Shown here in pieces: positions 1 to 44,725 of a DNA stretch of 44,725 nucleotides (positions within the stretch are counted from its first letter, which is position 1; the number at the start of each line of letters is the position of its first letter). The notes under the pieces were generated by a model. The model saw only the letters and a list, made by a program, of their open reading frames with translations, was not told the origin of the DNA and searched no databases. This stretch comes from a virus: positions 1 to 44,725 of the IMG/VR virus record IMGVR_UViG_3300042995_000011; one strand, written 5' to 3'. Position numbers and translations under genes: made by a program.

Positions 1-277
1 CAGAACCGGCCAGCGCGACGCCTATGGCGACGAGGCCGAGTACACCGGGCTGGACTGCCTGATCGTCCCCGCCGGGCCGGATATCGTGGCGGTGTATGGG
101 GGACAGCCCTCCCTCGCGCTCTTCGAGATCTACTTCAACGAGGTGGTGACGCTTAGGAACGGGGACAAGCTGGTGACCGCCACCGACGTGGCGTATGTCG
201 TCAGGGGCGTGCCGCAGAAGGTGGAGAATCGCTATCTGTACTATCAGAAGGTGATCGGGGAGATGGTGCTGCCATGA
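1..277 (+). CDS. Phage head-closure (head-tail joining) protein, 3' part of a gene crossing the circle junction
   Basis: This is the downstream part of a gene whose start lies at 44552; joining 44552-44598 to 1-277 gives an in-frame 107-aa protein. Reading is open from base 2 in the frame that ends at the TGA overlapping the next gene's ATG (ATGA at 274-277). Size, and position between a gp6-like connector (44015-44548) and an HK97 gp10-like protein (274-753), match the small head-closure proteins of siphoviruses (SPP1 gp16 type), which sit below the connector and seal the DNA-filled head before tail attachment. The assignment rests mainly on gene order and length; I see no diagnostic motif. 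Confidence 0.75.
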   Translation, partial: RTGQRDAYGDEAEYTGLDCLIVPAGPDIVAVYGGQPSLALFEIYFNEVVTLRNGDKLVTATDVAYVVRGVPQKVENRYLYYQKVIGEMVLP

Positions 278-753
278 GCTACCGCCTCTCCGTCGACGTG
301 ATCGGCAGCAAGGAGCTGGAGGCGGCGTTTCGCAAGGCCCCCCAGGTGACGATGGCCGCGCTCAGCAAAGGCATTGGCAAGACGGCGTATCGCATCGAAG
401 CCAGGGCGAAGCAGCTCGCGCCGATCGACAAGGCGAACCTGCGCGGGAGCATCAACATCGACGGGCCGCACGCGACGCTCAACAACGTCGAGGCCAAGGT
501 CGGCACCAATATCGAGTACGCACCCCATCAGGAGTACGGCACCGGGGTCTACGGCAAGACGGGACAGCCCATCCGGCCGAAGAACGCCAGGATACTCGCC
601 TGGAAGAGCGGGGGGAAATGGCACTTCGCCAGGCAGGTGCGCGGGGTCAAGCCGAAGCGCTTCTTCGGGCAGTCCAGGCAGGAGGCCAGGCCGTACATGA
701 CCGAGCAGATGCGGGGGGCGCTGACGGAGATCGTCACCCACCTCGCCAGATAA
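274..753 (+). CDS. HK97 gp10-like head-tail joining/minor tail protein
   Basis: The protein has 159 aa. The N-terminus (VDVIGSKELEAAFRKAP), the basic helical segment and the later 'APHQEYGTG' followed by a 'RPKNARIL' stretch are characteristic of the HK97 gp10 / phage minor tail family, in which the protein acts at the head-tail interface during tail joining. It starts with an ATGA overlap on the head-closure gene and is followed 3 bp later by the tail-terminator-like gene, so translation is probably coupled. No separate promoter is visible. The family call is firm; the precise step in assembly is inferred from order. Confidence 0.8.
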   Translation: MSYRLSVDVIGSKELEAAFRKAPQVTMAALSKGIGKTAYRIEARAKQLAPIDKANLRGSINIDGPHATLNNVEAKVGTNIEYAPHQEYGTGVYGKTGQPIRPKNARILAWKSGGKWHFARQVRGVKPKRFFGQSRQEARPYMTEQMRGALTEIVTHLAR

Positions 754-756
754 ACC

Positions 757-1155
757 ATGAGTTACGTGAGCATATCAGCCAAATTAATCGAGCTGCTCGA
801 CCAGATCACCCAGATCGAGCAGCTTTACAACTACCAGCCTGATTCGATTCAGACCTATCCGGCCGCCGTGGTGACCGCCTCGGGGCATCAGGACACCTTC
901 CGCGACACCGCCGCCAACAACCGACGCTTCACCTTCCTGATCCGGCTCTACTACCGCACCGACGCGGAGCAGGACGCCGAGAGCATCCTGCAGGACTTGA
1001 CCGACAAGGTGATCGCCAAGCTGGAGGCCAACGTGACCGTCGCCGGCGTCTGGGACATCCTCAGGCCGCTCAGCGCCTCATGGACGTACCACGACGAGAA
1101 GCCGGAGCGCATCGTCGAGATCACGGTTTCGGCCGAGAAGCGGGTGGCGCGCTAG
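757..1155 (+). CDS. Tail terminator / tail completion protein
   Basis: A 132-aa protein directly after the gp10-like gene, the usual place for the tail terminator (lambda gpU / SPP1 gp17 type), which caps the finished tail tube and joins it to the head. It shows the typical pattern: an N-terminal helix (ISAKLIELLDQITQIEQLYNY), a beta-rich middle with 'RRFTFLIRLYYRT', and a C-terminal 'RIVEITVSAEK' strand. This is the last gene of the neck group; transcription of the next rightward gene restarts at a late promoter at 2089, after a leftward insertion (1165-1974). Family identity rests on order and general pattern. Confidence 0.65.
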   Translation: MSYVSISAKLIELLDQITQIEQLYNYQPDSIQTYPAAVVTASGHQDTFRDTAANNRRFTFLIRLYYRTDAEQDAESILQDLTDKVIAKLEANVTVAGVWDILRPLSASWTYHDEKPERIVEITVSAEKRVAR

Positions 1156-1164
1156 CGATCGTCC

Positions 1165-1974
1165 CTACGTGGTCGCCGTGCTATCCTGCCCTTGCTCCTT
1201 GGCCTTCTGGATATTCTTGATCAGGTCGTGCAGCGGCTTGGTCCCCCCGCCGATCGCAAAGGCGGTCACCGCGATGTCCAGCCAATCCCCCGCGCCATTC
1301 ACGCCGACGTGCTTCAGGAGGAGCAGCTTGAAGTACCCGCATGCCACCGCCGCGATCGCCGTGTTCAGCCCGAGGAAGAAGACCGCCCTGTTGGCCCGGA
1401 CAACCTGGACGTCCTCCTGGCGGTCGGCGGCTTCTTGCGCCTTAACGGTAGCTGCATTGAAGTTGCCCTTGGCGAGTTCCTGCACGCTGAGCGCCCTCGC
1501 CTTGTTGCGCAATTTCGTGACATTGGCTTTGGTCGCGTCCAGTTGTGTACCGACGTCTGCTCCCGTCGTATCCTGCTCACGCCGCTGGGTGGTCCCCCCT
1601 CCCGAGGACCGCGCTCCGATCCAAGGGATATAGGACGTGAACTCGGCGAAGCGCTCGATAGCCTGGGCGATGAGATAAAACAGGGCGAACTCGTTGAAAC
1701 CCTCGTTGAGATCGACCGTGACCGCATCAACCAGGTAATTCAATGCGCTGCCGATGGCGATGCCCAGCAGCATCACCACCACGGCTATCACCATCCACTT
1801 CCCGTCCGGGCGGACGCTGACCTCATCGGACGCGGCGGCGGTTGTGTCTGGCGTAGTCTCTGTAGTTGGCGGAGGTGGCGGAGGTGGCGGAACTGGGGGA
1901 GCCGGTGCGGCAGGTGGGTTAGCGACAATCACCGGAGCGGCAGACCGTTGTACCCTGACCACTTCCACAGCCAT
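1165..1974 (-). CDS. Leftward membrane protein with proline-rich N-terminus (accessory gene inside the late region)
   Basis: 269 aa, opposite in direction to its neighbours. Visible parts are a proline run at about residues 19-38, an acidic Thr-rich stretch, a transmembrane segment at about 60-82 (MVIAVVVMLLGIAIG core), a charged probable coiled coil at about 140-190, a second hydrophobic segment at about 196-220 and a weaker one near 232-246. The ATG at 1974 has a good Shine-Dalgarno (GGGAGG). It separates the tail terminator from the tail tube group and faces the divergent late promoter at 2089. The opposite strand and lack of similarity to structural families suggest a moron, perhaps acting at the host envelope (superinfection exclusion is only a guess). 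Confidence 0.7.
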   Translation of the reverse strand: MAVEVVRVQRSAAPVIVANPPAAPAPPVPPPPPPPPTTETTPDTTAAASDEVSVRPDGKWMVIAVVVMLLGIAIGSALNYLVDAVTVDLNEGFNEFALFYLIAQAIERFAEFTSYIPWIGARSSGGGTTQRREQDTTGADVGTQLDATKANVTKLRNKARALSVQELAKGNFNAATVKAQEAADRQEDVQVVRANRAVFFLGLNTAIAAVACGYFKLLLLKHVGVNGAGDWLDIAVTAFAIGGGTKPLHDLIKNIQKAKEQGQDSTATT

Positions 1975-2088
1975 GCTGATCCCTCCCTACTCCGCCGGAA
2001 TCGGCCGATGGACAAGCTCGTCCGCGGGGATCGAATGCTAGCTACTGTGTGCGGTGATGATAACAGACATACAGAAGAAAGAGAAATA

Positions 2089-2118
2089 TATAAGGTTCTC
2101 TCGCCTCCTCCCTATAAT
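2089..2118 (+). promoter_or_regulatory. Late promoter copy 1 (TATAAG-N18-TATAAT)
   Basis: TATAAG at 2089-2094 and TATAAT at 2113-2118 are separated by 18 bp of pyrimidine-rich DNA. The box is preceded by GAAATA, giving the 12-mer GAAATATATAAG that is shared exactly with the copies at 36301 and 40547. Only 10 bases lie between the -10 and the ATG at 2129, implying a leader of a few nucleotides. It drives the tail tube group. Confidence 0.8.
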
Positions 2119-2128
2119 CCGAGTAGCT

Positions 2129-2308
2129 ATGGCAAAACACCGCTACACCTACCACGGCAAGACCACCGTCCAACTCCCCGAGTTCGGCATCCTGGCCGAA
2201 GGGGGCGACACCAAGACTGTCTACGAGACCGATAAAGCGATCCACAATTCCGATTTCGAAGCGGTCAAGGAAGACGAGCGAAAGGAGCGCAAAGACAGCG
2301 ACAACTAA
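2129..2308 (+). CDS. Small hypothetical protein ahead of the tail tube gene
   Basis: 59 aa, charged, with an acidic/basic C-terminus (VKEDERKERKDSDN). I start it at ATG 2129 because that codon lies 10 bases downstream of the late -10 box at 2113-2118; longer in-frame readings would begin upstream of the promoter. It ends 3 bp before the tail tube gene and is first in that transcript. I recognise no family. A small protein in this position could be a minor tail or chaperone component, but nothing in the sequence shows it. Confidence 0.7.
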   Translation: MAKHRYTYHGKTTVQLPEFGILAEGGDTKTVYETDKAIHNSDFEAVKEDERKERKDSDN

Positions 2309-2311
2309 CCT

Positions 2312-3283
2312 ATGCCAGCAGGAATCCTCTCCCAAATCAGTTTAGCGCCCGAGACCACCTGGGGCACCGCGGTCACCCCGACGAAGTCCATCGCGGTCCG
2401 TCCCGGCGACGGCATCCAGACCGACACCGACGTGCAATTCGTCGACTCCATCAAGGCGCAGCTCGCCCAGCACACCAGCTCATTCAAGGGAGCCCAGACC
2501 CACGAGGGCGAATACGAGATGGACCTGGTACCGAACTACATCGGGTACCTGCTCCGGAGCGCCTTCGGAGGCGTTTCCTCGGTGGCCAAATCCGCACCGA
2601 ACGCCAGTGTTTACGATCACACCTTCACCGAAGCGGAGACGAAACCCGCGCTCACCATCGAGCAGTCGGTCGGGGACATCACTAGGCGCTACGCCGGGAG
2701 CATCGTCCATTCCCTGCGATTCGCCTGCAACGCCGGCGAGGCGCTCGTCTGCACGGCGGGCATCCGCGCCAAAAGTTCGGCCACCGCGACCAAGATCACC
2801 GCAGCCTACGAGGCACCGACGATCCGACCATTCAACTTCGCGGATATGGCGGCGGCCGGGGGCTTCAAGATCGGCGGCAGTAACTACTCCGGACTTCGTT
2901 CCTTCGACTTCACCTATGAGAATAACCACGCCCTCCTGCACGCGATGGGCAGCAACGACCCGCAATTCAACCACGCCAAGGGATCGACGGTCGGGGGTTC
3001 ATTCGAGCTCTATCTGGACTCGACCACGGCCGCGAAATATACCGACTACCTGAACAAGACCACGCAGCAGTTGGACTTCATCTTCACCGGGGACACCATC
3101 GGCACCAGCGCGAATTACGGCCTGACGCTGACAATCCCGCGCGCCACGATGACGGCCGCCAACGACCCCATCAGCGAGGACTATTGCCTGTTAGCGGTCG
3201 AGTTTGAGGGGGAAGGCGATACCAGCACCGGCAAGGTCATGTCAGCGATCCTGACGAACCTGCTCACAACCTACGCTTCATGA
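2312..3283 (+). CDS. Major tail tube protein
   Basis: The protein has 323 aa. The N-terminus 'SQISLAPETTWGTAVTPT', with a following 'RPGDGIQTD', is typical of the phage tail tube family (TTP_3-like), and the rest is beta-rich with several Gly/Ser/Thr loops, including 'KGSTVGGSFELYLD' in the C-terminal half. It polymerises as hexameric rings to form the tail tube. It lies just before the tail assembly chaperone and tape measure genes, the canonical order, and overlaps the chaperone start by ATGA. The late promoter at 2089 serves it. I rate the function as secure. Confidence 0.88.
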   Translation: MPAGILSQISLAPETTWGTAVTPTKSIAVRPGDGIQTDTDVQFVDSIKAQLAQHTSSFKGAQTHEGEYEMDLVPNYIGYLLRSAFGGVSSVAKSAPNASVYDHTFTEAETKPALTIEQSVGDITRRYAGSIVHSLRFACNAGEALVCTAGIRAKSSATATKITAAYEAPTIRPFNFADMAAAGGFKIGGSNYSGLRSFDFTYENNHALLHAMGSNDPQFNHAKGSTVGGSFELYLDSTTAAKYTDYLNKTTQQLDFIFTGDTIGTSANYGLTLTIPRATMTAANDPISEDYCLLAVEFEGEGDTSTGKVMSAILTNLLTTYAS

Positions 3284-3651
3284 TGGAAAACGTCGAATTT
3301 ACCACGCCATCGGGACACAAACTCAGCATCAGGACTGGGCTGACCTTCCCTGAGAAACGCCGCCTGCAGCGCGTTATCTATTCGGCCGCCAGGCTCGACC
3401 CCCAGACAGGTCAGCGTGTGGTCGATCTGGGTGCACAAATCGACGTGCAGGACGCTGTTCTCAAACTCCTCGTCCGCCGCGTCCAGTTCGCCAACGGCAA
3501 AGTCATCGAGGGATCGGAAGAGGCTATCTTCAACAGCTTGTCCGAGTTCGCCGATGCGGATGTTGTTGCCACCTACGACAAGATCGATGAACTAACCAAG
3601 AACCTCGACATCTTCCCCAATCCCGAGAGGGAAAAAAAACTGGACACTTGA
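3280..3651 (+). CDS. Tail assembly chaperone (short, unshifted product)
   Basis: 123 aa, starting inside the tube gene's stop (ATGA). Position between tail tube and tape measure, size and composition match the G-type tail assembly chaperones that coat the tape measure during tail assembly. The frame ends 'EREKKLDT' just after an A8 run (3632-3639). The following frame stays open to 3862 with no start codon of its own, the standard sign of a programmed frameshift making a longer G-T fusion (next entry). The function call relies mainly on this architecture. Confidence 0.82.
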   Translation: MMENVEFTTPSGHKLSIRTGLTFPEKRRLQRVIYSAARLDPQTGQRVVDLGAQIDVQDAVLKLLVRRVQFANGKVIEGSEEAIFNSLSEFADADVVATYDKIDELTKNLDIFPNPEREKKLDT

Positions 3652-3862
3652 ACTCTTCCAACTCCACTATCACGGCAAGGGAACCATTCCTGAGGGCTTC
3701 GAAGATATCTATCTCTGCGAACTCCTCGAGCTGACTTATACCGAATACATCCAGCAACCCGCCTGGTGGATCGAGCGCAAGCGGCTCTGGCGCGAGCAGA
3801 AAGTCAGGGCGGAGCAAGTTCGGAGCAAGCAGGAGTCTCGCAAGGCACAGAGACGCCGCTAA
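3596..3862 (+). CDS. Frameshifted C-terminal extension of the tail assembly chaperone (GT-type)
   Basis: An open frame without a usable start codon covers 3596-3862 and overlaps the end of the chaperone. From the A8 slippery run it would add 'WTLELFQLHYHGKG' and further residues, with WW and many Arg/Lys, ending 'KAQRRR'. The shift needed is +1 (or -2), not the common -1: after the AAA AAA codons at 3634-3639, a two-base backward slip gives Asn-Trp and a +1 skip gives Trp. Reiterative transcription on the A8 run is another way to reach this frame. The downstream end abuts the late promoter at 3865. Confidence 0.75.
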   Translation, partial: PRTSTSSPIPRGKKNWTLELFQLHYHGKGTIPEGFEDIYLCELLELTYTEYIQQPAWWIERKRLWREQKVRAEQVRSKQESRKAQRRR

Positions 3863-3864
3863 TG

Positions 3865-3894
3865 TATAAGCAACACCTTCCCCGCCCCTACAAT
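3865..3894 (+). promoter_or_regulatory. Late promoter copy 2 (TATAAG-N18-TACAAT)
   Basis: TATAAG 3865-3870 and TACAAT 3889-3894, 18 bp apart, lie immediately after the frameshifted chaperone stop. Unlike most other copies it is followed by a longer leader (29 bases to ATG 3924), which contains a small GGGGC-AAC-GCCCC hairpin and no clear Shine-Dalgarno. It drives the tape measure and downstream tail genes. Confidence 0.78.
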
Positions 3895-3923
3895 CAAGCG
3901 ACGGGGCAACGCCCCACTTCCCT

Positions 3924-5612
3924 ATGGACGAACGCATACTCCAGATAGTTATCCGCGCCAGAGACGAGGCCAGCAAGGTCGTCGCCAACTCCGCTTCCCA
4001 CATCAAGCGCAGCTTCGACGACGCCGAGGAGGCCTCGAAGCGCTTCGCGACCGGCATGGTCGGTGCGGGTGTCGCGGCTGCGGGGATGATCGGCTACGGC
4101 GCGAAGATCGCGGGCGATCTGGAATCCTCCCGCCAGGGCTTCATCACGCTGCTAGGGTCTGCCGACAAGGCCGACGCGGCGCTCAGGCAGATCAAGAAGG
4201 ATGCGGCCGCCACCCCCTTCGAAATCCCCGGACTCATCAGCGCGAATCTCCTGCTCACCTCCATCACCAAAGATGCGGGGAAGTCGGAGGCCATCCTGCT
4301 GAACGTGGGCAAGGCGCTCGCCTCGATGGGCAAGGGACAGGCCGAACTCGACCGCATCATCGTCAATCTGCAGCAGGTCGGCGCGATCGGCCACGCCTCG
4401 CTGGTGGACATCAAGCAGTTCGCCTACGCGGGTATCCCCATCTTCGACATGCTCACCAAGGCCACCGGCAAGAGCGGCGAGGCGCTGGAGGAGATGATCG
4501 CCGAGGGCGGGGTCACCTTCGATTTCCTCACCGACATGTTCAACAAGGCCGGTTCCGCTGGCGGCCGCTTCGCCAACGCCTTCACCAACCAGGCGGGCAC
4601 CTTCAACCAGCTCGTCTCCAACATGAAGGACAGCTTCAACATTTTCCTCTCCGACCTGGTGCAGAGCACCGGCGCGTTCGACGTGCTCAAGGGCGCAATG
4701 GCCGGGCTGATCGACTTCATGAACACCAACGGCGCGGCGGTCGGCGAGGGCATCATGCGGGCGCTCACCTTCGTCAGGGAGAACGGGCTCGTAGTAGCAG
4801 GGATCATCGCGGGGGCGCTCACACCGGCGATCATCGGGATGGCGCTGGCCTTCGGCGCGGCGACCCTCGCGCTCCTCCCCTACATCGCGGCGGGTGCGGC
4901 ACTGGGCTTCCTGGCGCAGACGATCATCGCCAACTGGGGGCCGATCTCGACCGTCTTCACCGATCTCTGGGCGAGTGTGACCGGCACCTTCCAGGCCGCT
5001 GTCGCCTGGATCGGGGAGCAGGTGACCTGGCTGCGGAGTCACTGGGCGGAAGCGCTCGGCTTCATGGTCGGCTTCGCCGCGACGCTCCCCATCAGATTAC
5101 CCCTCTACATGGCCGCCGCCGTCTCCGCGATGGTCGCCAGGATCCTGGCGGTGGATTGGCGAACGGTCCTCGCGGTCATCCTCACCGCCGCGCAGGCCAT
5201 CTTCCAGGGGGTCAAGGACGCGGCGTTTAGTGCGTGGCAATTCGTCAAGAACCTCGACTGGGGCGCGATCCTCGCTTCTATCGGCAAGGGCATCGCCAAT
5301 ACGATCATCGGCTTCATCGAGGGGGGCATCAGGGGGGCGCTCTCCGGTATCCCCGGCGCGCCGAAGATTTCTTTGCCCCGCTTCGCCGACGGGACGAACT
5401 TCGCGCCCGGAGGGTTGGCGCTGGTGGGTGAGCGCGGCCCCGAGCTGGTGAACCTGCCCCGCGGCTCCCAGGTCATCCCGAACGAGCAGACGCAGGGCAT
5501 GCTGGGTGGCCCGATGATCCAGATCGCGCAGGTGGTTATTCGGAATGAGAGCGACATCGAGACATTGGCCAGGAGGCTGGAGTTCTACCGCAGGACGGGA
5601 GGTGCGCGATGA
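3924..5612 (+). CDS. Tape measure protein
   Basis: 562 aa. The N-terminus (LQIVIRARDEASKVV) and the following tape_meas-type block (DLESSRQGFITLLGSADKAD, 'KKDAAATPFEIPG', 'QVGAIGHASLVDIKQFAYAG') are diagnostic of tape measure proteins that set tail length and enter the host membrane on infection. Several long hydrophobic segments span roughly residues 290-420. The C-terminus 'PGGLALVGERGPELVNLPRG' with 'VIPNEQT' is a common tape measure tail motif. The length suggests a short siphovirus tail. It overlaps the Dit gene by 4 bp (ATGA). Confidence 0.92.
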   Translation: MDERILQIVIRARDEASKVVANSASHIKRSFDDAEEASKRFATGMVGAGVAAAGMIGYGAKIAGDLESSRQGFITLLGSADKADAALRQIKKDAAATPFEIPGLISANLLLTSITKDAGKSEAILLNVGKALASMGKGQAELDRIIVNLQQVGAIGHASLVDIKQFAYAGIPIFDMLTKATGKSGEALEEMIAEGGVTFDFLTDMFNKAGSAGGRFANAFTNQAGTFNQLVSNMKDSFNIFLSDLVQSTGAFDVLKGAMAGLIDFMNTNGAAVGEGIMRALTFVRENGLVVAGIIAGALTPAIIGMALAFGAATLALLPYIAAGAALGFLAQTIIANWGPISTVFTDLWASVTGTFQAAVAWIGEQVTWLRSHWAEALGFMVGFAATLPIRLPLYMAAAVSAMVARILAVDWRTVLAVILTAAQAIFQGVKDAAFSAWQFVKNLDWGAILASIGKGIANTIIGFIEGGIRGALSGIPGAPKISLPRFADGTNFAPGGLALVGERGPELVNLPRGSQVIPNEQTQGMLGGPMIQIAQVVIRNESDIETLARRLEFYRRTGGAR

Positions 5613-6439
5613 TCGCCTCCATCCAGGTTAGTAGCCTGACCCTCAACGCCGATGGCTACACCGTCATCAACAAGCTCGACGGGCTCGATTTGCCCCCGGT
5701 GCGCCTCAGCTCCTTCAACCTGGCCGGGGAGCATTTCGGCCGGCACGTCGCCGCGTACTACGGTGCCAGGCGGTTTTCGCTCGGCGGCGTGCTCAAGGGG
5801 GACAGCGTCAACGATTTCCTCGCGCGCAGGACGGCGTTTTTCGACGCCTTCGACGCCTTCAACGGCGAGCAGACGATCACCTTCACCCTGAGCGACGGTA
5901 GGGTGCTGACGCTGACAGCCGTGACGGTGAATCTGGATTTCTCCCCCCACGCAGGATGGGCAACTGCCGCGGCGTTCCATGTGGAGCTGGAGGCGGCCTT
6001 CCCCTTCTTCACGTCGGCGAACGTCACCAGCATCGCCCTGAGCCTGCCCACCGGTGGGGGCGGGACGGTGCCTCCTTCAACCATGCCGATGGGACTGTCG
6101 ATGGGTGGCGGGAGTTCGGTGGCGACGTTCAACCCGGGCACATCCCCTTCCTATCCCACGATCCGCATCGCCGGGCCGGTGACCAATCCCGCGATCCGCA
6201 ACATCACCACGGGCAAGGAGTTGCGCCTGGCGCTGACGATGGTGGCCGGGGAGTATCTGGATATCGACGCCAGGGGCAAGACGATCACCGATCAGGGCGG
6301 CACCAATCGCTACGCGATCCGCAGCGGCGACTGGCTGACCATCCAGCCGGGCAGCAACACCCTCGCATTCGTCGCCGACTCGTCCGATCCCGCCGCCCTG
6401 GCGACGGTGGCATACGCCGCGACGTATCTCGCGATCTAG
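5609..6439 (+). CDS. Distal tail protein (Dit-like)
   Basis: 276 aa, directly after the tape measure gene, where siphoviruses encode Dit, the hexameric hub joining tail tube and adhesion apparatus. The N-terminal half (INKLDGLDLPPVRLSSFNL, 'GARRFSLGGVLKGDS', 'FNGEQTITFTLSDG') has the pattern of the sipho-tail family, and the C-terminal half 'SPSYPTIRIAGPVTNP', 'SGDWLTIQPGSN' matches the galectin-like second domain seen in many Dit proteins. A Gly/Pro-rich linker (about residues 150-175) joins the halves. It is followed 3 bp later by the tail-associated protein. Confidence 0.82.
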   Translation: MIASIQVSSLTLNADGYTVINKLDGLDLPPVRLSSFNLAGEHFGRHVAAYYGARRFSLGGVLKGDSVNDFLARRTAFFDAFDAFNGEQTITFTLSDGRVLTLTAVTVNLDFSPHAGWATAAAFHVELEAAFPFFTSANVTSIALSLPTGGGGTVPPSTMPMGLSMGGGSSVATFNPGTSPSYPTIRIAGPVTNPAIRNITTGKELRLALTMVAGEYLDIDARGKTITDQGGTNRYAIRSGDWLTIQPGSNTLAFVADSSDPAALATVAYAATYLAI

Positions 6440-6442
6440 CTT

Positions 6443-7549
6443 ATGGAAGGACTCTACGAACTGATCATCAAGGACAAGGTGGGCAACACCCTGGCGAGCC
6501 TCTCGGGCGCGACGGATCGTTGGTGGGGCAAGGAGCTGAACAAGCCGGGCAGCGCGGGATTCTCCCTCTCCCCGCTGGACAGGCAACTCACCGCCGATCT
6601 CATCAGGCCGGGACAGAAGGAACTCTTCATCTACCGGGGCGGGGTGCTGGTCTGGGGCGGGGAAATCCAGACGCGACGGACCGATGTGGGCGGACAGGAC
6701 GCGGGGACGATCGCCGTCACCGCCAAGGGCTTCCTCGCGCTCATGGGCTACAAGGTCATCGGCACCATCGCCAGCCCCCGCACGTTCAGCAACGAGGATC
6801 TCTCGACCATCGCCGATACCATCCGCTCCGAGACTCAGACCGGGACCAATGAGGATTTGGGGGTCGAGGCCGGCGCGCTGGCGACATCGCGGGATGGGGA
6901 CAGGACGTACAAGTACGAGAATGCGCGGCAGGCCTTGGAGGGACTCTCCAACTCGCGGGTGATCGACGGCATCGACATCGACGTGGACGCCAACAAGCAA
7001 CTCTCCGCATCCTATCCGGGCAAGGGGCACGACCTGGAGGACGTCGTCTTCGAGTGGGGCGTGAACATCACCTCCTACTCCTACATCGACGACGCGACGG
7101 AGCTGGCCAATCGGATCGTCGTCGTCGGCAAGGAGAACGGCGCCAGCACCCCGGTTGTCGTCAGGGATGGTCCGACTTTCCTGCAGGAGGACTACGGCGT
7201 CAGGGTCGATGTGATCAGCCGCTCGGGTGTCACCGACACGACGACGCTCGCGGAATGGGGCGACAAGGAATTGGAGAAACGCCAGCAGGGCAGGCAAATC
7301 CTGGGGCTGAGGACCAAGGGCAACCAGGCCCCGCTGCTGGGGAGTTACGACGTGGGCGACCGGGTCAGGGTGCGGATCAAGTACGGCATCGACGACATCG
7401 ACGGACTCTATCGCATCACCGCCATCAACGTCCGGATCACCGACACCGACGAGGAGGATGTCGAGCTGCAATTCGGCGAGGATGACGACGTCGGGACCTC
7501 CTTCGACGAGTTGGAAGAACGGGTCGAAAACCTTGAGACTACCGGGTGA
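6443..7549 (+). CDS. Tail-associated baseplate protein, ReqiPepy6 gp37-like
   Basis: 368 aa. The opening 'YELIIKDKVGNTLASL', the 'GEIQTRRTDV' segment and 'AKGFLALMGYKVI' correspond to the siphovirus ReqiPepy6 Gp37-like family common in phages of high-GC Gram-positives; it forms the baseplate hub below Dit. The C-terminal part (DYGVRVDVISRSGVTDTTTL, 'YDVGDRVRVRIKYG') is beta-rich, typical of hub domain IV. It is the last gene of this tail unit and is followed by a probable terminator hairpin (7582-7597). Confidence 0.8.
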   Translation: MEGLYELIIKDKVGNTLASLSGATDRWWGKELNKPGSAGFSLSPLDRQLTADLIRPGQKELFIYRGGVLVWGGEIQTRRTDVGGQDAGTIAVTAKGFLALMGYKVIGTIASPRTFSNEDLSTIADTIRSETQTGTNEDLGVEAGALATSRDGDRTYKYENARQALEGLSNSRVIDGIDIDVDANKQLSASYPGKGHDLEDVVFEWGVNITSYSYIDDATELANRIVVVGKENGASTPVVVRDGPTFLQEDYGVRVDVISRSGVTDTTTLAEWGDKELEKRQQGRQILGLRTKGNQAPLLGSYDVGDRVRVRIKYGIDDIDGLYRITAINVRITDTDEEDVELQFGEDDDVGTSFDELEERVENLETTG

Positions 7550-7581
7550 TTTTCTCAGTGATTGGTCGTCCCCCACCCCAC

Positions 7582-7615
7582 TTGGGGTGTCCCCCGATTT
7601 TTCCGTTTAGCCTCG
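7582..7615 (+). terminator. Probable terminator after the tail unit
   Basis: A hairpin CACCCCA / TGGGGTG with a very tight loop is followed within about 8 bases by a TTTTT run. It lies in the gap between the rightward baseplate gene and the converging HNH gene. The U-run does not abut the stem, so confidence is moderate. Confidence 0.5.
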
Positions 7616-7669
7616 AAAATGCTCGTTTTTAGGCGGGGGAGGGGAGGGCAGAGTCCTATAATGTTGATT

Positions 7670-7719
7670 GTGAAAAGTCCAGTTTTCATGTGAAAAATCG
7701 TGGTTTAGCCACTTTTCAC
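7670..7719. repeat. Inverted repeat GTGAAAAGT...ACTTTTCAC
   Basis: Perfect 9-bp arms at 7670-7678 and 7711-7719 enclose 32 bases that hold another GTGAAAAA. The right arm overlaps the stop codon of the leftward HNH gene, so it may form part of a 3' end or a boundary of the inserted HNH segment. The rest of the 7550-7715 interval shows no gene. Confidence 0.45.
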
Positions 7720-8150
7720 GCCGAAGAGTCTTCGCCGAACTTTTCCCGAAGGTACTGGAGTCGTCTTTCTCGGAGGGCTTGTGATGCTGCATGCGATAGA
7801 TTGATTATTCGTCTTTTTGTAGAAAGGGGAGGTAGCACTGATTCCTGACTCTTGGGCTTTTCAGGAAGACTGAAGTCCAACCGTCCTTCTTCCGCCAACT
7901 TCAAATACTGCTGCCGTTTCAGGTCGCGTTCTATCAGCTGCGCAACTGTCATTTTCCTTTGGTCGAAAACCGTGTGGCACATCGGGCAGAGTTCTATCCA
8001 ATCCTCTACGTCGTAGCGATAGTCCCTGCTGATGTTTGCCCAGTGGAAGTGATGGGTAGTGCGGTGGCTGGTATTGACGGCACAGCGGGAGGCAGGACCT
8101 CTCTGGGCTTTTATCCAATCATGGACCTTATCGTATTCTTGGTCGGTCAT
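7716..8150 (-). CDS. HNH endonuclease (probable homing type)
   Basis: 144 aa, leftward, inserted between rightward tail genes. The core 'HHFHWANISRDYRYDVEDWIELCPMCHTVFD' region (about residues 33-64) matches phage HNH proteins with the W-A-N-x-S, D-x-x-D-W and L-C-x-x-CH elements. The usual first CxxC of the zinc knuckle is degenerate (single Cys, then NTSH). I choose ATG 8150 because an extended -10 (TGC-TACAAT, on the minus strand at 8157-8162) lies only 6 bases upstream; the next upstream ATG overlaps that box. This would make it a leaderless mRNA. Location and strand suggest a self-mobile intruder. Confidence 0.75.
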   Translation of the reverse strand: MTDQEYDKVHDWIKAQRGPASRCAVNTSHRTTHHFHWANISRDYRYDVEDWIELCPMCHTVFDQRKMTVAQLIERDLKRQQYLKLAEEGRLDFSLPEKPKSQESVLPPLSTKRRIINLSHAASQALRERRLQYLREKFGEDSSA

Positions 8151-8156
8151 AGTCCG

Positions 8157-8165
8157 ATTGTAGCA
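8157..8165 (-). promoter_or_regulatory. Extended -10 promoter of the leftward HNH gene
   Basis: On the minus strand TGC-TACAAT lies 6 bases before ATG 8150. No good -35 is seen. The same TGC-TACAAT extended -10 recurs in the early promoter at 23641. Confidence 0.5.
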
Positions 8166-8196
8166 CATCCGTTCACCATTCTGAACCGCTGATTTG

Positions 8197-8226
8197 TATA
8201 AGGGTCAGCGCCTCACCCCCTACAAT
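8197..8226 (+). promoter_or_regulatory. Late promoter copy 3 (TATAAG-N18-TACAAT)
   Basis: TATAAG 8197-8202 and TACAAT 8221-8226 with an 18-bp spacer, preceded by GATTTG as in the copy at 34258. It lies between the leftward HNH gene and the fibre gene. Its predicted transcript would start near 8233 and include an AAAGGAG ribosome site at 8239-8245. Confidence 0.8.
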
Positions 8227-8254
8227 GATGGTGCAATGAAAGGAGCACGCTAAA

Positions 8255-9277
8255 ATCGCCCACATCGTCAGAATCATTAACGGTAAGGCCCCCTCCGGCG
8301 GGAACGGCGGGGTCTCCGACGCGGACTTCAGCAACCTTGCGCTCAACTTCTTCAGCAAGGGCGTGGTCAAGCCGAACGACTACAAGGTGGAGCAGCAGGC
8401 CACCCCGAACATGACCGTCAAGGTCAACACCGGCGAGGCTTACGTCCCCAACCCGGCCGGGACGATGCTCTACAACACGTCGCTCGACGCTTCCGCTAAT
8501 GTCACCATCGCGGCGAATGCTTCCGGCAATCCGCGCATCGACGCCATCGTCATCAAGGTCGATCTCGGCACCACCCCCAACAACCTGGCCAACAACGTCG
8601 CCTCCGTCGTCGCCGTCCAGGGCACGCCGGCCGCCTCACCATCGGCACCGCTCGACTCCGCTATCCAGACGGCGGTTGGCGCGAGCAACCCCTTCTACCG
8701 GCTGGCGAATGTGACCGTCGCCAACGGCGCTTCCTCCATCACCGACGCCAACATCGCCTCGACCCGCGAGGGCGTGGTCATCCGCATCGTCGGCGGCTAC
8801 CTGAGATACAACCTGTCGACCGGCAAGCTCCAGTTCTCCAACGACGGCACGACCTTCACCGACATGGCCAACAGCAGCAAGATCCTCCAGGTCATCTCGG
8901 GATCCCACTCGACACAGGTCAGCAACACGACGACGACGCTGGCCGATACCGGCCTGAGCGCCACGATCACCCCGACCTCCGCGAGCAACATGGTCAAGGT
9001 CACGGTGAGCATGCCGACGAACGTCGACAGCAACGGACTCGGCGGCAAGCTGGTCCTGCTGCGGGGCGCGACCCAGATCCACACGCCGATCACCAACTTC
9101 GGCTATCCCACGGCGGCGAGACGCGACCTCATCTCCTTTACCTATATCGACTCCCCCGCGACCACCAGCTCGCGGACCTACAAGGTGCAGTTCGGCATCA
9201 CCACCGGGAGCGGGACGATCTACGCCCAGGCCGACGCATCCCCGAGCACGATCGTGCTGGAGGAGGTCGCCCCGTAA
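8255..9277 (+). CDS. Tail fibre / receptor-region structural protein with apparent ATC start
   Basis: About 340 aa if read from 8255. It opens 'AHIVRIINGKAPSGGNGG' and 'SDADFSNLALNFFSKG', then a segment 'EQQATPNMTVKVNTGEAYV', an Ala/Thr-rich beta-structured region and a C-terminal jelly-roll-like end. Such proteins form tail-tip or fibre components downstream of the hub genes. The frame is open upstream to a TGA at 8237, and an AGGAG site sits 9 bases before the ATC at 8255, exactly where ATG is expected; the first standard start is GTG 8363 with no good Shine-Dalgarno. The 5' end is thus unusual. The stop codon TAA lies in the loop of a perfect GCCCCG/CGGGGC hairpin. Confidence 0.7.
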   Translation: MAHIVRIINGKAPSGGNGGVSDADFSNLALNFFSKGVVKPNDYKVEQQATPNMTVKVNTGEAYVPNPAGTMLYNTSLDASANVTIAANASGNPRIDAIVIKVDLGTTPNNLANNVASVVAVQGTPAASPSAPLDSAIQTAVGASNPFYRLANVTVANGASSITDANIASTREGVVIRIVGGYLRYNLSTGKLQFSNDGTTFTDMANSSKILQVISGSHSTQVSNTTTTLADTGLSATITPTSASNMVKVTVSMPTNVDSNGLGGKLVLLRGATQIHTPITNFGYPTAARRDLISFTYIDSPATTSSRTYKVQFGITTGSGTIYAQADASPSTIVLEEVAP

Positions 9278-9292
9278 CGGGGCCGGAGGCCT

Positions 9293-9790
9293 ATGCAGCT
9301 GTCCGATTTCATCAATCTCAACACCTTCATCCTGATCGGCACGATCCTCTTCGGGCTGACCTCGTGGTGGGGCGCGGTGAAGAGCGGCGGCCTGGGTGCG
9401 CTCCGCCAGAGCAACGAGGATCTCCGCAAGCTGGTCGATGACCAGACCAAGGAGTTGGCCGAACTCAGGGCGGACATGGCGAGGGCGGAGGCGATCATGC
9501 AGAAGGTGGAGGAGCAGAAGGCCGAGATCGACAAGTCCCGCGAGCGTATCCACGCACTCGGCAACGAGATCACCTCCCTCAAACTCCAGGTGCAGCACCT
9601 CAGCGACTTCCGCGAGAACTACGAACGGCTCATCCACGGAGCCCTCTTGGAGTTCTTCGCCAACGACCCGCAGGTCGCCAAGACGCTGCGCCTCTCGATC
9701 ATGGGGGTGGAGGAGCGGCAGGAAGTGGCGAATAGGCAATACCGCGCCCGACGCCGTGCGAAGTCGAAAGGGGAGGAAGAAGGGAAGTGA
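9293..9790 (+). CDS. Membrane-anchored coiled-coil protein before the lysis genes
   Basis: 165 aa. One N-terminal transmembrane segment (about residues 10-27, TFILIGTILFGLTSWWG core) is followed by a long charged heptad-rich coiled coil (about 40-115, with 'DDQTKELAELRADMARAEA') and a basic tail. It follows the fibre gene by 15 bp and overlaps a 23-aa hydrophobic peptide gene by the TGATG type (stop at 9788-9790). Location beside endolysin and holin suggests a role in lysis or in envelope contact, for example an i-spanin-like or tail-tip accessory part, but I recognise no family. Confidence 0.65.
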   Translation: MQLSDFINLNTFILIGTILFGLTSWWGAVKSGGLGALRQSNEDLRKLVDDQTKELAELRADMARAEAIMQKVEEQKAEIDKSRERIHALGNEITSLKLQVQHLSDFRENYERLIHGALLEFFANDPQVAKTLRLSIMGVEERQEVANRQYRARRRAKSKGEEEGK

Positions 9791-9861
9791 TGGAAATGAA
9801 CGTGTTACTGGCGATCCTCCTGATCGTGCTGCTGCTCTACATACTCGGCATCATTCGCTGA
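9790..9861 (+). CDS. 23-aa hydrophobic membrane peptide
   Basis: The ORF starts at an ATG overlapping the previous stop (TGATG) and encodes MEMNVLLAI followed by a continuous Leu/Ile/Val stretch ending 'GIIR': essentially one transmembrane helix. It lies directly upstream of the M23 endolysin. Very small single-helix proteins occur in phage lysis cassettes, so a holin-regulating role is possible. Support is the tight overlap and the uninterrupted hydrophobic composition; function is not shown. Confidence 0.5.
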   Translation: MEMNVLLAILLIVLLLYILGIIR

Positions 9862-9876
9862 GGGCTTTACAACTTA

Positions 9877-9891
9877 GTGTATAATATACAC
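9877..9891 (+). promoter_or_regulatory. Endolysin promoter -10 within a palindrome
   Basis: GTGTATAATATACAC is a perfect 15-bp palindrome about a central A and contains TATAAT (9880-9885). ATG 9894 follows the -10 by 8 bases, implying an essentially leaderless mRNA. No clear -35 is visible, which suggests activation by another factor or a role mainly as an operator. Confidence 0.5.
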
Positions 9892-9893
9892 AT

Positions 9894-10373
9894 ATGGGGA
9901 AATATCTCCTTTACGATCTCTTCGAGGGCAACTACCGGATCAGCCAGCACTACGGAGCGAATCCCGCCTATTACCAGAGCATCTCGGGCGGCAAACTCCG
10001 CTCCCACGAGGGCGTCGATTGGGCCACGCCGGTCGGTGTGAAGCTGCTCTGCCCGTTCGAGAAGGGCATCGTCCTCCGCGCCAGCTTCTCCGCGAAAGAC
10101 TACGGCTACTACACGGTCATCTGGGACCCCAAGCAGCGCTGCGGGGTCTGGTACGGACATCTCTCCCGCATCATCGCCGGCTACGGGGCGCAGGTGAGGA
10201 AAGGCCAGATCGTCGGCCACACCGGCAGATCCGGCAATGTCTCCGGACCCCACCTCCACGTCAATTTCGTCGAGACCGACGCCTATGGCAATCGCCTGAA
10301 CATGAATAACGGCAATCAGGGCTTCCTCAACATCTTAGATCCGAAACTCGTTTCCTGGCGCTTGTCGCGATAG
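9894..10373 (+). CDS. Endolysin, M23-family zinc endopeptidase
   Basis: 159 aa. The M23 (lysostaphin-type) signature is complete: H38-x3-D42 ('SHEGVD'), 'WYGHLS' with H89, and 'GPHLHV' giving H120-L-H122, together with the 'KGQIVGHTG' loop. The enzyme cuts peptide cross-links in peptidoglycan. There is no signal peptide, so release would need the neighbouring holin. Unlike most endolysins there is no separate wall-binding domain; the protein is the catalytic domain with a short C-terminal extension. It is flanked by small membrane proteins (9790, 10395, 10535), a classic lysis cassette. Confidence 0.9.
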   Translation: MGKYLLYDLFEGNYRISQHYGANPAYYQSISGGKLRSHEGVDWATPVGVKLLCPFEKGIVLRASFSAKDYGYYTVIWDPKQRCGVWYGHLSRIIAGYGAQVRKGQIVGHTGRSGNVSGPHLHVNFVETDAYGNRLNMNNGNQGFLNILDPKLVSWRLSR

Positions 10374-10394
10374 CGGCGGGGTCAATCCCAACGT

Positions 10395-10529
10395 ATGTTT
10401 GAACTACGCAAGAAACTCGAGATCAGGAAGCTCAGGGAGGAGCAGAAGCTCATCCACGAGCTGAGCAAGCTGGCCATCCTGGTCGGCGCGACCTTCCTGC
10501 TGGCGATCTTCGCCTGGAAGCTGGGGTGA
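10395..10529 (+). CDS. 44-aa membrane protein in the lysis cassette
   Basis: MFELRKKLEIRKLREE begins a basic/acidic helix, followed by a single transmembrane segment (LAILVGATFLLAIFAW) and a short end. It lies between the endolysin and the two-helix holin and its stop overlaps a possible GTG of the latter. The charged cytoplasmic helix plus one membrane helix would suit a holin partner or antiholin, but that is inference from context. Confidence 0.6.
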   Translation: MFELRKKLEIRKLREEQKLIHELSKLAILVGATFLLAIFAWKLG

Positions 10530-10534
10530 TAGCT

Positions 10535-10774
10535 ATGATTTCAAAACGATTCACGCTCAACAGGCAAGAGGCGGAGAAATGGGCGACCAACGCGGCCGTC
10601 TTCCTCTTCCCGGTGCTGATGATCTACCTCTCCTATGTGATCGGGCAGATCCCGGACCCGTCCCGCTTCAGCTGGGGGGTGCTGGTGCCCAACCAGTTCG
10701 TCACCGGCTCGATGGTGCTCTACGTGCTGAACACGCTCTACGACTTCCTCCGCAAATGGATGGCGGGGCGATAG
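10535..10774 (+). CDS. Putative holin (two transmembrane segments)
   Basis: 79 aa from ATG 10535 (82 aa if GTG 10526 is used). Two hydrophobic segments, about residues 18-38 (AAVFLFPVLMIYLSYVIG) and 49-66 (NQFVTGSMVLYVLNTLY), are joined by a short polar turn, with a basic C-terminus (FLRKWMAGR). Size, topology and position behind the endolysin fit a class II holin that forms the membrane lesion at lysis. I prefer the ATG because it has the AGCT-ATG context seen at other starts here. Confidence 0.72.
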   Translation: MISKRFTLNRQEAEKWATNAAVFLFPVLMIYLSYVIGQIPDPSRFSWGVLVPNQFVTGSMVLYVLNTLYDFLRKWMAGR

Positions 10775-10804
10775 CGGGGCGGTCGGCGACGACCATCTTC
10801 ACCT

Positions 10805-11077
10805 ATGAAGGAGTTACAACCACCAGACATGGCAGATGAATACGCCAGGCAGATGAGTCACGCCTCCAACCGCAAGGAGGACGCGCGGCGGTTCCTGGCC
10901 GAACACCCTAACCGGGGGTTGGAGTTCGCGTGGAGAGATCCCGACGGCAACCCCGCCCACGTCATCGTCGATCACCAGTTCTACCAGGGCATCCACAGCA
11001 TCGTGATGACCCGCGTCCACGACCTGGGCGAGGCCATCTACCCGTTCGGCCCCGACGACCCCAACGCACCGCGATAA
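10805..11077 (+). CDS. Hypothetical protein, end of the late region
   Basis: 90 aa, soluble, with a central 'RDPDGNPAHVIVDHQFYQGIHSIVM' block and a Pro-rich end. Two starts are possible: ATG 10805 (used here, preceded by a weak purine site) or ATG 10829 (MADEYARQ). It is the last rightward gene of the lysis group before a gene-poor stretch. I recognise no family. Confidence 0.6.
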   Translation: MKELQPPDMADEYARQMSHASNRKEDARRFLAEHPNRGLEFAWRDPDGNPAHVIVDHQFYQGIHSIVMTRVHDLGEAIYPFGPDDPNAPR

Positions 11078-11369
11078 ACCTGTGCAAAGCCTCGAAGATG
11101 TACTCATTACACACATGATCGCTCAGGTATGTAAAACTTCTCGTAAATTACACAGTAGCCGAACACCGGATTTGCTCATTGTGAAGGGGTAAATGCGGCA
11201 AATCAAACTTTTCGGACAAGATCTGTTATGCGATCTTTGCGGCGAACCGGATCGTTGAACTTCTCTTGTCCGAAAAATTCAGTCGGGGTCGATGAGTCCG
11301 ACCTGATGCGATAAGCTGCTGCGGGGCAATAGGGTCAGGCGCGTCGGGACCGGTTCAAGGAGCGGAAGG
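11078..11369. other. Intergenic stretch with a 13-bp inverted repeat
   Basis: No gene is supported in these 292 bases. Perfect arms TTTTCGGACAAGA (11209-11221) and TCTTGTCCGAAAA (11264-11276) enclose 42 bases. Either strand could fold into a stable hairpin, but there is no U-run next to the stem in the rightward direction. It may be a protein-binding site, a transcription boundary of the late region or the edge of an inserted accessory segment. Confidence 0.5.
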
Positions 11370-11714
11370 GTGCGATTCTTCGTCCTCAGTGATCCCGAAG
11401 AGCTAATATTCGGCGCGATGCCGCTGCTTCAGGCGGCGTTGGATCGGCGAGTGTCACCGCATCGCCCAAAGGTGTCCCGCGGGGTGGACGCAAACTATGT
11501 GACTATCGAACTCGATGGTGACTTGTCGCGCCCGCCACCGGGGACTGCTGGCGCGGATGAAGAGGTGATCGCCGCCGTTGAAGAGTCGCTACCACCGTCG
11601 ATCGGTCTGCTCATTTGGTTGGAGATGAGCGAGCAACGGAGCACGATGCTGTTTATCCGCGCGAATGATGACGACGCGGATGCGACTGGGGAATCGTACA
11701 TTCGGCCATACTGA
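11370..11714 (+). CDS. Hypothetical protein, 114 aa
   Basis: The GTG start at 11370 has AAGGAG about 11 bases upstream. The protein has an N-terminal beta-like 'MRFFVLSDPEELIFG', a Pro/Gly loop 'LSRPPPGTAGAD', an acidic helix 'EEVIAAVEESLPPS' and 'IGLLIWLEM'. No family is recognised. It stands alone between the inverted repeat at 11209-11276 and the leftward HNH gene and may be part of a transferred accessory patch. Confidence 0.55.
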   Translation: MRFFVLSDPEELIFGAMPLLQAALDRRVSPHRPKVSRGVDANYVTIELDGDLSRPPPGTAGADEEVIAAVEESLPPSIGLLIWLEMSEQRSTMLFIRANDDDADATGESYIRPY

Positions 11715-11818
11715 GTTCCGTAGTTGTTCCCCTTCGCTAGCCACCGCTAGGTCCTTTTTGGCGGGACCCTCGATGCGAAGATCGCGCAATGCCGGTTATT
11801 CGTAAAACTTTTCTGGAG

Positions 11819-12256
11819 TCAAATTGTCTTGTGCTTTGAACAGAGGGAGCATGAGGAACAAGCCTGGATGCGGTTGACGAGCTTGTTGGCGGCGTTCTCT
11901 TTGCTGGTAACAATACGCAGACTCTTCTTTCGGCAGTCGAGCGTATCGCCGTCTATGTGATCGACGACTTGGCCCTTCTCGGCGCTCGTCACAACCCGGT
12001 GAAGGAAGTAAACCGTTCTTCGAGGTTGAGGCCAGCGCCCCGACCCCATCACATATGAATGCTTCGCCCCTACCTTCGTATATCTCCAGCGAGCCATAGG
12101 GATAAGCCGAGGAATATCTTCCGCATCAACCATCACCTCCACAAATCCTCCAGATGAAGGAATCTCGATATAACCAACCTCCCCATCAATCCGGAACTTG
12201 TTATTATGATGCTGGCCTGGATAGCCATGCCACCCTAAAGGGAACTCTTGTGCCAT
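11819..12256 (-). CDS. HNH homing endonuclease, possibly C-terminally altered
   Basis: 145 aa. The nuclease core 'FLHRVV...GQVVDHIDGDTLDCRKKSLRIVT' (about residues 84-118) holds the H-x-D-H-x-x-G-x-x-x-D-C-R and N-L/S-R pattern of HNH homing enzymes, followed by 'KENAANK'. Such proteins normally continue into an AP2-like or DNA-binding tail; here the sequence turns into a Cys/Ser-rich end 'CSSCSLCSKHKTI' and stops, so the tail may be frameshifted or lost. Start ATG 12256 lies 9 bases downstream of a minus-strand -10 (TATTAT at 12266-12271), giving a leaderless mRNA divergent from the DpdA gene. Confidence 0.72.
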   Translation of the reverse strand: MAQEFPLGWHGYPGQHHNNKFRIDGEVGYIEIPSSGGFVEVMVDAEDIPRLIPMARWRYTKVGAKHSYVMGSGRWPQPRRTVYFLHRVVTSAEKGQVVDHIDGDTLDCRKKSLRIVTSKENAANKLVNRIQACSSCSLCSKHKTI

Positions 12257-12259
12257 ATA

Positions 12260-12305
12260 CTGTCGATAATAGCATATTATTTATGTAAAGTAAATATGCT
12301 ATAGT
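12260..12305. promoter_or_regulatory. Compact divergent promoter region with 10-bp inverted repeat
   Basis: ATAGCATATT (12269-12278) and AATATGCTAT (12293-12302) are perfect inverted arms. Each carries one extended -10: TGC-TATTAT for the leftward HNH gene (12266-12271; TTTACT lies 17 bp upstream on that strand) and TGC-TATAGT for the rightward DpdA gene (12300-12305; weak TTATTT 17 bp upstream). Both starts follow within 9-10 bases, so both messages should be almost leaderless. A single dimeric regulator could control both. Confidence 0.65.
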
Positions 12306-12315
12306 CGAATGGTTT

Positions 12316-13029
12316 ATGACCTTCTATCCCGGCCTGCACCACCCTTCCGACGCCAAGCACTTCCCCCGCTGCATGATCAGCGTAAACACCATCCGTGAAA
12401 GAAAGAGCGGCTTCGTCGTCAACGACTGGATGCTGGACTCCGGCGCCTTCACCGAGCTGGCCAAGTACGGCAAGTACCGGCACAACCCCGCCATCTACGC
12501 CAAGCAGGTGATTCGCTGGAGTGCCAACGGGGATCTCCTGGCGGCCGTGACCCAGGATTACATGTGCGAGCCCTTCATGCTCGAAAAGACCGGCCTCACC
12601 ATCGAGGCGCACCAGCGGTACACTATCAAGCGCTACGACTCTATAAGGAAGGCGGTGCCCTTCTCTACCCATATCCTCCCGGTCCTCCAGGGCTACGATC
12701 CAGACGATTATGTCGAGCATGTCCGACAGTACGGCGATCGCCTGCATCCCGGCATGTGGGTCGGCGTCGGCTCGGTCTGCAAGCGCAACGGCGACCCCAA
12801 GAGCATCGTCGCGGTGCTGAGCGCCATCAAGAAGGAACGCCCCGACCTCCGGCTGCACGGCTTCGGCATCAAGCTGACGGCGCTGGGCAACGCCTACATC
12901 CGCGACGCCCTCCACTCTTCCGACTCGATGGCCTGGTCATTCGCTGCATGGAAGCAAGGCCGCAATCCGAACGACTGGCACGAGGCACAGGCTTATTGCA
13001 CTCGCGTCGAGGAGCGACTAGCGGCGTAG
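12316..13029 (+). CDS. dpdA: DpdA-like 7-deazaguanine DNA-modification enzyme (TGT-like)
   Basis: 237 aa, similar in pattern to the tRNA-guanine transglycosylase-like DpdA proteins of phages and genomic islands, which exchange guanine in DNA for a 7-deazaguanine (preQ0 or derivative), protecting DNA from restriction. Family marks are 'NDWMLDSGAFTELA' with D41, 'AVTQDYMCEP' with D81, 'LPVLQGYDPDDY', 'WVGVGSVCKRNGDP' near 148-160 and 'HGFGIKLTAL'. Length is that of the compact stand-alone form. No queC, queD, queE or folE gene occurs in this genome, so the base would have to come from the host. Start ATG 12316 is 10 bases after the -10, leaderless. Function is inferred from the family. Confidence 0.8.
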   Translation: MTFYPGLHHPSDAKHFPRCMISVNTIRERKSGFVVNDWMLDSGAFTELAKYGKYRHNPAIYAKQVIRWSANGDLLAAVTQDYMCEPFMLEKTGLTIEAHQRYTIKRYDSIRKAVPFSTHILPVLQGYDPDDYVEHVRQYGDRLHPGMWVGVGSVCKRNGDPKSIVAVLSAIKKERPDLRLHGFGIKLTALGNAYIRDALHSSDSMAWSFAAWKQGRNPNDWHEAQAYCTRVEERLAA

Positions 13030-13035
13030 GACAAC

Positions 13036-13455
13036 CTACTCGCAGTCGCGTGGCGTCCAGCAATGGGGCTCGTCGTAGTCGTAGTTGTACTCATCCTCAT
13101 AGTCATAGGGCGGATATGCCCCGTCCGACCACGACGCGCACTTGCCATTCGGCAGTCGCCAGCCAGGCCCTCCCCTGCTGCCGCAGCCGCTCGAATTACC
13201 ATAGTACGGAGAGGTGTAGCTGGGGTAATACGGCGCATAGGTAGAGGTCGGCGCGACGACGAGGCCGCGGTTGACCGTCTCGACGGTCTCCACCGGCCCG
13301 GCCGCCTCGACTGGGGCATCGGGTTTAGTGAAGTAGAACAGGGAGGTGCCGGCGATCGCCAATACTAGAGTGATGAACAAGAGGGGCAGCACTCGCTGGG
13401 CGCGCTGCCAGTGCGAGAGCGACTCCTCATCTCTCGGAGACCGCAGGTCATCCAA
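13036..13455 (-). CDS. Membrane-anchored exported protein with Tyr/Asp-rich tail
   Basis: 139 aa from a TTG at 13455 that has an AAGGAGG site 5 bases upstream. A cytoplasmic N-terminus is followed by one transmembrane anchor at about residues 24-43 (LPLLFITLVLAIAGTSLFYF). The outside part is Pro/Val/Glu-rich, then Tyr/Pro/Ser-rich, then contains 'GPGWRLPNGKCASW' and an acidic Tyr-rich end (YEDEYNYDYDEPHC) with several cysteines. It looks like a surface-exposed envelope protein. Possible roles are superinfection exclusion or surface alteration; I recognise no family. It converges on the DpdA gene (6 bp apart). Confidence 0.65.
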   Translation of the reverse strand: MDDLRSPRDEESLSHWQRAQRVLPLLFITLVLAIAGTSLFYFTKPDAPVEAAGPVETVETVNRGLVVAPTSTYAPYYPSYTSPYYGNSSGCGSRGGPGWRLPNGKCASWSDGAYPPYDYEDEYNYDYDEPHCWTPRDCE

Positions 13456-13516
13456 CCTTTCCTCCTTTGCCCTTTTCTCATTTTACTGCCCTCGTCAACT
13501 CCCCCCCTCCCATCCC

Positions 13517-13545
13517 TTGCTTAATCGGCAAGCCCATCCGATAAT
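13517..13545 (+). promoter_or_regulatory. Promoter of the replication-control genes (TTGCTT-N17-GATAAT)
   Basis: TTGCTT 13517-13522 and GATAAT 13540-13545 are 17 bp apart. The region also has CTTGC/GCAAG arms and the near-palindrome CCGATAATCGG (13538-13548) covering the -10, and TGTACGTTCA (13550-13559), a partial match to the TGTACGTACA motif found elsewhere. It is probably a regulated host-type promoter. Confidence 0.6.
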
Positions 13546-13572
13546 CGGTGTACGTTCAGGAGGTGCTCCGGA

Positions 13573-14190
13573 GTGGTTACGGACATGGAAAAGGCTACCG
13601 GACTGACTACGGCGCAGGCCGCTGCCCTGGCGGGGGTATCGGAGAAGTCCGTGAGGAACTGGTTGAAGGCCGGCCACCTCACGCCGTTGGCGACGCTTGA
13701 GGGACGCCGGATCGACAAGCAGCAACTCCTGGACTACCTGCGCGAGCGCGCCGAGGCGACGGTCTCCCACCTTCCCCCGGAAGTCCGTCCCGGCATCGCT
13801 CCGGAGTCCGAACCTATCTCCGTACCTGCTCCGGAAGCGTCTCCGAACGGTCATTATGTCGAGGAAGTACCCCCTGCACCGGAGCCGGTCGCGCCACCAC
13901 TCACCCCGGAGACGATCAACATCGTCCTGCAACCCCTCTTAGACCGCCTCAACGAGTCGGAGAAGGAGCGCAGGCGTCTCCACGACGAGAACATCGAGCT
14001 CGCCGGCCGCGTCGGCTACTACCAGGCCGAGCTGGCGCAGTACAAGGAGCGCGTCCTCCTCCTCGAAGCCCCGAAAGAGGTAACGCCACCGCTGCCGCTA
14101 TCAGAAGACCCCCCAGAAGGGCACCAGATGCCCCGCAGGCGCGCCGAAGAGCCGAAACCGTGGTATAAGAGGTTGCTCGGTCTGGAGTAG
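13573..14190 (+). CDS. HTH (MerR/excisionase-like) protein with coiled coil, replication/partition accessory
   Basis: 205 aa from GTG 13573 (AGGAGG 9 bases upstream; ATG 13585 is an alternative). The N-terminus holds a helix-turn-helix 'LTTAQAAALAGVSEKSVRNWLKAG' with 'RRIDKQQLLDYL', as in MerR/excisionase folds. After a long Pro/Glu linker comes a coiled coil (about 118-160, 'LNESEKERRRLHDENIELAG'), and the end 'PWYKRLLGLE' is an amphipathic tip seen on many plasmid and phage HTH-coiled-coil proteins. It lies 4 bp before an initiator-like gene, so a role in replication control or partition is plausible (inference). Confidence 0.7.
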   Translation: MVTDMEKATGLTTAQAAALAGVSEKSVRNWLKAGHLTPLATLEGRRIDKQQLLDYLRERAEATVSHLPPEVRPGIAPESEPISVPAPEASPNGHYVEEVPPAPEPVAPPLTPETINIVLQPLLDRLNESEKERRRLHDENIELAGRVGYYQAELAQYKERVLLLEAPKEVTPPLPLSEDPPEGHQMPRRRAEEPKPWYKRLLGLE

Positions 14191-14194
14191 CCCC

Positions 14195-14794
14195 ATGCTG
14201 CGAGATATCCGCCGCGCCCCCTTCTGCTGGCAGGACAAGCACGCCCTGCGGATCCTACGCGCCCACTACGACGGGGAGCGCCTCAAGCAGCGCGCCACCG
14301 CCCTGGCCGTCTACCTGGCCTTGACCGAGCTGGCCTCTGACCAGTACCAGCAGGATCGGGTTGAGGTGGTGCATCGCGCCATCTGGGAGGCGACGGGCAC
14401 CAGCGAGTCGACGGTCAAGCGCTACCTCAAAGAGTTCGTGGAGATCGGCCTCATCGCCGTGGAGCATCGCAAGCTCGATCAGGAGATCAGCCTCCCCAAC
14501 ATCTACACGCTGCTGACCCCTGGGTCCACCGGTGAACCCACCCCGTCCACCAACGGCCTGACCCCTGGGTCCACCCATGAACCCACCGGGTCCGCTAATG
14601 GCCACCTACTAGAAGAACTTAACGTTAAAAAAGATCACGAAGAAGATGATACAAAGTTCCTGCGTCGCATGAAGACCAAATACAAGCTGGCCGAGCGCGA
14701 CCTCGCCGAGTTGGTCAGGCGCCACACGGTCGACGGCTCGCTGCGACAGGCGGCGCTTTGGGGCGAGTTGGCCTCCCGCAAATCCGCCCGCTGA
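14195..14794 (+). CDS. Replication initiator-like winged-helix protein
   Basis: 199 aa. The N-terminal half (LKQRATALAVYLALTELASD, 'RAIWEATGTSESTVKRYLKEFVEIGLIAVE') is a winged helix of the type found in plasmid and phage initiators and replisome organisers. The middle contains two 15-residue repeats (LTPGSTGEPTPSTNG and LTPGSTHEPTGSANG), encoded by two 45-bp tandem repeats that look like iterons. The C-terminal part is helical and charged. No polymerase, helicase or primase is encoded, so this protein would recruit the host replisome, with the origin perhaps inside its own gene as in lambda O. This is inference from architecture and context. Confidence 0.62.
   Translation: MLRDIRRAPFCWQDKHALRILRAHYDGERLKQRATALAVYLALTELASDQYQQDRVEVVHRAIWEATGTSESTVKRYLKEFVEIGLIAVEHRKLDQEISLPNIYTLLTPGSTGEPTPSTNGLTPGSTHEPTGSANGHLLEELNVKKDHEEDDTKFLRRMKTKYKLAERDLAELVRRHTVDGSLRQAALWGELASRKSAR
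14513..14602 (+). repeat. Two tandem 45-bp iteron-like repeats inside the initiator gene (candidate origin)
   Basis: Units 14513-14557 and 14558-14602 share an identical 18-mer (CTGACCCCTGGGTCCACC), TGAACCCACC and GTCC(A/G)C(C/T)AA(C/T)GGCC at the same spacing. Within each unit TGGGTCCA and TGAACCCA are opposed half-sites. They encode a low-complexity linker, so the DNA may be conserved for binding rather than for protein function. Confidence 0.6.
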
Positions 14795-15014
14795 ACACAT
14801 TTTTATGTCAAAATGACTTGCTGGTCACATTGCTGGCGGCTTTGCTTGCCGGCCAGGCTTCCCTCGGCCACGATTCCGTGCTATGCTGCTGGAAACCCCG
14901 CATCGCGCCGCCCCCGACTCCCGTTGTGTGTATTGTCTGTATTCTTCACATCTACCACCGACCACACACCCCAACGGGACCCCCGCAGCGGCATACGCGA
15001 AAGGAACGACGCCC
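14795..15014 (+). promoter_or_regulatory. Leader region of the ATPase operon
   Basis: 220 bases with no gene. GTGC-TATGCT near 14878-14887 is a possible extended -10 with a weak -35. Downstream, CCCGTTGTGTGT (14920-14931) can pair with ACACAC-CCC-AACGGG (14964-14978) as a 12-bp stem with a 3-base bulge. AAGGAA lies 9 bases before ATG 15015. The stem suggests leader-based control, for example attenuation. Confidence 0.45.
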
Positions 15015-17120
15015 ATGGCGCTGGACACGCTCCTCGGCTGGGACACCGCCACCAACGAGCAAGTCATCCTCCCCTTCGCGACACGTACGCAGGGCACCTA
15101 CGTCCTCGGCAAGAACGGCATGGGCAAGACCAACCTTATCCTGAATATGATCGAGACCGACTTTCAGGAGGCCGACCACGCCAATGGTGAGCCCGTCTCG
15201 CTCTTCGCCATCGATCCGTCGGGCGACATGGCCCTGGATATCGCCAGGATGTGCCCCGAGGGCCACGTGGACAAGCTGACGCTGGTGGAGTTCAAGCCGG
15301 GCTCGTGCCCGGGCATCAACCTCTTCCGCGTCGACGACCCGGCCCACCGCAGGCGAGCCGCCGACCAGCTGGTGCAGGTCTTCCGGAAGATCTGGGACGA
15401 CTCCTGGGGCCAGGCCATGCAGGACCTGCTCAACAGCCTCACCCGCGTCTTCGTCGACAATCCGGGCGTGACGATGCGGGAGATCCCCAGGTTCCTGCGC
15501 GATGAGGACTTCCGCAATCCGCTGGTGCGCCGCTCGACGAATGCGATCGCCAAAGAGTTCTGGCTGGAGGAGTTCAATCGGCTGACCGAGCCGAGTCAGC
15601 GCCTCCTGGTGGCCCCCCTCCTCCGCAGGGTTCGGGAATGGCTCCTCGATCCGATCCTGCTGGAGGTCTTCTCCTCCCCGGAGACGACGATCGACTTCCG
15701 GGGGGCGATGGACCGGGGCGAGTGGGTGGTCTTCCGCATCCCGATGGGCGAGCTGGGCGAGGGCGTGACGTCCTTCCTCGGCGCGGTCATCCTCGACCAG
15801 ATCAGCCAGGCGGCCTTCTCGCGGCAGGACACCCCGAGGGAGCAGCGGACGCGCTGCCACGTCTACTGCGACGAGTATCACCGCTTCTCGACGCCGGCGA
15901 CGGCCGAACTTTTCACCGGCGTCAGGCAATTCAACGTCGGCATGACGGTCGCTCACCAGGTGCGCGAGCAGATCGACGCGATCAACAAGGCCTCGGCGAG
16001 CAACGCCGCGACGCAGATCTTCTTCCAGCTGACCGCCAAGGACGCGCGGGAGTTGGCCGGGGAGCTGACGCAGCTGGGCGGCCAGCCGAAGACGGTACCC
16101 CCGAAACTCTTCAGCTACATCCTGCGTCACCAGCACCCCCACTCTCGGGTGCGGGAGTTAACCCCGATTATCGAGCGGAAGATGCGGCCAGTCCGGGGCG
16201 GCAACGATATGGTCGACGAGTACCTGGCGATGTGGTTCGACGAGGGGCGCTATCGCTGGCCACCCTCCAAGGGGCTGCCGGCCAAGGAGATCTGCGCGCT
16301 GATCTTCGCCTTCTTCGACTACGATGACATGCGGCACCTGACCACCCGGGAGATCATCGAGAACCATATCAATGACCAGTTGCGCCGCTCCGAACTCCCG
16401 GCTCAGCCCTCGTGGTTCTACTCCGAGGTCTTCCAGAATTGCCAGGACACGATGCAACGGCGCATGGAGGAGGCCTTCAACGCCGCGCCGCGAGACATCG
16501 CCGTAATCGCCCGTGGGATCATCAGGGCGCTCGCGGAAAACAAGGACACCGACAAGGCGCTCAAATATAACCTCCTCTTCTATTATTGGGAGTCCGACCG
16601 CTTCGCCGAGTACACCGGGCAACTGATAGTTCACAGCCGGGAGAAGGGGCGCACGGTCCACTTCGGCGATTCCGAGCGTGACTCCCCCGCCCGCTTCCTC
16701 ACCCGACCGGGGCAACCTGAGTTGTCGGCGGACGTCCACGAGCTGGCGCAGTACCTGCTCAAGGTGCCCCCGCTGGTCAGCCAGGTCGATCCTTACAATC
16801 GCCTGCCGGAGCAGTCCACGGCGGAGACGCTGGCCAATCTCCCCAGGTGGCACTTCCACATCAAGCTGGGCGCGGGTGAGGCGGTCTCCGAGCACACCGC
16901 CAAGGGTGCCCCTCGGCCGCAGATGGTCGAGAGCAGCTGGCACCTCCCGCGCATCCGCGACGAGTCCAGGGAGCGCTACCGGCAAAAGCCCCGCGATGAC
17001 GATGGCGGCGAGACCCTGATGGAAGCGCCTCCGGACCGACCCTCCGGACTTGGTCCGAACGTCCGGAGGCGGGTCGAGTTCAAGCCCCGCTGGCATCCGG
17101 GCGATGAGCCTGTGGTATAA
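15015..17120 (+). CDS. VirD4/TraG/HerA-type conjugation-like ATPase (first of a pair)
   Basis: 701 aa from ATG 15015 (AAGGAA upstream; the preceding in-frame stretch looks like leader). The P-loop is 'LGKNGMGKTN' at about residues 31-40 and the Walker B 'HVYCDEYHRF' at about 284-293, followed by a sensor-like 'TVAHQVREQ'. The order 'FAIDPSGDMALDIARMCPEG', 'PGINLF', 'VQVFRKIWDDSWG' is typical of type IV coupling-protein relatives encoded beside replication-relaxation proteins in plasmids and ICEs. There is no N-terminal transmembrane pair, so it is a soluble form. The role may be DNA pumping or remodelling. It is unusual in a tailed phage of this size; the C-terminal ~300 residues are not recognised. 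Confidence 0.8.
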   Translation: MALDTLLGWDTATNEQVILPFATRTQGTYVLGKNGMGKTNLILNMIETDFQEADHANGEPVSLFAIDPSGDMALDIARMCPEGHVDKLTLVEFKPGSCPGINLFRVDDPAHRRRAADQLVQVFRKIWDDSWGQAMQDLLNSLTRVFVDNPGVTMREIPRFLRDEDFRNPLVRRSTNAIAKEFWLEEFNRLTEPSQRLLVAPLLRRVREWLLDPILLEVFSSPETTIDFRGAMDRGEWVVFRIPMGELGEGVTSFLGAVILDQISQAAFSRQDTPREQRTRCHVYCDEYHRFSTPATAELFTGVRQFNVGMTVAHQVREQIDAINKASASNAATQIFFQLTAKDARELAGELTQLGGQPKTVPPKLFSYILRHQHPHSRVRELTPIIERKMRPVRGGNDMVDEYLAMWFDEGRYRWPPSKGLPAKEICALIFAFFDYDDMRHLTTREIIENHINDQLRRSELPAQPSWFYSEVFQNCQDTMQRRMEEAFNAAPRDIAVIARGIIRALAENKDTDKALKYNLLFYYWESDRFAEYTGQLIVHSREKGRTVHFGDSERDSPARFLTRPGQPELSADVHELAQYLLKVPPLVSQVDPYNRLPEQSTAETLANLPRWHFHIKLGAGEAVSEHTAKGAPRPQMVESSWHLPRIRDESRERYRQKPRDDDGGETLMEAPPDRPSGLGPNVRRRVEFKPRWHPGDEPVV

Positions 17121-17134
17121 ATGAAGCAAGTATT

Positions 17135-18010
17135 ATGACAACCACGCCCCTCACCACCGCCGAGGAGTTGGTGCTGCAGGCCGTGAACGAGTTCCACGCG
17201 CTCACCAGCGAGCAGCTGCGCCGACTCCTCTACGGCAATTCGATCGAGCACGCCCGCAAGCGCCTCCATCGCCTCCAGGACCTGGGGTATCTCGACCGCA
17301 AGCGCCTGCCCCTCCCCGAGAAGCAGGAAGGCGGCGGGACGTATCGCCGCTACTGGCTCACGGCGGAAGGCAAGAAGTACCTCAAGTGGCTGGGCATCAC
17401 CCCCAAGGCGGTCATCCCGCCCAGCGAGGAAGCGGGGCACCAGGATCTCTTCGTCAAGCACGAGGTAGGGGTCAACGACGTCCTCATCGCGGCGACCCTG
17501 CTGGCAAAGCGCGGGAGGCGGGTGCGGGTCCTCGAGCGAAAGCACGAGCGGGAATTGCGGCGCAGCCCGGTCGAGGTGCGTATCGCCGGCAGGAAGGCCA
17601 GGGTCGCGATGGACGGCTGGGTGCGCTGGCTGGTCGACGAGCGCTTCGAGGTCTGCTTCGGGCTGGAGTACGACCGCGGCACGGAGGATCAGGCGTATAT
17701 CCGGGACAAGGTCCGGAAGCTGGCGGCGATGACGGAAGGGCGTCCGTCCCCCTATACGGAGCACTTCCGGAGCGAGTCCCTGGTGATCGGCTTCGTCGCC
17801 GAGCAGGGGAGGGCGCGGGCGGAGCAACTCCTCGACTGGATCGAGGTGGAGTTGGCGGCCTCGGGACTCACGAGTTACGCGGGATTGTTCCTGGTGACGG
17901 GGTCCGACCCCACCGCCGATTACGAGGATTTCTTCTGCGGCCGGAACTGGGTCCGGCCGTTCGGAGACAGTCCGGAGCCCCTCCTGGAGTTGGAGGACTC
18001 CGGTGCGTGA
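17135..18010 (+). CDS. Replication-relaxation family protein
   Basis: 291 aa. The start 'TTAEELVLQAVNEFHALTSEQLRRLLYG' with 'ARKRLHRLQDLGYLDRK' is the winged helix of the replication-relaxation family (Pfam Replic_Relax), and 'RRYWLTAEGKKYL' follows. The middle 'LFVKHEVGVNDVLIAATLLAKR' and 'GLEYDRGTED' correspond to the nuclease-like second half, where D/E...E-x-D residues are visible. The gene sits between two VirD4-like ATPases, the usual arrangement in plasmids and integrative elements of Gram-positive bacteria and Chloroflexota. It overlaps the next gene by 4 bp (GTGA). Its biochemical role is not established. Confidence 0.82.
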   Translation: MTTTPLTTAEELVLQAVNEFHALTSEQLRRLLYGNSIEHARKRLHRLQDLGYLDRKRLPLPEKQEGGGTYRRYWLTAEGKKYLKWLGITPKAVIPPSEEAGHQDLFVKHEVGVNDVLIAATLLAKRGRRVRVLERKHERELRRSPVEVRIAGRKARVAMDGWVRWLVDERFEVCFGLEYDRGTEDQAYIRDKVRKLAAMTEGRPSPYTEHFRSESLVIGFVAEQGRARAEQLLDWIEVELAASGLTSYAGLFLVTGSDPTADYEDFFCGRNWVRPFGDSPEPLLELEDSGA

Positions 18011-19425
18011 GTGACATATCCCTCGGCCACCACGGTCTTTTCCATCTCCTCCCCCTGCGCCTGAACGATCGCCAGCTGCGCGCCCACTTCCACGTCGTGG
18101 GGATCTCCGAGTCGGGCAAATCCAACTTCCTGGCGGGCTTCTACGTCAACCTGATCTTGGGCGGCCACCACGCCACGCTGATCGACCCCCACGGCGATTT
18201 GGCAACCCTCGTCATCAAGCGCTTACTGGAAGTGGGGTACTTCCGCGAGGGAAGCACGGACAAACTCCTGTACCTCAACATCCCCAGGGCGGAGGAGCGC
18301 GGCCTCTACGCGCCGCTCAATCTCCTCAAGCAGCCCTTCGCGCCGGACAAGGTACCAAGCAACGTAAGGGAGGCCTTCCACCGCGCCTACAAGGAGCTCG
18401 CAAGCGGAGCAGCGACCTTCGACACCTTGCTCCCCGACGCCATCCAGTTGCTGATGAACAACGACCTCCCCTTGACCGATCTGAACCGCGTCCTCTTCGA
18501 CGACGCTTTCCGCTCCAGGCTGCTGGAAGGGGAGCGGGACTTCTACCTGGCCGAGTCCTTCCGCGACGTCTATGACAAGCTCAGAAAGCCCGACCAGGTG
18601 ATGTACGCCGGCTCGGTGCAACGGAGAGCCAGGCAACTCACGCAGCTGGGCATCTTCCGCCACGGCCTCGCGCAGCCGGACTTGGTCATCAATCCCCGCG
18701 AAATCATGGACGAGGGCAGGAGCCTGATCGTCAATCTCGCCACCACCAGCGACGAGGTGACCTCGATGATCGGATCTTTCATCATGGTCATGTACGAGCA
18801 GGCCGCCAAGTCGCGGGAGAACATCGACCCGAGTAAAAGACTTCCCCATTTCCTCATCGTCGACGAAGCCCCCATCTTCATGAGTCGGGACGAGGAGGCC
18901 TTCGGCAACATGCTGAGTAAGACCCGCAAGTACGGCCTCTTCCTCACCTTCGCCCACCAAGATTACTCGCAACTTTCCCCCAAAATGATAGGCGCGCTCT
19001 CCAACGCCAAGCTGAAAGCCATCTTCCGGCTGGAGCGGGACTCGGCCGAGCTGGCGGTCAGGACGATCAGCGAGGTGGATACGAAGAGCCTGATGGTCAG
19101 AGATGAGAAGGAAACCGAAGGGCGAGGCATGAAGGAGCAATGGGAGGATCAGGTCAAAGAGGTCAAGAACCTCAGGGTCGGCAAGGCGCTGGTGCGCAAG
19201 GAGTTGCCGCCCTGGCCACAGCCCATCCAGTTCTTCTTCCCGCGTCCCACCACCAGGGTCTACCACGTCAAGACGGAGCATCTGCCGGAGCCGAAGGTCG
19301 ACCCCGACGAATTGGCAAGGATCGAGGAGTACTACTTACGGACTTACTTCCGCCCGGCTTCCGAACCAAGTCCGGAGCCTCCGGAGAAGGTACCGGCCTT
19401 TGTCCGCAAGAAGATTCTTACTTGA
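18007..19425 (+). CDS. VirD4/TraG/HerA-type ATPase (second of a pair)
   Basis: 472 aa from GTG 18007, which overlaps the previous stop (GTGA). The in-frame stretch further upstream merely runs antiparallel in meaning to the replication-relaxation gene and is ignored. The P-loop is 'GISESGKSN' (about 32-40), followed by 'LIDPHGDLATLVIKRL', a hallmark of TraG/VirD4 and HerA relatives. Walker B is 'HFLIVDEAPIF' near residue 280, and 'FLTFAHQDYSQLSP' is the conserved sensor region. No transmembrane segment is present. Together with the genes at 15015 and 17135 it forms a conjugation-derived cassette. Ends 19425 with Pro-rich tail. Confidence 0.82.
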   Translation: MSDISLGHHGLFHLLPLRLNDRQLRAHFHVVGISESGKSNFLAGFYVNLILGGHHATLIDPHGDLATLVIKRLLEVGYFREGSTDKLLYLNIPRAEERGLYAPLNLLKQPFAPDKVPSNVREAFHRAYKELASGAATFDTLLPDAIQLLMNNDLPLTDLNRVLFDDAFRSRLLEGERDFYLAESFRDVYDKLRKPDQVMYAGSVQRRARQLTQLGIFRHGLAQPDLVINPREIMDEGRSLIVNLATTSDEVTSMIGSFIMVMYEQAAKSRENIDPSKRLPHFLIVDEAPIFMSRDEEAFGNMLSKTRKYGLFLTFAHQDYSQLSPKMIGALSNAKLKAIFRLERDSAELAVRTISEVDTKSLMVRDEKETEGRGMKEQWEDQVKEVKNLRVGKALVRKELPPWPQPIQFFFPRPTTRVYHVKTEHLPEPKVDPDELARIEEYYLRTYFRPASEPSPEPPEKVPAFVRKKILT

Positions 19426-19449
19426 CTTATTTGACATAAATGCTATAAA
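19422..19449 (+). promoter_or_regulatory. Promoter with extended -10 (TTGACT-N16-TATAAA)
   Basis: TTGACT 19422-19427 and TGC-TATAAA (TATAAA 19444-19449) lie 16 bp apart. The promoter overlaps the end of the second ATPase gene and reads into a structured leader with competing hairpins (19468-19547). Confidence 0.6.
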
Positions 19450-19454
19450 TGGGG

Positions 19455-19821
19455 TGCGGTTAAATGGTTGGAAAACGAAGCTCTTTTGTTGCGGCTAGCA
19501 CCGCAAACCGTTTTCCAACATGCTAGCCGAAACAGAGGAGCTTTTTTGTTGGCTGACTGCTGGGATAGCCAAGAGTTCATCGACCGGGGTTCATTACCTC
19601 GCCAATAGAGGACTAGCTACCAGGGGAGGTACCTTAACCAAAGTAGCACCCAGCCATGAGCCAACGAGAAATTTGACAACTGAATGAAGCGGACAAGCCG
19701 TCAGTGAGGAGCAAGGGTAGCACCCTTTAGAAGCTCGCAGCTTCCACGGTGAGGGCGCCCGACTGTGGCACGTCCATTGAGGAGCACACTCTCTCCCGCT
19801 TCATTGAGTTATCAATCAACT
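19455..19821 (+). ncRNA. Structured leader or small RNA with interleaved hairpins (candidate switch/attenuator)
   Basis: Nearly 370 bases without a gene. Stem A: TTGGAAAACG 19468-19477 with CGTTTTCCAA 19509-19518, enclosing TTGCGG 19489-19494 with CCGCAA 19501-19506. Stem B: AAGCTC 19478-19483 plus GGCTAGCA 19493-19500 pairs with TGCTAGCC 19521-19528 plus GAGCTT 19538-19543, and is followed by TTTT. Stem B's left side lies inside A and its right side outside, so the two are exclusive or pseudoknotted. B plus T-run resembles a terminator and A an antiterminator. Further GC-rich stems continue to about 19760. It precedes the gene at 19822. Confidence 0.5.
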
Positions 19822-20286
19822 ATGAGAATCGAAGACCAGGTCACATCGCTAGAACTCGCCAAACGCTTGAAAGAGCTGGGGGTTCGACAGGAGAGTCTAT
19901 TTTGGTGGGTCGATGAAGGCCGGTACGTGCCAAGCTGGAGAGTAAAGTTCAAAAAGAAGGCTCAGGTTCATTGGGCGAGTCGGCAGGAGGAGAGGTTTGT
20001 CTCTGCCTTCACCGTCGCCGAGCTGGGGGAGCTGTTGCCGCAGAGACTGTTCTTCGAGGATGGGTACTTCTATGGGAATGTCTACTTTGAAACATATCCC
20101 TTGAATACTACATCCGGCTGGCTTTGTAACTACGTTGCAACACGGGGCACCGTGCTGATCAACCCCTACTTAGAAGAGGCCCACACCGAGGCCGACGCCC
20201 GAGCGAAGATGCTCATCTACCTCCTCGAAAACGACCTCATCTCCCTAACTGACATCAACGGTAGTGGGTCTTCCACAGTTGATTGA
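19822..20286 (+). CDS. Conserved hypothetical early protein
   Basis: 154 aa from ATG 19822. The pattern 'MRIEDQVTSLELAKRLKELGVRQESLFWW', 'FTVAELGELLP' and 'EADARAKMLIYLLEN' matches a conserved protein seen in many phages, plasmids and bacterial genomes, with no assigned function to my knowledge. Its ATG lacks a strong Shine-Dalgarno and follows the long structured leader at 19455-19821, so expression may depend on that RNA. The last residues are Ser/Gly-rich. Confidence 0.68.
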   Translation: MRIEDQVTSLELAKRLKELGVRQESLFWWVDEGRYVPSWRVKFKKKAQVHWASRQEERFVSAFTVAELGELLPQRLFFEDGYFYGNVYFETYPLNTTSGWLCNYVATRGTVLINPYLEEAHTEADARAKMLIYLLENDLISLTDINGSGSSTVD

Positions 20287-20512
20287 CTCGCAGCAGGTCG
20301 GATAGGGAGCCGTTGAGATACTACGGTGTCCTGAGTTACTCACCCGTCTAGAACTTTCCGACCACTTTTTTTATTCGAAGCTCGCTTCGGGAAGAATAAG
20401 CTGAAGAGCCTCCAGGTAAGGGAACCTGGGGGTCTAAGGGGGGATGTAGTAAATACCACTTCGATATAGTACACCATTCCAGTTAGGGTAAAAAAGCGAT
20501 CAGCCGAATGGG
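20287..20512. other. Intergenic stretch with hairpins
   Basis: No gene is visible. CGAAGC-TC-GCTTCG (20376-20389) sits within TTATTC/GAATAA arms and after a T7 run; CCTCCAGGT/ACCTGGGGG (20409-20417, 20424-20432) forms a 9-bp stem with two G-T pairs. Neither is followed by a U-run. The stretch separates the gene at 19822 from the HEPN module. Confidence 0.4.
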
Positions 20513-20541
20513 TTGCATTAGCCTTGAGTAGCCTCTATGCT
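20513..20541 (+). promoter_or_regulatory. Promoter of the HEPN module (TTGCAT-N17-TATGCT)
   Basis: TTGCAT 20513-20518 and TATGCT 20536-20541 are separated by 17 bp and precede the HEPN gene start at 20580 by 38 bases. It looks like a host-type promoter. Confidence 0.55.
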
Positions 20542-20579
20542 AAATCTACTTATGGCTCACCCTAAGCGCAAGGTGTTCG

Positions 20580-21017
20580 ATGTCTGCATCCTCGGCTTCA
20601 CGACAAGCGGGTCACCGACTTGAGCTACAAGAAATTTCGAGGATGCGCGAGCGCGAGGCAAGATACCTCCTCAGTGGCAGGTTTTACCACGGAGCATACT
20701 ATTTGCTTGGTTACGCGGTGGAGTGTGCCCTGAAAGCATGCGTCACCAGGCAGATACGGCAGGATTCGTTCCCTGATAAGAAATTCGTCAACGCTTTGTA
20801 CACTCACGATCTGAACGAACTTTTGGGGTTAGCAATCCTGCCCCGGGACCGGCCGCAAAGAGGGACAGCCCTCGAGGTAAACTGGACAACGACGACGGGC
20901 TGGTCCGAGAAAGCGCGGTATTACCCAACCATTACCGAGGTTGAGGCCCAAGAGTTATTTGAAGCGGTCACAGATCCTAATGATGGGGTGCTGCCATGGT
21001 TGAGAACACACTGGTAA
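20580..21017 (+). CDS. HEPN-domain protein
   Basis: 145 aa; a later Met (about 20643) is also possible as the start. The segment 'EARYLLSGRFYHGAYYLLGYAVECALKACV', followed by 'YTHDLNELL' and 'WSEKARYYP', is the typical HEPN fold pattern, a family that includes toxins and anti-phage RNases. The canonical R-x4-H active site is not obvious, so it may be a non-catalytic or divergent member. It overlaps the next gene by 22 bp, which implies obligate co-expression, as in toxin-antitoxin or abortive infection pairs. Confidence 0.75.
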   Translation: MSASSASRQAGHRLELQEISRMREREARYLLSGRFYHGAYYLLGYAVECALKACVTRQIRQDSFPDKKFVNALYTHDLNELLGLAILPRDRPQRGTALEVNWTTTTGWSEKARYYPTITEVEAQELFEAVTDPNDGVLPWLRTHW

Positions 21018-21409
21018 AAGAGGGCCTAACCCAGGAGATGATCTCTGCCGGCAAGTGGCTGACTCGCCAATTGAGTAAGCGGATGTCGGTGGATGCCGCG
21101 CTCTGGCTTTATCAGTCCGAGACTAATGCTTGGCAGTTGACCATTGCCACACCCGATGTTAAGACTCGCGGGAAGAGGAAACTCTATCATGAGATACAGA
21201 CCGTCCTCAGCAAAACCAGCGTGGACGTTGAACACTCGGCCTTGAGGTTGAGCGATATTGCGATTGTCGCGAACGATGATCCCTTGGTATCGCTGCTCCG
21301 AAAAGCCATGAAGGTTGAGAAAGGCATCTCGGGGATACGGTTCTCTCGGAATGCCATCGATGGTCAATTCATCGAAGATGCCTATATCTACACGTTGCGT
21401 AGTACATGA
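20996..21409 (+). CDS. Partner of the HEPN protein, conserved hypothetical
   Basis: 137 aa. The pattern 'EMISAGKWLTRQLSKRMSVDAALWLYQSETNAWQLTIATPDV' with 'GKRKLYHEIQTVL' recurs in bacterial proteins encoded next to HEPN genes. The C-terminal 'IRFSRNAIDGQFIEDAYIYTL' is beta-like. It shares 22 bp with the upstream HEPN gene. It is not a minimal nucleotidyltransferase (no GSxxxGxxxxxSDxD), so this is not the classical MNT-HEPN pair. Function is unknown; antitoxin or substrate adaptor is an inference. Confidence 0.7.
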   Translation: MVENTLVKEGLTQEMISAGKWLTRQLSKRMSVDAALWLYQSETNAWQLTIATPDVKTRGKRKLYHEIQTVLSKTSVDVEHSALRLSDIAIVANDDPLVSLLRKAMKVEKGISGIRFSRNAIDGQFIEDAYIYTLRST

Positions 21410-21434
21410 GTACTTGGCAAGTGGTCAATCCTAA

Positions 21435-21450
21435 TAGAATTGTACGTACA
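21435..21450 (+). promoter_or_regulatory. -10 box TAGAAT followed by palindrome TGTACGTACA
   Basis: TAGAAT 21435-21440 is directly followed by the perfect palindrome TGTACGTACA (21441-21450), the same arrangement as at 24749-24763. TTGGCA (21414-21419) is a possible -35 at a short 15-bp spacing. The site should control the structured RNA downstream. Confidence 0.55.
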
Positions 21451-21650
21451 TCAGGGGTTGCACCGGTGCTCCCGCCGCCGAAACTCTCTCGGGAGCCGGG
21501 CGAACGGGACGCGGGCGAACCAGTCGGGCGGGGCTCTCGGGCACCGAACGACGAAGCGCCCCAGCTAGGTGCCGCAAGGCACCGGACACGCGAGCGCACC
21601 TGATCGAGCGAATGCCGACGGCCTCTCGGGGTTGTCGGCATTCGTCGTTT
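21447..21650 (+). ncRNA. GC-rich structured small RNA with intrinsic terminator
   Basis: About 200 bases of GC-rich, non-coding DNA start at a -10/operator and end in a strong terminator (CGAATGCCGAC 21609-21619 / GTCGGCATTCG 21634-21644, then TCGTTT). Internal stems include CTCCCG 21469-21474 / CGGGAG 21490-21495 and a perfect GGTGCC-GCAA-GGCACC hairpin (21568-21583) with a GNRA tetraloop. I do not recognise it as RNase P, tmRNA, 6S, GOLLD, ROOL or an IscB-linked RNA. It follows the HEPN module. Confidence 0.55.
21609..21650 (+). terminator. Intrinsic terminator of the GC-rich RNA
   Basis: An 11-bp perfect stem (CGAATGCCGAC / GTCGGCATTCG) with a 14-base loop is followed by TCGTTT. The U-run is short. 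It also lies at the 3' side of the converging 57-aa gene (21670-21843) and might act in both directions. Confidence 0.6.
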
Positions 21651-21669
21651 AAGCGGCGTCGGTGAAGGT

Positions 21670-21843
21670 TTAGGCGGCCTCGCTCGCCTCGTAGTGCTCG
21701 CGGACGGGGTACTCGAAGAGCTGCGTCTCGCGCGCCGCGATCTGCGGCATCACCACCGTATGGGCGCGCCGATAGCGCACTGCGGTCCAGACGCAGCCGA
21801 CGAGCAGGGTGACGACGCCGAGCACCAGTGCACTCATGACCAT
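21670..21843 (-). CDS. 57-aa single-pass membrane protein
   Basis: Leftward ORF from ATG 21843 (GGAG nine bases upstream; an alternative Met two codons later). MVMSALVLGVVTLLVG leads a single membrane helix ending near 'CVWTAV', followed by a basic 'RYRRAH' and a soluble acidic tail 'FEYPVREHYEASEAA'. Upstream on the minus strand TGC-TATAGT (21912-21917) is a possible extended -10. It resembles small phage membrane accessory proteins; no family is recognised. Confidence 0.5.
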   Translation of the reverse strand: MVMSALVLGVVTLLVGCVWTAVRYRRAHTVVMPQIAARETQLFEYPVREHYEASEAA

Positions 21844-21938
21844 CGCCGGGGTCTCCTACGAGGTATTGCGTTGTCGGAGTCGAGCCGGTTCACCTTTATG
21901 GCAAGGGGAACTATAGCATGCGGATGCGGAAAAGGGAT

Positions 21939-21968
21939 AAAAAACAGACCGGCGCTTGCGCACCGGTC
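21939..21968 (-). terminator. Leftward intrinsic terminator
   Basis: Read on the minus strand, GACCGGTGCGC-AA-GCGCCGGTC is a strong GC-rich stem (bulged once) followed by TGTTTTTT. It would end a leftward transcript arising between about 22050 and 21970, where no gene is visible; a short RNA may be made there. Confidence 0.65.
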
Positions 21969-22087
21969 CAGGGGCTAGGTGGAAAGGGGTTTATGGAGTA
22001 AGTAAGAAAGCGGTTGGCGTCTCTATCCCCAGTATAGGCCGTGCCTGGCCGCCGCAGAATCACCCGATGGTCCTAAGTTATCGTGAT

Positions 22088-22116
22088 TTGCTAAGAATGT
22101 AGACTCATGGTACATA
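22088..22116 (+). promoter_or_regulatory. Promoter of a small RNA (TTGCTA-N17-TACATA)
   Basis: TTGCTA 22088-22093 and TACATA 22111-22116 are 17 bp apart, just upstream of two strong hairpins ending in a T-run. Confidence 0.45.
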
Positions 22117-22122
22117 AAATAA

Positions 22123-22207
22123 GTGGCGGCCGATGCCCAGCCCGCACCGGCCGCCGAGGAGGATGGTCACGAGCGGTCTCGCCTAAGGTCGCTCGTGGCC
22201 TATTTTT
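22123..22207 (+). ncRNA. Small RNA of two strong hairpins
   Basis: GGCGGCCG (22125-22132) pairs with CGGCCGCC (22148-22155), then GGTCACGAGCG (22165-22175) pairs with CGCTCGTGGCC (22190-22200), followed by TATTTTTATT. The unit of promoter, two stems and terminator has no open frame and predicts a ~85-nt RNA. Confidence 0.5.
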
Positions 22208-22210
22208 ATT
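22165..22210 (+). terminator. Intrinsic terminator ahead of the ArdC-like gene
   Basis: An 11-bp stem GGTCACGAGCG / CGCTCGTGGCC with one G-T pair is followed immediately by TATTTTTATT. It insulates the ArdC-like gene from upstream transcription. Confidence 0.7.
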
Positions 22211-22258
22211 CTACTGCGGACATATGTACCTGCATAGCCCCGGTAATTAGCCAATTTC

Positions 22259-22290
22259 TTGGTAGTTTCGACTCAGACTTGTATATACAA
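22259..22290 (+). promoter_or_regulatory. Promoter/operator before the ArdC-like gene
   Basis: TTGGTA (about 22259-22264) and TATATA at 17 bp spacing precede ArdC; the -10 lies inside the perfect 12-bp palindrome TTGTATATACAA (22279-22290), a variant of the TGTAnnTACA motif. Another possible -35 (TTGACG, 22305-22310) lies downstream without a clear -10. Confidence 0.45.
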
Positions 22291-22414
22291 TTCTACTCAT
22301 CGTGTTGACGTAACGTGAGATAATAGATGCGTGTCCGGGGTGACCTGAAAGCGCAGCCCTACTAATTCGAGTTGCTCTCGCGTACAGCGGGCTTGGCCCC
22401 CGGCACAGCCTTCT

Positions 22415-23398
22415 ATGACCGAAAGACAACCAATCCGCAGAGAAGCGCCGCCGGCACAGGCATCGCTTGAGCCGCGCACGCCGATCGACCCCAAGCTCGA
22501 TGCGGCCCTGCAGACGCTGGAGATGGGCTACGAGCTGCTCAAGACCGAAGAAGGCTTCCGCCGCTACCTCACCATCGCCGCCCGTTTCCACACTTATTCG
22601 CTCCGCAACAACCTCATGATCATGGTGCAGGATCCCGAGGCGACTCGCGTGGCGGGCTTCCACACCTGGAAGAAGCTGGGTCGCTGGGTGATGAAGCGAC
22701 CGGATGACGTGCCGCCTGGCGAGTGGGGCATCAAGATTTGGCGGCCTATCACCGTCAAGGACCCCACCGGGGAGATCAACCCGGAGACCGGGAAGGTCAG
22801 GGAAATCGTCACCGGCTTCACCACCGCCACGGTCTTCGATGTCCGCAGGACCGACGGGGAGCCCCTCCCAGAGCCGCCCATGCCCAAGGTACTCGAAGGG
22901 TCGGGAGCCTACGCCAGCAGGCTCTACGACGGCCTGAAGGTCTACGCGGAGAGCCAGGGCGCGACCGTCAAGCGCGAGCGCATCAAGGGGGACGCTCACG
23001 GCTACTATCGACCCTCCACAAAGGAAATCGCCATCAGCCATCGGATCTACGGCGAGCAGGCCATGAAGACGATGGCGCACGAGACGGCGCACATGTTGAC
23101 CGATTACGCGGGTATCGTCACGAGGGCCGACGCCGAACACGTCGGGGAAGGGAGTGCCTTCTGCTTCTGCCACTACCACGGCTTTGACACCGGCCAATAC
23201 ACCTTCCCCTATCTGGTGAACTGGTCGGCGGATAGCGAGGTGTTCCGAAGAAACATCGGCGAGACCCACCGCGTGGCGAGGAAGATGATATCCGGCGTCG
23301 ACAAGGTGCTGGACGAGGTCGTCGTCTTCGACCGCCTTCCCTCAAAAGACGAGCTGCTTCCCAACCGCGGCCTCGGCGGCACCATGCCCCAATACTGA
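22415..23398 (+). CDS. ardC: ArdC-like antirestriction protein
   Basis: 327 aa. The N-terminal domain 'AARFHTYSLRNNLMIMVQDPEATRVAGFHTWKKLGR' (about 55-90) is the ssDNA-binding domain of ArdC/DUF1738-type proteins. The C-terminal domain is an IrrE/ImmA-like metallopeptidase with 'HRIYGEQAMKTMAHETAHML', giving H222-E-x-x-H226, plus 'EGSAFCFCHYHGFDTG' with acidic residues as third ligand. ArdC proteins of conjugative plasmids protect incoming ssDNA from restriction. Its presence supports plasmid-like biology of this phage. The start is ATG 22415, without a clear ribosome site. Confidence 0.85.
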   Translation: MTERQPIRREAPPAQASLEPRTPIDPKLDAALQTLEMGYELLKTEEGFRRYLTIAARFHTYSLRNNLMIMVQDPEATRVAGFHTWKKLGRWVMKRPDDVPPGEWGIKIWRPITVKDPTGEINPETGKVREIVTGFTTATVFDVRRTDGEPLPEPPMPKVLEGSGAYASRLYDGLKVYAESQGATVKRERIKGDAHGYYRPSTKEIAISHRIYGEQAMKTMAHETAHMLTDYAGIVTRADAEHVGEGSAFCFCHYHGFDTGQYTFPYLVNWSADSEVFRRNIGETHRVARKMISGVDKVLDEVVVFDRLPSKDELLPNRGLGGTMPQY

Positions 23399-23430
23399 AC
23401 CCCTATATCTGCGCAATCTTTTTGCAAACA

Positions 23431-23459
23431 TTGACAAATACATGTGCATAACCTATAGT
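23431..23459 (+). promoter_or_regulatory. Strong host-type promoter (TTGACA-N17-TATAGT)
   Basis: TTGACA 23431-23436 and TATAGT 23454-23459, 17 bp apart, just downstream of the ArdC stop. It drives the non-coding unit 23466-23628. Confidence 0.75.
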
Positions 23460-23465
23460 ACGCAC

Positions 23466-23628
23466 AGAGCCGGGAGGGCGGCGGAAAAATTGAATGTGAT
23501 CGGTTCCCCTGGCGCATCCCCGCCGCACCTCCCGACTTCCTAATCTTAGCCTATTCCGTACCTCTCCCTTTCCCCCACCCCCCGAGGCACCGCTGCTCCG
23601 ATGGTGAAGCGCGGTGCCTCTTTCTTTT
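23466..23628 (+). ncRNA. Small RNA with a long 5' hairpin and 3' terminator
   Basis: A full transcription unit without a credible ORF. The 5' stem CGGGAGG-G-CGGCGG (23471-23484) pairs with CCGCCG-CA-CCTCCCG (23520-23534) over 13 bp with a small bulge and a 35-base loop; a pyrimidine-rich linker follows; GAGGCACCGC (23584-23593) / GCGGTGCCTC (23611-23620) then TTTCTTTT closes it. Predicted length is about 160 nt. Unrecognised. Confidence 0.6.
23584..23628 (+). terminator. Intrinsic terminator of the 23466 RNA
   Basis: A perfect 10-bp stem GAGGCACCGC/GCGGTGCCTC is followed by TTTCTTTT. A new promoter starts 13 bases later (23641). Confidence 0.8.
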
Positions 23629-23640
23629 GCCCTTTGTAAG

Positions 23641-23669
23641 TTGACATAATGAGACATTTGTGCTACAAT
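23641..23669 (+). promoter_or_regulatory. Early promoter A (TTGACA-N17-TACAAT)
   Basis: TTGACA 23641-23646, TACAAT 23664-23669, with TGC before the -10. The first 17 bases (TTGACATAATGAGACAT) are identical to those of the promoter at 24726, suggesting shared regulation. It serves the three small genes at 23730-24639. Confidence 0.75.
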
Positions 23670-23729
23670 ACTTGTATCATTATCTAACAAATAGTGATTT
23701 GACAACTGAAGAAAGGGGGTGAAACATGT

Positions 23730-24101
23730 ATGGGATTAGACATGTGGCTCTATAAGTCGCGCCGTGAAGGCAAGCGGAATATCTCCGAAGAGGTCGCATA
23801 TTGGCGCAAGGCCAACGCTATCCATCGCTGGTTCGTGGAGAACGTGCAGGGTGGCGTGGACAACCAAGCGAACTACTACGTCTCGAGGGAGCAGCTGCAA
23901 CAACTGCTCGATGCGGTCAACAAAGTCCTCGCCGACAGAAGTCTGGCGGCCGAGGAGTTGCCGACGCAAGACGGATTCTTCTTCGGCGGGACTGGCTATG
24001 ACGAGTATTACTTCTCCGACCTTGAACGAACGAAAGAAATCCTCGAAGCGGTACTCAAGGAAGATGGCGTTTACGACTACTACTACACCTGTTGGTGGTA
24101 A
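23730..24101 (+). CDS. Conserved phage protein of the 'MGLDMWL' type
   Basis: 123 aa, preceded by the near-perfect ribosome site AAAGGGGGTGA. The start 'MGLDMWLYKSRR', the 'VAYWRKANAIHRWFVENVQ' helix, and the end 'EDGVYDYYYTCWW' match a protein found in many phages and some bacterial genomes, whose function I do not know. The promoter at 23641 lies 60 bases upstream. It is followed by the first copy of a repeated RNA element (24103-24171) that carries the next gene's ribosome site. Confidence 0.75.
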   Translation: MGLDMWLYKSRREGKRNISEEVAYWRKANAIHRWFVENVQGGVDNQANYYVSREQLQQLLDAVNKVLADRSLAAEELPTQDGFFFGGTGYDEYYFSDLERTKEILEAVLKEDGVYDYYYTCWW

Positions 24102-24102
24102 A

Positions 24103-24171
24103 GCCTTGCCTATGGGGGACAAACTGCCCGTTCCCCCGTAGAGAGGGCTTGCCCCTCTAGAAACGGAGGTG
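24103..24171 (+). repeat. Repeated two-hairpin intergenic RNA element, copy 1
   Basis: CCTTGCC core, then stem TATGGGGG/CCCCCGTA (24111-24118, 24133-24140) and stem AGAGGG/CCCTCT (24142-24147, 24153-24158), then TAGAAACGGAGGTGAG with the ribosome site of the 24178 gene. Closely similar to copies at 24370 and 24650. Confidence 0.65.
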
Positions 24172-24177
24172 AGGAGA

Positions 24178-24369
24178 ATGACAGCACAAGAGTTCATGGA
24201 CTTCTTCAACTCGGCAGCCTACGACAACGAGGTTTCGGTCGACGAGAAGCGCATGATTTTCCTGCAATGCTTACAGGGCTCGAGCGACATCACATACGAG
24301 CTGCTATCGCAGTTGATAAGCGGTTACAGCGCGGGACACGACATCGATTTCGTCATCACCAAGAAATAA
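24178..24369 (+). CDS. Small early protein, 63 aa
   Basis: Start ATG 24178 follows GGAGGTGAGGAGA supplied by repeat copy 1. The protein 'MTAQEFMDFFNSAAYDNEV...' is helical and acidic, with 'LSQLISGYSAGHDIDF' near the end. No family is recognised. It resembles the next gene's product only in size and acidity, and both are embedded in the repeated RNA elements. Confidence 0.62.
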   Translation: MTAQEFMDFFNSAAYDNEVSVDEKRMIFLQCLQGSSDITYELLSQLISGYSAGHDIDFVITKK

Positions 24370-24440
24370 GCCTTGCCCGCTGGGGGTAGACCGCCCAACC
24401 CCCAGAGGAGAGGGCTTTGCCCTCTAGAAACGGAGGTGAG
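24370..24440 (+). repeat. Repeated two-hairpin intergenic RNA element, copy 2
   Basis: GCCTTGCCCG, stem CTGGGGG/CCCCCAG (24380-24386, 24399-24405) with loop containing AGACCGCCC, stem AGAGGGC-TTT-GCCCTCT (24409-24425), then TAGAAACGGAGGTGAG. It supplies the ribosome site of the 24445 gene. Confidence 0.65.
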
Positions 24441-24444
24441 ACCG

Positions 24445-24639
24445 ATGAAATACGCGCAGATGATTGACCTCATCGACCAAGCCGCGCAAGCTGGCGAGTC
24501 CGAGTTCGACGCGGACGCGCTGCTGGAGCGTTTCCATGTCTGGCTCAGGGGCGAAAGCCTCGGCGAAATAACAGACGAGGAGCACGACGCGCTCTTCGAT
24601 GCCTTCTGGAAAGGCTTTGCCAAGGCCTCGGCCTGCTGA
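24445..24639 (+). CDS. Small acidic early protein, 64 aa
   Basis: ATG 24445 follows GGAGGTGAG from repeat copy 2. The product is acidic and helical ('DLIDQAAQAGESEFDADALLERFHVWLRG', 'EEHDALFDAFWKGF'). No family is recognised. It ends just before repeat copy 3, which lacks a downstream gene of the same unit. Confidence 0.6.
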   Translation: MKYAQMIDLIDQAAQAGESEFDADALLERFHVWLRGESLGEITDEEHDALFDAFWKGFAKASAC

Positions 24640-24649
24640 GCGCAACCCT

Positions 24650-24690
24650 TGCCCGTTGGGGAGAGACCGCCCACTCCCCAGCGGGGGAAG
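24650..24690 (+). repeat. Repeated intergenic RNA element, copy 3 (first hairpin only)
   Basis: CCCTTGCCCGTTGGGG begins it; TTGGGGA pairs with TCCCCAG around the loop AGACCGCCCA. Relative to copy 2, one stem pair changes compensatorily (G-C type shifted to A-T), supporting selection for pairing. The second hairpin and GGAGGTGAG are missing; a terminator role at the end of this operon is possible. Confidence 0.55.
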
Positions 24691-24725
24691 AGCCGCTTTC
24701 TTACAAGGCACGCACAAACTGATAC

Positions 24726-24763
24726 TTGACATAATGAGACATAACTGCTATACTGTACGTACA
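24726..24763 (+). promoter_or_regulatory. Early promoter B with operator TGTACGTACA at the start site
   Basis: TTGACA 24726-24731 and TGC-TATACT (24749-24754), 17 bp apart. The last T begins the palindrome TGTACGTACA (24754-24763), which covers the start site and suggests repression. The ATG at 24767 is only 12 bases from the -10. Confidence 0.75.
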
Positions 24764-24766
24764 CAT

Positions 24767-25048
24767 ATGAGAACACGCATAAACAAATTAGCCAAAGCGG
24801 ATCGGGATCGGTCTATCTACCAACTCTATGCCAATTTCGGCATGTCAGCCCCCGAGATAGCTGCGCTCAAGAAGCTCACACCTCGCCAGGTCGCCCGCAT
24901 CATCAAGGCCGAGCAAGCCAAGCTGCTCCAGAACAGATGCGGCTGCTGCAAGCAGACCGGCGTTGAGACCTATCCCGTCGATATGGGCTATGGCATGGAC
25001 GACATCTGCGGCAACTGCAAAGAAGCCTGGGAAGGGAGGGGCAGATAG
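24767..25048 (+). CDS. HTH protein with zinc ribbon, candidate early regulator
   Basis: 93 aa from ATG 24767, practically leaderless. The N-terminal part (YQLYANFGMSAPEIAALKKLTPRQVARIIKAEQ, about residues 18-50) is a resolvase/sigma-type helix-turn-helix. The C-terminal part carries two CxxC pairs ('NRCGCCKQ' and 'ICGNCKEAW'), a zinc ribbon. A small DNA-binding protein whose own start site is covered by the TGTACGTACA palindrome is a natural candidate for the protein recognising that motif (inference). It heads an operon with 25050 and 25619. Confidence 0.7.
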   Translation: MRTRINKLAKADRDRSIYQLYANFGMSAPEIAALKKLTPRQVARIIKAEQAKLLQNRCGCCKQTGVETYPVDMGYGMDDICGNCKEAWEGRGR

Positions 25049-25049
25049 C

Positions 25050-25574
25050 ATGAGCGCCTATAAAGTTGGCAGAGATGTGCTGCAGCTGCCAAGACTCGCG
25101 AAGCAAGAGAGTAGACCTGGCTTCTACACCAGCGTGGTGCTCGGCCTCACCCTCGGATTCCTCTCTGGCTTCCTCATTAACGCGAATCTCGATGGGGCAC
25201 AAGCTATCGAGCCTGAGCGATATGTCGCAGGAGTGCAGGCGACACCACACGTGACACCAATGCCCGCCCGGGTTGACACCGCCGAAGATGACTTCATCCG
25301 CCGCGTCCACCAGCTGGAGAGCAGCGCCGGCCGCAGCAGCAACCCCGATGCCCTCCACAGCCGCTGTAAAGCCCGCGGAGAGAGCAACGAGTACGGATAC
25401 GGCGGTATGGCCAATCTGTGGTGCTACAAGACGCCACAGGCCGCAGAAGAGCGTGTCCGGAGTTGGTACCGCAAGCACGTCGAGCGCATCAGCGAGGCGA
25501 ATATCTATTGCTATTACAACCTCGGATTGACGACGAACGATTGCGACTATCACCGAAAGGCGATGGGACTATGA
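25050..25574 (+). CDS. Membrane-anchored lysozyme-like (transglycosylase-like) protein
   Basis: 174 aa from ATG 25050. One transmembrane anchor is at about residues 24-45 (FYTSVVLGLTLGFLSGFLI). The external domain begins near 'FIRRVHQLESSAGRSSNPDALHSRCKARG', where the Glu in 'LESSAG' fits the catalytic Glu of lytic-transglycosylase-like folds, and continues with 'NEYGYGG', 'CYKTPQAAEERVRSWYRKH' and 'ICYCYYNLG...NDC'-like cysteines ('YCYYNLGLTTNDCDYH'). Similar small domains occur in phage and candidate-phylum proteins. As an early gene it may remodel peptidoglycan or block superinfecting DNA. Confidence in the fold is moderate. Confidence 0.62.
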   Translation: MSAYKVGRDVLQLPRLAKQESRPGFYTSVVLGLTLGFLSGFLINANLDGAQAIEPERYVAGVQATPHVTPMPARVDTAEDDFIRRVHQLESSAGRSSNPDALHSRCKARGESNEYGYGGMANLWCYKTPQAAEERVRSWYRKHVERISEANIYCYYNLGLTTNDCDYHRKAMGL

Positions 25575-25618
25575 GAGACGCTCTGCTCTGCGCACGAGCA
25601 AGAAAGGGGGTGAATGCT

Positions 25619-26176
25619 ATGACTGATTTTTTACCGAAAGATTACGACGTCCCGAGCAGCGGGGGTAATTACATGCGCCTCCAGCCGGGGGAAAACAGAT
25701 TCCGCGTCCTGGGCTCGCCGATTCTCGGCTACGTCTACTGGACTGAGGACTCGGCAGGGGTCCGCAAGCCGAACCGTATCCGCATGAGCGAGCGCGTCCC
25801 GGCCGGGACGATGCTCGGCAAGGACGACAAGGTGAAGCACTTCTGGGCGATGCCCGTCTGGAACTACCAGGAGGAGAAGGTGCAGATCCTCGAGATCACG
25901 CAGAAAGGGCTGATGAAGAGCCTCCGCGCGCTGGCGGCCGACCCCGATTGGGGGAGTCCCGTCCAGTACGACGTGGTGGTGACGAGGAGCGGGCAGAGTC
26001 TCGACACCGAGTACTCGCTGCAGCCGAAGCCGGCCAAGCCGCTCGATGAGGGCATCATCCAGGTCTACAAGGACATGCACATCAACCTCGAAGCGCTCTA
26101 CGAGGGGGGAGACCCGTTCGCGGAGGCTGGGGAGAAGCTAGCGAACGAGGTCGACGAAGGCCTCAAGGCGAAATAA
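25619..26176 (+). CDS. Probable single-stranded DNA-binding protein
   Basis: 185 aa from ATG 25619, which follows the strong site AAAGGGGGTGA by 7 bases; an in-frame ATG at 25571 has no such site. 'DFLPKDYDVPSSGGNYMRLQPGENRFRVLGSPILGYVYW' is the hallmark of a phage family regarded as gp32-type or OB-fold ssDNA-binding proteins, and 'KVKHFWAMPVWNYQEEKVQILEIT' fits its second block. The C-terminus is acidic, as in ssDNA-binding proteins. It is the main recognisable replication or recombination protein of this region. Confidence 0.7.
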   Translation: MTDFLPKDYDVPSSGGNYMRLQPGENRFRVLGSPILGYVYWTEDSAGVRKPNRIRMSERVPAGTMLGKDDKVKHFWAMPVWNYQEEKVQILEITQKGLMKSLRALAADPDWGSPVQYDVVVTRSGQSLDTEYSLQPKPAKPLDEGIIQVYKDMHINLEALYEGGDPFAEAGEKLANEVDEGLKAK

Positions 26177-26230
26177 CCATGTTGTGCTCGGGGCTGGGAA
26201 GGGTAAACAGCCTCGATCAGAGCAAGAAAG

Positions 26231-26259
26231 AACCGGATGGCTTACCACCATCCGGTTTT
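26231..26259 (+). terminator. Terminator after the ssDNA-binding protein gene
   Basis: ACCGGATGG (26232-26240) pairs perfectly with CCATCCGGT (26248-26256) and is followed by TTTTG. It lies 55 bases behind the gene stop. Confidence 0.75.
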
Positions 26260-26310
26260 GCGTTGGTGCTGGCTCGGTCCCGGGGCTGCAACGGTGCCGG
26301 CCGCCAATCG

Positions 26311-26589
26311 CTAGGAGCAGCGCGGCAAGGTCTCCAGGTTGTTCCACGGGACCGCATCGGGCTGTGTCCGCACATAGGTGGGGCGGTGGTAGGCATCGTA
26401 GACGATTTCTAGGTAGGCGCGGTTTCCGGCTACTTCAGTATAGAAGACCACACCGGCGATCATCAGGTTGATGACCTCAGGGACGGTGTAGCTCCAATAG
26501 AGACCACCCAAGCGGATGATGGGAGAAAAGGGGTTGGTCGGGTTCTCGCGGATGATGCACTGGACTTGTAGCGCCGTGATCGTACTCAT
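26311..26589 (-). CDS. DUF3892-family protein
   Basis: 92 aa from ATG 26589 on the minus strand, with GGAGG just upstream. The pattern 'VQCIIRENPTNPFSPIIRLGG', 'YTVPEVINLMIAGVVFYTEV', and the end 'YVRTQPDAVPWNNLETLPRC' corresponds to DUF3892, small proteins of unknown function with a conserved KYL/V-(K/R)T-x-x-D...NNL-x-x-LP-x-C end. Its promoter (TTGCCA-N17-TATGCT, minus strand, upstream of 26655) is directly preceded by the motif CGTACGTACAG. Confidence 0.72.
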   Translation of the reverse strand: MSTITALQVQCIIRENPTNPFSPIIRLGGLYWSYTVPEVINLMIAGVVFYTEVAGNRAYLEIVYDAYHRPTYVRTQPDAVPWNNLETLPRCS

Positions 26590-26639
26590 CGGGCCTCCAC
26601 GTACTAGCTCAACCAACGTCAGTATGCAGCCCATAGAGA

Positions 26640-26678
26640 GCATACCTGCCGTCACGCTTTATGGCAACTGTACGTACG
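26640..26678 (-). promoter_or_regulatory. Promoter of the DUF3892 gene with upstream TGTACGTAC motif
   Basis: On the minus strand TTGCCA, 17 bp, TATGCT. CGTACGTACA (plus-strand TGTACGTACG at 26669-26678) abuts the -35 box upstream, a position more typical of activation than repression. The same order occurs near 30620-30647. Confidence 0.6.
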
Positions 26679-26721
26679 ATCAGGGATACTACTACTCCGT
26701 GAGTTTTACAGATTGGAATAG

Positions 26722-27495
26722 CTAACAGAGAACCATCTGGTGTAGATCTTCGTCCAGAGGCAAGCTATTCGAAGACCGGCCCAACCGCCTCTTGAGTTCG
26801 TCTTCGACCCTAGAGCGGCTGCTCCATGCCCGAGGAAAATCATCGACCGCATGAATGGCCTCGTGCATCGTAGGGTTCAGCCACCGGAGCGCTTCATGAA
26901 TATCGTGATGATCCTGAATTGCGTGCCGGATGACAGCTGGATTTTGCCGCGTATCCCACCACTCATAGATCTTCTCGTAGTGAAAGACGCGATTGCGAAA
27001 AGTGTTGATCCTCGCCACCCGGTCATGGATTTCCCTACGCGAAAAGTGGGTGCCCTTGGATTTAAAGGAGTGTGGGAAGACTTGGTAAAGGGCGGCGAAG
27101 CCATTGGGCTTCCAGATCCGCTCCTCATAAGGATTATTGAGCAGGGCAGCCCAGAAGCCGAACATGAGCGAGGCGACAATTCTGCCCGATATTGGCTCGG
27201 GTTTCTTGTAAACACGCTGGTAGGCCTCGACAAAGTCCTCAAGCTGGTCTGGCTTCAAGAGCCCAGGCTTGAAAAACCACAGGTCCGTTCCCTCAGAAGC
27301 TGTCAGGGCGTTGTGGATGGCATTCCGAAGAGTAATTTCGAAAGCATGGAGCGACGGGAGGATCGCCTCAGCAAGGTCGATGTTCCATAGATAGTTCACC
27401 ACCATGTCCAAGTCGCTGCCACCTGGCTGACGATAGGCCTCTAGCCTCGACTCAGAAAGAGCTGTTTGTAGGTCTTTGACCATCTGGGTAACCAA
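26722..27495 (-). CDS. Abi_2 (AbiD/AbiF-like) abortive infection protein, HEPN RNase
   Basis: 257 aa from TTG 27495, seven bases after AAGGAGG; ATG 27483 is the alternative. The protein follows the Abi_2 pattern: 'MVVNYLWNIDLAEAILPSLHAFEITLRNAIHNAL' in the N-terminal third, 'GRIVASLMFGFWAALL' in the middle, and the HEPN active-site motif 'RINTFRNRVFHYEKI' (R-N-R-V-F-H) near residue 170. Such proteins cleave RNA or halt translation and abort phage growth. Carried by a phage, it may exclude competitors. A small RNA gene diverges upstream (27574). Confidence 0.85.
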   Translation of the reverse strand: MVTQMVKDLQTALSESRLEAYRQPGGSDLDMVVNYLWNIDLAEAILPSLHAFEITLRNAIHNALTASEGTDLWFFKPGLLKPDQLEDFVEAYQRVYKKPEPISGRIVASLMFGFWAALLNNPYEERIWKPNGFAALYQVFPHSFKSKGTHFSRREIHDRVARINTFRNRVFHYEKIYEWWDTRQNPAVIRHAIQDHHDIHEALRWLNPTMHEAIHAVDDFPRAWSSRSRVEDELKRRLGRSSNSLPLDEDLHQMVLC

Positions 27496-27516
27496 CGAAA
27501 AACCTCCTTGCGAAGC

Positions 27517-27567
27517 CAGATATCACATTCACGTATACTTGACAACCTATACCCTATAGGGTATTGT
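27517..27567. promoter_or_regulatory. Back-to-back promoters around a 16-bp palindrome
   Basis: Rightward: TTGACA 27539-27544, 17 bp, TATTGT 27562-27567. Leftward: TTGTCA (27545-27540), 17 bp, TATCTG (27522-27517) for the Abi gene. Between the rightward boxes lies ATACCCTATAGGGTAT (27549-27564), a perfect palindrome that overlaps the rightward -10. One bound protein could switch both. Confidence 0.65.
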
Positions 27568-27573
27568 TTCCTA

Positions 27574-27635
27574 GAACTCCCCGGATATCCCCTCACCGCT
27601 TCGGCGGCGATGATACCGGGGTAAGACTTTTAACA
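27574..27635 (+). ncRNA. Small RNA divergent from the Abi gene
   Basis: Downstream of the rightward promoter the DNA folds as CCCCGGATATC (27579-27589) with GATACCGGGG (27612-27621), enclosing a CACCGC-TTCG-GCGGCG hairpin with the stable C(UUCG)G loop, then TAAGACTTTTAAC. No ORF is present. AbiF-type genes are known to be associated with an upstream structured RNA (abiF motif); whether this is that RNA is not established, and its orientation is divergent. Confidence 0.5.
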
Positions 27636-27679
27636 GACCCCTTTCTGGTATTTCAAGTGTGTTGACCCAGTTTGATATC

Positions 27680-27708
27680 TTGCTTTCACAATATCACTCT
27701 GATATAGT
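27680..27708 (+). promoter_or_regulatory. Promoter of the 27721 operon (TTGCTT-N17-TATAGT)
   Basis: TTGCTT 27680-27685 and TATAGT 27703-27708 with 17 bp between. ATG 27721 follows by 12 bases. The stretch after the -10 (CGAATTACC) resembles that at the DpdA start (CGAATGG). Confidence 0.65.
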
Positions 27709-27720
27709 CGAATTACCACC

Positions 27721-27909
27721 ATGACAAAGCAACAGCCGGCCATCGAGGAGAGACTCGCCCCACTCAGGGAGGAATATCGCCGCGCCGACGAGGCCAGGCG
27801 AGCGCAGATCCTCGCCGAGGTGGAGGAAATCAAGCGGAAGTACCGCCAGGCCTTGGAGAGCGTGCTCTGCACCAGGCTGAGCGCCGCTCTGAGGGGAGGT
27901 GCGCGCTGA
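27721..27909 (+). CDS. Small coiled-coil protein
   Basis: 62 aa, highly charged and helical ('EERLAPLREEYRRADEARRAQILAEVEEIKRKYRQALE'), probably a coiled coil through most of its length. It is the first gene after the promoter at 27680 with a very short leader. No family is recognised. Confidence 0.6.
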   Translation: MTKQQPAIEERLAPLREEYRRADEARRAQILAEVEEIKRKYRQALESVLCTRLSAALRGGAR

Positions 27910-27986
27910 CCCGTTGCGGAGATTGGCCGGCTGACGTCGTCACCGGGGCGGGGGACGCGGGCCAATGTCCGGAGCGGAGCACGATT

Positions 27987-28160
27987 ATGACACAGCAGAC
28001 CAGACCATGCCGGTGGTGCAGAGAGCCCATCACCTTCAAAGCATACATGCGGCTTTCGGATTACCTGAACGCCAAATTCTGCTCGTTCAGGTGCTACCAG
28101 CAGTGGAGAGTCTGGCGCCACGTCTTCCCGACGAGGAAGGAGATGCTGGACGGCGAATAA
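27987..28160 (+). CDS. Small zinc-finger protein, 57 aa
   Basis: ATG 27987 has GGAGCGGAGC upstream and the frame ends at 28160, 4 bp before the next gene. 'RPCRWCREPITFKAYMRLSDYLNAKFCSFRCYQQWR' shows a CxxC and a CxxxC pair about 22 residues apart, a treble-clef-like zinc finger found in small phage proteins. A longer open frame in another register over this interval lacks such features and is set aside. It is first of several zinc-finger genes. Confidence 0.65.
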   Translation: MTQQTRPCRWCREPITFKAYMRLSDYLNAKFCSFRCYQQWRVWRHVFPTRKEMLDGE

Positions 28161-28164
28161 ACCT

Positions 28165-28497
28165 ATGACAAACCTGAGTTACAACCGATCATCAAGGCGA
28201 GAGAACCAGATCAAGCACCTCTTCGAGAAAGACGGCTGGTACGCCGTCAGGGCGGCCGGGAGCCACGGCGTAGCCGATGTGGTGGCTATCAGACCTTCCC
28301 GGGATAAATGCGGCGATCCCTACCACTTCGAAGTCCGCCTCATCCAGGTCAAGACCTCTCGCAAGATCAAGAAGGGTGGTATCGAGGTCAAAGCGCAGCA
28401 CATGCCAGGCCTCTTTATGGCGAACGTTGAGTATTGGAATTACCCAAGTCGAAAACCAAAGAAGAAGGTAAAAACCTTCGAAGAGGAGGGCATATGA
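28165..28497 (+). CDS. Holliday-junction-resolvase-like PD-(D/E)xK nuclease
   Basis: 110 aa. The order 'RRENQIKHLFEKDGWYAVRAAGSHGVADVVAIRP' followed by 'VRLIQVKTSRK' is that of the archaeal Hjc-like resolvases: Glu13 near the N-terminus, 'GSHG-x-AD' with the catalytic Asp and 'Q-V-K' as the ExK/QxK element. Such enzymes resolve four-way junctions or debranch DNA before packaging. It overlaps the following gene by ATGA. The catalytic set E...D...Q-x-K is complete. Confidence 0.78.
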   Translation: MTNLSYNRSSRRENQIKHLFEKDGWYAVRAAGSHGVADVVAIRPSRDKCGDPYHFEVRLIQVKTSRKIKKGGIEVKAQHMPGLFMANVEYWNYPSRKPKKKVKTFEEEGI

Positions 28498-28631
28498 GAC
28501 GCTGTTTCCTGTGGTTCCACAAGTGGGGACAATGGAAGCTCACTCGCCGCTTCGGTAAAAAAGGTATCGAGCATGAGAGACGCTGTACACGCTGCCCGAA
28601 GACGCAGCGAGAAAGGATTTGGTGGGGTTGA
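28494..28631 (+). CDS. Small basic zinc-binding protein, 45 aa
   Basis: ATG 28494 overlaps the preceding stop (ATGA) and the TGA overlaps the next ATG. The protein is very basic ('MRRCFLWFHKWGQWKLTRRFGKKG') and ends 'HERRCTRCPKTQRERIWWG', which has a His/Cys cluster that could bind one zinc ion. The same layout is common in small phage proteins. Confidence 0.58.
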   Translation: MRRCFLWFHKWGQWKLTRRFGKKGIEHERRCTRCPKTQRERIWWG

Positions 28632-28792
28632 TGAGCGGAGAAACCAAGAAAGTGACCTGCCGATGTGGCAGGGAAATCGAGTACATACCCAGTGAGAACG
28701 ATCTACTGGACAAGCCGATCATATGCCGGGAGTGCTTCGAGGGGTTAGGTAAAGTGACGGTGATTGACGACGAGGAGGACGATTTAGGATAA
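28631..28792 (+). CDS. Small zinc-ribbon protein, 53 aa
   Basis: ATG 28631 overlaps the preceding TGA. 'VTCRCGREIEY' and 'IICRECFEGLG' supply two CxC/CxxC pairs about 20 residues apart, a zinc ribbon, followed by an acidic tail 'DDEEDDLG'. It is part of the run of small Zn-binding genes. No specific function can be given. Confidence 0.6.
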   Translation: MSGETKKVTCRCGREIEYIPSENDLLDKPIICRECFEGLGKVTVIDDEEDDLG

Positions 28793-28794
28793 GT

Positions 28795-29355
28795 ATGGCA
28801 GATCAAGCAACATCATCAATAAACGGGATTCAGAAAAAGAAGGAGTTCTACGCAGACGTGGTGAAGAATTGGCTCACTGATGGGCCAGAGGTAATCGCAC
28901 AGCGGTGGGGAGTCAAGCCCATCTCAGTCTCTTTCGCGGTAGGCCGACTGCGCCGCAATGGCATTTACATACCGAAGAACAACCCCAATGAAGTCTTCTC
29001 GCGCCAATTCGTCGACGAGCTGAAGGAATTATCGTCCCAGGTTTACGGAGCGCAGGAGGAAAAAGCCCAACACTCGTATTCGAGCATTACCAAGAAGTGC
29101 GAGCGATGCGGCAAGGAGTTCACCAAGCCATACAACCTATCAAGGGCTAACTGGGAGAAGCGTCAATACTGCTCAAGATCGTGCGGCACCCCAGAAGGTA
29201 ATTTCGATGGCGATGAGCCAGCTATTCGTATCTCTCTCTGCCAAAGTCCGAACTGTATTAAGCCCGGGCGCAAATTTGTAAAGGGCACAGGGATTACTCA
29301 CGATGGTTTCAACTTCTGCTCAGAGCGATGTAAAGAAGATTTCATCCAGAGTTAA
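28795..29355 (+). CDS. DNA-binding protein with HTH and two zinc fingers
   Basis: 186 aa. The N-terminal third contains a helix-turn-helix-like 'ADVVKNWLTDGPEVIAQRWGVKPISVSFAVGRLRRNGI'. Two zinc fingers follow: 'KKCERCGKEFTKPYNLSRANWEKRQYCSRSCG' (about 105-137), which resembles the NUMOD-like/HNH-associated finger, and 'SLCQSPNCIKPGRKFV...FNFCSERCKEDF' near the end. It may act as a transcriptional regulator or be derived from a homing nuclease DNA-binding part. Confidence 0.62.
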   Translation: MADQATSSINGIQKKKEFYADVVKNWLTDGPEVIAQRWGVKPISVSFAVGRLRRNGIYIPKNNPNEVFSRQFVDELKELSSQVYGAQEEKAQHSYSSITKKCERCGKEFTKPYNLSRANWEKRQYCSRSCGTPEGNFDGDEPAIRISLCQSPNCIKPGRKFVKGTGITHDGFNFCSERCKEDFIQS

Positions 29356-29357
29356 GC

Positions 29358-29549
29358 ATGAAAGAACAAGGTAGATTACTCATTTTCCCCGATGCAGCAC
29401 GGTTCCTACGAGAGCCCAAGCTGCCACCGTCGAGGACAAAGTATTGGGATCTCCCCAAGGAGAAGAAGCAGGGGAAGGTTATCGACCTGGCCAGTGAGCG
29501 AGCGCGTAGGCGGCCGGTGGTCGAGCCAGAGCCGGATCAACCGGCGTGA
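29358..29549 (+). CDS. Small basic hypothetical protein, 63 aa
   Basis: The start ATG 29358 is 2 bp behind the previous stop. The protein is rich in Arg/Lys/Pro ('PKLPPSRTKYWDLPKEKKQGKVIDLASERARRR'). No domain is recognised. Its TGA overlaps a GTG start for the next gene (GTGA). Confidence 0.5.
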   Translation: MKEQGRLLIFPDAARFLREPKLPPSRTKYWDLPKEKKQGKVIDLASERARRRPVVEPEPDQPA

Positions 29550-29821
29550 AGACTATGAGAAACAAACAGGTAATTGCTGATAGTAATCAAACCAATCGTC
29601 AAGCTGTTGTGCTTTCAACTCAGGACACAAAGTTCCTCGCGCGGATGGATAACTCAAAACCTCGCATCTGTTCCTTTTGCGGTAAGACCATCTCATTCTT
29701 CACCAAGAAGGGCCACAGGAAGAAGTCAGCATTCTGTTCGGTGAGCTGCAAGGATAAAGATCAGCGCCGGAAACCTGGAAAGCCGCTTGTTTGGAGAGGA
29801 AAGAGGCGAGCTGGCTTATAA
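29546..29821 (+). CDS. Small zinc-finger protein, 91 aa
   Basis: The start may be GTG 29546 (coupled by overlap) or ATG 29555. The second half 'RICSFCGKTISFFTKKGHRKKSAFCSVSCKDKDQR' has CxxC and CxxxC pairs and is very basic, like the MYM/treble-clef fingers in phage recombination or HNH-related proteins. It ends with a basic tail. The following gene starts 4 bp later. Confidence 0.6.
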   Translation: MKTMRNKQVIADSNQTNRQAVVLSTQDTKFLARMDNSKPRICSFCGKTISFFTKKGHRKKSAFCSVSCKDKDQRRKPGKPLVWRGKRRAGL

Positions 29822-29825
29822 AGTT

Positions 29826-30236
29826 ATGCAGGAGTTTCAACCAAAATCAGTTTCATTCACAGACGCAGAATTGGGCTACGAGGCCTTCCCGCCTCCCATC
29901 GTCCCCGAGGGGCTGACGGACAAGCAATACGACCGGCTGAAGCGCTTCGAGCACCTCATCTACACCGCCAAGGAGTTCGAGCAAAGACTCGATGCGGGCG
30001 AGACCATCCACTGGGGCATCGTCAACAAGCAGGGCAGGGTTGCGGTGACCCACCTGGTCATCGACAGGCCGATGATCTTTAGGCTCAGACGCATGGCTTA
30101 CGAGATGTACGAGAGCGACTTCGTGGGTGATCCGACGCTCAACGAGCTGGCCCTCGACATCACCTACAGTAGCAAGGATGCCGAGGGTCGCTCTTTGAGT
30201 GATCACGAGATTAGAGAACTATGGGCACGCGAGTAG
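29826..30236 (+). CDS. Hypothetical protein, 136 aa
   Basis: ATG 29826 lies 4 bp after the preceding stop and without its own obvious ribosome site. The product has a helical N-terminal half ('PEGLTDKQYDRLKRFEHLIYTAKEFEQRLDAG') and a beta-like 'WGIVNKQGRVAVTHLVIDRP'. I recognise no family. It ends at 30236, converging with the leftward gene at 30238-30540. Confidence 0.55.
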   Translation: MQEFQPKSVSFTDAELGYEAFPPPIVPEGLTDKQYDRLKRFEHLIYTAKEFEQRLDAGETIHWGIVNKQGRVAVTHLVIDRPMIFRLRRMAYEMYESDFVGDPTLNELALDITYSSKDAEGRSLSDHEIRELWARE

Positions 30237-30237
30237 C

Positions 30238-30540
30238 TCAGCGGAACAAGCTACTGCTGTTGTGCTCTTCAGCGCAGGCGTGGCAGACGCCCCAATTGCT
30301 ACAGCCTTCACAGACCCAACTGTAGCACCCGTTGCACTGAATCAGATCGCCGGGCTGGCTCCAGTCGACGGTGATCGCCCCGGACCAGAAAGCCTGCGTG
30401 GTCTTCGGCTTCTGCGGCAGCTTCCCGCAGGCCCGGCAGCGATACGCGGCCTGAAGCGGCGCCATCAGCCGCTGATACTCCAGCTCCTCCTCTGTGGGCT
30501 CGGGGAACAGCGCATCGATGATCGACTTAAACAATCCCAT
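30238..30540 (-). CDS. Leftward zinc-finger protein, 100 aa
   Basis: ATG 30540 on the minus strand. The N-terminus 'MGLFKSIIDALFPEPTEEELEYQRL' is an amphipathic helix; 'YRCRACGKLPQKP' and 'IQCNGCYSWVCEGCSNWGVCHAC' provide at least four CxxC pairs, an RING/PHD-like or double ribbon arrangement. Orientation is opposite to its neighbours. Its promoter region shows TTGTCA, 18 bp, TACGCT on the minus strand with CGTACATACA just upstream. Confidence 0.65.
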   Translation of the reverse strand: MGLFKSIIDALFPEPTEEELEYQRLMAPLQAAYRCRACGKLPQKPKTTQAFWSGAITVDWSQPGDLIQCNGCYSWVCEGCSNWGVCHACAEEHNSSSLFR

Positions 30541-30619
30541 GGCCCCGCTCCTTCGGGTTACCTCACTTCAGTCCTCCTGTCGCTGTTGCCGGCCGGCGAT
30601 AGAAAGCGTAGACACAAGA

Positions 30620-30647
30620 TAGGCCGGTTGACAAGACTGTATGTACG
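30620..30647 (-). promoter_or_regulatory. Leftward promoter with TGTAnGTAC motif
   Basis: On the minus strand CGTACATACA (plus-strand TGTATGTACG, 30638-30647), three bases, TTGTCA, 18 bp, TACGCT. The palindrome position relative to -35 matches that at 26669. The interval 30541-30770 holds no gene. Confidence 0.5.
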
Positions 30648-30771
30648 GTCCCCACGCGCAATTCTGGCGCTATTCTTACAAAAACCACACACATGCTCTG
30701 CCAAAATTGATCTATTTTGCGAGTGTGGCCCTTTTCTGTGGATTGAAGCGCACAAGGGTAATCCTGGACAT

Positions 30772-30780
30772 TGATATACT
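30772..30780 (+). promoter_or_regulatory. Extended -10 promoter (TGA-TATACT)
   Basis: TG-A-TATACT (30772-30780) without a clear -35 lies 38 bases before the TTG start at 30819 and would exclude the earlier TTG at 30771 as a start. Confidence 0.45.
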
Positions 30781-30818
30781 CTTCAGGAGGAGTTACTCCG
30801 CAATCGAGGAGCATACCC

Positions 30819-31274
30819 TTGCTATCGTTCATAGCCGATGTACTCGGTATCCTCACCGGCACTATTACGCTGATATTGCTGTTCAGGGAATATCGGCCAA
30901 AATTGTTCCCGGTGAGGACCCAAACAACGAAACGCGGTCAGCGCTCCAATCGGATCCGTAAACTCTTCTCTTTAGTCGATGATAACCTGCTTTATCTAGG
31001 TGTTATGGCTGGCGCCCCGGTACTTGGTGCAATTTTCTCTGAATACCTCTTCGGGGATCGGCTTGGTACATTCGTAAATTGGAACCCTTGGGGTGTCTAC
31101 CTTATGATTTTTAGTATCGTAGGTAGCCTAATTATGACAACCCTCCCTCAAGGCCCAGGGAAGGTTAAATACGGCAATTTCAAGCCGATGATCGGAATAC
31201 TTGTTGCGTTCTTTATCATCGGCATGGTGACCAGGATTCTAATTACGGAGGGAACGACCTTTTTCGCATCGTGA
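30819..31274 (+). CDS. Membrane protein, 3-4 transmembrane segments
   Basis: 151 aa from TTG 30819, with GAGGAG 8 bases upstream; the alternative TTG 30771 lies before the predicted transcript start. Hydrophobic segments are near residues 2-22, 45-65, 82-103 and 118-140, separated by basic loops ('REYRPKLF', 'KRGQRSNRIRK'), so positive-inside topology is likely. No family is recognised. It lies just upstream of the sigma-like regulator but with separate promoter. Confidence 0.6.
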   Translation: MLSFIADVLGILTGTITLILLFREYRPKLFPVRTQTTKRGQRSNRIRKLFSLVDDNLLYLGVMAGAPVLGAIFSEYLFGDRLGTFVNWNPWGVYLMIFSIVGSLIMTTLPQGPGKVKYGNFKPMIGILVAFFIIGMVTRILITEGTTFFAS

Positions 31275-31335
31275 TATGATGCTAAATACACCATTCCGGA
31301 AAGCAAAATACGCCACGGAGTAAATAACATAACTC

Positions 31336-31364
31336 TTGCAATCCCCGAGCCGAAGATATAGAAT
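31336..31364 (+). promoter_or_regulatory. Host-type promoter of the regulator-terminase operon (TTGCAA-N17-TAGAAT)
   Basis: TTGCAA 31336-31341 and TAGAAT 31359-31364, spaced by 17 bp. ATG 31380 lies 15 bases downstream. It differs clearly from the TATAAG class used by the structural genes beyond. Confidence 0.7.
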
Positions 31365-31379
31365 CGGGCTATTCGCACC

Positions 31380-31682
31380 ATGCCCGATACGATCAGAGTC
31401 AAGAGCTACTCCTACCACCTCTCCATCTCCGCGATGGAGGAGCAGGGCTTGGAGATCGGCGACAACGAGCAGGAAGTCAGCAACTTCTACGGCCAGCACG
31501 AGGCAGCGCGTTTGCTCGCCTGCCTAACCAAACGCCAGCGCCAAGTCGCCGGCCTCCTCAACGAGGGCTATAGCCGCAAGGACACGGCCCAGAAGCTCGG
31601 TATCAGCCTGCAGGCGATCCACCAGATCGTGCCGAGGATGCGCAAGCGGCTGGTGACCAGGGCGGAGGTGCGGCGGATATGA
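31380..31682 (+). CDS. Sigma-70 region 4-like DNA-binding protein, candidate late activator
   Basis: 100 aa. The C-terminal half 'LTKRQRQVAGLLNEGYSRKDTAQKLGISLQAIHQI' followed by 'VPRMRKRL' matches sigma-70 region 4 (the helix-turn-helix that reads the -35 box), with no region 2 for the -10. The N-terminal half may contact RNA polymerase. It opens the operon that leads into terminase and precedes all TATAAG-type late promoters. By analogy with phage factors that replace host -35 recognition, it may direct polymerase to TATAA(G/C) (inference). It overlaps the next gene by 4 bp (ATGA). Confidence 0.72.
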   Translation: MPDTIRVKSYSYHLSISAMEEQGLEIGDNEQEVSNFYGQHEAARLLACLTKRQRQVAGLLNEGYSRKDTAQKLGISLQAIHQIVPRMRKRLVTRAEVRRI

Positions 31683-31870
31683 ACACGCTGCCTCCCGCAT
31701 CGCTCAGGAACCTCGTCTACATGTTCTTCATCACCAACGGGATGCCCAACGCGCAGAAGATCCACGAGGCCTGGCCGGGTCACCCGGTGCTCAGGGAGTA
31801 CCAGCGCGTGCCCCTGGGGCAGCTGGAGGCCTGGTACACCGAGTTCATGGAGGAGGAAGCGCCGGCATGA
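31679..31870 (+). CDS. Small hypothetical protein, 63 aa
   Basis: It overlaps the regulator stop (ATGA at 31679) and the next start (ATGA at 31867). 'ASLRNLVYMFFITNGMPNAQKIHEAWPGHPVLREYQ' is a compact helical protein with an acidic end 'EFMEEEAPA'. No family is recognised. Tight overlaps imply co-translation with the regulator and terminase genes. Confidence 0.62.
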   Translation: MNTLPPASLRNLVYMFFITNGMPNAQKIHEAWPGHPVLREYQRVPLGQLEAWYTEFMEEEAPA

Positions 31871-32055
31871 AGCAGACCTTCCTCGCCGAGATCAAGAAGG
31901 TCGAGGCCAAGAAACTGGCGTCGCTGGACATGGAGATCCGCCTGACCGTCGCCACCGACGAAACGAAGGTGCTGGATCTGGGTAAGATCCCCAGCGACCA
32001 GGCCGTGAAGGTGACGGTGGAGACTGAGGGGGAGAGTCCCCTCGATTACGTATGA
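31867..32055 (+). CDS. Small hypothetical protein, 62 aa
   Basis: Linked by ATGA overlaps on both sides. 'AEIKKVEAKKLASLDMEIRLTVATDETKVLDLGKIPSDQAVKVTVE' has alternating strands and resembles the small beta-rich proteins often next to terminase genes in phages of Gram-positive hosts. No function is known. Confidence 0.6.
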   Translation: MKQTFLAEIKKVEAKKLASLDMEIRLTVATDETKVLDLGKIPSDQAVKVTVETEGESPLDYV

Positions 32056-32531
32056 GTAAGAAGACTAAACAAGTCAGTACCGAACTAAACGAGGATCCCT
32101 TCGAGAAACTCGAGCCCCATCACCAGATGGCGGTCGAGATGCGGCTGGAGAACTTCGCCTACAAGGACATCGCCGCGGCCGTGAAGAAGAGCGAGCAGAC
32201 GGTCAAGTGGTGGTTCATGAAGGGCGGCATCTGCAAGGAAGCCTACGATCACAAGAAGGTGCAGCGAGCGGAAGACCGGGATGAGCGCTACCAGGAGATT
32301 GCCAAGCAGCTGGACGAGATGGCCTCGGACGCTCTCTTAGTTCTCAAGCGCAGCATGAAGAAAGGGAGCGAGTCGGCCGCGATCCGGGTGTTGGAGTTGG
32401 CGGGATTCACGCCGGTGCAGAAGGTAAAGAACGAAACGCCCCAGTCGGAAGAGCTCGATCTGCTCCGCAAGATCGTCGACAAGCATGAAGGAACTAGCCA
32501 ACCTCTTCAGGGTGAACGGGAAGCCAATTGA
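32052..32531 (+). CDS. terS: Terminase small subunit
   Basis: 159 aa. The N-terminal HTH 'MRLENFAYKDIAAAVKKSEQTVKWWFMKGG' (about 31-60) is the DNA-recognition domain of small terminases; a helical middle ('RYQEIAKQLDEMASDALLVLKRSMKKGSES') is the oligomerisation region. It overlaps the large-subunit gene by 47 bp. It recognises phage DNA and regulates packaging with the large subunit. Confidence 0.8.
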   Translation: MSKKTKQVSTELNEDPFEKLEPHHQMAVEMRLENFAYKDIAAAVKKSEQTVKWWFMKGGICKEAYDHKKVQRAEDRDERYQEIAKQLDEMASDALLVLKRSMKKGSESAAIRVLELAGFTPVQKVKNETPQSEELDLLRKIVDKHEGTSQPLQGEREAN

Positions 32532-33825
32532 CCTGTCCCCCAACCAGCAGAAGGTCTTCGACCTCATCCTCTACCGGCAGCAGAAACGCAGCCAGATCAT
32601 CATGCCGACCCAGTACGGCAAGAGTCTCACCGTGGCGATCGCCACCGAGCTCAGAGCCATCACCAAGGGCGAGCGCTTCACCATCCTCGCCCCCTCGGAG
32701 AAGAAGGCGGGCATCATCATGGGCTACCTGATCGACCACCTCTTCGACCAGCCCTTCCTGCTCGATCAGCTTGAGCTGGACTCCTCCACCAAGCTCGACA
32801 AACTCAGGCGCGAGCGCAGCCGCGACAACCTGACCTTCAAGGGTGGCGGCGGGGTCAAGACGCTCACGCTGGACTCCAGGAACGGCAAGCGCAGCATCGA
32901 GGCCGCGATGGGCTTCGGCGGCAAGCGCCTCATCCTGGATGAGTCATCGCTGATCGACGACACCCTCTACGCCACCGTCAAGCGCATGCTGGGAGGCTAT
33001 AGCTACGAGGATACCTTCCTGCTGGAGATCGGCAACCCGTTCTACCGCAATCACTTCTATCGCACCTGGCAGAGTTCCCGCTACAACAAGATCTTCGTCG
33101 ACTACAAGGTCGCGCTGGAGGAGGGGCGCTTCTCCCCCGAGTTCATCGAGGAGATGCGCGAGGAAGCCTTCTTCGATGTCTTCTATGAGTGCCGCTTTCC
33201 CGACGAGGACGACATCGACGAGCGCGGCTACCGGGTGCTGGTGACCAACGACCTGCTCGACCAGTCCTTCGTCGATCACGCGCCGGCGAAACAGGAAGGG
33301 CTCAAGCTCGGCATCGATGTGGGCGCGGGTGGCGACGAGAACGTCTATGTGCTCAGATCGGCGGATGTGGCCTGGGTGGAGTCGCACAATCGCTCCAATG
33401 ACACCATGACCAACGTCACCGAGACCCAGCGCATCATGGACGCCTTTGGTGTGAAGCCCGAGGACGTTTTCATCGATGACATCGGCGTCGGCCGCGGCGT
33501 CTCCGACCGGCTGCAGGAGCTGGGCTACGCGGTGAATGGCGTCTCGGTCGGCGAGAAGCCCCAGGACGAGACGAAGTACAAGAACATCAAGGCCGAGGCC
33601 TACTGGAATACCCGCGTCTGGCTGATGGCCGGCGGGAAGCTGGTCAAGAACGACAAGTTCCGCCAACTCGCCCAGATCAAGTACAAGACCTCCACGGACA
33701 AGGTCCTCCAGATCGAGCCGAAGGAGGAATTGAAGAAGCGCACCGGCAAGTCACCTGACTACGCCGAGGCGCTGATGCTCACCCACGTGCAGCCGCCACC
33801 GGAGCCGGGGGTGCGGCTGCTATGA
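32485..33825 (+). CDS. terL: Terminase large subunit
   Basis: 446 aa. A Walker A-like 'PTQYGKS' sits at residues 41-47, Walker B 'RLILDESS' near 150, and the nuclease domain has the acidic triad pattern 'LGIDVGAGGDE', 'VFIDDIGVGRG' and 'SPDYAEALML'. It is the ATP-driven motor that packages and cuts the DNA. Length is typical for the family. The phage circle suggests permuted ends (headful packaging), but this cannot be decided from the sequence. Confidence 0.93.
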   Translation: MKELANLFRVNGKPIDLSPNQQKVFDLILYRQQKRSQIIMPTQYGKSLTVAIATELRAITKGERFTILAPSEKKAGIIMGYLIDHLFDQPFLLDQLELDSSTKLDKLRRERSRDNLTFKGGGGVKTLTLDSRNGKRSIEAAMGFGGKRLILDESSLIDDTLYATVKRMLGGYSYEDTFLLEIGNPFYRNHFYRTWQSSRYNKIFVDYKVALEEGRFSPEFIEEMREEAFFDVFYECRFPDEDDIDERGYRVLVTNDLLDQSFVDHAPAKQEGLKLGIDVGAGGDENVYVLRSADVAWVESHNRSNDTMTNVTETQRIMDAFGVKPEDVFIDDIGVGRGVSDRLQELGYAVNGVSVGEKPQDETKYKNIKAEAYWNTRVWLMAGGKLVKNDKFRQLAQIKYKTSTDKVLQIEPKEELKKRTGKSPDYAEALMLTHVQPPPEPGVRLL

Positions 33826-33860
33826 GGCGTGATAAGTTCCGGAGCGCACGGAGGGCTTGG

Positions 33861-34166
33861 CTAGACCTCCCCCTTGAACCATGCATAAACAAACGAGCCC
33901 AAGAGCGCCCCGATAGCTATGCCTCCCCATATCACCATGCCATGGACTCCGATGAGACCAAAGGGATTGAACCCTAGATAGTTGTTGCAGGGGTCAGACA
34001 GTCCCAGGCATCTGAGCACGCTCTCGCCGTTTTTGCATTTCTCGCAGGTACTCGAGTCTCGGGGAAAGAAGAGCCCGGCACCGATGAGTCCACCGATAAA
34101 AGTAGGGAGACTAGATTGCCAACCCTGCGAAATAATCGTTTGCAAGAAGTTTTCCAGCAGCTTCAT
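33861..34166 (-). CDS. Leftward small membrane protein between terminase and portal
   Basis: 101 aa from ATG 34166 (preceded by AAGGGGGCGG; a TTG at 34244 would add 26 residues). Hydrophobic segments lie at about 18-33 (LPTFIGGLIGAGLFF) and 71-95 (GMVIWGGIAIGALLGSFVYAW), separated by a Cys-rich loop 'CEKCKNGESVLRCLGLSDPC'. It is opposite to the late genes on both sides, so it is a moron-like insertion. Cysteines suggest an exported disulphide-linked loop. No family is recognised. Confidence 0.6.
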   Translation of the reverse strand: MKLLENFLQTIISQGWQSSLPTFIGGLIGAGLFFPRDSSTCEKCKNGESVLRCLGLSDPCNNYLGFNPFGLIGVHGMVIWGGIAIGALLGSFVYAWFKGEV

Positions 34167-34257
34167 TACCGCCCCCTTCCCCGTACACAGGTCTCTTCGC
34201 GATTCTAGCAGAACGACAATGCCGGAGAGCTGACTACTTTCCAAACAGCTCGATTTG

Positions 34258-34287
34258 TATAACGAAGCCCTACCCTCGCCCTAGAAT
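34258..34287 (+). promoter_or_regulatory. Late promoter copy 4 (TATAAC-N18-TAGAAT)
   Basis: TATAAC 34258-34263 and TAGAAT 34282-34287, 18-bp spacer, preceded by GATTTG as at copy 3. Nine bases separate the -10 from ATG 34297. Confidence 0.8.
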
Positions 34288-34296
34288 GGCGGTAGT

Positions 34297-36288
34297 ATGG
34301 GCCTATTCTCCTTTCTTAGACGTGAAAAACTCCTCGACAACGAAGCCGCCTGGTCATTCCTCATCGGACTCGGTGGGCCGAATGGCAAATCCCGCGAGTA
34401 CCTCAAGTCGTACACCAGCTGGGTCTATGCCTGCACCTCGGCCATCGCCGACGAGGTCGCCACCATCGAGTTGCGCCTCCAGGTGCAGAGTGGCGACGGC
34501 TGGAAGGACGTGCAGAACCACCCCGCTTTGGAGTTACTCAACAACGTCAACCCCGCCATGTCCTCCGACGATCTCTTCCTCGCCACCCAGAGCTACCTGG
34601 AGCTGGAGGGCAATGCCTTCTGGTATCTGGCCCCCAATGGGAAGAAAGCACCCGCCGAGATCTGGCCGCTCAACCCGACGAGAGTCGAAGTAAAGCCCGG
34701 TAAGAACTTCCTCGTTGACCACTATGTCTATACCAACGACGCCGGCAAGCAGGTGAAACTCGGCACCGGCGAGGTTATCCACTTCAAGCGCTTCAACCCC
34801 ACCAGCCAGTACCGTGGCGTGGGGACGGTGGCGGCCGCCGCGCTCGCCATCGACTCGGACATCTACGCCGCCGAGTGGAATCGCAACTTCTTCAACAACT
34901 CCGCCCTCCCCGCCGCCGTCCTCCAGACCGAGGGCAAGCTGACCACCGATCAGTTCGACCGGGTGAAAGCCCAGTGGGATGCGCGATATCAAGGCACCAA
35001 GAACGCCCACCGCACCGCAGTGCTGGAAGGCGGCCTCAAGGTCGAGAAGCTGAATCTGTCCCAGAAGGAGATGGACTTTCTCGAGCAAAGACGCTTCGGT
35101 AGGGACGAGATCATGGCGATGTTCAGAGTGCCTCGCACTGTGCTGGGCATCACCGACGATGTGAACCGGGCCAACGCCGAGGCGACGGACTACGTCTTCG
35201 CCAAACGGGTGATCGCCCCTCGGATGCGCTTCCTGGCCACCACCCTCACCGAGTTCTACCTGCCGCTCTGGGGGCTGCCAGCCAGCCAATACCGTCTCAC
35301 CCACAGCGACCCGGTTCCCCAGAATGTCGAGAGCGAGCTGAAGCGCAAGGAAGTGGCGCTCAACACCGGCTACCTCACCCGCAACGAGATCCGCGAGCAG
35401 GACGGCCTCAAGGCGATGCCCGACGGCGATGTGCTGCTGGTGCCGGGGACATTGAAGCCCATCGACCTGGTGCTCAACCCGCCGGAACCCATGCCGCTGC
35501 CGGGCGCACCGGGAGGAGACAAGCCGCCGAAGAAGGCCTACAAGGACGCTGCAGGGGACAAAGTCGCCGGCCGCATCACTTTCGTCATCAGGGAGATCAA
35601 GAAGCGCACGAAGGAATACAAAGGGCTGCTCACCGACAAGGGCGACGAGCTGGTGAGTCGGATGAAGGACGCACCCATCAAGGGCTTCAGTAAGGATTTA
35701 GGGGAGACCGAGCGATCAAACGAGTTGGTGCGCTTCCTCTTCAGCGATTGGAACGACTGGATCGGCGTGCTGCTGAACCCCACCAGGGAGACGCTGGAGG
35801 CCTCGCTCGCAGAGGCGGGCAAGACGGCGGTTGCCCAGCTGGACACCGACATCAGCTTCGATTTGAAGCATGCCCGGGCGATCTCCTGGCTGGAGACCAA
35901 CGCCCTCAGGCACGCCACCTCGATAGCCGACACAGTTAGGGGCGAGATAACCCGCCGGATTATTCAGGGTGTGAATGACGGCAAGGGTGCGGATGACATC
36001 GCGGAAAGCATCGGGGAGTTCTTCGACACGCAGAGCCAGTGGCGAGCCCTCAGGATCGCCCGTTCCGAGGTCATCTCCGGTTATGCGGAGGGGACGCTCG
36101 AAGGATACCGACAGAGCGGCATCGTGAAGCGGAAACGCTGGCTGACCGCGGGGGATAGCAGGGTCGATCCCGAGTGTGAGATGAACGAGAAGCAGGGGGC
36201 GATCCCGCTGGACTCTCTGTTTGCCAGCGGTCATCAAGCCCCGATTATCCACAGCAATTGCCGTTGCGTGCTCACGACCGGCGACTAG
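34297..36288 (+). CDS. Portal protein fused to a MuF-type head morphogenesis domain
   Basis: 663 aa. Residues ~1-400 are a HK97/SPP1-type portal ('SYTSWVYACTSAIADEVATIEL', 'NHPALELLNNVNP', 'GTGEVIHFKRFNP', 'MFRVPRTVLGITDDVNRANAEA'). After a charged linker the C-terminal third carries a MuF (phage Mu protein F) domain ending 'RIARSEVISGYAEGTLEGYRQ', 'RKRWLTAGDSRVDPECEMNE' and 'HSNCRCVLTT'. In most phages these are separate genes; here they are one polypeptide. The portal forms the dodecameric channel; MuF is a minor capsid component possibly ejected with DNA. Confidence 0.92.
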   Translation: MGLFSFLRREKLLDNEAAWSFLIGLGGPNGKSREYLKSYTSWVYACTSAIADEVATIELRLQVQSGDGWKDVQNHPALELLNNVNPAMSSDDLFLATQSYLELEGNAFWYLAPNGKKAPAEIWPLNPTRVEVKPGKNFLVDHYVYTNDAGKQVKLGTGEVIHFKRFNPTSQYRGVGTVAAAALAIDSDIYAAEWNRNFFNNSALPAAVLQTEGKLTTDQFDRVKAQWDARYQGTKNAHRTAVLEGGLKVEKLNLSQKEMDFLEQRRFGRDEIMAMFRVPRTVLGITDDVNRANAEATDYVFAKRVIAPRMRFLATTLTEFYLPLWGLPASQYRLTHSDPVPQNVESELKRKEVALNTGYLTRNEIREQDGLKAMPDGDVLLVPGTLKPIDLVLNPPEPMPLPGAPGGDKPPKKAYKDAAGDKVAGRITFVIREIKKRTKEYKGLLTDKGDELVSRMKDAPIKGFSKDLGETERSNELVRFLFSDWNDWIGVLLNPTRETLEASLAEAGKTAVAQLDTDISFDLKHARAISWLETNALRHATSIADTVRGEITRRIIQGVNDGKGADDIAESIGEFFDTQSQWRALRIARSEVISGYAEGTLEGYRQSGIVKRKRWLTAGDSRVDPECEMNEKQGAIPLDSLFASGHQAPIIHSNCRCVLTTGD

Positions 36289-36300
36289 CGGGCAGAAATA

Positions 36301-36330
36301 TATAAGAGTGCCCGTCCCGCCCCCTAGAAT
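36301..36330 (+). promoter_or_regulatory. Late promoter copy 5 (TATAAG-N18-TAGAAT)
   Basis: TATAAG 36301-36306 and TAGAAT 36325-36330 with an 18-bp spacer, preceded by GAAATA as at copies 1 and 6. ATG 36344 follows by 13 bases. It drives protease and capsid genes. Confidence 0.82.
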
Positions 36331-36343
36331 GGGGGAGACAACT

Positions 36344-37117
36344 ATGGAAGACCAAGAAAAACGCCTGATCGCCGACGCCGAAACCAAGGCGGCCGAGGGA
36401 GACAACCGCACCCTACTCGTCAAGATTTCCACCTCCAGCCCGGATAGAGACGGCGATATCGTCGTCCCAGAAGGGGGCGAACTCAAGCACTTCAAGAAAA
36501 ATCCGGTCGTCCTCTTCGGCCACAACTACAGCCAGCCCCCGATCGCCAAGGCCGAGAAGCTTTCGATCGGCGACAAGGACATCACCGCCAGGGTGGTGTT
36601 CCCCGAGAAAGGCCTCTACCCCTTCGCAGACACCGTGTACGACCTCTACAAGGCCGGCATCATGAGCGCCTGGTCAATCGGCTTCATTCCGAAGGAATCG
36701 ACGCACCTGGACCCCGAGAGACCTTGGGGGCCGCAGCGGTTTGAGAAGTGGGAGATGCTGGAGTTCTCCGCTGTGCCTGTCCCTGCGAATCCCGAGGCGC
36801 TGACCATCGCCCGCTCGCACGGCCTTGACGACAAGACGATCAAGAAGCTGACTTTCGAAGCAAAGACCGAGGAGGCAGAGGAAGAACAGGAAGAAACACC
36901 GTCGGTCGAGGATCTCCAGGCTAAGATTCAGCAACTGGAAACCGAGAATGCCGAGCTGAAAGCCAAGCTTACCCCCGCCACCGACGAACCAGCGGAAGAA
37001 TCCGCCGACGTTTCTAAGGCCTTGACTGCCCTTCGCGATGCCCTCAAGCCGGCCGACAAGGAAATCGGGCTGGCGCTCCGCACATTGAAACAACTCATCA
37101 AAGAACCTACATCCTGA
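36344..37117 (+). CDS. HK97-type prohead protease with scaffold-like C-terminus
   Basis: 257 aa from ATG 36344, fixed by the promoter just upstream. The protease core has 'STSSPDRDGDIVVPEGG', 'NPVVLFGHNYSQPPIAKA' with the catalytic His (about residue 60) and 'AGIMSAWSIGFIP' with the catalytic Ser (about 108-111). A C-terminal coiled coil (about 185-215, 'VEDLQAKIQQLETENAELKAKL') likely acts as scaffold, since no separate scaffold gene exists. It matures the capsid and cleaves the delta domain of the next protein. Confidence 0.88.
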   Translation: MEDQEKRLIADAETKAAEGDNRTLLVKISTSSPDRDGDIVVPEGGELKHFKKNPVVLFGHNYSQPPIAKAEKLSIGDKDITARVVFPEKGLYPFADTVYDLYKAGIMSAWSIGFIPKESTHLDPERPWGPQRFEKWEMLEFSAVPVPANPEALTIARSHGLDDKTIKKLTFEAKTEEAEEEQEETPSVEDLQAKIQQLETENAELKAKLTPATDEPAEESADVSKALTALRDALKPADKEIGLALRTLKQLIKEPTS

Positions 37118-37135
37118 GAGGGGGTGATATGAATT

Positions 37136-38317
37136 ATGGATCCAAAACTACAAGAAGAACTCAAACCAATCGTTGAAGAGATCAAGACCTCAGTCGATGA
37201 GTCCGTCAAAGGGCAAATGCAGGCAACCATGCCAGCGATCACCGAGGAGGTCTTCAAACGATTGAAGGAGGAAATCCCCAACCGCAAAGACATTTTCGGC
37301 GGTGATCTACACCAAGCCGATGAGCAAAAGGAAGTGAAAGACGGGAAAGAGAAGGCAGCCGAGTACATCAAGGCGGTCTTCAACCGCGATTCCACTCAGG
37401 TCAAGGCTCTTTCAGAGGGTACAGCGGCAGACGGAGGATATGTTGTTCCAGAAACCTTCTCAAACGAGATTATCAGAATCGCTCCGAACTACGGGGTTGT
37501 GCGCCGCTTGGCACGCAACTACCCGGTCTCGGGAGATGGCTACAAGACCCACTTGCCAACCGTTGGCAACGTGTCAGTCTATCGTGTGAACGAGAAAGCC
37601 AAGATTCCGGCATCCCAACCGACATTCGGCCAGGCCAATATCACGATCAAGAAGATCGCCGGTATGGTGCCGATGTCCAACGAGCTGCTCAAAGACGCGA
37701 ATGTTGATACCGTCAACATCATGACCACCCTCTTCGGCGAGGCCTTCGCCAAGTACGAAGACGAGTGGGGCGTAGCAGGAAAAGCTGCGGGAGAAGGTAT
37801 CTTCCAGAACGCCAGCGTTCCTGTTGTCACGATGGGCTCGGGTGAGACCACCTATGCCACAGCCGAAGAGGATGACCTCCTCGACATGATGGCGACCATC
37901 GATGAAGGAGCGTTGGAAGGAGCGAAATGGCTCATGTCCTTCTCGATGCTCATCGCGCTCATGAAACGGGAAGACACGACCGGCCGCAAGCTGGTGGTGC
38001 CTCCTACAGCGGGAACACCGGCGAGCATCTGGGGCATCCCGATCCAGCTCGTCCGAGGCATGCCGAAGACGACCGATGGGTCGCAACCGGGCACCAAGTT
38101 CCTCGCGCTGGCGAATCTCGACTACATGCTCTTCGCCGATAAGAAAGAGTACGAACTCAAGATTTCCCAGGAAGCATCTATCACCGACGTTGATGGCTCG
38201 ACGAATATCAACCTATTCGAACAGGACATGTCAGCGGTTCGCGTGATCGAACGCATCGACATCCAACTCGCAGAAGCAGCCAAGGCCTTCGTGGTCTTGA
38301 AGACAGCGGCTTCCTAG
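37136..38317 (+). CDS. HK97-fold major capsid protein
   Basis: 393 aa with GAGGGGGTGA upstream. The N-terminal ~85 residues are helical and charged (delta domain), then 'KALSEGTAADGGYVVPETFSNEIIRIAPNYGVVRRLAR' begins the mature HK97 fold, and 'TIKKIAGMVPMSNELLKDAN', 'MLIALMKREDTTGRKLVVPPTAG' and 'AKAFVVLKTA' at the end follow the family pattern. It builds the icosahedral head. A strong hairpin follows its gene (38339-38372). Confidence 0.95.
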   Translation: MDPKLQEELKPIVEEIKTSVDESVKGQMQATMPAITEEVFKRLKEEIPNRKDIFGGDLHQADEQKEVKDGKEKAAEYIKAVFNRDSTQVKALSEGTAADGGYVVPETFSNEIIRIAPNYGVVRRLARNYPVSGDGYKTHLPTVGNVSVYRVNEKAKIPASQPTFGQANITIKKIAGMVPMSNELLKDANVDTVNIMTTLFGEAFAKYEDEWGVAGKAAGEGIFQNASVPVVTMGSGETTYATAEEDDLLDMMATIDEGALEGAKWLMSFSMLIALMKREDTTGRKLVVPPTAGTPASIWGIPIQLVRGMPKTTDGSQPGTKFLALANLDYMLFADKKEYELKISQEASITDVDGSTNINLFEQDMSAVRVIERIDIQLAEAAKAFVVLKTAAS

Positions 38318-38338
38318 TCGTAGTTGGGCGTTTCGCCT

Positions 38339-38372
38339 CTGCCGGGGGTTCACCACCCTTTTCCCCCGGCAG
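38339..38372 (+). terminator. Strong hairpin after the capsid gene
   Basis: CTGCCGGGGG (38339-38348) pairs perfectly with CCCCCGGCAG (38363-38372). There is no U-run, so it may stabilise the capsid mRNA or reduce read-through into 38417 rather than terminate fully. Confidence 0.5.
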
Positions 38373-38416
38373 CACGAAGCGGGCACAAGGAGCCCAATAG
38401 AGAGGGGGTGAGAACT

Positions 38417-38755
38417 ATGGCAAGAGTACGATTTGTGGAATCAACACTATTCGAAGGCGTGAGTTATGCCAAAAATCAGGTGGTCGATCTCTCAGACAAG
38501 GCAATCCGCGCACTCGGCGATTCAGTCGAGGCAGCCGATGACCGGGATGTTGAGGAGGAAAACCGCAATGTTGCGGATGCCGATCCGGATGCTCGAACTG
38601 AGCACACCGTGACACGGGAACCTGACGACGCGCAGGATATTCCAGACGCGGTTAGAGACAACGACGCGGAAGAAGGGGTTGCTCCTACTACGGAGAAATC
38701 CATCGACCAACCAGGTGTCAACAAGATGGTCAACAAACCATCGAAGAAGAAATAG
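38417..38755 (+). CDS. Capsid-adjacent small protein with acidic tail
   Basis: 112 aa from ATG 38417 (ribosome site GAGGGGGTGAGA). The N-terminal 'MARVRFVESTLFEGVSYAKNQVVDLSDKAIRALGD' has the pattern of small phage head/neck accessory proteins; the rest is disordered and very acidic, ending in a basic 'NKPSKKK'. Lying between major capsid protein and a terminator, it may be a head decoration or completion protein. No certain family. Confidence 0.6.
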   Translation: MARVRFVESTLFEGVSYAKNQVVDLSDKAIRALGDSVEAADDRDVEEENRNVADADPDARTEHTVTREPDDAQDIPDAVRDNDAEEGVAPTTEKSIDQPGVNKMVNKPSKKK

Positions 38756-38782
38756 GACTCATCGCGATGAATCCTTCGAGAG

Positions 38783-38805
38783 CCCGCCAGTGATGGCGGG
38801 TTTTT
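38783..38805 (+). terminator. Intrinsic terminator closing the head operon
   Basis: CCCGCCA (38783-38789) pairs with TGGCGGG (38794-38800), loop GTGA, directly followed by TTTTT. A textbook terminator, after which two accessory genes start. Confidence 0.9.
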
Positions 38806-38885
38806 CGCGGCATATTCTAAATAGGCTCTGGCTAGTATACTTGCGCAGGTGTATCCCGCAACCTAGTAAGCCATAAGGATTTACC

Positions 38886-39680
38886 ATGAGTAAGCCAAGT
38901 CGTAGGCCAGCGCCGAGCGATGATGGCGGCGAGCCGCGCTCTCGTAACATCCGGATGCGATCGTCTTTCCCAACCGAGTGGGTTATCACCGTCCTTGTCT
39001 TCCTACTGATTCTTTTCCTAATCGCGGCATACTTCATCACACCAAACTTTACTGACGATCAGGCCGGCATCATTTATTTCCTGATGGCAGTACTTGCTGG
39101 TGTGGTCACCTACTTTATAAGCGGGAGCGCCTCGATTACCGGAGAGATCGAGGTCCCTTTTTTTGCTCGCCTTGGAATCTCTGGGGCCGCTGGTTTAGGC
39201 CTTTTCCTCATCACCTACTTAGTTAGCCCCCGCATAGTCCAGCCACGTGCCGATGACACTCCGACTGCTACCCCCATACCAGCTGTGGTGCTTTCACCCA
39301 CCCCCGCTGCCACCGCTGCTTCCTCCATCGTTACAATTTCACCCACCAGTCCGGCGGCTACGGCTACGCCTACTCGTGGTACGGCGAGGCAGACAGAGAC
39401 GGTGAGGATGCAGTCTGGCAGGCCGGGCATAAGGCCTCTGACACTCTTCCCAGACTTCGTGATTACAGTGAATGAGATCTTTATCGGTACTGTCCGCCAT
39501 GTAACGTTCACAGCTTCCGCAGCTGGTGTATCCGAGAAATTTGAGAATGTACCTCTTGGCGCTTCACGGTCAATCGACACTCCAAGTGGCGAATTTACGA
39601 TCGTCGTCGAGTCTTTCGAGCCGTCTCCATTCAGTGCAGAATCCCACATAGTGGAGCTAGCTATTGGGGGGAATAGATAA
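38886..39680 (+). CDS. Membrane protein with Thr/Pro-rich linker and beta domain
   Basis: 264 aa. Three transmembrane helices at about residues 33-52, 64-84 and 96-113, then a Thr/Pro/Ala-rich linker (about 120-165) and a beta-structured C-terminal domain ('FPDFVITVNEIFIGTVRHVTF...GEFTIVVESFEPS'). The linker and terminal domain probably lie outside the cell. It stands behind a terminator and ahead of another accessory gene, interrupting the head-neck order. No family is recognised; an envelope-acting accessory role is plausible. Confidence 0.62.
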   Translation: MSKPSRRPAPSDDGGEPRSRNIRMRSSFPTEWVITVLVFLLILFLIAAYFITPNFTDDQAGIIYFLMAVLAGVVTYFISGSASITGEIEVPFFARLGISGAAGLGLFLITYLVSPRIVQPRADDTPTATPIPAVVLSPTPAATAASSIVTISPTSPAATATPTRGTARQTETVRMQSGRPGIRPLTLFPDFVITVNEIFIGTVRHVTFTASAAGVSEKFENVPLGASRSIDTPSGEFTIVVESFEPSPFSAESHIVELAIGGNR

Positions 39681-39770
39681 TGCGAATCTTCGTGTCATGA
39701 GCACCATCCGGAATCGAGTTTTTCCTGCTAATCTCCCTTGCATAGCTGGGCTGCGACGTGAGGGGTTACC

Positions 39771-40532
39771 ATGTCTGAGAGCGAAGAATCTCCCAGGGTG
39801 ATCAGCGGTTCCGCTCACCTCGTTCTCCCGGCCCCAACCGCTCAGGGAACTGCCAGGTTTCGGATGAACTTTGCGGTGCAGCACCTGCTCGCCGCTGCCC
39901 GCTTTGCTCGAGCTAGCGGGGAGATTGAACTGGCCCACCTTGGTGAACCATTTGGGCCGTTCTTCGACGAGATCATCCCTCCTGTCGCTGCGGCGGCCAT
40001 CATGGCCGCCGCGGCGCTGGAGGCGTACATCAATGAACTCTTCTCGGATGCCGATGTCTTCTTCCCCGACTACAGGCAGCAATTCTCCGACGCGCAATGG
40101 GGTAAGGAATGGAAAAGGATTGAAGCAAAAACCACGCTCGATAAGTACACCGCTGCTCTCGACATAAAGAAGCAGCCACGCCTGAATAAGGGTGGAACTA
40201 AATCTATTCAGCGCTCTGCTGACTCGCTCATCAAAGTGCGGCATGCGCTGATGCACTTCAAACCCCAATGGGACAACGAAGCGACCTCGCACCTAACGAT
40301 CACAACCCTATTACGAGATGACCACGTCCAAATCAGCCCCTTCCTGCCCAATACGGAAATCTTCCCCAAAGCATATATGTGTCACGATATGGCCCGCTGG
40401 TCGGTGATGACCTCTTTGCGGTTCGTGGAGGCTTTCAGCCAACGATCGGGGCTCGGTAATAAATACACCAAGTTCATCGACCGTTTGAATCCCGGCTTCC
40501 CCGACTGGCCAGGCAATCACCTCGACGTTTAG
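39771..40532 (+). CDS. HEPN-motif protein inside the structural region
   Basis: 253 aa, all-helical, containing 'SIQRSADSLIKVRHALMHFKPQWDNE', where R-H-A-L-M-H is the R-x4-H signature of HEPN RNases followed by the 'KP-x-W' often seen in this subgroup. The N-terminal part has an Ala-rich helix pair ('PPVAAAAIMAAAALEAYINELF'). It is preceded by the membrane-protein gene and followed by late promoter copy 6. A gene for a possible toxin or exclusion RNase among head genes is likely a moron. Catalysis is inferred from the motif. Confidence 0.66.
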   Translation: MSESEESPRVISGSAHLVLPAPTAQGTARFRMNFAVQHLLAAARFARASGEIELAHLGEPFGPFFDEIIPPVAAAAIMAAAALEAYINELFSDADVFFPDYRQQFSDAQWGKEWKRIEAKTTLDKYTAALDIKKQPRLNKGGTKSIQRSADSLIKVRHALMHFKPQWDNEATSHLTITTLLRDDHVQISPFLPNTEIFPKAYMCHDMARWSVMTSLRFVEAFSQRSGLGNKYTKFIDRLNPGFPDWPGNHLDV

Positions 40533-40546
40533 CCCAATCAGAAATA

Positions 40547-40576
40547 TATAAGCCGCCCCAGCCCGCCCGCTACAAT
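40547..40576 (+). promoter_or_regulatory. Late promoter copy 6 (TATAAG-N18-TACAAT)
   Basis: TATAAG 40547-40552 and TACAAT 40571-40576, 18-bp spacer, preceded by GAAATA as at copies 1 and 5. ATG 40590 follows by 13 bases. Confidence 0.82.
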
Positions 40577-40589
40577 GGGCTAGCAACCT

Positions 40590-41399
40590 ATGCCAGACTC
40601 TTCCTACACAATCAGGGACACCAAAACCCAGCAAGACCGCGAGATCAAGCTGATCGACAACGGCGACGGCACGTACTCGATGAGCACGAGCGGCGGCGGT
40701 GGGACAAGCGTTAGCCATGTTACCGGACTTTCCGCAGGCGCGCTCAACGCCGACCTGGTGCCCTCGACCGACGTCAGCGCCTACAAGAGTTTCGCCCTCC
40801 AAGTGCTCGGCACCTGGGTCGGGACACTCACCTTCCAGGGCTCCAACGATGGCACTAATTGGGTTCCGATCCCCGTCTATGAAACCCAAACGAATACCGT
40901 CGGCGCGACCCAGAGCTTGGCCTCGAATAAGGTCATGTATGCCAATATCACCTTCCGCTATCTGCGCGTCCGCATGACTGCCTATACCTCCGGGACGGCA
41001 ACTGGCGTTTTGGAACTCAGCCCGACGCCGATGTCTTATCACACCATGTCTGTGCTGGCCGTCCAGTCGGGGACCTACACGGTGCAACCCGGCAACACAC
41101 AGAACACCACGCCCTGGTACATCACCCAGTCTCGCCCATCACTGAATAGCGGTCAGACAACCGTCACCACCGCTGGGACACACATCCAACTCCCTTCCAA
41201 TGCTTGCGCCACGGTGACGATCAAGGCGAAGAAAGCCAATACCGGCCTGATCTATGTTGGCGGATCAAGCGTTACATCCGGTAATGGTCTCATCCTCGAA
41301 GCGGGCGAGCAGATCACGCTCAACATCACCAACACAAACCTGCTTTATATCGACTCATCCGTGAGTGGAGAGGGGATCTCTTACATCTTCACAAACTAA
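40590..41399 (+). CDS. Beta-rich virion fibre/decoration protein
   Basis: 269 aa. After an N-terminal 'MPDSSYTIRDTKTQQDREIKLIDNG' region and a Gly-rich hinge (SGGGGTS), two beta-domains follow: 'FALQVLGTWVGTLTFQGSNDGTNWVPIPVY' with 'YLRVRMTAYTSGTATGVLEL', typical of Ig-like/jelly-roll head fibres, and 'TVTTAGTHIQLPSNACATVTIKAKKANTG' to the end, a module known from phage decoration or spike-base proteins. It starts the spike operon. Function is inferred. Confidence 0.65.
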   Translation: MPDSSYTIRDTKTQQDREIKLIDNGDGTYSMSTSGGGGTSVSHVTGLSAGALNADLVPSTDVSAYKSFALQVLGTWVGTLTFQGSNDGTNWVPIPVYETQTNTVGATQSLASNKVMYANITFRYLRVRMTAYTSGTATGVLELSPTPMSYHTMSVLAVQSGTYTVQPGNTQNTTPWYITQSRPSLNSGQTTVTTAGTHIQLPSNACATVTIKAKKANTGLIYVGGSSVTSGNGLILEAGEQITLNITNTNLLYIDSSVSGEGISYIFTN

Positions 41400-41414
41400 A
41401 CCTAACTCTATGAT

Positions 41415-43832
41415 ATGGCCAATGTACGCACGCTCGATCTACCAGAACTCCTAGCCCCTACGGGAGAAACCAACCTCCAGGCCGAGACCACAGCCGAGGA
41501 TCCCACCTATCGCCTCACGATCAGCACTCTCGAGGCTTTCCTCAAAGCCAATGGCCAACTTGCCCCCCTCGATGTGAATGGCTTTCTCTCAGCCGTCAAC
41601 ATGCGCCCGTTCAATTATCGTGGTGCTGTGACCGCCAACACGGCTTATAACCGCTGGGATATCGTCGTTTACCGCGGCAAACCCATCCTCGTCACCAACC
41701 CCTTCACAACCGGCTCAGGCACCCCGCCATCGAGCGCACCACCATTCCTTAGCGCGGCCAATTACGTGCAGCTTCTGGGGGAGCATGAGGTCCGTGCGAG
41801 CGATTTCGGCGTCTCGACCAGCTCATCCAACAACTTCTCGGCGATCCAGGCTGCGCTCGATCATGCCTACGCGCTCGGTGGGGCAACTGGCGGAGGTTCG
41901 AGGGTGCTCCTACCCCCTGGGGTCTTGCAATACGGCTCGACGCTGACGATCAGGGCCGGCGTCTTCCTGGTTGGTACCGGACAGTTCGGCACCACCCTCA
42001 AGCTGAACGCCGATTCCAACTGCGACATGATCAGGTTCTACCGCTCCACCAACGGCACCTCCGACGCCAACGCGATGTTCAGCGGCATCTACGATCTCTC
42101 GCTCGACGGACGTGCCGAGTTGCAGAGTGGCGCTGGCCCATATCACGGCATCTATCAGCAGACCAACCCTTTCAACACCGCCGCATTCTCCGATTTCTCA
42201 TTCGATCCGTCGCACATCGTCATGAATGTCCGCATCTATCGCATCAAGGGTGATGGAGTCTACATCGATGGTCGCTCGGACATGCGGCTCACCAATGTTA
42301 AATCTAGCCAGTGCCGCAGATATGGCTTCCGGTCGTCTTTCGACACGCATTTCGACCATTGCATCTCCGAGTCGTCGGGGGAGGCGGGCTTCTACGTGCC
42401 CTACTCATCGGTCCAGCTCACCGGCTGCAAGTCGTATAAATCGGGCACCGGCCTCAATCTCGCGGGGACAACGTCGCCGAACCTCGGCCACGGTTTCTTC
42501 TTCGAGAATGGGAGCGAGATCGCCGCGGTCGGCTGCGACGCCCAACAGAACGCCGCCCATGGCTTCTACAGCAAAAACAACAAAGCGATCGCTATCCAGG
42601 GCGCAACCAACGCTGAGGCTGGTTATCTGAACCCAGGAACTTGGGCGGGGGTGCTGCTCGAAGGGACGACCAAGAGCATCGTCGATGTCGTACACGGTTC
42701 GGGCACCAACGGGCTTGCTTCGGCGGTCGGTCTCACCTCGGGCGCGACGGGCAACATCGTTCGCGCGACCCACAGTCAGGGGAGCGGATCGTCCATCTCG
42801 GCGATCATGTCGGGATCGACGCTCACGGGCAACAACGTGATGATCGATGGGATCTCCCAGACCGACAAGCTCAACTCCCACACCGACGTCAACATCACCA
42901 ACCCATCGAACTTACAGGGCCTCGTCTACGATGCCGCGACGGGCAAGTGGATCAACTCGAACGCGGCGAATGGGACGTTCTCTGCGGGTCTCTTGAGTGA
43001 CGGATCCGATGGCGCGGTTGACCTGGACGGCACAAACGCCTATTCCGGCATGGCGAGCAAAACCGGCAGCGTGTATGGCCTGGTCAAAGACGCCAACACC
43101 ACGTCGTTCATCATCCGGGCAGGGGTCACGCTGAAGACGAATGGCTTCCGCATCTTCTGCCAGGGGGTTCCGGAGATTGAATCGGGCGCGCTCATCCATA
43201 ACAGCGGGAATGCCGGCCAGGCAGACGGCACCGCGGGAGCGATCAGCAACACCAATGCCCCACTCGGCGGCGGACCGGCGGGCGGGGCTGGTCAGACTAC
43301 CAACGGCAGCAATGGATCGAACAACAGCACCATACTCGCTCTCCTGGGAGTCGGCAATTCCGGGGCGGGCGGTGCGGGGGCATCGGGGACGGGTGGAAAT
43401 AACGCCACCGTCTCCAATACCGGCGCGTGGATGTTCAAGAATCCGCAGGCAGCGGTCACCACCACGATCGGATTCAACGGCGGCGTGAGGAATGTCGGCG
43501 GGGCACCCTCGGGGGGTGGCGGAGGCGGCGATGGTGTCAATAAAGGTGGCGGAGGGGGCTCAGGGGCTGGAGCCCTGGCGATTTTCGCCCAGGGACTCAT
43601 CAACAACGGCGCAATCGAGGTCAGGGGCGGGAACGGCGGCAGTCCCGCTGCGGGCAACTGCGGCGGTGGTGGTGGCGGCGGTGGCGGACTGCTCCTGATC
43701 TACACCATCACGCCCATGAGCGGGTCCGGAACAACTTCCGCAGCCGGAGGCACGGGCGGAACCGCGTCCGGAACCGGTACCAACGGCAACAATGGCAGCA
43801 ACGGCTCGGTGGTCAACATCGTGCTGCAATAA
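41415..43832 (+). CDS. Tailspike / neck appendage with beta-helix and Gly-rich tip
   Basis: 805 aa. An N-terminal head-binding part ('FNYRGAVTANTAYNRWDIVVYRG') precedes a pectate-lyase-like parallel beta-helix (about 130-500: 'SDFGVSTSSSNNFSAIQAALDHAYALGG', 'IYDLSLDGRAEL', 'GVYIDGRSDMRLTNVKSS', 'HGFFFENGS'), the usual fold of receptor-degrading spikes. The C-terminal ~200 residues are dominated by Gly-rich runs ('GGGPAGGAGQTTNGSNGSNN', polyglycine tracts) like the tips of gp38-type adhesins. It is encoded with head-neck genes rather than at the tail tip, so it may be a head or neck spike. Confidence 0.78.
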   Translation: MANVRTLDLPELLAPTGETNLQAETTAEDPTYRLTISTLEAFLKANGQLAPLDVNGFLSAVNMRPFNYRGAVTANTAYNRWDIVVYRGKPILVTNPFTTGSGTPPSSAPPFLSAANYVQLLGEHEVRASDFGVSTSSSNNFSAIQAALDHAYALGGATGGGSRVLLPPGVLQYGSTLTIRAGVFLVGTGQFGTTLKLNADSNCDMIRFYRSTNGTSDANAMFSGIYDLSLDGRAELQSGAGPYHGIYQQTNPFNTAAFSDFSFDPSHIVMNVRIYRIKGDGVYIDGRSDMRLTNVKSSQCRRYGFRSSFDTHFDHCISESSGEAGFYVPYSSVQLTGCKSYKSGTGLNLAGTTSPNLGHGFFFENGSEIAAVGCDAQQNAAHGFYSKNNKAIAIQGATNAEAGYLNPGTWAGVLLEGTTKSIVDVVHGSGTNGLASAVGLTSGATGNIVRATHSQGSGSSISAIMSGSTLTGNNVMIDGISQTDKLNSHTDVNITNPSNLQGLVYDAATGKWINSNAANGTFSAGLLSDGSDGAVDLDGTNAYSGMASKTGSVYGLVKDANTTSFIIRAGVTLKTNGFRIFCQGVPEIESGALIHNSGNAGQADGTAGAISNTNAPLGGGPAGGAGQTTNGSNGSNNSTILALLGVGNSGAGGAGASGTGGNNATVSNTGAWMFKNPQAAVTTTIGFNGGVRNVGGAPSGGGGGGDGVNKGGGGGSGAGALAIFAQGLINNGAIEVRGGNGGSPAAGNCGGGGGGGGGLLLIYTITPMSGSGTTSAAGGTGGTASGTGTNGNNGSNGSVVNIVLQ

Positions 43833-43834
43833 CT

Positions 43835-44011
43835 ATGGCACTCACGTTCAAGTATCTCGCTACCGAATCGAACAACCGCCTCGTCACCGCGGACGGCGAT
43901 TACCTGGTCGCCTACGGCCAGTTCGAGCGCGCCGAGCGGCGCGGCCACCGCTCCAACCGCGCGGGCAATCTATATAACAGGAAGAATGGCGGCCTCTATA
44001 ATCGGAAATAA
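43835..44011 (+). CDS. Small basic protein, 58 aa
   Basis: ATG 43835 follows the spike stop by 2 bp; the frame ends TAA 44009-44011, 3 bp before the connector gene. The product 'MALTFKYLATESNNRLVTADGDYLVAYGQF' plus a basic Arg/Asn-rich tail has no known family. Late promoter copy 7 lies within its 3' third, so it is translated from the upstream message. Confidence 0.55.
   Translation: MALTFKYLATESNNRLVTADGDYLVAYGQFERAERRGHRSNRAGNLYNRKNGGLYNRK
43973..44002 (+). promoter_or_regulatory. Late promoter copy 7 (TATAAC-N18-TATAAT)
   Basis: TATAAC 43973-43978 and TATAAT 43997-44002, 18-bp spacer. It lies inside the 58-aa gene and 12 bases before ATG 44015. Its spacer is the only one not pyrimidine-rich. 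Confidence 0.75.
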
Positions 44012-44014
44012 GCT

Positions 44015-44548
44015 ATGGCCTATCTCACCAACGCCGATGTCGCACTCCTCCTCAACGTCACGCTGAACAGCGATGGCGAAGCCTTGATCGATGCGATCAT
44101 CCCGGCCGTCGAGGACTACGCCAAGTCCTACTGCGGCAGGCAGTGGAACCGGGGCACCGGCAACATCACCGAGACCTTCGACGGCGGGAACGGTTATCTC
44201 TTCCCTTCCAGTACGCCGATCGATGAGATCGTCTCGATCACCGAGGATGGCTCTGCCATCGACGCCGGCGATATCTACAACTACGGCACCCACATCAGGC
44301 TTGCCTATATCCCCTCGCCAGGCCTGCGCAGGATCGTCGTCACCTACAAGTCCAATAATCCGCTCCCCAACGATCTCAAGCACGCGCTGATCCGCTGGAC
44401 CGCCGATATCTTCAAGGCGGCCGAGGATGCCGGGAAGACGGTCAAATCGATCGGCGTCGGCCCGCTGAAGGTCGATTTCCTCGCCCAGGATGGCATCCCC
44501 AGCTACGTCGAGATGGTGCTCAATCGCTATAGATTGCAGCCCATCTGA
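44015..44548 (+). CDS. Head-tail connector, gp6-like
   Basis: 177 aa. 'YLTNADVALLLNVTLNSDGEALIDAIIPAVEDYAKSYCGRQW' is the helical N-terminus of phage gp6/gp15-like connectors, and 'DLKHALIRWTADIFKAAEDAGKTV' the C-terminal helix. It binds beneath the portal as a ring. It is followed 3 bp later by the head-closure gene that crosses the circle junction. Confidence 0.82.
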   Translation: MAYLTNADVALLLNVTLNSDGEALIDAIIPAVEDYAKSYCGRQWNRGTGNITETFDGGNGYLFPSSTPIDEIVSITEDGSAIDAGDIYNYGTHIRLAYIPSPGLRRIVVTYKSNNPLPNDLKHALIRWTADIFKAAEDAGKTVKSIGVGPLKVDFLAQDGIPSYVEMVLNRYRLQPI

Positions 44549-44551
44549 GCT

Positions 44552-44725
44552 ATGGCCCACATACCCACCACCGATACCGTCGACGTCTACCGCATGGCCA
44601 GAACCGGCCAGCGCGACGCCTATGGCGACGAGGCCGAGTACACCGGGCTGGACTGCCTGATCGTCCCCGCCGGGCCGGATATCGTGGCGGTGTATGGGGG
44701 ACAGCCCTCCCTCGCGCTCTTCGAG
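44552..44725 (+). CDS. Head-closure protein, 5' part of the junction-spanning gene
   Basis: ATG 44552 opens the gene whose remainder is at the window start. The first residues are 'MAHIPTTDTVDVYRMARTG'. Bases 44599-44725 duplicate 1-127, so only 44552-44598 are unique here; reading through gives one 107-aa protein ending at 277. Confidence 0.8.
   Translation, partial: MAHIPTTDTVDVYRMARTGQRDAYGDEAEYTGLDCLIVPAGPDIVAVYGGQPSLALFE
44599..44725. repeat. 127-bp terminal repeat of the window (identical to 1-127)
   Basis: The last 127 bases equal the first 127 without a difference. The length equals a common assembler k-mer size, so this is most simply the overlap of a circular assembly rather than a biological terminal repeat. 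A gene reads through it in frame. Confidence 0.9.

Follow-up and report, generated by a model that had tools for sequence, protein, structure and literature searches.

Gene transfer by phages is commonly regarded as distinct from that by conjugative elements. The prototypes of the MOBC relaxases are pAD1 TraX and CloDF13 MobC, and the type IV coupling proteins typically carry an N-terminal membrane segment. CONJscan assigns PF13814 to the MOBC relaxase family, and streptococcal integrative and mobilizable elements (IMEs) with a PF13814 relaxase carry a VirD4 coupling protein (PMC5357655). MOBC relaxases have been described as PD-(D/E)xK enzymes, TraX having an N-terminal winged helix (PMC12857230), and a paper on plasmid pGIAK1 cites, for the PF13814 family, work titled on two mobilization proteins in CloDF13 relaxation (PMC3756968). 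Phage-plasmids with mobilization genes have been described as rare, oriT or relaxase genes being found mainly in P1 relatives that have lost phage functions (PMC10879196). In Bacillus siphoviruses, Replic_Relax genes have been reported together with FtsK/SpoIIIE genes (Novomoskovsk and Bolokhovo) or with ParM/ParG-like genes (Kirov and Izhevsk), and were read by the authors as plasmid-type (PMC9658697, PMC10454425, PMC7685451).

Here we describe a related gene set in W, the phage genome IMGVR_UViG_3300042995_000011 (44,725 nt), which at its full length is the window analysed. W encodes a terminase (large subunit at 32485–33825, plus strand; phrog_2, 1.1e-20), a portal, an HK97 capsid and a tape measure protein, and is a tailed phage; its packaging motor, the terminase, is distinct from the two ATPases described below. 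Since the record ends in a 127-base exact end repeat, the map is circular and probably complete, at ~44.6 kb. The initial annotation had suggested a phage-plasmid. The circular map, the structural module within it and the lack of a detectable tyrosine integrase in W and in two other phages carrying the unit, G001 and G002, fit that suggestion, and the last of these also argues against an integrating prophage; against it, no ParA gene (AAA_31), a match that would show ParA-type partition only, was found in these three genomes. When 400 Chloroflexota genomes were screened for prophages by their capsid genes, only weak matches came up.

The unit consists of three intact, co-directional open reading frames on the plus strand (15015–19425), in the order ATPase1, Replic_Relax protein (RR) and ATPase2. 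ATPase1 (15015–17120, 701 aa) starts with ATG at 15015 and carries a C-terminal extension, RR (17135–18010) is 291 aa long, and ATPase2 (18007–19425, 472 aa) starts with GTG at 18007. The RR stop and the ATPase2 start overlap by four bases (GTGA), and ATPase2 is translationally coupled to RR; the same overlap is present in 4/5 phages and in 7/7 actinobacterial loci. Directly 3' of ATPase2 a strong stem-loop precedes a T run (19467–19547, plus strand), and G001 has a similar one in this position. We take it as probably the operon terminator, because its folding is only modestly better than that of shuffled sequences (z about -1.9), no sigma-70-like promoter passed a strict scan there and Rfam gave no match, observations that also speak against a single-strand promoter or an oriT.

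Directly upstream of the unit, again on the plus strand, are genes for an HTH (MerR/HTH_17) protein (13573–14190), 68% conserved with G001, and for an O-like winged-helix replication initiation protein (14195–14794; phrog_270, 1.3e-11). The latter had been annotated as an iteron-type initiator, a label that the gene at 14195 does not bear out: it is O-like, and a search for 9-mer clusters (four exact copies within 250 bp), which degenerate repeats would escape, found none in five phages. Downstream, after ~3 kb of other genes, W encodes an ArdC-type antirestriction protein with a metallopeptidase-like C-terminus (22415–23398, plus strand; ArdcN, 2.1e-6, above cut-off). A single-strand DNA binding protein-like gene follows at 25418–26176 (plus strand; phrog_1607, 5.4e-12), and the neighbourhood of the unit in Streptomyces and Chloroflexota loci likewise contains SSB genes, as an association only.

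RR matches PF13814 with an E-value of 7.9e-17 (62.4 bits, cut-off 25.3), and the RR proteins of G001 and G002 match this profile too. In an alignment of 29 sequences, H109, D160, E178, D180 and R228 are invariant and K192 is present in at least 90%, giving a set of PD-(D/E)xK-type catalytic residues of the kind expected of MOBC enzymes. These residues are kept in two further ~44-kb phages and in gp146 of Bacillus phage G. The AlphaFold 2 model (pLDDT 91.7) predicts an N-terminal winged helix joined to a restriction-endonuclease (PD-(D/E)xK nuclease) fold, and a Foldseek search with it recovered PaqCI (6.9e-4), PfoI (2.3e-3), MarR-type winged helices and phage G gp146; whole-chain TM-scores were low, and the fold assignment leans also on the motif. 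Two adjacent motors of VirD4 type are encoded with RR. Whereas no relaxase had been recognized in the initial annotation, the middle gene belongs to the MOBC relaxase family (PF13814; PMC5357655) and its nuclease residues are conserved, so that RR is a candidate MOBC-type relaxase or nickase. RR had no match in the CloDF13 record, in which an intact mobC was not identifiable. As a tblastn query with RR likewise matched nothing among annotated phages and plasmids, its homology rests on profiles, gene order and fold.

Both flanking proteins are FtsK/HerA/VirD4-type motors with Walker A and B motifs (GKNGMGKT, YCDEYHRF, GISESGKS and LIVDEAP all occur in the unit), and the first description of the locus, with a Replic_Relax protein between a pair of VirD4/HerA-like motors, was upheld by intact frames, motifs and profile matches above chance. 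ATPase1 matches phrog_5156 (4.6e-31); its own Pfam match to a coupling-protein family is weak (0.024), and its G001 orthologue scores above the T4SS-DNA_transf and TraG-D_C cut-offs. ATPase2 matches DUF87 (1.8e-6, above cut-off), the coupling protein TrwB is the best match of its profile in the PDB (1e-10), and its predicted model matches HerA, TrwB and VirB4. Neither motor has an N-terminal membrane segment (maximum 19-residue hydropathy 1.2–1.3; P-loop from residue 32), and we therefore call them VirD4/HerA-like rather than type IV coupling proteins. Their weak similarity to the terminase family phrog_2666 would suit auxiliary ATPases of DNA packaging or genome ejection in the lytic cycle. 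We consider such a role extremely improbable and did not adopt it as the main idea, since a separate terminase large subunit is encoded in W, G001, G002 and 7/8 further viral contigs, including 6/6 with the ATPase–RR–ATPase order, and since homologues extend beyond lytic phages with a packaging role, to plasmids and actinobacterial loci without capsid genes nearby.

The fold of ATPase2 further resembles HerA of HerA-NurA, HerA of defence complexes and DndH, and PADLOC matched the motors to mad8, DndH and HerA. A HerA-like motor and a nuclease could then degrade or exclude competing DNA, with ArdC as counter-defence; RR is also the most divergent member of the cassette (for example 47% between L172 and L173, a further pair of unit-bearing phages, against 66–74% for the other members), as a specificity subunit might be. 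The PADLOC matches of the motors are, however, at superfamily level, RR itself had none, and its family is one of mobilization proteins, not DUF4297, SIR2 or NurA, leaving this a very unlikely function for the unit.

Finding relatives in genomes required an ATPase2 alignment, a first scan with the single ATPase2 sequence having given no match; viral contigs scanned with ATPase1 or RR as single queries gave none either, and an alignment of RR was too diverse to scan a collection with. Besides W, four phage genomes of ~44 kb (G001, G002, L172 and L173) carry the three genes in the same order with ArdC downstream, and in G001 the whole order from HTH gene and initiator to ArdC is that of W. With five phage genomes agreeing, a chimeric assembly at the unit is ruled out. 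The five phages form three lineages with unrelated structural genes, and G002 shares with the genome of L172 only ATPase1, RR, ATPase2 and ArdC. Because the set is present in phages with almost nothing else in common, it looks like a portable add-on, of which ArdC is the fourth recurring member.

Beyond phages, the unit and ArdC are found on a circular 53.9-kb Chloroflexota plasmid (C27), and ATPase1–RR–ATPase2 recurs in seven actinobacterial loci in Streptomyces and Pseudonocardia genomes, in keeping with the initial view that such units otherwise belong to plasmids and integrative elements. On an Embleya plasmid, a coupling protein adjoins RR in a locus that also encodes PrgI, ATP-binding and NlpC/P60 proteins, a T4SS-like setting. 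In ATPase2 trees the phage units fall among Chloroflexota units, W and G001 grouping with the plasmid (support 97/96) and G002 joining a further two Chloroflexota units (80/80), and Chloroflexota may be the phylum of the phages' hosts. These sequence relationships may point to repeated acquisition by phages, but a single phage clade for ATPase2 was not rejected (p-AU 0.10).

From gene content, order, coupling, catalytic motifs, fold and recurrence in unrelated phages and plasmids, all observed directly, we infer a possible course of events. The winged helix of RR would bind a target site of the circular phage genome, which the PD-(D/E)xK centre of the protein would then nick; both cytosolic motors would engage the processed DNA and translocate it, and ArdC would guard DNA that is unmodified or single-stranded against the host's restriction. 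Such a plasmid-style set would serve the phage in processing its circular DNA inside the cell, most plausibly so that the episome can be mobilized by way of a type IV channel belonging to another element or to the host. That the cassette is such a portable, plasmid-derived, relaxosome-like set is the reading we favour, tentatively and at slightly less than even probability. Several points weigh against it: there are two motors rather than one, neither with a membrane segment, no oriT-like repeat cluster was found, and Bacillus phage G shares the RR fold, in a protein annotated as similar to SPO1 27.3, such phages not being known to be mobilized. As initially noted, a transfer channel was not seen: no type IV secretion gene (VirB4, P-loop_TraG) was found in W, G001 or G002, which counts against mobilization, nor near the Streptomyces cirratus and Chloroflexota units.

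The absence of channel genes from the elements examined would also suit a replication or segregation module, in which nicking of the circular genome by RR would initiate or resolve replication, for example in a rolling-circle phase or when concatemers are resolved, and the motors would work as intracellular helicases or translocases, with no transfer between cells. Such a module would also account for soluble motors, for the position of the unit directly after a replication initiator gene and for a PHROG match (phrog_9381, 'replication initiation by nicking'), and in papers on Bacillus phages Replic_Relax and FtsK-like genes are taken to serve the maintenance of plasmid prophages (PMC9658697, PMC10454425, PMC7685451). 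Yet the phages have O-like initiators of their own, the cassette moves independently of the remaining genome, and ArdC, which typically belongs to plasmid establishment (PMC8708921), would be a less expected partner; we regard this alternative as unlikely, if a serious one. More doubtful still is an extension of the mobilization reading, in which dual-mode phages would either be packaged in virions or, plasmid-like, be nicked at a phage-borne oriT and transferred through an in-trans type IV channel, the lineage-hopping relaxosome with its two-motor cytosolic pump being a distinct MOBC subtype.

A complete set of relaxase-like, motor and antirestriction genes in complete phages of three unrelated structural lineages makes it possible to test cleanly whether a virus can also take a conjugation-type route; if it can, tailed phages could behave partly like transferable plasmids. 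The PF13814/two-motor signature can be used to search other viromes.

Among known systems, the MOBC/VirD4 pairs of IMEs resemble W in combining a PF13814 protein of winged helix and PD-(D/E)xK nuclease with an adjoining VirD4-like ATPase, but in W two soluble motors flank RR, ArdC is attached, no oriT is recognised and the carriers are tailed phages with complete structural modules. HerA-NurA and TdtA, the latter donating DNA in Thermus transjugation (PMC5365140), likewise pair a HerA-type hexameric DNA pump with a nuclease, which there is NurA and not a PF13814 protein. In Bacillus phage G, gp146 shares the overall fold and active-site residues of RR, and gp155 (VirB4/TraG-like ATPase) and gp156 (HerA/VirD4-like ATPase) lie within ~9 kb; unlike in W, these genes are non-contiguous, with gp146 on the opposite strand, in a giant phage. 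Novomoskovsk and Bolokhovo share with W the combination of Replic_Relax and FtsK-type genes, whereas they, Kirov and Izhevsk infect Bacillus, and the papers describing them name RHH, ParM or Xer genes, without an ATPase–RR–ATPase–ArdC cassette. Related gene pairs are known from IMEs and Bacillus phages, and the two-motor cassette is a new form.

The window encodes a tailed phage, with genes for the terminase large subunit (32485), a portal with a fused Mu-F-like domain (34297), a head protease (36221), an HK97 capsid (37136), a tape measure (3924), an M23 peptidase (9894-10373) and tail proteins. Its 44,725 bases carry an exact 127-base repeat at their ends, so that the map closes to about 44.6 kb. 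A DpdA-type (deazaguanine DNA modification) gene at 12316-13029 (PF23859, 1.7e-36; phrog_1279, 7.4e-65) means that the phage may modify its own DNA. The initial annotation had described two motors around a replication-relaxation protein at 15015-19425, and this three-gene unit was borne out: ATPase1 (15015-17120), the Replic_Relax protein RR (17135-18010; PF13814, 7.9e-17) and ATPase2 (18007-19425) are co-directional on the plus strand, with the stop of RR and the start of ATPase2 overlapping in GTGA, and with ArdC downstream (22415-23398, plus strand). ATPase2 exceeds the DUF87 cut-off, and ATPase1 is related to both ATPase2 and phrog_5156. The replication initiator gene contains a tandem 45-base duplication (14513-14602, copies 84% alike). 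Beyond ATPase2, a long stem-loop and T run (19467-19547, with overlapping alternative inverted repeats) probably acts as a terminator; its counterpart in record G1 lies at L002:10507-10580.

The cassette recurs across phages that differ elsewhere. In G1 (IMG/VR 3300006917_000008, 45,162 bp), which also has end repeats of 123 bases, ATPase1-RR-ATPase2-ArdC follows HTH and initiator genes shared with the window, yet the portal and capsid are different. G2 (3300049432_000131, 43,621 bp) shares structural genes with the window (capsid 80%, terminase 75%), while its cassette is merely 30-37% alike. V1 (3300017653_000087, 43,222 bp) and V2 (3300017648_000002, 44,004 bp), again with 123-base end repeats, carry the same four cassette genes in the same order; at E 1e-8 the four cassette proteins are the only matches between G2 and V1, and ATPase1, ATPase2 and ArdC the only ones between the window and V2. 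One cassette is thus present in three structural lineages. ATPase-RR-ATPase was found in four more viral contigs (L180, L182, L184 and L185), each with a terminase match. Parts of the cassette have been exchanged too, because ATPase2 is 80% identical between the window and G1 (18007-19425 versus L002:9029-10450), whereas ATPase1 and RR are 34% and 30% identical. The M23 peptidase, 76% identical in G1, whose structural genes are unrelated to those of the window, and 69% in G2, may be a second exchanged or host-linked gene.

A profile scan of genomes, followed by local profiles, identified cellular units. ATPase1-RR-ATPase2 loci were found in Streptomyces (n = 5), Pseudonocardia (n = 1) and an actinobacterial MAG (n = 1), all seven with a 4-base RR/ATPase2 overlap; in one Streptomyces locus (L031) ATPase1 is preceded by an SSB gene, and genes for ParA and a tyrosine integrase lie downstream. 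In Chloroflexota genome G007, contig C27, a plasmid, forms a circle of about 53.9 kb, as its ends overlap by 100 bases: ATPase1 stops close to one end of the contig, RR crosses the junction, and ATPase2 comes next. C27 likewise encodes ArdC, together with type I RM, a SAVED/AGS_C sensor, a kinase and an integrase; among the 25 families listed for it none is a structural phage family, and Phage_portal had no match in G007. On a second G007 contig, C242, ArdC adjoins RR-ATPase2, with an SSB-like match farther along. An Embleya plasmid carries a T4CP-RR pair within a T4SS-like locus. B. subtilis plasmid CP025942 (L024:5539-8528) encodes a DUF87 ATPase, then a PF13814 protein annotated as hypothetical; as PLSDB classes this plasmid as non-mobilizable, mobility typing may miss the family.

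In the ATPase2 tree the window and G1 group with C27 (support 97/96), and G2 with two other Chloroflexota units (80/80); a single phage clade was not rejected (p-AU 0.10). The RR tree was unresolved, with C27 the nearest row to the window, G1 and G2. ATPase1 of G2 is 43% identical to that of C27, versus 30-36% to those of the other phages compared. These sequence relationships suggest exchange of the cassette between Chloroflexota plasmids and phages, and hint at Chloroflexota as the phage hosts.

The initial annotation saw no relaxase, a statement that has to be corrected: PF13814 is MobC in CONJscan terms, and streptococcal IMEs with PF13814 have a VirD4 coupling protein (PMC5357655), making RR the candidate relaxase of the cassette. 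MOBC relaxases are PD-(D/E)xK enzymes, and TraX has an N-terminal winged helix, with no covalent DNA intermediate seen (PMC12857230). A comparison with the CloDF13 record gave no match to RR; no intact mobC was identifiable in that record. Across 29 aligned relatives of RR, H109, D160, E178, D180 and R228 are invariant, and P159 and K192 are kept in at least 90%. The H-PD-ExD/E-K-R pattern is conserved in V1, V2, Bacillus phage G and one B. subtilis plasmid; in the window MD replaces PD. The AlphaFold 2 model of RR (pLDDT 91.7) places a winged helix at the N-terminus and a nuclease-like domain after it, and Foldseek matched it in the PDB to restriction endonucleases PaqCI and PfoI and to MarR-type winged helices. 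In close pairs RR is the most divergent cassette member (V1-V2 identity 47%, versus 74% for ATPase1, 66% for ATPase2 and 73% for ArdC), as expected for a site-specificity protein.

A profile of ATPase2 built from 18 relatives matched TrwB (1e-10), DotL, DptH, FtsK and HerA in the PDB, and its AlphaFold 2 model (pLDDT 85.9) resembles HerA-NurA, DndH-C, TrwB (TM about 0.56/0.62) and VirB4. Neither ATPase has a membrane helix, and we therefore avoid calling them coupling proteins. VirB4, integrase and ParA had no match in the window, G1 or G2; in S. cirratus and the Chloroflexota genomes, matches of the VirB4 type sit on contigs other than that of the unit, and in Pseudonocardia they lie far from it. 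The cassette is thus normally either channel-less, like a mobilization module, or intracellular only. Our best explanation, held tentatively at somewhat below even chances, is a relaxosome-like cassette acting on circular phage DNA: the circular genome would be bound and nicked by RR, the processed DNA would then be substrate for pumping by the motors, and ArdC, an establishment-type gene (PMC8708921), would protect it. Because the motors are soluble and no oriT was recognised, a role in replication or segregation stays a close rival, held as somewhat less likely.

Several elements of this cassette have precedents. Bacillus phages with Replic_Relax and FtsK-like genes have already been described, where these genes were interpreted as plasmid-type, and PF13814 together with VirD4 is known from IMEs. 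Bacillus phage G gp146 (L168:9060-9884), the best whole-length match of RR among viral models (1.1e-13, TM 0.61/0.64), shares the fold and the active site of RR; nearby gp155 and gp156 (L168:13195-17337) are VirB4/TraG-like and HerA/VirD4-like ATPases, although annotated as VirB-like and 'MsbA-like'. Microcystis phage Mwe-JY31 (L026:5506-8282) encodes a ParA-like protein, then a HerA/VirD4-like ATPase and an RR-alignable protein with no Pfam match, in which PD and E are conserved and the remaining residues are not. Within the reach of the searches made, the novelty lies in the sandwich of two motors combined with ArdC, in the occurrence of this set across phage lineages that are unrelated, and in its connection with elements of Chloroflexota and actinobacteria.
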